A DNA stretch of 21,889 bases. Source: Chloroflexota bacterium (GTDB lineage Bacteria; Chloroflexota; Anaerolineae; B4-G1; SLSP01). Below, in pieces: positions 1-21,889 of the stretch. A program made the position numbers and the translations under genes. The DNA lies in the NCBI GenBank assembly GCA_012798275.1, contig JAAZNO010000349.1:1-21889 (forward strand), written 5' to 3'. The notes beneath the pieces were generated by a model, which saw only the letters and a program-made list of their open reading frames with translations, was not told the DNA's origin and ran no database searches. Within the stretch, counting starts at the first letter, position 1. The number at the start of each line of letters is the position of its first letter.

Positions 1-2225
1 CGCAAAATCCGCTCGGCGTTGAAGGGGAAGCGGTTGTACCAGACGCCCGTCGCCTCATGCACTGCCTGATGCATGGCCGCTGCCATTGGGATGAAGGGCA
101 TCTCCCCCATGCCGCGAGCGCCCCACGGACCGTTGGGTTCTGGATTCTCGAGGATGAGCGTCTCTAGCTGATCGGGAATATCGGCGATGGTGGGAATCAG
201 ATACGTGCTGAGCGAATCGGTGAGCGGCCGGCCGTCTTTCTCGATGAAGTGCTCCGTGGTGGTCCAGCCCAGCGCCTGGATGACCCCGCCCTCGATTTGC
301 CCTTGCACCAGCCGGGGATTGATCGCCTGTCCGACATCGTTGGCGCAGGCGACTTTGGCCACGTGCAACTCCCCCGTCTCCGTGTCAATGCTGAGGTCCA
401 CGCCGAGAGCGACGTAGCCATACGAGAAATTGGGATGTCCGTAGCCGGTCAGCGGATCAATGGGCGTAGTCTGCGGCGCGAGATAGGTGACTTCAGCCCT
501 GGCGGGACGTTCCTCCGCGCGCCATTTCTCCAGCGCCGCGGCCGCCGCCCCCCGGACTGCATTGCCGATCATAAACGTCATCCGCGAGGCGGAGCAGGAG
601 CCGGAGCTTTGGGTGATCGCGCTATCGGCGGCGGCCACCTCGACACGCTCGATGGGAACTCCCAACGCCTCCGCTGCCATCTGTCGGATCACCGTGCGCG
701 TTCCCTGTCCCACATCGGCGCTGGCGGCGAAGACGGTCGCGCTTTCGATCTCGGCATCGCCGCGCAATTCGATGGCGGCCCAGGCATTTTCCTGATAGCC
801 GAAGGAAAACCCCACGTTTTTGAACGCCAGGGCGATCCCCACCCCCCGCCGCCGGGTGGGTGGATCGCCGGGGCGCGGCTCGACCCGGGGAGCGCGCCAG
901 CCCTGCGGCGTGTGTTCCCAGCCCAGCGCTCGCGCCGCCGCGAGGAGGCTTTCCTCCAGCCCGCGCCCGTCATCGGGGAGCGGTTTGCCCCACGGCATCG
1001 GGTCGCCGTCATGGACGAGATTGCGCAGGCGGATTTCCACCGGATCGAGTCCCAGAGCCTCGGCTAGCTTGTTCATCTGCGATTCGGCGATGAAATTGCC
1101 CTGCGGCGCGCCGAAGCCCCGGAAAGCGCCGCCCGGCACGTTGTTGGTGTAGATTCCCAGCACCTCGGTCTTGACGTTCGGGATGCGGTAGGCGCCGTTG
1201 ACGGTGAGCAACAGATTGCCCAGGACCTTGTTGGTGGTGTACACGTAAGCGCCGGCGTCGGCGACGACCTGGGTCTCGGCGGCCAGAAGTCGCCCTTCGG
1301 CATCCGCCGCCCAGCGCGCGCGGGCAAAGACATGATGGCGTTTGTGATGTCCGATGATGGACTCGCGCCGCGTCCACACGATTTTGACGGGACGTTGCAA
1401 TTTCATCGCGGCCAGCGCGGCGACGATCTGCACGGAGAGGTCTTCTTTGCCCCCAAAAGCGCCGCCAATGGCAGGCAGAATGATCCGCACCTGCTCTTCA
1501 GGCAGCCCCAGCGCGTGCGCGATCTGACGGCGGTCCTCGTGAATCCATTGCGTGCTGGCGATGATAGTCACGCGCCCCGCTTCATCTATGTAAGCGAGCG
1601 CCGCTTCAGGCTGCAGGAAGGCGTGCTCCTGCCCCGGAATCTCGTAGTCCGATTCGACGATGACAGCGGCCTGATCCCAGGCGGCGTCTACATCGCCCCG
1701 CCGGATGCGATGCCGCGAGGCGAGGTTGCCCTCGAAGATCAGCTCGGGGTGGATGGGGGTGCCGGGGTAGGCGGGGTGCAGGATGGGCGCACCCGGTTCC
1801 AGCGCGGCGCGCGGATCGGTCACGGCCGGCAACTCCTCGAAGTCCACCTCGAGGAGATCGCGTCCCCTGGCCGCGGCTTCTTCGGTCTCCGCGACCACCG
1901 CCGCGATTTGATCGCCCACAAAACGAGCGATATCGGTGCCCTCTTTGGGATCGCCAGGGCCGCACAGCACCGGTTGATCGGGATATTGCAGGCCGTATTC
2001 GTTCACGGGCACATCCCGTGAGGTGAAGACCGCGACAACGCCGGGCACAGCCAGGGCCTTGCTGGCGTCCACGCCGAGCACCCGCGCGTGCGGGCGGCCG
2101 GCGAAGCGCAGTTTCATGTGCAGCTGGCCCTCCATGTTGAAATCGCCGGAATAGGGCGCCTGCCCCGTGACCTTGGCGAGGCCGTCAATGCGGGGATGCG
2201 CTTCACCAACGTAAGTTTTTTTCAT
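1..2225 (-). CDS. Xanthine dehydrogenase-family molybdopterin-binding subunit (3' end cut off by window)
   Basis: Manual translation from the ATG at 2225 stays open to the window edge, giving 741 residues without a stop. This is the catalytic subunit of a molybdenum hydroxylase, which binds molybdopterin cytosine dinucleotide and hydroxylates a purine or other N-heterocycle. Visible family motifs are GGAFGGKED at residues 254-262, NVPGGAFRGFGAPQ at 362-375, DVGQGTRT at 504-511, GSCSASRMTF at 542-551 and GARGMGEMPF at 702-711, where E708 aligns with the catalytic base glutamate. AGGAG lies 6 nt before the ATG. It follows the phosphorylase-like gene by 30 nt and is surely co-transcribed with it and the FAD/2Fe-2S subunit. 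Family members are usually about 750-800 residues, so only a short tail should be missing. The substrate cannot be read from the sequence: xanthine or hypoxanthine is suggested by the neighbour, but nicotinate- or aldehyde-type enzymes share the same motifs. Confidence 0.93.
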   Translation of the reverse strand, partial: MKKTYVGEAHPRIDGLAKVTGQAPYSGDFNMEGQLHMKLRFAGRPHARVLGVDASKALAVPGVVAVFTSRDVPVNEYGLQYPDQPVLCGPGDPKEGTDIARFVGDQIAAVVAETEEAAARGRDLLEVDFEELPAVTDPRAALEPGAPILHPAYPGTPIHPELIFEGNLASRHRIRRGDVDAAWDQAAVIVESDYEIPGQEHAFLQPEAALAYIDEAGRVTIIASTQWIHEDRRQIAHALGLPEEQVRIILPAIGGAFGGKEDLSVQIVAALAAMKLQRPVKIVWTRRESIIGHHKRHHVFARARWAADAEGRLLAAETQVVADAGAYVYTTNKVLGNLLLTVNGAYRIPNVKTEVLGIYTNNVPGGAFRGFGAPQGNFIAESQMNKLAEALGLDPVEIRLRNLVHDGDPMPWGKPLPDDGRGLEESLLAAARALGWEHTPQGWRAPRVEPRPGDPPTRRRGVGIALAFKNVGFSFGYQENAWAAIELRGDAEIESATVFAASADVGQGTRTVIRQMAAEALGVPIERVEVAAADSAITQSSGSCSASRMTFMIGNAVRGAAAAALEKWRAEERPARAEVTYLAPQTTPIDPLTGYGHPNFSYGYVALGVDLSIDTETGELHVAKVACANDVGQAINPRLVQGQIEGGVIQALGWTTTEHFIEKDGRPLTDSLSTYLIPTIADIPDQLETLILENPEPNGPWGARGMGEMPFIPMAAAMHQAVHEATGVWYNRFPFNAERIL

Positions 2226-2255
2226 CGTGTACTCCTGTGTAAGTCACCCGGTAGA

Positions 2256-3986
2256 TTATTTGTCGGCTCGGGGCAAGTCCGCCGTTTCCAGAGTGAAGAT
2301 GCGGCGCAGCACGGCCACCGTCGCCGCATACGTCGGATCCATGCCGTAGTACGAGAGATTCTGCGCGCCCAGGTTCTGTCCCTTGCTGATGGGCGTGTCC
2401 GAGGCGTAGTGCAGGATGCCGATCTCGAAGGGCGTGCGGTACAGATTGACCACTTCATCGGTGGGATAGCGGCGCGGGCGGATGAATTCGTAGACCGCCG
2501 AGAGATAGGGCCCGGCTTCCATTTCTGCGTCGGTGTAGCCGGCGTCGAGGAAGCCCTTCATGTAGGCTTCGGTCTGCAGGAAAGTCCCCCACACCGTCAG
2601 CGCGCGTTGATTGTCGAGCACGTCCCCGTAGACGGCATAGCACGCCACATCCGTGGCCGTGAAAACATTGTTGAAAAGATAGGTATTGTGCGAATGCTCG
2701 TCATAGACCACGTTGGGGATCAACACATCGCCGATGCGCGCGTTGAGCGTGGCGGCTTTGCCGATGACGTAGAGGCCGCGCAGGTCGCCCACGTTCGCCA
2801 CGATGCGCGAGAGCAAATGATAGGCGGCAAATCCCAACGGATAATCAATGTTGAGGATGACGGATTTGCTGTCCGCCAGGCGTTCCAGCGGCAAATCCCG
2901 CAGTCGCCGATCTACCACTTGCGGGTCGAGGCGCGCCAGCTCAATCACCTGCGCCTCGAGGTCGAAGGTCTGGCTGCTGGGGATGCGGGTGACGCCGTGA
3001 GCCGCTTCATATTCTTTGCGTTCCTGCGACAAGGCCGCGCCCTCTGGGGTCGCCAGGTACTTCTTGAGCACGTAGTAGAGGAAATTCGCCCAATTGCTGC
3101 GGACGACCCCCTGCTGGATGTGGTGCGCCTCTGTCTGCAGCTCGACGTCGCCGCAATGGGCGATGTAATCCATGAGCAGCTGCTCGTGCCGTTGGGCGAA
3201 ACCGGTGAGCATGTTGGTCAGGCTGTGCGTGTTGCTGGAGACGAAGTAGACGTCCCGGTCTTGCAGGTCAATGGGAGCGTTGTCGCTCACGTGCCACCAC
3301 CATCGCTGCGTCGCGCGTCGGTAATCCACATACGAACCGGCGAGAAGCCGCACGGCCATCCGTTTGCGGCGTGCGGCGATGTCCGCCAGGAATCCTGGCA
3401 GGTCGGCGCCCCAGACGCGCGTGAGCCGTTCCCACTCTTCGGCGGTGATGCCCAGCGCCTTCTGCAGCTCTTCGTTCAATGTGGTGTCGGCGGCTCTTGT
3501 TTCCGCCCAGGCGGCCACACGCCCCTGCAATCCCGCCTGCGTGATCAGCAGGTGAATCTTATTCCATTCGATCTGAAAGGCGACGAGGATGGGAATGAGG
3601 TCATCCACGTCGGAGATGCTGGCGATGAAGGCGGCGAGGGTCTCTTTGCCGTCGTAGAGCATCCGGCGCCGGCGCCCCGGCGCCGACACCGGCGTCCAGG
3701 AGCTGAAGTCGGCGAAGCCGCGGCGCCGAAAAACCTCCTCGGTCTGTCCCAACACGATCAACCGGGTGTCCCGAATGCATTGAGGGAGGCGCAGGCCGCT
3801 GTAGATGAAGGCGGACATATCCACCGCCATCTCCCTGGCTCCCTGGTGCAGGATGGAGTGCAGCGAGGTGTGCGTCTCTTCCAGCGTGCGGATTTGCACC
3901 TCCTCGGTAGTGCGGAGCAGGGAATAGTAGGTTCGCAGGTAGAGGTTGATGCGATCCGCGTCAACTGTCGGCACTGTGCGTTTCAT
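2256..3986 (-). CDS. 576-aa two-part protein with nucleoside-phosphorylase-like C-terminal domain, in a molybdenum hydroxylase operon
   Basis: I do not recognise a named family for the whole protein. Residues 1-370 are mostly charged and probably helical, with no signal peptide or membrane segment and a striking QRWWWHVSDNAP patch near 227-238. The C-terminal third looks like the purine nucleoside phosphorylase / AMP nucleosidase fold. GLYVIGKAATL at 404-414 matches the glycine-rich strand-turn, RIGDVLIP at 417-424 matches the 'GDvvi' strand, DAEMEAGPYL at 486-495 matches the ribose-binding 'DMEsa' motif, and HYASDTPISKG at 526-536 matches the 'SD' loop whose Asp acts on the base. AMP nucleosidase has a similar layout (unrelated N-terminal domain, catalytic C-terminal domain). 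The start overlaps the end of the upstream FAD/2Fe-2S gene by 26 nt, and the molybdopterin subunit follows after 30 nt, so it is embedded in that operon. Inferred role: releasing a purine base for oxidation. The function is unproven. Confidence 0.8.
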   Translation of the reverse strand: MKRTVPTVDADRINLYLRTYYSLLRTTEEVQIRTLEETHTSLHSILHQGAREMAVDMSAFIYSGLRLPQCIRDTRLIVLGQTEEVFRRRGFADFSSWTPVSAPGRRRRMLYDGKETLAAFIASISDVDDLIPILVAFQIEWNKIHLLITQAGLQGRVAAWAETRAADTTLNEELQKALGITAEEWERLTRVWGADLPGFLADIAARRKRMAVRLLAGSYVDYRRATQRWWWHVSDNAPIDLQDRDVYFVSSNTHSLTNMLTGFAQRHEQLLMDYIAHCGDVELQTEAHHIQQGVVRSNWANFLYYVLKKYLATPEGAALSQERKEYEAAHGVTRIPSSQTFDLEAQVIELARLDPQVVDRRLRDLPLERLADSKSVILNIDYPLGFAAYHLLSRIVANVGDLRGLYVIGKAATLNARIGDVLIPNVVYDEHSHNTYLFNNVFTATDVACYAVYGDVLDNQRALTVWGTFLQTEAYMKGFLDAGYTDAEMEAGPYLSAVYEFIRPRRYPTDEVVNLYRTPFEIGILHYASDTPISKGQNLGAQNLSYYGMDPTYAATVAVLRRIFTLETADLPRADK

Positions 3987-5436
3987 CGCTGGCGTCTGCT
4001 CGCTTCTCGCTTAGTTGCCGGCTGGCGTTTTCCACGGCGGTGATGATCTTGTAGTAGCCCGTGCAGCGGCAGAGATTGCCACTGAGGGCGGCGACAATTT
4101 GCTCCCGGCTGGGATGCGGACGTTCTTCCAATAGCTTCGCGGCGCTCATCACGAAGCCCGGCGTGCAATAGCCGCACTGGACGGCGTCTTCCTCCACAAA
4201 AGCCTCCTGGACGGGATGCCGGGACTCGCCTTTGGAGAGCCCCTCGATGGTGACGATGTTGGTCCCGTGCGCTCTCGGCGCGGGGGTAAGACACGCCAGC
4301 ACGGCGACGCCGTCCATCCAGACGGTGCAGGCGCCGCATTCGCCCTCCTCGCAGCCGACTTTGGTGCCCGTGAGTCCCAGGTCATCGCGCAGGAGATGCA
4401 GCAGGGTGGTGCCGTTGGCGCCGCGCACGGCGACATTCTCACCGTTGACGGTGAACTGGATGGGCTCCTCGCCCTCGCTGTGATGGGCGATCGTGGGGCC
4501 GGCCAGTCGCGGACGGCAGCGGGATTTGCCCCACAACAGCGGCATCGTTTCGGGTTGGGGCAGGTCGAGTCGCGGTTCATGGCGCGCCAGGGCCTGCAGG
4601 CCCCGCCGGACCAGCGCGGCCACCTCTTCCTTGCGGAACCAGGCGGAGCCGCGCACGTCATCAATGGGCCGTGCGGCTTGCGCTGCCAGCTCCGCCGCCT
4701 GGGCGATGTGCGCTTCATCCAGCGGCTGTCCGCGCAGTGCTGCTTCGGCTTCAGGCGCGCGGATGATGGTGGGGGCGACGCTCCCCAGCGCCAGGCGCGC
4801 TTCGCTCACCCGTTCTCCCTCGAGGCCGAGCACGATGGCGACATTCGTGACGGCAATGGCAAGGACGCGCCGCAGTCCCAGCTTGAGATAAATCCCTTGA
4901 TACGACTCTTTGAGGGGCTTAAAGCTGATCCCTACGAGCAGCTCTTCGGGTTCCATGATGGTACGCCGCACGCCGGTGTAGAAATCGGCGAGGGGGACCT
5001 GCCGTTCGCCGTGCGCACTTCGCAGGGTGACATGGGCGTCGAGGGCACGGAGCGCGGTGATGGTATCGTTGGCCGGCGAGGCGGTGACCAGATTCCCGGC
5101 GAGGGTGCCCCGGTTGCGGAGCGCCGGCGCGCCGACCCCCCAACAGGCCTGGGCCAGCGGCAGGGCGTGCTCCTGGAGCAGTGGCGAGGCGGCTGCCTGC
5201 GCGTGCGTCACCATCGGTCCCAGATGGATGAGGCCGTCATCCCGCAGGCGGAGCTCGTCCAATCCGCCAATGCGGGTGATGTCAATGAGCACGGCAGGCG
5301 TGCGCGTCTGATGCTCGATCTCGATGAGCAAATCGGTGCCGCCGGCGACGATGCGCGCGCGCTCCCCATACTCGGCGAGCAGGCGCACCGCTTCTTCGAC
5401 GCTGGTGGCGGTGTAATATGCTTCCCAGAGGCCCAT
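3961..5436 (-). CDS. Fused FAD-binding and [2Fe-2S] subunit of a xanthine dehydrogenase-family enzyme
   Basis: This 491-residue electron-transfer subunit passes electrons from the molybdenum centre through two [2Fe-2S] clusters to FAD. Residues 1-290 are the FAD domain: VAGGTDLLIE at 30-39 and RNRGTLAGNL at 107-116 are the two diphosphate-binding signatures. Residues 325-475 hold both clusters, with plant-ferredoxin-type ligands C362, C367, C370 and C382, then C421, C424, C456 and C458 in the CGYC and CRC pairs. All eight cysteines are present. The order FAD then 2Fe-2S is the reverse of the usual fused arrangement (2Fe-2S first, as in XdhA and eukaryotic XDH), so this looks like an in-frame fusion of a CoxM-type and a CoxS-type gene. 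AAGGAG stands 7 nt before the ATG. The next gene starts inside its last codons, implying translational coupling. It is the first gene of the three-gene cluster; the glycosyltransferase lies 65 nt upstream. Confidence 0.93.
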   Translation of the reverse strand: MGLWEAYYTATSVEEAVRLLAEYGERARIVAGGTDLLIEIEHQTRTPAVLIDITRIGGLDELRLRDDGLIHLGPMVTHAQAAASPLLQEHALPLAQACWGVGAPALRNRGTLAGNLVTASPANDTITALRALDAHVTLRSAHGERQVPLADFYTGVRRTIMEPEELLVGISFKPLKESYQGIYLKLGLRRVLAIAVTNVAIVLGLEGERVSEARLALGSVAPTIIRAPEAEAALRGQPLDEAHIAQAAELAAQAARPIDDVRGSAWFRKEEVAALVRRGLQALARHEPRLDLPQPETMPLLWGKSRCRPRLAGPTIAHHSEGEEPIQFTVNGENVAVRGANGTTLLHLLRDDLGLTGTKVGCEEGECGACTVWMDGVAVLACLTPAPRAHGTNIVTIEGLSKGESRHPVQEAFVEEDAVQCGYCTPGFVMSAAKLLEERPHPSREQIVAALSGNLCRCTGYYKIITAVENASRQLSEKRADASDETHSADS

Positions 5437-5501
5437 GTGATGCTCCTTGTGATAAAGCTCATTGTTGAAAACAGACTTTCCAGGGAAAGCAGCTGCGGCA
5501 C

Positions 5502-6437
5502 TTATTCCTGGCGTTTGATTTCGCGGATGATGTATAGCGGACGGCGCCGGACTTCATCGTAGATGCGTCCGAGGTACTCGCCCAAGATGCCCATGACCAG
5601 GAGCTGCACGCCGCCCATGAAGAGGACGAGGCTGGCGGTGAGTCCTTGTCCGGCGAGGGGCATGCTGCCGTTGAGCCGCAGGATGAGTAATACCAGCGCC
5701 ATGATCAGCCCGGCGACCGTGGCCAGCGCGCCGCACCACAGGGCCAGCTTCAGGGGGAGGAAGGAGAAGCCCGTGATGGCGTCCAGCGCCAGCCGAAACA
5801 TCTTGCGGAAGGGATACTTGCTCTCCCCCGCTTTGCGCGCTAACCGGCGATAGGGCACGCCGATCTGCCGGAAGCCGACCCACGACACCATCGCGCGCAC
5901 GAAGCGGTGCCCCTCGTGCATCTCCCGCATCACTTCCACCACCTTGCGGTCCAGCAGGCGGAAATCGCCCGCTTCCATGGGGATGACGACATCCGTGAGC
6001 GCCTGGATGAGCCGGTAGAAGAGGTCGGCGGTGAAGAGCTTGAACCACGTCTCCCCCTCGCGTTCAGCGCGCACGCCGTAGACGACCTCGTATCCCTCGC
6101 GCCATTTGGCGATAAATTCGGGGATGACCTCCGGCGGATCTTGCAGGTCGGAATCAATGACGGTCACGGCGTCCCCGCGGGCGTAATCCGACCCGGCGGT
6201 GATGGCCAGCTGGTGCCCAAAATTGCGGGAGAAATGGAGGACGACGACATGTTCGGGGTCTTGGGCGTAAAGTTGATCCAGCAGCTGCGGGGAGCGGTCG
6301 CGGCTGCCATCGTTGACGAGCACGAGCTCCCACGGCTCGCCTATCCCTTCCATCACATTGCGGACGCGCTGGTAGAATTCCTCGATCAGCGCTTCTTCAT
6401 TAAACACTGGGGCTACAACTGAGAACCGTGGATTCAT
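5502..6437 (-). CDS. GtrB/DPM-type family 2 glycosyltransferase with two C-terminal membrane helices
   Basis: A polyprenyl-phosphate sugar transferase of the GtrB/YkcC/dolichol-phosphate-mannose-synthase group, which moves a nucleotide sugar onto a lipid carrier at the cytoplasmic face of the membrane. Of 311 residues, 1-225 form the GT-A domain: VVAPVFNEE at 7-15, LVNDGSRDRS at 40-49 and the metal-binding DSDLQDPPE at 95-103, followed by AGDFRLLDRKV at 156-166, typical of this subgroup. Hydrophobic helices lie at about 231-254 and 266-288, then a basic tail EVRRRPLYIIRE. The ATG at 6437 is preferred because GAGGG precedes it by 6 nt. An in-frame ATG at 6467 would add ten residues (MTVTRTRGNN) but has no ribosome site and lies only about 8 nt from the predicted transcription start. 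It may be co-transcribed with the oxidase cluster downstream. The sugar and final acceptor are unknown. Confidence 0.9.
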   Translation of the reverse strand: MNPRFSVVAPVFNEEALIEEFYQRVRNVMEGIGEPWELVLVNDGSRDRSPQLLDQLYAQDPEHVVVLHFSRNFGHQLAITAGSDYARGDAVTVIDSDLQDPPEVIPEFIAKWREGYEVVYGVRAEREGETWFKLFTADLFYRLIQALTDVVIPMEAGDFRLLDRKVVEVMREMHEGHRFVRAMVSWVGFRQIGVPYRRLARKAGESKYPFRKMFRLALDAITGFSFLPLKLALWCGALATVAGLIMALVLLILRLNGSMPLAGQGLTASLVLFMGGVQLLVMGILGEYLGRIYDEVRRRPLYIIREIKRQE

Positions 6438-6481
6438 GTTATTCCCTCGTGTGCGAGTTACTGTCATACGCCAGTGTTTTC

Positions 6482-6509
6482 AGTATACTCACTCTTGGAA
6501 GTCTGACAA
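6482..6509 (-). promoter_or_regulatory. Sigma-70-type promoter for the glycosyltransferase
   Basis: On the minus strand TTGTCA (6509-6504) and TATACT (6487-6482) are separated by 16 nt. Each hexamer matches the housekeeping consensus at 5 of 6 positions. The predicted transcript starts near 6475, leaving a leader of about 38 nt before the ATG at 6437. The same pair of hexamers with the same spacing stands before the dehydrogenase gene at 9502-9529. Confidence 0.65.
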
Positions 6510-6573
6510 GTGTGCGCGTTCTGCGCGGGGTCACGGCTTGGCGCCGACCCCAACGCGCTGTTCCTCGATCCCG

Positions 6574-6870
6574 TCGCCGAAGCACTCGCAAGGTCCCATC
6601 ACGGTCACCGTCACGGTGGAAGCCACGTCTGTGCTGCTCGAAGTGCGCGATGGAGGGCCTGGCATCGCGCCGGAGCTGCTGCCGCACGTCTTCGACCGCT
6701 TTTACCGGGACGCGGCTACGGAGGCTGCGGGATTCGGGTTGGGACTGCCGATCGCCAAAGCCCTGGTCGAAGGGCTGCATGGCGTCATCACCATCGAGAG
6801 CTGGCCGGAGGAGGGCAGCGCGGTGCGGGTCCGTCTGCCGCGGCTGGAGTCCCCCGCTGCCGACGGTTAA
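6574..6870 (+). pseudogene. Histidine kinase ATPase-domain remnant
   Basis: The frame ending in TAA at 6868-6870 encodes the C-terminal part of a HATPase_c domain: SPKHSQGPITVTV (end of an N-box region), LEVRDGGPGIAPE (G1 box), HVFDRFYRD (F box) and GFGLGLPIAKALVEG (G2 box), then the closing strand SWPEEGSAVRVRLPRLE. There is no dimerisation/phosphoacceptor helix, no sensor domain and no intact N-box asparagine. Upstream of about 6574 the same frame turns to nonsense and runs into the divergent glycosyltransferase promoter. An ATG at 6436 keeps the frame open but has no credible ribosome site. This is best read as the 3' relic of a two-component sensor kinase whose front was deleted; no response regulator is nearby. 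Confidence 0.75.
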
Positions 6871-6903
6871 AAAATCCGGCGCAGCTGCGTCGCTGCGCCG
6901 GAT
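6869..6903 (-). terminator. Intrinsic terminator of the recX-rny operon
   Basis: A perfect 12-bp stem (6874-6885 with 6892-6903) closes a 6-nt loop. On the minus strand it is followed directly by a run of six T residues (A tract at 6869-6874 on the plus strand). It sits 22 nt after the rny stop codon, where a rho-independent terminator should be, and abuts the end of the kinase remnant on the other strand. Confidence 0.9.
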
Positions 6904-6924
6904 GGACGTTCGGGAAGCCCGTGC

Positions 6925-8454
6925 TTACTTGGCGTATTCTACCGAGCGCGTCTCGCGGATCACCGTCACCTTGATCTGCCCCGGATATTGCAGCGTGTCC
7001 TCGATCTTGCGGGCGACCTCGCGGGAAAGCCGCAGGGCATCCAGGTCATCAATCTCGCCGGGCTTGACGATGATGCGCACCTCGCGCCCGGCCTGGATCG
7101 CGTAGGATTCCTCGACGCCGTTGAAGGAGTGGGCGATTTCCTCCAGCGTGCGGATGCGCTTGATGTAGTGCTCCAGGCTTTCGCGCCGCGCCCCGGGGCG
7201 TGCGCCAGAGATGGCATCGGCCGCTTCGACGATCACCGCCTCCAGGGACGTCTGATCCACTTCGTGATGGTGCCCCTCAATGCAGTTGACCACCGTCTCG
7301 GGCACGCCGTACCGCCGGGCGATTTCGGCCCCGATGGCCGCGTGGGTGCCCTCGACCTCAAAATCCACGGCCTTTCCCAGGTCGTGCAGCAGCCCTCCCA
7401 TGCGGGAGATTTTCTCGTCAGCGCCGAGCTCTGCCGCCAACAGGCTGGCGAGCTTGGCAACCTCGATCGAATGTGCCAGCTGATTCTGGCCGTAGCTGGT
7501 GCGGAAGTAGAGCTGTCCCAACAGTTTGACGATTTCAGGATGCAGGCCCGGCACTTCCGCCTCATAGACGGCGCGCTCGCCCTGTTCGCGGATCGTGTCC
7601 GCCACTTCCTTGCGGGATTTCGCCAGCAATTGCTCGATGCGCGCCGGGTGGATGCGTCCATCGGCGACGAGCTTGTGCATCGTTCGCGCCGCCACCTCGC
7701 GCCGGATGGGGTCGAAGGACGAGATGGTGATCACCTCAGGGCTGTCATCCACAATCACATCCACGCCGGCTTTTTGCTCGAAGACGCGGATGTTGCGTCC
7801 GCCGCGCCCGATGATGCGGCCTTTGAGTTCGTCGGAGGGGATTTCGATGGTCTTGGTGGTCAGTTCCGCCACCTGCTCGCCGGCGATGCGCTGCACTGCC
7901 GTGGTGATGATCTGTCGCGCCCGCCGCTCGGCCTCTTCCTGAGCGTAGAACTCCTCTTCGCGGATCACCCGCGCCATGTCCTGCCGGGTCTCCTGCGCTA
8001 CCTGCTCCAGCAGAATGTTGCGCGCTTCTTCAGTAGAAAGATTGGCGACCCGCTCCAATTCTTCCCGACGTTGGGTCTCCAGTTTTTCCAACTCGTTCCA
8101 GCGCTTGTCAACGGTGCTCTGCCGTTTGTTCAGCGCCTGCTCTTTGCGGTCCATCTGTTCCTGGCGCTGGTCCAGCTGTTCCCGCCGGCGTTGCAGGCGT
8201 TCTTCTTCCTGTCGCAACTGCGTGCGGCGCGTCTCGAGCTCCTTGTCGGCCTCCTCTCGCAGGCGGTAGCTCTCGTCGCGTGCGGCGAGCACGATTTCGC
8301 GCGCTTGCTTCTCGGATTCCTCCAAGAGCCGCTTGCGCATGCCCTCCAGATTCCCCATTTGCTGTTGATATTGCTGTTGGCGGAAGAAGTAGCCGACCGC
8401 TCCGCCAATAGCCAATCCCAGCAGTGCTGCGATGACTGCGTAGATCCATTCCAT
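6925..8454 (-). CDS. rny: Ribonuclease Y
   Basis: This membrane-tethered endoribonuclease starts decay of many mRNAs in bacteria lacking RNase E. The 509-residue product has the full family layout: one N-terminal transmembrane helix at about 2-23, a long charged coiled coil at about 27-195 (rich in Q, E and R), a KH RNA-binding domain with GRIIGRGGRNI at 212-222, and an HD metal-dependent hydrolase domain with the HD pair at H357-D358 (GGLLHDLGKAVD), then a C-terminal domain. Length is near the usual 510-520. A GTG at 8463 overlaps the recX stop codon, but the AGGAG at 8466-8462 is better spaced (8 nt) for the ATG at 8454, so that start is chosen. It is coupled to recX upstream and ends before a strong terminator. 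Confidence 0.97.
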   Translation of the reverse strand: MEWIYAVIAALLGLAIGGAVGYFFRQQQYQQQMGNLEGMRKRLLEESEKQAREIVLAARDESYRLREEADKELETRRTQLRQEEERLQRRREQLDQRQEQMDRKEQALNKRQSTVDKRWNELEKLETQRREELERVANLSTEEARNILLEQVAQETRQDMARVIREEEFYAQEEAERRARQIITTAVQRIAGEQVAELTTKTIEIPSDELKGRIIGRGGRNIRVFEQKAGVDVIVDDSPEVITISSFDPIRREVAARTMHKLVADGRIHPARIEQLLAKSRKEVADTIREQGERAVYEAEVPGLHPEIVKLLGQLYFRTSYGQNQLAHSIEVAKLASLLAAELGADEKISRMGGLLHDLGKAVDFEVEGTHAAIGAEIARRYGVPETVVNCIEGHHHEVDQTSLEAVIVEAADAISGARPGARRESLEHYIKRIRTLEEIAHSFNGVEESYAIQAGREVRIIVKPGEIDDLDALRLSREVARKIEDTLQYPGQIKVTVIRETRSVEYAK

Positions 8455-8459
8455 GTATT

Positions 8460-9101
8460 TCACTCCTCGATTTCTAGATTGATGGCATCGGGAGAGGCAT
8501 AGCGCGTGAGGAGGTCTTCAATGAGGTCATACGCAAAGCCACGACGTGCCAGGCGTTCAGCCAGACGGCGACGGAATTGTTCAGGGGGCAAGCCGGCTAA
8601 CCGCCGCGCTTGCTCGCGGGCATACGTCTCGGCTGCCGCGACGGCATCATAATCGCCCAATGCTTTGGTGATGACCGCGGGAGCAATGCCGTGCTGTCGC
8701 AATTCCTGCGCCAACGCGCGTTCGCCTCGGGGACGGAACCGGCTGCGGTTCTCGACCCAGAATCTGGCGAAAGCATCGTCATCTATCAACCCCACCTGGC
8801 AAAGACGCTCGATGACCTCATCCACGGTCTGGGGGGAGAATTCCCGTTCCTCGAGATAGCGTCGGACTTCAGCCTCGCTGCGCGGGCGATATGAGAGATA
8901 ATTTAACGCTTTCTCGCGGGCGCGTTCCACTTCATCGGTGGCCTTCAGCGCGGCAATCTCGGGGTCAGTGAGGGTTTCCCCGAGGTGCAGCGATACTGCG
9001 GCGCTGAGAGCCAACCCAAACGCGAATTCCCCATCCAGATACACGTTGACCCGCTCACTGGAATGCTTCTGCGGTTCCAGGGCGGTGATCCTTCCGCTCA
9101 T
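8460..9101 (-). CDS. recX: Regulatory protein RecX
   Basis: RecX binds RecA filaments and limits or reverses their growth, tempering recombination and the SOS response. The 213-residue product carries the tandem three-helix repeats of the family: ALNYLSYRPRSEAEVRRYLEE at about 64-84, then VIERLCQVGLIDDDAFARFWVE and GERALAQELRQHGI, with a third repeat near the C-terminus (FRRRLAERLARRGFAYDLIEDLL). The reading frame is open further upstream to 9176, but the first 25 codons there cross an inverted repeat and a likely promoter and do not look like RecX. GGAGAG stands just before the ATG at 9101. The stop lies only 5 nt before the rny ATG, so the two genes form one transcript. recA is not in this window. 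Confidence 0.92.
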   Translation of the reverse strand: MSGRITALEPQKHSSERVNVYLDGEFAFGLALSAAVSLHLGETLTDPEIAALKATDEVERAREKALNYLSYRPRSEAEVRRYLEEREFSPQTVDEVIERLCQVGLIDDDAFARFWVENRSRFRPRGERALAQELRQHGIAPAVITKALGDYDAVAAAETYAREQARRLAGLPPEQFRRRLAERLARRGFAYDLIEDLLTRYASPDAINLEIEE

Positions 9102-9117
9102 GCACTCTCCAAAACAG

Positions 9118-9149
9118 ACACGGCTACAGCCAGAAGGCCGTAGCCGTGT
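9118..9149. repeat. 10-bp inverted repeat in the recX leader
   Basis: ACACGGCTAC at 9118-9127 and its exact complement at 9140-9149 flank 12 nt. The repeat lies between the candidate recX promoter and the recX ribosome site. In the recX mRNA sense the second arm is followed by TCTGTTTT, so it could act as an attenuator-like hairpin or as a protein-binding operator. The 3-nt motif order does not allow a choice between these. Confidence 0.5.
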
Positions 9150-9177
9150 TGTATAGCACAAACCACCGTTCCCCAAA
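9150..9177 (-). promoter_or_regulatory. Tentative recX-rny promoter (extended -10)
   Basis: On the minus strand TGCTATACA gives an extended -10 element (TATACA at 9155-9150, preceded by TG and one base). The upstream -35 region (TTTGGG or TTGGGG near 9177-9171) matches the consensus poorly. The predicted transcript would begin inside the inverted repeat at 9118-9149, which would split the hairpin. This is why the call is tentative. Confidence 0.35.
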
Positions 9178-9501
9178 GTGTCGGGAACGGCCTACACCAT
9201 CTTTCTCTTAACCCTCTTGCCGCTGCCCTACCCTTTATCTGGCAGCAGTCGCATAAACCCTTTAAGGCTAAGAGCCTGTCTGAGGTAGCTGGTCAATGCT
9301 TGAACCCGGCCTCGCGCAAAACCTGATTTATCCCCGGCCGGGGTTCGTCAACGGCTACAGCTTTCCAGCGTCAGGGTGTGTCACCCTGAGAGTCTTGAAC
9401 TGCGCTTTCTACTCCAGTAGCAGTCCGGCGCGGCTCAAAACGGCATTCAATTCCTGGCGGCGGCAATGATTGCCGGAAAAAAGCTCTTTCATGCGGTCGG
9501 T
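9178..9501. other. Non-coding stretch with palindromes and possible gene debris
   Basis: No credible gene is present. Visible structure includes a 12-bp palindrome CCCCGGCCGGGG at 9332-9343, and an 8-bp inverted repeat with a 3-nt loop (TCAGGGTG/CACCCTGA) at 9371-9389. There are also two short minus-strand frames with similar endings: 9409-9492 (27 residues from an ATG, ending LNAVLSRAGLLLE) and 9293-9370 (25 residues, no start, ending INQVLREAGFKH). The two tails share an xxNxVLxxAG pattern and may be leftovers of related degraded genes; this is weak evidence. No tRNA fold or known RNA was recognised. Confidence 0.4.
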
Positions 9502-9529
9502 TTGTCAAATCCGCCACCAACCGTATACT
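9502..9529 (+). promoter_or_regulatory. Sigma-70-type promoter for the hydroxyacid dehydrogenase
   Basis: TTGTCA (9502-9507) and TATACT (9524-9529) lie 16 nt apart, identical in both hexamers and spacing to the glycosyltransferase promoter. Transcription should begin near 9536, giving a leader of about 60 nt to the ATG at 9595. Confidence 0.65.
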
Positions 9530-9534
9530 CAACA

Positions 9535-9544
9535 AGTGTACACT
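9535..9544. promoter_or_regulatory. Candidate operator palindrome at the transcription start
   Basis: The perfect 10-bp palindrome AGTGTACACT begins 5 nt after the -10 box of the dehydrogenase promoter and covers the expected start point. A repressor bound here would block initiation. The palindrome is seen directly; its regulatory role is inferred from position. Confidence 0.35.
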
Positions 9545-9594
9545 GAAACAGGCATTTTGACAAGGGGCATTTTCCCAAAAGGAGGAATCCGACC

Positions 9595-10569
9595 ATGAAC
9601 CGCCCTCGCATCTATGTCACCCGCCAAATTCCCGCTGCCGGCCTGGACTTGCTCCGGGCCGAAGGCGAAGTCCAGGTCTGGCCCTCGCCTTTGCCGGTGC
9701 CCCGCGAGACGTTGCTGGAGGCCGTCGCCGAGGCGGAAGGGCTGCTTACCCTGCTTTCGGATCCGATTGATGCGGCGCTTCTGGCCGCCGCCCCGCGCTT
9801 GCGCGTCATCAGCCAATATGCCGTGGGCTATGACAACATTGACGTCGCCGCGGCGACGGCGCGGCGCATTCCCGTGGGCAATACCCCCGACGTCCTCACC
9901 GACGCGACCGCTGATTTCGCCTTCGCCTTGTTGATGGCGGCGGCGCGACGCCTCCCGGAGGGCAGCGCCAACGTCCGGCAGGGCGAATGGCACACGTGGG
10001 GACCGCAGACGTTGCTGGGTCAGGATGTCTGGGGCGCGACGCTCGGCGTGATCGGACTGGGCCGCATCGGGCAGGCGATGGCGCGGCGCGGCAAGGGGTT
10101 TGCCATGCGGGTCCTGTTCACCGACCCGCGCTGCAAGGCGGAAGGGGCAGCGCTGGGCGCGGAGTGTGTGCCCTTGGAGACGTTGTTGGCTGAGGCGGAT
10201 TTCGTGAGCCTCCACTGCCCGCTCACGCCGGAGACGCGCGGTCTGATCGGGGCGCGCGAGCTGCGAAGGATGCGGCCTACCGCGATCCTCATCAACACGG
10301 CGCGTGGGGCGGTGGTGCAACAGGAGGCGCTGCTCCAGGCGTTGCGCGAGGGCTGGATCGCCGGCGCCGCGCTCGATGTGACCGATCCCGAGCCGCTGCC
10401 GCCGACCCATCCGCTGGTAGGACTGCCCAATTGCCTCATCACGCCGCACATCGCCAGCGCCAGTGTCACTGCGCGCACGCGGATGGCCGTCCTCGCTGCC
10501 GAAAACCTGCTGGCGGGCCTGCGCGGCGAACGCCTGCCGCATTGCGTCAACCCTCAAGTCTACGCTTGA
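9595..10569 (+). CDS. D-2-hydroxyacid dehydrogenase (glyoxylate/hydroxypyruvate reductase-like)
   Basis: An NAD(P)-dependent cytoplasmic enzyme that reduces 2-oxo acids such as glyoxylate or hydroxypyruvate to D-2-hydroxy acids. The 324 residues contain a split substrate domain, [11 protein letters not shown] at 78-88, the Rossmann dinucleotide motif GVIGLGRIG at 151-159, and the catalytic triad of the family: R237 in NTARGAVV, E266 in DPEPL and H285 in TPHIASAS. Length and motif order match glyoxylate reductase (GyaR/GhrB). Lactate- or phosphoglycerate-type members cannot be excluded; there is no C-terminal ACT domain, so it is not a classical SerA. An AGGAGG at 9581-9586 supports the ATG. 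It has its own promoter and appears monocistronic, with 121 nt before the next gene. Confidence 0.92.
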
Positions 10570-10616
10570 GTCGGAGCATTGTCCGTTGCGGTGGTGAGGT
10601 CAACATTCAATCCGCG

Positions 10617-10645
10617 TTGATATATCCGCGATGTCTTGCTGTACT
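10617..10645 (+). promoter_or_regulatory. Tentative promoter before the pentapeptide-repeat gene
   Basis: TTGATA (10617-10622, 5 of 6 to consensus) and TGTACT (10640-10645, 4 of 6) are separated by 17 nt, in the 121-nt gap after the dehydrogenase gene. A start near 10652 would leave a leader of about 40 nt. No terminator is evident for the dehydrogenase, so read-through is also possible. Confidence 0.35.
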
Positions 10646-10690
10646 AAGATGTGAGCGGCGTTTCAGGCGCGGCATGATAAGGAGGGGAAG

Positions 10691-11620
10691 ATGGCAGGCG
10701 CGACAGATAAGCAGTTCTTTGGCCAGACATTTAAAGGGGAAGATTTCACCCTCCGCGATTTTGCGTATGCGGATTTGCGAGAGGCGGCTTTCGAGAAGTG
10801 TGAACTCGCGGGGGCCAGATTCTGCCACGCGCGCCTTGATAATGCCAGATTGCGCAACCTGAATCTGCACCAGGCCGATTTCACCAAAGCCAGTCTCGTC
10901 CACGCGGATTTAGAGACGGCCCAGGCTGCCGGCGCGATGTTCTGTGAGGCGAATCTCACCAGCGCGGCGCTGGCGCACGCCAACCTTGAACATGCTGACC
11001 TGAGCGCGGCTATGCTGCAACGGGCGCAGCTGCCCGGCGCTGTCTTGGATCATGCTACCCTGACCGGGGCGAACCTTGTTGGCGCGGATTTGCGCGGGGC
11101 CACCTTCCTGCGCGCCGATCTTAGCGGGGCGGATCTCGCCTATGCCGATTTGACCGGCGCCGATTTGGAGGGCGCCATTCTCCTGAGGGCGAAATTCCAG
11201 CACACGGTTTTGAAAGGGGCGCACCTGGAAGGCGCTATCTGGGATCGCACGACGGTCGGTGGCACGGATTTACGCGACGCCCAGATTTCCGGACGCATCT
11301 GGCTGCTGGTGCGCGGTTTGCGGAATCCCAAGGCTCTGGAAAGCCGGCTCATGCCGTTATTCACCAGGCTCAGCGTTTTTGCTGCCATCGTGCCATTCTC
11401 GCTGGCGCTTTTCCTGTGGCTGATGGTGGCAGTGACGGCCTGGCTCCAACTCCCCGAAACGCGAGGCTTACTCATCGGCGGCGTCCCGGCGGCGCTTGTG
11501 GGAGGGCTGACGTTCTGTTTTGCTCCTGATATTCTCTACAAAGGCTATTGCTGGGTGTATCGGCTGTGGTCGCAGAAACATCCCGGAGAAAGTCGCCCCG
11601 GCGCCGGGCGGGCTTCTTGA
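10691..11620 (+). CDS. Pentapeptide-repeat protein with two C-terminal membrane helices
   Basis: Residues 13-200 are an almost unbroken run of A(D/N)LxxA-type pentapeptides (for example GADLRGATFLRADLSGADLAYADLTGADL), which fold into a right-handed four-sided beta helix. A linker follows (RGLRNPKALESRL), then two hydrophobic helices at about 226-252 and 258-280 and a short basic tail. The repeat domain would face the cytoplasm and be anchored at the membrane. Pentapeptide proteins range from DNA-mimic gyrase protectors (Qnr/MfpA) to structural partners of membrane proteins; the membrane anchor argues against a Qnr-like role. The specific function is unknown. AAGGAGGGG precedes the ATG by 3-4 nt. 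It stands alone between two promoters. Confidence 0.88.
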   Translation: MAGATDKQFFGQTFKGEDFTLRDFAYADLREAAFEKCELAGARFCHARLDNARLRNLNLHQADFTKASLVHADLETAQAAGAMFCEANLTSAALAHANLEHADLSAAMLQRAQLPGAVLDHATLTGANLVGADLRGATFLRADLSGADLAYADLTGADLEGAILLRAKFQHTVLKGAHLEGAIWDRTTVGGTDLRDAQISGRIWLLVRGLRNPKALESRLMPLFTRLSVFAAIVPFSLALFLWLMVAVTAWLQLPETRGLLIGGVPAALVGGLTFCFAPDILYKGYCWVYRLWSQKHPGESRPGAGRAS

Positions 11621-11687
11621 GACGTCGGGGCCATGGGATATTTTGTTATATGTTAAAATAATGCATTTTGAATTGATTTCCGGGGTA

Positions 11688-11715
11688 TTGACATTATTAT
11701 GAACTCTGCTAAGAT
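11688..11715 (+). promoter_or_regulatory. Strong sigma-70-type promoter for the DhaL-like/LysM gene pair
   Basis: A perfect TTGACA (11688-11693) and TAAGAT (11710-11715) are 16 nt apart within a locally AT-rich segment (about 11640-11715). This is one of the best promoter matches in the window. The transcript would start near 11722, about 90 nt ahead of the ATG at 11811. Confidence 0.7.
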
Positions 11716-11719
11716 GAAG

Positions 11720-11732
11720 GTAACGTTGTTAC
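11720..11732. promoter_or_regulatory. Candidate operator (GTAAC-3-GTTAC inverted repeat)
   Basis: The arms GTAAC at 11720-11724 and GTTAC at 11728-11732 are separated by 3 nt and lie over the expected transcription start of the promoter at 11688-11715. It is short, so chance is possible. Confidence 0.3.
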
Positions 11733-11810
11733 TCCTGCAGTCAAAGTTCGCCAGGGTGACGTGTGGCACGCCACTGTTCTTCTTTCAGAGCGATGAGTGA
11801 TGGAGGCGCT

Positions 11811-12608
11811 ATGTCAGAGACGGTTAAATCACAAACTTCCCCAACTCTTGCCGACCTTTTTGGAGCCGCACTTCGCAGTGTGGCGGCGCAGCGAGAAGAA
11901 ATCAATGCGCTGGATGGTTTCAATGGCAATCACGGCGACAATATGGTACAGAACCTGCAAATCATTACCGGGGCGCTGTCCTCGCAGGGAGACAAACCGC
12001 CTGCTGAGGCGCTGCAGCGCGCCGCTGAGACGTTGCAGGTGCAGGGGCGAGGTGGAACCAGCCCTTATTACAGCCAGGGTTTAGCTCAGGCCGCCCAAAA
12101 GCTGGGTGGACATACGTCGCTGGAACAGGGCGACGTGATGACGTTGATCGAATCGCTTCTGGGAGCTGTGCCGGCAACCGGCAATCCGCAGGAAGGGCAG
12201 CCGACGGAAAGCGTGCTCGATATGGTGTTGGGCATGGCCGGCGCCCGGCAGGCGCAGCCGGAGCCAGCTCCTGAGCCGCAACCTACGTCAGGCGGGAGCT
12301 TGATGGATCTGTTGAAGGGGCTGATAGGCGTGTCGCCCTCACAGACGGCGCCTCCCCCGCCGGCGCAGCCAACGGCTCCCGCTCAGGACGACACCCTTGA
12401 CCTGGGGGATGTACTGGAGCGGTTGCTCCCTGCCGGCATCGCTTACTTCCAGGCCCGGCAGACAGGCGCTGACTCTTCACAGGCCATGCAGCAGGCTTTG
12501 ATCAAAGCCTTGTTGGGTGGGCAGACTCAGAAACCTGCGACGCCGCGCGCCGCAGCGGGTAGCCTGATCGCGCAGAGTATGTTGCAGGCTTTTCTGGGTC
12601 GCAAGTAG
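11811..12608 (+). CDS. Hypothetical protein with degenerate DAK2/DhaL-like motif
   Basis: A 265-residue soluble protein with no signal peptide or membrane helix; the whole is not recognised. Residues 32-49 (NALDGFNGNHGDNMVQNL) resemble the metal-binding start of DAK2/DhaL domains (LDG..GDGDHGTNM), but the two metal-ligand aspartates appear as Asn (NGNHGDNM). Helical segments follow (ADLFGAAL, AEALQRAAETL, GLAQAAQKLGG). There are then two low-complexity Pro/Gln/Ala linkers at about 147-161 and 180-197, each followed by a short helix-rich block (SLMDLLKGLIG, DLGDVLERLLPAGIAYFQ) and a C-terminal SLIAQSMLQAFLGRK. The ATG at 11811 is chosen because GGAGG precedes it by 6 nt; open codons back to 11763 lack such a site. 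The LysM gene follows after 51 nt with no terminator between. The DAK2 relation is an inference from one motif. Confidence 0.75.
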   Translation: MSETVKSQTSPTLADLFGAALRSVAAQREEINALDGFNGNHGDNMVQNLQIITGALSSQGDKPPAEALQRAAETLQVQGRGGTSPYYSQGLAQAAQKLGGHTSLEQGDVMTLIESLLGAVPATGNPQEGQPTESVLDMVLGMAGARQAQPEPAPEPQPTSGGSLMDLLKGLIGVSPSQTAPPPPAQPTAPAQDDTLDLGDVLERLLPAGIAYFQARQTGADSSQAMQQALIKALLGGQTQKPATPRAAAGSLIAQSMLQAFLGRK

Positions 12609-12659
12609 TTCCAGTTCATACTTCATACGATCAAACATTTTAGTAGAGGAGGAATGGAA

Positions 12660-13193
12660 ATGGCTGAAGAGGAGAAAAAAAAGAAGCCCGGGTTGTTTGA
12701 CAGGGCCGTTGACGCGCTGACCACGCGCGATGAGAAAGAGGCCGCTGCAGAAGCTGCCAAGGCCGCAGAAGAAGCCAAGGCTGAAGCGGCGCGTGAAGCG
12801 GCCCTGCGTCAACTCGCTGAGGCGCGGGCGGCTGAAGCGGAGCGCAAGGCTAAAGAGGCCGAAGAGGCCGTTAAGGCCGCTGAGGCTCAGGCGCGGGTGG
12901 CGGCTTCCCATGCGAAGTTCGAGGCGGAAGCGGCGGCGCGCAAACAGGAGTTGGAGAAGCAGCTGGCTGAGGAAGCAGCCCGGATTGCGGAGGAACGCGC
13001 TGCAGCGGTCCAGGCTGCCGCGGAGGCTAAAAAGCGGACTTATGTGGTCAAGCCCGGCGACAGCCTGAGCAAGATCGCCAAGGAACAGTTGGGCAATGCT
13101 GCCCGCTGGCCGGAGATCTTTGAACTCAATCGCGATCAGATCAAGGACCCCAACCTCATCCGCGTGGGTCAGGAATTGCACCTGCCCGAATAG
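12660..13193 (+). CDS. Coiled-coil LysM-domain protein without signal peptide
   Basis: This 177-residue protein opens with a lysine-rich segment (MAEEEKKKKPGLFDRAVDAL). Residues 25-125 are a long Ala/Glu/Lys/Arg coiled coil. It ends in one LysM domain at 128-177 (YVVKPGDSLSKIAKEQLG ... NLIRVGQELHLPE), the fold that binds N-acetylglucosamine polymers. No secretion signal, lipobox or transmembrane helix is visible, so either it stays inside or it leaves by an unrecognised route. Cytoplasmic LysM proteins of this sort (for example the YgaU/LysM-BON group) are known to bind other ligands. AGGAGG at 12647-12652 is 7 nt before the ATG at 12660; an in-frame ATG at 12654 is too close to it. It is the second gene of a unit with the DhaL-like protein and ends before a terminator. 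Confidence 0.85.
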   Translation: MAEEEKKKKPGLFDRAVDALTTRDEKEAAAEAAKAAEEAKAEAAREAALRQLAEARAAEAERKAKEAEEAVKAAEAQARVAASHAKFEAEAAARKQELEKQLAEEAARIAEERAAAVQAAAEAKKRTYVVKPGDSLSKIAKEQLGNAARWPEIFELNRDQIKDPNLIRVGQELHLPE

Positions 13194-13213
13194 CCGTCCC
13201 CTTGATCCTCAAG

Positions 13214-13245
13214 ACAGTCCCCCTGGAGCGCTTCAGGGGGACTGT
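13214..13245 (+). terminator. Hairpin terminator after the LysM gene
   Basis: A perfect 12-bp stem (13214-13225 with 13234-13245) encloses an 8-nt loop that is itself partly self-complementary (AGCGCT). It lies 20 nt after the LysM stop and is followed by TGGTTAT, a poor T tract. A smaller CTTGA/TCAAG hairpin at 13201-13213 precedes it. Position and stem strength favour termination before mutS. Confidence 0.65.
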
Positions 13246-13314
13246 TGGTTATCCCGCGTCGAGACGTCATGGGCGACTGCGCTCCGCCAGAGCGATTTTG
13301 CCCGCCGGTGATTC

Positions 13315-13343
13315 TTGCCCGATTTTTATCCCACGGGTATAAT
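13315..13343 (+). promoter_or_regulatory. mutS promoter, placed for a leaderless transcript
   Basis: TTGCCC (13315-13320) is followed after 17 nt by a perfect TATAAT (13338-13343). The mutS ATG begins at 13350, only 6 nt after the -10 box, so transcription should start at or within a base of the start codon. No Shine-Dalgarno sequence lies between. Confidence 0.65.
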
Positions 13344-13349
13344 GCGCGT

Positions 13350-15992
13350 ATGAGTGAAGACACGACCCCCATCCGCAAGCAATATTTGGAATTGAAAGCC
13401 CGCTATCCGGACACTATCCTGTTCTTCCGGCTGGGCGATTTCTATGAGACCTTCGACGCCGACGCCGAACTGGTGGCCGGGGAGCTGGATATTGTCCTCA
13501 CCTCGCGCCCGGTGGCGAAGGGCGTGCGCATTCCGATGGCGGGGGTGCCCTATCATGCGGTAGAAAACTACGTCGCCCGCCTCATCGAGAAAGGCTATCG
13601 TGTGGCGCTTGCCGAGCAGGTAGGCGAGCCTGACGGTCGTGGGCCGATGGAGCGCCGCATCGAGCGCGTTGTCACGCCCGGCACGCTCATCGAGCCGGCA
13701 CTGCTCGACGAGAAACGTCCGAATTACCTCGCCGCTGTGGTGATCGAGGGCGAACGCGCGGGCATCGCCTACGCGGAGATTTCCACCGGCGAGTTCGGCG
13801 CGACCCAGCTCCGCGAGGATGGCGACATCCTCGCGGCGGCGCGGCAGGAATTGGCGCGCCTTCAGCCGCGTGAGGTGCTTTTCCCCAAGGTCGGCTCGTG
13901 GAAGGAGCGCGCTCCCGATCAGCCAGAAACATCCCCCGAAGAGGCGCTCGCCGGGTCGTTGCCGGCGCATTTCACGCCGTGGGCCGCTTACCGCTTCGAG
14001 GAGACGACCGCGCGGCAAACGCTCCTGGAACATTTCGGGGTGCGCACGCTGGAGGGCTTCGGCTGCGAGGGCAAGCCGCTGGCGGTGCGGGCTGCCGGCG
14101 CGATCCTGGCGTATCTGCAGGAGACGCAGCAGGGGATGCTGCCGCAGATCGTGGGGCTGATGACGTATTCGACCGGGCACTTCATGGCGATGGATCCGGC
14201 GACGTGGCGCAATCTGGAACTCACGGAGACCTTGCGCGGCGAGAAGCACGGTTCGTTGCTGGGGGTGCTCGATATGACGTTGACGGCGATGGGCGGCCGG
14301 CTGCTGCTGCACCGGCTGCAACGTCCGTTGCTCGACATCACCGCCCTGGAGACGCGCCTGGATCAGGTGCAGGGGCTGGTGGAGGAGGGCTTGTTGCGGG
14401 CCTCCGTGCGCCGTCTCCTCAAACCAGTCCCCGACCTGGAGCGGATGGTCAATCGCGTCACGGCGGGGAAAGCGCCTCCTCGTGACCTCGTCGGCATCCG
14501 CGCCGCGCTGGAGACGGTGCCTGAGCTGTGCGCCCTCGTGGCAGAGGCGCGGACTGCGCCCCCGGGCTTTGCGGCGCTGACCGAAGGCCTGGCGCCCTTG
14601 CCTGAGGTGGCCGCGCTCATCGCGGCGGCGCTGGTAGACGACCCCCCGCCGCAGGCGAATGGCGGCGGCCTCATCCGCCCCGGCTTTTCCGCCGAACTCG
14701 ATGGCATCATCCTGGCGAGCCGGGACGCCCGTGAGTGGATCGCTGCCCTGGAGGGCAAGGAACGCGCGCGCACGGGCATCAAGACCCTGAAGGTGGGCTA
14801 CAATAAGGTCTTTGGCTACTACATCGAGGTCACGCACGCCAATGCCGGGGCCGTGCCGGCGGATTACATCCGCAAACAGACGTTGGTCAACGCGGAGCGC
14901 TACATCACGCCGGAGCTCAAAGAATACGAAAGCCTGGTGCTCAATGCCGAGGAGCGCATCAACGAGCTGGAGGCGCGGCTGTTCCGCGAGCTCTGTGCGC
15001 AGGTGGCCGCTCACGCGGGGGAGCTGCTGGCACTCGCCGCGGCGCTGGCCCGGCTCGATGTGGCGGCGGCGCTGGCGGAAGTCGCCGCGCGTTATCACTA
15101 CGTCCGTCCCACCCTCACGTCCGCGCCAGTGCTCGATATCCGCGCCGGGCGGCATCCCGTGGTGGAACGCACGCTCAAGACGCCCTTTGTCCCCAACGAC
15201 TTGCGGATGGATGAGGACAGTCGGATCCACATCATCACCGGCCCTAACATGGCCGGGAAATCAGTGTTCCTTCGTCAAAGCGCACTCATCGTGTTGATGG
15301 CGCAAATCGGCAGTTTTGTGCCGGCGGACGCGGCGCAGATCGGCATAGCGGATCGCATCTTCACGCGCATCGGTGCCTCCGACGAGCTGGCGGCGGGACA
15401 ATCCACATTCATGGTGGAGATGGTGGAAACGGCCGCGATTCTCAATCACGCCACGCCACAAAGCCTGCTGGTTCTGGACGAGATCGGGCGCGGCACGAGC
15501 ACCTATGACGGGATGGCAATTGCGTGGGCTGTGGTAGAATATCTTCACAATCACCCGGAGCGCCGGGCGCGCACCCTGTTCGCCACGCACTACCACGAGC
15601 TCATCGAGATGGAAGAGCATCTCCCGCACGTCCGTAACTTCAACCTGGCGGTGGTCGAAGAGGGGAAGGACGTGGTTTTTCTGCACCGGGTGGCGCCGGG
15701 AGGGGCGGATCGCTCTTACGGCATTCACGTCGCGCGGTTGGCGGGCGTGCCCGCGCCGGTCGTCCATCGCGCCGAGGCGTTGCTGGTGCAGCTGGAGAGC
15801 GGCGAATTTCGGCCCGGCGCGGCGGAACCGGAACCGTTCCAGCCGGTGCTCATCGCCAAAGAACATCCCGTGATCGAGGCGCTGCGCACGCTGGATGTGA
15901 ACAGCCTCACCCCACTCGAGGCGCTGACCAAATTGTACGAATGGCAGCGGCTCGTGACGGGGGAACCTAAGGGGCGTAAGTCGCGGAAGTAG
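13350..15992 (+). CDS. mutS: DNA mismatch repair protein MutS
   Basis: MutS recognises mismatches and small loops and, on ATP binding, forms the sliding clamp that recruits repair. The 880-residue product has the MutS1 layout. The N-terminal mismatch-binding domain carries GDFYETF (F31 and E33 are the wedge and hydrogen-bond residues). Connector, lever and clamp domains follow, then the ATPase with Walker A GPNMAGKS at 631-638, Walker B LLVLDEIGRGTST with D710 and E711, and TLFATHYHEL. A C-terminal helix-rich tail ends at residue 880. The frame is open upstream to 13245, but the preceding 35 codons cross the terminator and promoter, and MSEDTTPIRKQYLELKARYPD is the usual MutS beginning. No mutL is nearby. 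The AAA ATPase gene follows after 14 nt and is probably read through from here. Confidence 0.97.
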   Translation: MSEDTTPIRKQYLELKARYPDTILFFRLGDFYETFDADAELVAGELDIVLTSRPVAKGVRIPMAGVPYHAVENYVARLIEKGYRVALAEQVGEPDGRGPMERRIERVVTPGTLIEPALLDEKRPNYLAAVVIEGERAGIAYAEISTGEFGATQLREDGDILAAARQELARLQPREVLFPKVGSWKERAPDQPETSPEEALAGSLPAHFTPWAAYRFEETTARQTLLEHFGVRTLEGFGCEGKPLAVRAAGAILAYLQETQQGMLPQIVGLMTYSTGHFMAMDPATWRNLELTETLRGEKHGSLLGVLDMTLTAMGGRLLLHRLQRPLLDITALETRLDQVQGLVEEGLLRASVRRLLKPVPDLERMVNRVTAGKAPPRDLVGIRAALETVPELCALVAEARTAPPGFAALTEGLAPLPEVAALIAAALVDDPPPQANGGGLIRPGFSAELDGIILASRDAREWIAALEGKERARTGIKTLKVGYNKVFGYYIEVTHANAGAVPADYIRKQTLVNAERYITPELKEYESLVLNAEERINELEARLFRELCAQVAAHAGELLALAAALARLDVAAALAEVAARYHYVRPTLTSAPVLDIRAGRHPVVERTLKTPFVPNDLRMDEDSRIHIITGPNMAGKSVFLRQSALIVLMAQIGSFVPADAAQIGIADRIFTRIGASDELAAGQSTFMVEMVETAAILNHATPQSLLVLDEIGRGTSTYDGMAIAWAVVEYLHNHPERRARTLFATHYHELIEMEEHLPHVRNFNLAVVEEGKDVVFLHRVAPGGADRSYGIHVARLAGVPAPVVHRAEALLVQLESGEFRPGAAEPEPFQPVLIAKEHPVIEALRTLDVNSLTPLEALTKLYEWQRLVTGEPKGRKSRK

Positions 15993-16006
15993 AGAAAGTA
16001 AAAATC

Positions 16007-17425
16007 ATGAAAATAAGTATTAGAAATTTAGGCCCGGTTGAAAACGCCGAGATAGCACTGCGCCCACTGACGATTTTTGTTGGCCCTAGCAATGCGGGAA
16101 AAACCTGGACCGCAAATGCCATTGCTAACCTTCTGGGGCTATTCGGTTATGGCTGGTTAGAATACTTAAATGCGTTCAAAGAACAAAAAACTTCAGAGAA
16201 TTATCCTGTTATAGAAACTATTATTGAAGAATTATCAAGAAAAGGAAATTCTCAGGTTGATTTATTGACGTTTGCGGAACGCTATGGGGAGATGTACTTT
16301 GACGGCATTGCCAGACTTGCTCAAGATTGGCTCCCAACCGTGATTGGCGCGCCAGTTACCAATTTCAAACAAACACAGCTACAAGTCACAGTAGATTATA
16401 CTTCAGAAAAATGGGACAAATTAGCTGAGCTGAAAGTCAAAGACCAGGTCGGCGGTGTTTTGCGCGCGCTAAAAGAAACTGGCAATACAACGTTGTACTT
16501 TTACACCGAAGGCGAAGCCTCGAATCTACATCCTACCATCATCCGTGAATTTGTGGCCCGAAATATCTTTGCCGCGTTACACCGTTGTTTATATGCCTTC
16601 GTTTGGCCGTTTCCCACAGAACGTAGTGGTTTTTTCCCCCAGTTAGAACAAGTTGGACAATTATTGCGGGGCTTGCCTGGGTATGGCTCGACTATGCAAT
16701 CTTATGCGGATTTGACAGAGAATCTAAAACGCACCATGGTGAATTTTCCTATTACTATTTACCAGGGGTGGATGACAACCGCTCTTTTGACTGGCACGCG
16801 CGTTCAACGGGAACAGCAGGCGCGCCAAGAGCCTGAGATCAACGAATACCTGCGGCTTGCCGAAATTTTGGAACATGACTTATTGGGGGGAAAGGTTGAC
16901 TTTTCCACTCCGGAGCCAAGTATCGAACGACGCATCCATTTCTCGATTCCTGGCGGGGCATTGGGTATCAATGCAGCCTCTTCAGCGGTCAAAGAATTGG
17001 CGCCGCTGGTATTTTATCTGCGGTATTTGGCCACTGAAGGCGATTTAGTGGTGATTGATGAACCCGAAATGAATCTTCATCCGGAAGCCCAGGTACGGTT
17101 AGTGGAATTCCTCGGCATGATGGTCAATGCCGGGATCAATGTGATGGCCACTACCCATAGCCCGTATGTGGTGGATCACCTGGCCAACCTGATAGCCGGT
17201 GCACGCCATCCAAGACCTGCTGAAGCCGCTGAGCATTTCTTCCTGAAACGTGAGGCGGCCTTACTCTCACAGGCACAAGTTGCGGTTTACCTTTTTGAGA
17301 AGGGGACCGCGCACAGCATTCTGGATGAACAGGGCGATATTGACTGGGGCACTTTTGGGCGGGTTTCTGACCGTATTTCTCAAATTTATTTTGATGTCCT
17401 TGATGTTGTGGGAGCGGTTGAGTAA
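16007..17425 (+). CDS. OLD/ABC-type AAA family ATPase, putative defence-cassette component
   Basis: A 472-residue AAA_15/AAA_21-type ATPase related to SMC/OLD nucleotide-binding domains. MKISIRNLGPVENAEIALRP and Walker A GPSNAGKT (26-33) open the protein. A long insert (about 45-300) replaces the coiled coil. A signature-like segment (AASSAVKELAPLVFYLRYL) leads to Walker B VVIDEPEMNLHPEAQ with D351 and E352, and the H-loop ATTHSPYVVDHL with H384. The TOPRIM nuclease domain of OLD proteins is absent. By eye its first half is clearly richer in A and T than mutS or ruvB (for example ATT, AAT and AAA codons), suggesting transfer. It starts 14 nt after mutS with only a weak AGAAAG ribosome site. 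The ExK-motif gene follows after 2 nt. Such ATPases pair with effectors in Septu, PARIS and RloAB-like systems; assignment to any of them is not supported. Confidence 0.88.
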   Translation: MKISIRNLGPVENAEIALRPLTIFVGPSNAGKTWTANAIANLLGLFGYGWLEYLNAFKEQKTSENYPVIETIIEELSRKGNSQVDLLTFAERYGEMYFDGIARLAQDWLPTVIGAPVTNFKQTQLQVTVDYTSEKWDKLAELKVKDQVGGVLRALKETGNTTLYFYTEGEASNLHPTIIREFVARNIFAALHRCLYAFVWPFPTERSGFFPQLEQVGQLLRGLPGYGSTMQSYADLTENLKRTMVNFPITIYQGWMTTALLTGTRVQREQQARQEPEINEYLRLAEILEHDLLGGKVDFSTPEPSIERRIHFSIPGGALGINAASSAVKELAPLVFYLRYLATEGDLVVIDEPEMNLHPEAQVRLVEFLGMMVNAGINVMATTHSPYVVDHLANLIAGARHPRPAEAAEHFFLKREAALLSQAQVAVYLFEKGTAHSILDEQGDIDWGTFGRVSDRISQIYFDVLDVVGAVE

Positions 17426-17427
17426 CG

Positions 17428-17919
17428 ATGCCTTGTTCAACCATGCGCGAACGCTGTCGGCACCCAGGAAATGCTTACAGAGAAAGAGGTATTGTCGTGC
17501 GCGTTACCCCGCGCCAGGGTGAGACTTGGAAATGGTTTGCCATTGACGATCAGACAAATCGTCCCTGTGCCTTGCGTGCCGAACTGCACATCTGCGGCGC
17601 CTTGAGCGATCTATTGGTTTTCTACACGCCTGAGGGAAGCGCGTCCACTACCATTTGCATTGTAGAGCTGAAGGGAAGCGATATCACGCATGCCATCGAG
17701 CAAGTCATCAACACGCTGCAATCGCTTGCGCCGCATTTCAACGCTAATCATGCTCAACCGCTTCGACAACAAACGACTTGGAAGGCGTATATTTGCACGC
17801 GCGGCTCTGCTCCCCAATTTCACAGCCCTCAATCGCGGAGATTGCTGCACGCCTTCGGGCATGGAAATTTTGCCATTCAGCAGAACCCTGACCTGGGTCA
17901 GTTTCTGCGTCAACATTGA
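17428..17919 (+). CDS. Small protein with PD-(D/E)XK-like core, partner of the upstream ATPase
   Basis: A 163-residue protein I cannot name. Residues 50-96 (RAELHICGALSDLLVFY, then ICIVELKGSDITHAIEQVINT) show the pattern of a PD-(D/E)XK nuclease core: D61 at the end of a beta hairpin, E80-x-K82 on the next strand, and an alpha helix with Q92. 'VELKG' followed by a helix with Gln is common in such folds. Later motifs include AYICTRGSAPQ at 120-130, a likely further strand. The short N-terminus (MPCSTMRERCRHPGNAYRERG) is doubtful: an ATG at 17443 is an alternative, and neither has a clear ribosome site. The gene lies 2 nt behind the ATPase, so the two are translationally coupled. Inferred role: nuclease effector or substrate-binding partner of the ATPase. 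It could instead be a non-catalytic member of the fold. Confidence 0.7.
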   Translation: MPCSTMRERCRHPGNAYRERGIVVRVTPRQGETWKWFAIDDQTNRPCALRAELHICGALSDLLVFYTPEGSASTTICIVELKGSDITHAIEQVINTLQSLAPHFNANHAQPLRQQTTWKAYICTRGSAPQFHSPQSRRLLHAFGHGNFAIQQNPDLGQFLRQH

Positions 17920-17938
17920 TTGAATTGGGAGTTTTTCG

Positions 17939-18355
17939 ATGAACGAACGTGCTATTTACATCACTGAATTCGACCAGCACCGTCTATCTGAACTGATTGA
18001 CGAATTGCACCGCACCGGTTATGCCAACCGCGACGCCTTACGCCGCCTGGAAGGGGAGCTGGCTCGCGCACAGATCGTCGCGCCCACCGAGGTCCCGCCG
18101 GATGTCATCACCATGAACTCGAAAGCTCGTTTGTATGATTTGGAATTCGAGGAGGAGATGACGGTCACGCTGGTTTTCCCGGAGGAGGCTGATCCTGCAC
18201 AGGACAAGGTTTCGGTGCTCGCGCCTATCGGGATGGCGATGTTGGGGTATCGCGTGGGCGATACCTTTGAATGGGAAGTGCCCGCGGGCATCAGTCACCT
18301 GCGGGTGCTGGAGATTCTCTATCAGCCCGAAGCTGCGGGCGATTATCATCTTTAG
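17939..18355 (+). CDS. rnk: Rnk-family regulator of nucleoside diphosphate kinase (GreA/GreB C-terminal-like)
   Basis: This 138-residue protein matches E. coli Rnk along its whole length as I recall that sequence. It has an N-terminal short helical hairpin (ITEFDQHRLSELIDEL, ALRRLEGELARAQIV), then VPPDVITMNSKARLYDL, SVLAPIGMAMLGYRVGDTFEWEVP and the characteristic end LYQPEAAGDYHL. Rnk binds in the RNA polymerase secondary channel like the Gre factors, but its short coiled coil lacks cleavage activity. It was found as a regulator of nucleoside diphosphate kinase. GGGAG precedes the ATG. It begins 20 nt after the ExK-motif gene and 12 nt before the small membrane protein, so it may share a transcript with both. 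Confidence 0.93.
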   Translation: MNERAIYITEFDQHRLSELIDELHRTGYANRDALRRLEGELARAQIVAPTEVPPDVITMNSKARLYDLEFEEEMTVTLVFPEEADPAQDKVSVLAPIGMAMLGYRVGDTFEWEVPAGISHLRVLEILYQPEAAGDYHL

Positions 18356-18367
18356 AAAGGAGCCGTT

Positions 18368-18766
18368 ATGAAACTCTCGCAACCGCTCAAGATCCTGGTG
18401 GGAATCGCGACCCTATGGGTGGTGATCTACCCGCTGGCGATGTTTGTCACGTGGCTGATGTTGATGGCGCTCGCGCCGCTGACGGGGGGACGGGGCGACA
18501 CTCCAGGGCCGCTTTTCTTCTTCATCTTCATGATCTTCATGCTCATCGCCGTCGGCGGCTCGTGGTTCCGGCTGGCGCTGCAACTCTTCTACCTGAGCCA
18601 CATCATCCTGAACCGGGCCGGCAACGATACGGCGCGCGTCTTGCTGGGGATTGGCTGCGTCGTGCTACCCCTCGTGGCGTTGCCCTGCACCTATTTCCTC
18701 TATGTCCTGCCGCAGCGCCCGCCGGAGTGGGCCTTGTCTCGACCCCCGGCCAAGGCGGCGGCATGA
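18368..18766 (+). CDS. Small polytopic membrane protein, function unknown
   Basis: A 132-residue protein with three hydrophobic stretches: about 8-35, 48-76 (possibly two short helices, FFFIFMIFMLIAVGG and RLALQLFYL) and 90-113, then a Pro/Ala-rich cytoplasmic-type tail. There are no conserved motifs that I recognise. A good ribosome site (AAAGGAG, 6 nt spacing) precedes the ATG. Its stop overlaps the next start in an ATGA, so it is coupled to the acetyltransferase gene and follows rnk by 12 nt. Confidence 0.8.
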   Translation: MKLSQPLKILVGIATLWVVIYPLAMFVTWLMLMALAPLTGGRGDTPGPLFFFIFMIFMLIAVGGSWFRLALQLFYLSHIILNRAGNDTARVLLGIGCVVLPLVALPCTYFLYVLPQRPPEWALSRPPAKAAA

Positions 18767-19454
18767 GCTGTGTCCCCCTCCTGCGCGATGAGCGGGTACG
18801 GCTGGCGGCAGTGACCCCGGCAGATTATCCGCTCATCGCCCGCTGGTATGAGGACGCGGACTTCATGCGCCGGTATGACGCCTCCCCGGCGATGCCCAAA
18901 ACCGTCGCCGAGGTGATCAAGTACATCGAGGAGCAACAACAAGCGCCGACGGCGTTCCCGTTTGCGGTGCGGCTTCTGGAAAACGACGCGCTCATCGGCT
19001 ACCTGGAAGTGGACGGCATTTTCTGGAATCATGGCACCGGTTGGATCAGCCTGGACATTGGCGAGCCGGGGTATCGCGGGCAGGGCTACGGCTATGCCGC
19101 GATGACGCTGGGGCTGGATTTTGCCTTCCGCGAGCTCAATTTGCGCCGCGTACAGCTCACCGTCTTTGCCGACAATGCGCCGGCCATCGCGCTCTACGAG
19201 CAGTCTGTCGGGGAGAACACGTTTTGCGGAGTGCTGTCCCACTCAAGCACGATCTTAACCTTTGGTTCGGGCCTTGCGCCCCACTTCTGCCGCAAAAATC
19301 CGCCAATTTAGGGATGGCATTTCTTGCTCCGACAGACTGCGAGCGCCTGGGTTTCCGGCGCGAGGGCGTTTTCCGCGAATTCCTGTTCCGCGATGGGGAA
19401 GTCGGCGACATGGTGCTCTACGGCATCCTGCGCCGCGAATGGTGTGGGGCTTGA
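18763..19454 (+). pseudogene. GNAT N-acetyltransferase gene interrupted by a 139-bp insertion
   Basis: A RimJ/RimL-type acetyltransferase that would transfer acetyl from acetyl-CoA to an amine. The first part (18763-19200, 146 residues) has LRLAAV-type opening strands, the acetyl-CoA loop YRGQGYGYAA at 104-113 and LRRVQLTVFADNAPAIALYE. At 19201 a MITE-like element enters and ends the frame at 19309-19311. The missing end (RLGFRREGVFREFLFRDGEVGDMVLYGILRREW) continues at 19344-19454. Removing the element and one 4-bp duplication restores ALYE-RLGFRREG without any other change: an intact 182-residue gene. By chance the interrupted frame also encodes 182 residues, with the element supplying a 36-residue new tail. 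Loss of the last strands of the fold probably inactivates it. The start overlaps the preceding stop (ATGA). Confidence 0.9.
19201..19339 (+). mobile_element. 139-bp MITE-like non-autonomous insertion with terminal inverted repeats
   Basis: The left end CAGTCTGTCGG (19201-19211) is exactly complementary to the right end (19329-19339). Imperfect pairing continues inward (GGAGAA against AGCAAGAA). A second inverted pair, TTTTGCGG near 19222-19229 and its complement CCGCAAAA near 19290-19297, lies further in. The element is flanked by direct repeats CGAG at 19197-19200 and 19340-19343, the signature of transposition with a 4-bp target duplication. It has no transposase gene, so it depends on an enzyme supplied elsewhere. 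A 4-bp duplication occurs in the IS701 group and some others; the family is not assigned. No second copy was found in this window. Confidence 0.88.
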
Positions 19455-19546
19455 TTTCGATTTCAGGCAGTCCCGGTCCTCTCGAACCGGATGGAAGGCG
19501 GGCATGTCTGCGGCGCTGAACCTGTGCGCAAATACTGAAGAACACG

Positions 19547-20569
19547 ATGAGTCATAATCGCAATCTATCACCCGAAGCTGAACCGGAAGAGGCGGCCCTG
19601 GATCGGGCGTTGCGTCCGCAACACCTGGATGATCTCATCGGACAGGAGCGCGTGCGCGAGAATCTCCGCATCCTTATCGCGGCGGCGCAGGGACGCAACG
19701 AAGCGCTCGAGCACACGCTCTTCTACGGTCCCCCCGGCCTGGGGAAGACGACCCTGGCGCACATCTGCGCCAACGAGATGGGCGCGCCCATTCGCATCAC
19801 CGCCGGGCCGGCCATCGAGCGCCCCGGCGATCTCGCCGCCATTCTGAGCAACCTGCGCGAAAAAGAAGTGCTCTTCATTGATGAAATTCATCGCCTGGGC
19901 AAGGTGGTGGAGGAGATCCTCTATCCGGCCATGGAGGATTTCGCGTTGGACCTCGTCATTGGGCAGGGGCCCGGCGCGCGGACGGTGCGCCTGAGCCTGC
20001 CGCACTTCACCATCATCGGCGCGACGACACGGCTGGCGCTGCTTTCGGCTCCGCTGCGCACCCGTTTCGGCGCCGTTTACCGGCTTGATTTCTACGAGCA
20101 GGCGGCGCTGGCCGAGATTGTAGAACGGGCCGCGCGCGCGCTGAAGGTGCAGATGGCGCCGGAAGGACGCGATGAGATCGCCCGCCGCGGACGGGGGACG
20201 CCGCGCGTGGCGCTGCGCCTGTTGCGGCGGGTGCGCGATTACGCGCAGGTGCGCGGCGATGGCGTCATCACCGCCGGGCTGGCTGCCGAGGCGCTGGCGC
20301 TCCTGGAGATTGACGCCATGGGCCTCGATGACCTCGACCGCCGCGTGCTGCTCGCCATCATCGCGAAATTCGATGGCGGCCCCGTGGGCCTGGAAACCAT
20401 CGCCGCTTCCATCGGCGAAGCAGCCGACACCATCATGGACGTGGTGGAACCCTATCTCTTGCAGCTGGGGTTCCTCGATCGCACGCCTCGCGGTCGGACG
20501 GCGACGCGCCTGGCCTATGAGCACCTGGGTCTTCCCTACACTCGCACCGAGCAGGGAACGCTGTTCTGA
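19547..20569 (+). CDS. ruvB: Holliday junction branch migration helicase RuvB
   Basis: RuvB is the hexameric AAA+ motor that, with RuvA, drives branch migration of Holliday junctions. The 340-residue product has [19 protein letters not shown] at 22-40, Walker [10 protein letters not shown] at 61-69, Walker [10 protein letters not shown] at 109-117, sensor I GATTR at 158-162, the arginine-finger segment RTRFG at 171-175, then [18 protein letters not shown] and the C-terminal winged-helix domain. Length is typical. The ribosome site is weak (GAAG about 8 nt before the ATG) and no clear promoter was found in the 92-nt gap after the disrupted acetyltransferase gene. ruvA and ruvC are not in this window. 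Confidence 0.97.
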
Positions 20570-20664
20570 GGCGCGCGAGGGAAAGGGCCTCGGCATTCAC
20601 CGCGAAGAGCGCTGCTGGATGCATCAGTGAGACCATCTGTGAGCCATGAGTGGAGGTATGGGCT

Positions 20665-21207
20665 ATGGCAAATCTCTGGCATGAATTAACGCCCGGCCCC
20701 GGGGCAGGATTGGATGTCGTCTATGTCGTCGTGGAGATCCCCAAGGGCTCGCGCAACAAGTTCGTCTATGACCTGGAAGGCGGGTTCGTCAAGCTAGATC
20801 GGGTGCTGTTCTCCTCGCTGCATTATCCTGGAGACTACGGTTTCATCCCGCGCACCGTGTACGAAGACGGCGATCCCGCCGACGTGTTGGTGATGACGAA
20901 TGAGCCGACGGCCTCCGGCGCGATCATCGAGGCCCGCCCGGTGGGCATTTTCCGCATGTTGGATGGCGAGCTGCACGATGACAAGATCCTGGCGGTTCCC
21001 GCGACCGATCCCCTTTTTGACGTCTACCGCGAGCTGAAGGACATCCCGCCGCATTTTCTGGAAGAAGTCGCGCATTTCTTCACCGTCTACAAAGACCTGC
21101 AGGGGGTGAAGGCGACGGCGCGGGGTTGGGAAGGGCGCGCCGTCGCGGAGGCGGAAATCGAGCGTTCGTGTGAGCGCTATGCCCATTATCTGAGGACGCG
21201 CCGCTAA
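20665..21207 (+). CDS. ppa: Inorganic pyrophosphatase (family I)
   Basis: This soluble enzyme hydrolyses pyrophosphate to phosphate with Mg2+, pulling biosynthetic reactions forward. The 180-residue product shows VVVEIPKGSRNKFVYD at 21-36 (active-site Glu, Lys and Arg), the LHYPGDYGFIP strand at 52-62 and the metal-binding signature EDGDPADVL with D68, D70 and D73. Also present are DDKILAVP and ELKDIP, and FFTVYKDLQGVK toward the end. Length and motif order match family I enzymes. GGAGG at 20652-20656, 8 nt upstream, supports the ATG at 20665 over a GTG at 20650. It lies 95 nt after ruvB and converges on the next gene across a shared hairpin. Confidence 0.96.
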   Translation: MANLWHELTPGPGAGLDVVYVVVEIPKGSRNKFVYDLEGGFVKLDRVLFSSLHYPGDYGFIPRTVYEDGDPADVLVMTNEPTASGAIIEARPVGIFRMLDGELHDDKILAVPATDPLFDVYRELKDIPPHFLEEVAHFFTVYKDLQGVKATARGWEGRAVAEAEIERSCERYAHYLRTRR

Positions 21208-21233
21208 AGCCCTTCCCGTTGGACAGATGTGAA

Positions 21234-21269
21234 GAGAGGAGTGAGCCGACGGCACTGCTCACTCCTCTC
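21234..21269. terminator. Hairpin between convergent genes
   Basis: A perfect 13-bp stem (21234-21246 with 21257-21269) closes a 10-nt loop. It stands 26 nt after the ppa stop and 6 nt after the stop of the minus-strand membrane protein gene. Neither side has a clean T tract, so it is either a weak two-way terminator or a 3'-end stabilising hairpin. Position favours termination of both genes. Confidence 0.65.
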
Positions 21270-21275
21270 GGCAGC

Positions 21276-21889
21276 TCAGCGCTGGCGGATCAGCCGGTAG
21301 CCGGATTGGGCGATCTCCACGACGGTGCCGATGATGCCGAAGATCAGCGCCCAGCGATACACCTGCGTCAGGACCTGCTCGATCACTTCCATCTCGAACG
21401 GCTTCCATAGCACCGGGCCGGAAAACATCCGCACCAGGATGTAGAGGGTGAATCCTTTCAGCCCCAGCTCCAACGAGCGTGTGGTCGTGTTCCATCGCCG
21501 TTGTTGCAAGACCGCCACGTCTAGCGCCAGCGTCAGCACCCAGCTGAGGTTCCACAGCGGCAGGAAGGTTTTGATGGCTGCCGGGCTGAGCACGGGGATG
21601 ACCTTCCATCCTCCCTCTGTTTGGGTGTAGATGATGCCCAACCGATCTGCAAACAGGTTGAAGAGCAACAGTGCCAGGACGGTGAAGCAGATGCCCGCGA
21701 CCATGCTCACCGGTTGGATGCGATTGGAATCCTCAACCGGCGGCAGCTTGCGGGGATCCCATTTTTCCTCGTCCTGGAGATCGGTGAGATCTTCCTCGGA
21801 AAGCGTCCGCTCCAGAATGGCGAAGATGAGCGTCGTGAATCCCAGGGCGCTGGTCGCCGCGCCGAGGTACTGGACGATGAGTCCGCCGA
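21276..21889 (-). CDS. Polytopic membrane protein (5' part beyond window)
   Basis: Manual translation shows the frame open from the window edge at 21889 to the TGA at 21276-21278, giving 204 codons with no start required. Hydrophobic segments lie near the beginning (LIVQYLGAATSALGFTTLIFAIL) and at MVAGICFTVLALLLFNLF, TFLPLWNLSWVLTLALDVAV, LKGFTLYILVRMF and YRWALIFGIIGTVVEIA. An acidic loop (LSEEDLTDLQDEEKWDPRKLPPVED) separates the first two. It ends in a basic tail YRLIRQR. An ATG at 21710 exists but sits inside a helix-rich continuous frame, so the true start is probably beyond the window. The family was not recognised. Confidence 0.8.
   Translation of the reverse strand, partial: GGLIVQYLGAATSALGFTTLIFAILERTLSEEDLTDLQDEEKWDPRKLPPVEDSNRIQPVSMVAGICFTVLALLLFNLFADRLGIIYTQTEGGWKVIPVLSPAAIKTFLPLWNLSWVLTLALDVAVLQQRRWNTTTRSLELGLKGFTLYILVRMFSGPVLWKPFEMEVIEQVLTQVYRWALIFGIIGTVVEIAQSGYRLIRQR

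Follow-up and report, generated by a model that had tools for sequence, protein, structure and literature searches.

What separates the two halves of a GNAT acetyltransferase gene in this stretch of 21,889 nucleotides from a Chloroflexota bacterium (hereafter the window), and where did the intervening DNA come from? An earlier note, made from the letters alone, had proposed a recent MITE insertion. We compared the locus with the genomes of the window's family, order and class and with a wider collection, and we asked what the inserted DNA shares with other mobile elements.

The interrupted gene and its empty sites

The N part of the gene carries an acetyltransferase domain (PF13302, 65.9 bits, 8e-18, cut-off 25.4; first 145 codons searched), which bears out the proposal that an acetyltransferase gene is split here. 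The split falls after codon 146, and the next codon on the far side of the element resumes the gene. The features of the locus are collected in Table 1.

Table 1. Features of the interrupted gene and of the inserted element, in window coordinates
Feature	Position	Strand	Basis and remarks
GNAT acetyltransferase gene, 5′ part, interrupted	18763-19200	+	146 codons; PF13302
Target duplication CGAG, left copy	19197-19200	.	sequence; equivalent present once in six closest homologues
Non-autonomous element, read as IS1182-type MITE	19201-19339	.	139 bp; TIR and duplication; relatives L187, L035
Left TIR CAGTCTGTCGG	19201-19211	+	sequence
Internal inverted repeat, left arm TTTTGCGG	19222-19229	+	sequence; paired in predicted fold
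45-bp core, common to type B and C miniature elements	19276-19320	+	not recognisable in IS
Internal inverted repeat, right arm CCGCAAAA	19290-19297	+	sequence; paired in predicted fold
Stop codon inside element, ends interrupted gene	19309-19311	+	146 own and 36 element-encoded residues
Right TIR CCGACAGACTG	19329-19339	-	sequence
Target duplication CGAG, right copy	19340-19343	.	sequence
GNAT gene, detached 3′ part	19344-19454	+	36 codons and stop; tblastn, adjoins N part in 6/6 homologues

Matches to the N part occur in 15 of the 24 family genomes (the window's own counted), many of them paralogues, and the empty-site comparison covers the six closest homologues: those of the congeners G003, G004 and G001, at 77 to 81% identity, and those of G008, G013 and G014, at 47 to 50%. 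In all six, tblastn places the N and C parts at adjoining bases with no gap, and the equivalent of CGAG is present once (TGAG, TGAG, CGAG, CGAG, CGAA and TGAG). The frame of G014 contains one TAG. The peptide encoded by the element matched none of the six beyond chance (best E 0.089). Since the homologues are uninterrupted and the element-encoded peptide is unmatched, we conclude that the site was empty and that the element was added to it. Removal of the element and one CGAG restores the downstream frame, as had been claimed, and no other lesion was seen in the otherwise unbroken gene. The insertion can thus be called recent in a relative sense, given the perfect ends and duplication and the lack of other visible damage, but a single copy provides no clock.

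The interrupted frame continues for 36 residues into the element before it stops. Replacement of the last 36 residues of the protein by element-encoded ones most likely inactivates the GNAT protein. In another congener, G002, the gene is missing in a different way. Its upstream region matches that of the window at 86% identity over 887 bp. After GNAT codon 25 the sequence gives way to about 1.45 kb of other DNA, and downstream the similarity returns for the final 53 bp of the sequence retrieved. The loss of the gene by this other route indicates that it is dispensable in the genus. By eye, two frames can be made out in the replacement DNA (L176:888-2337), one like a small membrane protein and the other like a methyltransferase.

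Direct reading confirmed the coordinates, the length and the exactness of the TIRs and duplications reported in the earlier note. Taken by itself, a perfect 11-bp inverted repeat is nothing unusual in the window: eight such pairs, 40 to 500 bp, are present, against a mean of 5.8 in 200 first-order Markov sequences. It becomes rare once joined with a 4-bp duplication, as one of the eight pairs has a flanking 4-bp direct repeat, compared with a mean of 0.02 in the Markov sequences, 4 of which had any. The 143-bp difference can also be read as an element with 12-bp ends (GCAG...CTGC) and a GA duplication of 2 bp; we favour the 4-bp duplication because CTAG-type duplications flank the relatives described below.

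The secondary inverted repeats announced inside the element are present and pair in its predicted DNA fold, whose energy is -27.4 kcal/mol; shuffles average -17.2 (sd 3.0), which gives z = -3.4. A consensus fold of five related IS1182-type elements (type A, see below) scored unfavourably for covariation, and outside the TIR stem many of its internal pairs were broken, so that it gave no sign of a conserved structure. An Rfam search of the window at gathering scores returned no match. The element is short and contains no transposase frame, in keeping with its reported lack of coding capacity.

Elsewhere in the window, a two-gene block (16007-17919) lies between mutS and a Rnk/GreA-like gene. 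The first gene encodes an ATPase of the AAA_15/AAA_21 type, for which PD-T4-4_A is the best PADLOC match (166 bits); the second encodes a 163-aa partner with a weak match to PDC-M29B (21 bits). Alignments with the congeners G001, G003 and G004 skip this block, with about 115 bp in G003 instead of about 2 kb. Because it is skipped in three congeners, the block has the look of a defence-like island that was acquired or lost recently.

IS1182-type ends and the source of the transposase

The window's own assembly (G000; 3.06 Mb, 724 contigs, 89% complete) contains one copy of the element and is the only one of the 24 family genomes to have it. No second pair of its ends was found in this assembly. 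With one mismatch allowed, the ends occur at 19 places, against 15 for a reversed control, and the 17 places other than the element's own two ends are all unpaired. The IS1182 profile NF033551 gave no match in the assembly either, so that no autonomous partner was detected in the same genome. From a single copy and no IS1182 transposase in an assembly that is 89% complete, we infer a transposase source that is absent from the assembled genome: it may have been lost, may lie in the unassembled part or may have come with another replicon. As a partner is present in the family and a degraded one in the genus, and the assembly is incomplete, we treat an autonomous partner within the same genome as usual, but not defining, for an IS1182-derived MITE. 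The earlier note had named, as one finding that would refute its proposal, a genome that lacks both further copies and an IS with the same ends. To the letter, this is what the own assembly presents, whereas relatives supply both.

In the window's family, NF033551 matched 28 places in 13 of the 24 genomes, with four genomes over the cut-off. Two complete IS1182 elements with the element's ends were recognised among the 28 places, one of them broken. The intact one, in G008, which belongs to another genus of the family, is 1625 bp long (L120:1042-2666), has exact TIRs (11 of 11 bp at both ends) and is flanked by CTAG on both sides. It encodes an intact transposase of 468 aa (NF033551 326.9 bits, cut-off 270; PF05598 and PF01609). 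The other, in the congener G003, is 1621 bp long (L155:1395-3015), with one mismatch per TIR and CTAG on both sides; its transposase, about 87% identical, is split over two frames, the pieces of which score below the NF033551 cut-off. Over its terminal 26 bp, the right end of the window element agrees with one end of the G008 IS at 88% identity. The window element is flanked by CGAG/CGAG and both IS copies by CTAG/CTAG, the duplications being alike in their length of 4 bp and in the type of target. The ISs of G001 and G004 exceed the IS1182 cut-off (564 aa); no CAGTCTGTCGG-like ends were found in their loci (L116, L117), and they were therefore rejected as partners.

A family of IS1182-type miniature elements

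We scanned one genome per species of 84,980 species, among which the window's own may be absent, for the exact TIR pair at a spacing of 102 to 132 bp. This yielded 34 stretches in eight MAGs of varied phyla, 25 of them in MAG Yes70-08 and nine in MAGs named Thermoflexales, Synergistaceae, Verrucomicrobia, Acidovorax, Alphaproteobacteria (two) and Magnetococcales. A perfect 4-bp duplication flanks 19 of the 34 stretches (4 of the 9 outside Yes70-08), and CTAG accounts for 33 of the 68 flanks. The 12-base end occurs 243 times in the eight MAG genomes, against twice for a reversed control pattern. The viral contigs searched for the TIR pair gave 0 matches.

NF033551 matched seven of the nine genomes formed by these MAGs and the window's own, all below the cut-off, with no match in G000 and G029. 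Inspection of ten single-end places revealed no complete IS; one is a further MITE cut by the contig end (L065). Three loci (L058, L073 and L080) had been considered as IS1182 transposase pieces. The profile supports L058 only, the genome of the other two (G029) being unmatched, and the rest of the ten places showed neither transposase pieces nor complete ISs. The Verrucomicrobia MAG OFTM167 (G026) holds 127 exact 12-base IS1182-type ends, against one reversed, in what is a large miniature-element expansion; the elements seen there are 146 to 168 bp long (L027, L029, L063 and L084), and L027 and L029 have the ends alone in common with the window element.

The relative L187, in a genome of the same order and another family (G034), is 139 bp long, 64.5% identical to the window element over 138 bp and flanked by CTAG/CTAG. 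L035, in the Thermoflexales MAG Chersky.3_67, was found via its ends alone; it is also 139 bp long and is 76% identical over the right 63 bp. This MAG also has copies of 131, 86 and 79 bp. A sequence-only profile built from five members, run under strict filters with eight candidates scored per genome, matched at least 10 of 396 class genomes, one of which is the window's own. Another (G110) is, by coordinates, the Chersky MAG. Of the nine genomes other than the window's own, seven gave elements with such ends, and G159 and G049 did not. Ten of the 14 complete relatives from the order and class searches are 139 or 140 bp long, the other four 111 to 119 bp, with a profile that leans to the former length because its five members are all 137 to 139 bp. 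Seven of the ten have a perfect CTAG duplication. The end and duplication set leaves out L197/L203 (119 bp), L200/L204 (112 and 111 bp, both containing N), the incomplete places L206-L208 and the 131-, 86- and 79-bp Chersky copies. The IS1182-type MITE family spans the order and class of these uncultured bacteria.

We read the 139-bp element as a non-autonomous IS1182-type MITE inserted in the GNAT gene, to which we assign a probability of roughly 0.93. IS1182-like ends in the family and the genus, the CTAG-like 4-bp target and the uninterrupted homologues argue for this reading. Against it stand the single copy with no IS1182 match in the own assembly, the small number of end-matched ISs, one of them broken, the sub-threshold or absent NF033551 matches in the eight MAGs, and the perfect duplications at just 4 of the 9 stretches outside Yes70-08. 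The unrelated body does not speak against an IS1182 origin, because known IS/MITE pairs often match at their ends only, and MITEs are commonly held to arise from complete ISs by internal deletion (PMC3852290). In this reading, an IS1182 transposase would have bound to the CAGTCTGTCGG ends, excised the element from a site elsewhere and inserted it at CGAG, where the two target strands were cut 4 nt apart. Repair of the gaps would have made the CGAG duplication, and the GNAT gene would from then on have ended at the element's stop codon, with its last 36 residues replaced.

An internal deletion may also have produced the element directly, as a one-off IS1182 copy rather than a member of a MITE family with its own body. 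The single copy in the own genome and the IS-like terminal 26 bp fit this explanation, and the comparison of the element's 45-bp core with the G003 IS is borderline, its score being reached by 9 of 200 single-base shuffles. With the intact G008 IS, in contrast, 48 of 200 shuffles reached the score, and other families of the order and class contain 139- to 140-bp elements with a related body, such as L187. We thus regard a one-off deletion as improbable. Even less credible is an assembly or binning artefact in which a chimeric contig joined the element to the gene: the insertion is known from the assembly alone, which is metagenome-like, but the two precise junctions, the 4-bp duplication and the resumption of the gene at the next codon are hardly expected of a chimera. 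Finally, one could suppose that the inverted repeat arose by chance, or that a non-mobile hairpin was inserted long ago, with the CGAG repeats a coincidence. The eight perfect inverted repeats in the window could be invoked for this, but it is very nearly negligible in view of the duplication, the empty sites in homologues and the identity of the ends with those of a same-family IS1182 element.

A 45-bp core shared by miniature elements with different ends

Besides the window's own, the order-level search gave four matches: the MITE L187, matches in G033 and G049 that cover just 19276-19320 or 19278-19320 without the window element's ends, and a 21-bp match in G045. Over 48 genomes, this search gave per-genome E-values of 5.1e-6 (G033) and 0.0096 (G049); the G049 value by itself is not significant. 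The shared core has a consensus of about GCCCCACTTnTGGCnnAAAAACGGCCAAATTTAGGGATGGCAT. The G045 match (L188:1501-1521) is exact to 19269-19289, lies beside a GTGGGGC/GCCCCAC hairpin and is in no recognised element.

We call the IS1182-type MITEs type A, elements with IS903-like ends type B and those with a third kind of end type C. Type B elements are present in several copies in G049; they are 140 to 141 bp long, have ends GGC[GT]TTGGTGCATAAAT and hold the core (L209, L219, L221). All three complete copies have perfect 9-bp duplications (TTCTGGGAG, ATCCCCTGG and GTTCGGAGG). The letters of these ends are those of the IS903 group of IS5. IS5/IS903 elements are listed with 9-bp duplications and 17- to 18-bp ends (PMC3281130). 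Type C elements, in G033, G016 and G040, are 157 to 159 bp long, have ends ACTCnnnTGAAAAAA or nearly so and also hold the core (L229, L230, L231); one of the three has an exact 8-bp duplication (CAAGTATA). When types B and C were used as queries against the window's genome, only the core was matched (19278-19320, E 0.0089; 19276-19320, E 8e-6). A crude motif scan of the fetched loci for type B and C transposases gave nothing convincing, and their family assignment thus rests on end sequence and duplication length. The 23-bp right end of type C also occurs at many places in G034 and G017 (among L232-L258), around other short interiors partly made of CACAGAG-like repeats.

We determined the strength of core sharing by pair tests in which the 22 terminal bases were removed and scores were compared with those of shuffles. 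In 12 of 15 chosen between-type pairs the score beat all 500 dinucleotide shuffles, and in the other three it was reached by 1, 3 and 1. Over all 89 between-type pairs of 18 elements, with 300 shuffles each, 33 pairs beat all shuffles, 57 were reached by at most 3 and 21 by at least 15; the best matches were on the same strand in 81. The window element beat all shuffles against each of the seven elements of types B and C, while positions 23-75, its left half, had no clear match to any of them (7 to 275 of 300 shuffles). The type A members L195 and L202 have no recognisable core. Types B and C were first found via the window's core, and several type A elements via a profile that includes it; because the elements were picked in this manner, the shuffles overstate the significance. 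L035 was found by its ends only, and 0 or 1 of 300 shuffles reached its score against all four type B elements and the type C element L186; its matches to the type C elements L230 and L231 are weaker (9 and 43 of 300). In the core alignment, the slice in the L211 row misses the core of that element and the row is to be disregarded. The motif GCCCCACTT occurs 24 times, against 8 reversed, in 408,664 bases of fetched loci, a count from which we draw no inference because the loci were partly chosen by this motif.

We also considered whether the core might be a remnant of coding sequence, an RNA known to Rfam or the end of an IS, and found no support for any of these. At gathering scores, Rfam found only two tRNAs in L189.

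Across the types of miniature elements, the core seems to be conserved and the ends interchangeable, and the 4-bp, 9-bp and (once) 8-bp duplications around it suggest different transposase families. The conserved unit may be the 45-bp core and not the transposon, with at least three sets of ends from different transposase families in one order, a tentative proposal that we hold at slightly less than even odds. The full pair test cuts both ways, as it makes the core less general within type A and bears it out for the window element; we therefore left this estimate unchanged. The core would then be either a portable passenger that takes on new ends and so switches vehicle, or a site with which any miniature element moves or persists more readily.

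Relation to known elements

IS1182 MITEs are already in print, and the insertion as such is ordinary. MITEPye1 of Paracoccus yeei is 159 bp long, has no ORF, is flanked by 4-bp direct repeats and is present in 1 to 3 copies per chromosome; its TIRs are like those of IS1182-family ISs (ISPye18), it folds into a stem-loop, and it is presumed to be moved in trans (PMC11578231). The window element resembles it in size, lack of coding capacity, repeats, ends and fold. By description, MITEPye1 differs in its 18-bp TIRs and intergenic location, compared with 11-bp perfect TIRs and a location inside a gene here (PMC11578231), and the window element, unlike MITEPye1, has no IS1182 match in its assembled genome.

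Among complete IS1182-family elements, ISPse1 is 1653 bp long with a 16/16 TIR and a 4-bp duplication (PMC3281130), and ISPsy36 has the 4-bp palindromic target GGCC (PMC8027508). The 4-bp duplication and the palindromic target are alike, and the intact partner in G008 passes NCBI's model for IS1182; the window element has no transposase and its type of target is CTAG/CGAG. IS1272 belongs to the same transposase family and is reported to replace an inverted repeat with no target duplication (PMC5678879); here, in contrast, there is a 4-bp direct duplication, and the empty site has a single target copy.

The nearest parallel found for a core with changing ends is, by analogy, that of the CMITEs of Acropora corals. 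These eukaryotic elements of about 100 bp, described as piggyBac-like and with TTAA duplications, combine differing TIRs with an interior that is conserved and whose origin is unknown (PMC2872659). They parallel the sharing of a core, but within one transposase type, whereas the duplications here are of 4, 9 and (once) 8 bp. Titles and abstract openings in the literature disclosed no bacterial parallel to the shared core and no MITEs in these bacteria, which is not proof of absence. Tn3-derived TIMEs reportedly make mosaic non-autonomous elements.

The window element adds an IS1182-type MITE family of uncultured bacteria and points to its partner elements. If it is true that an internal module is kept while the ends change, this would suggest that some MITEs are assembled around such a module, a prediction that is testable in genomes.
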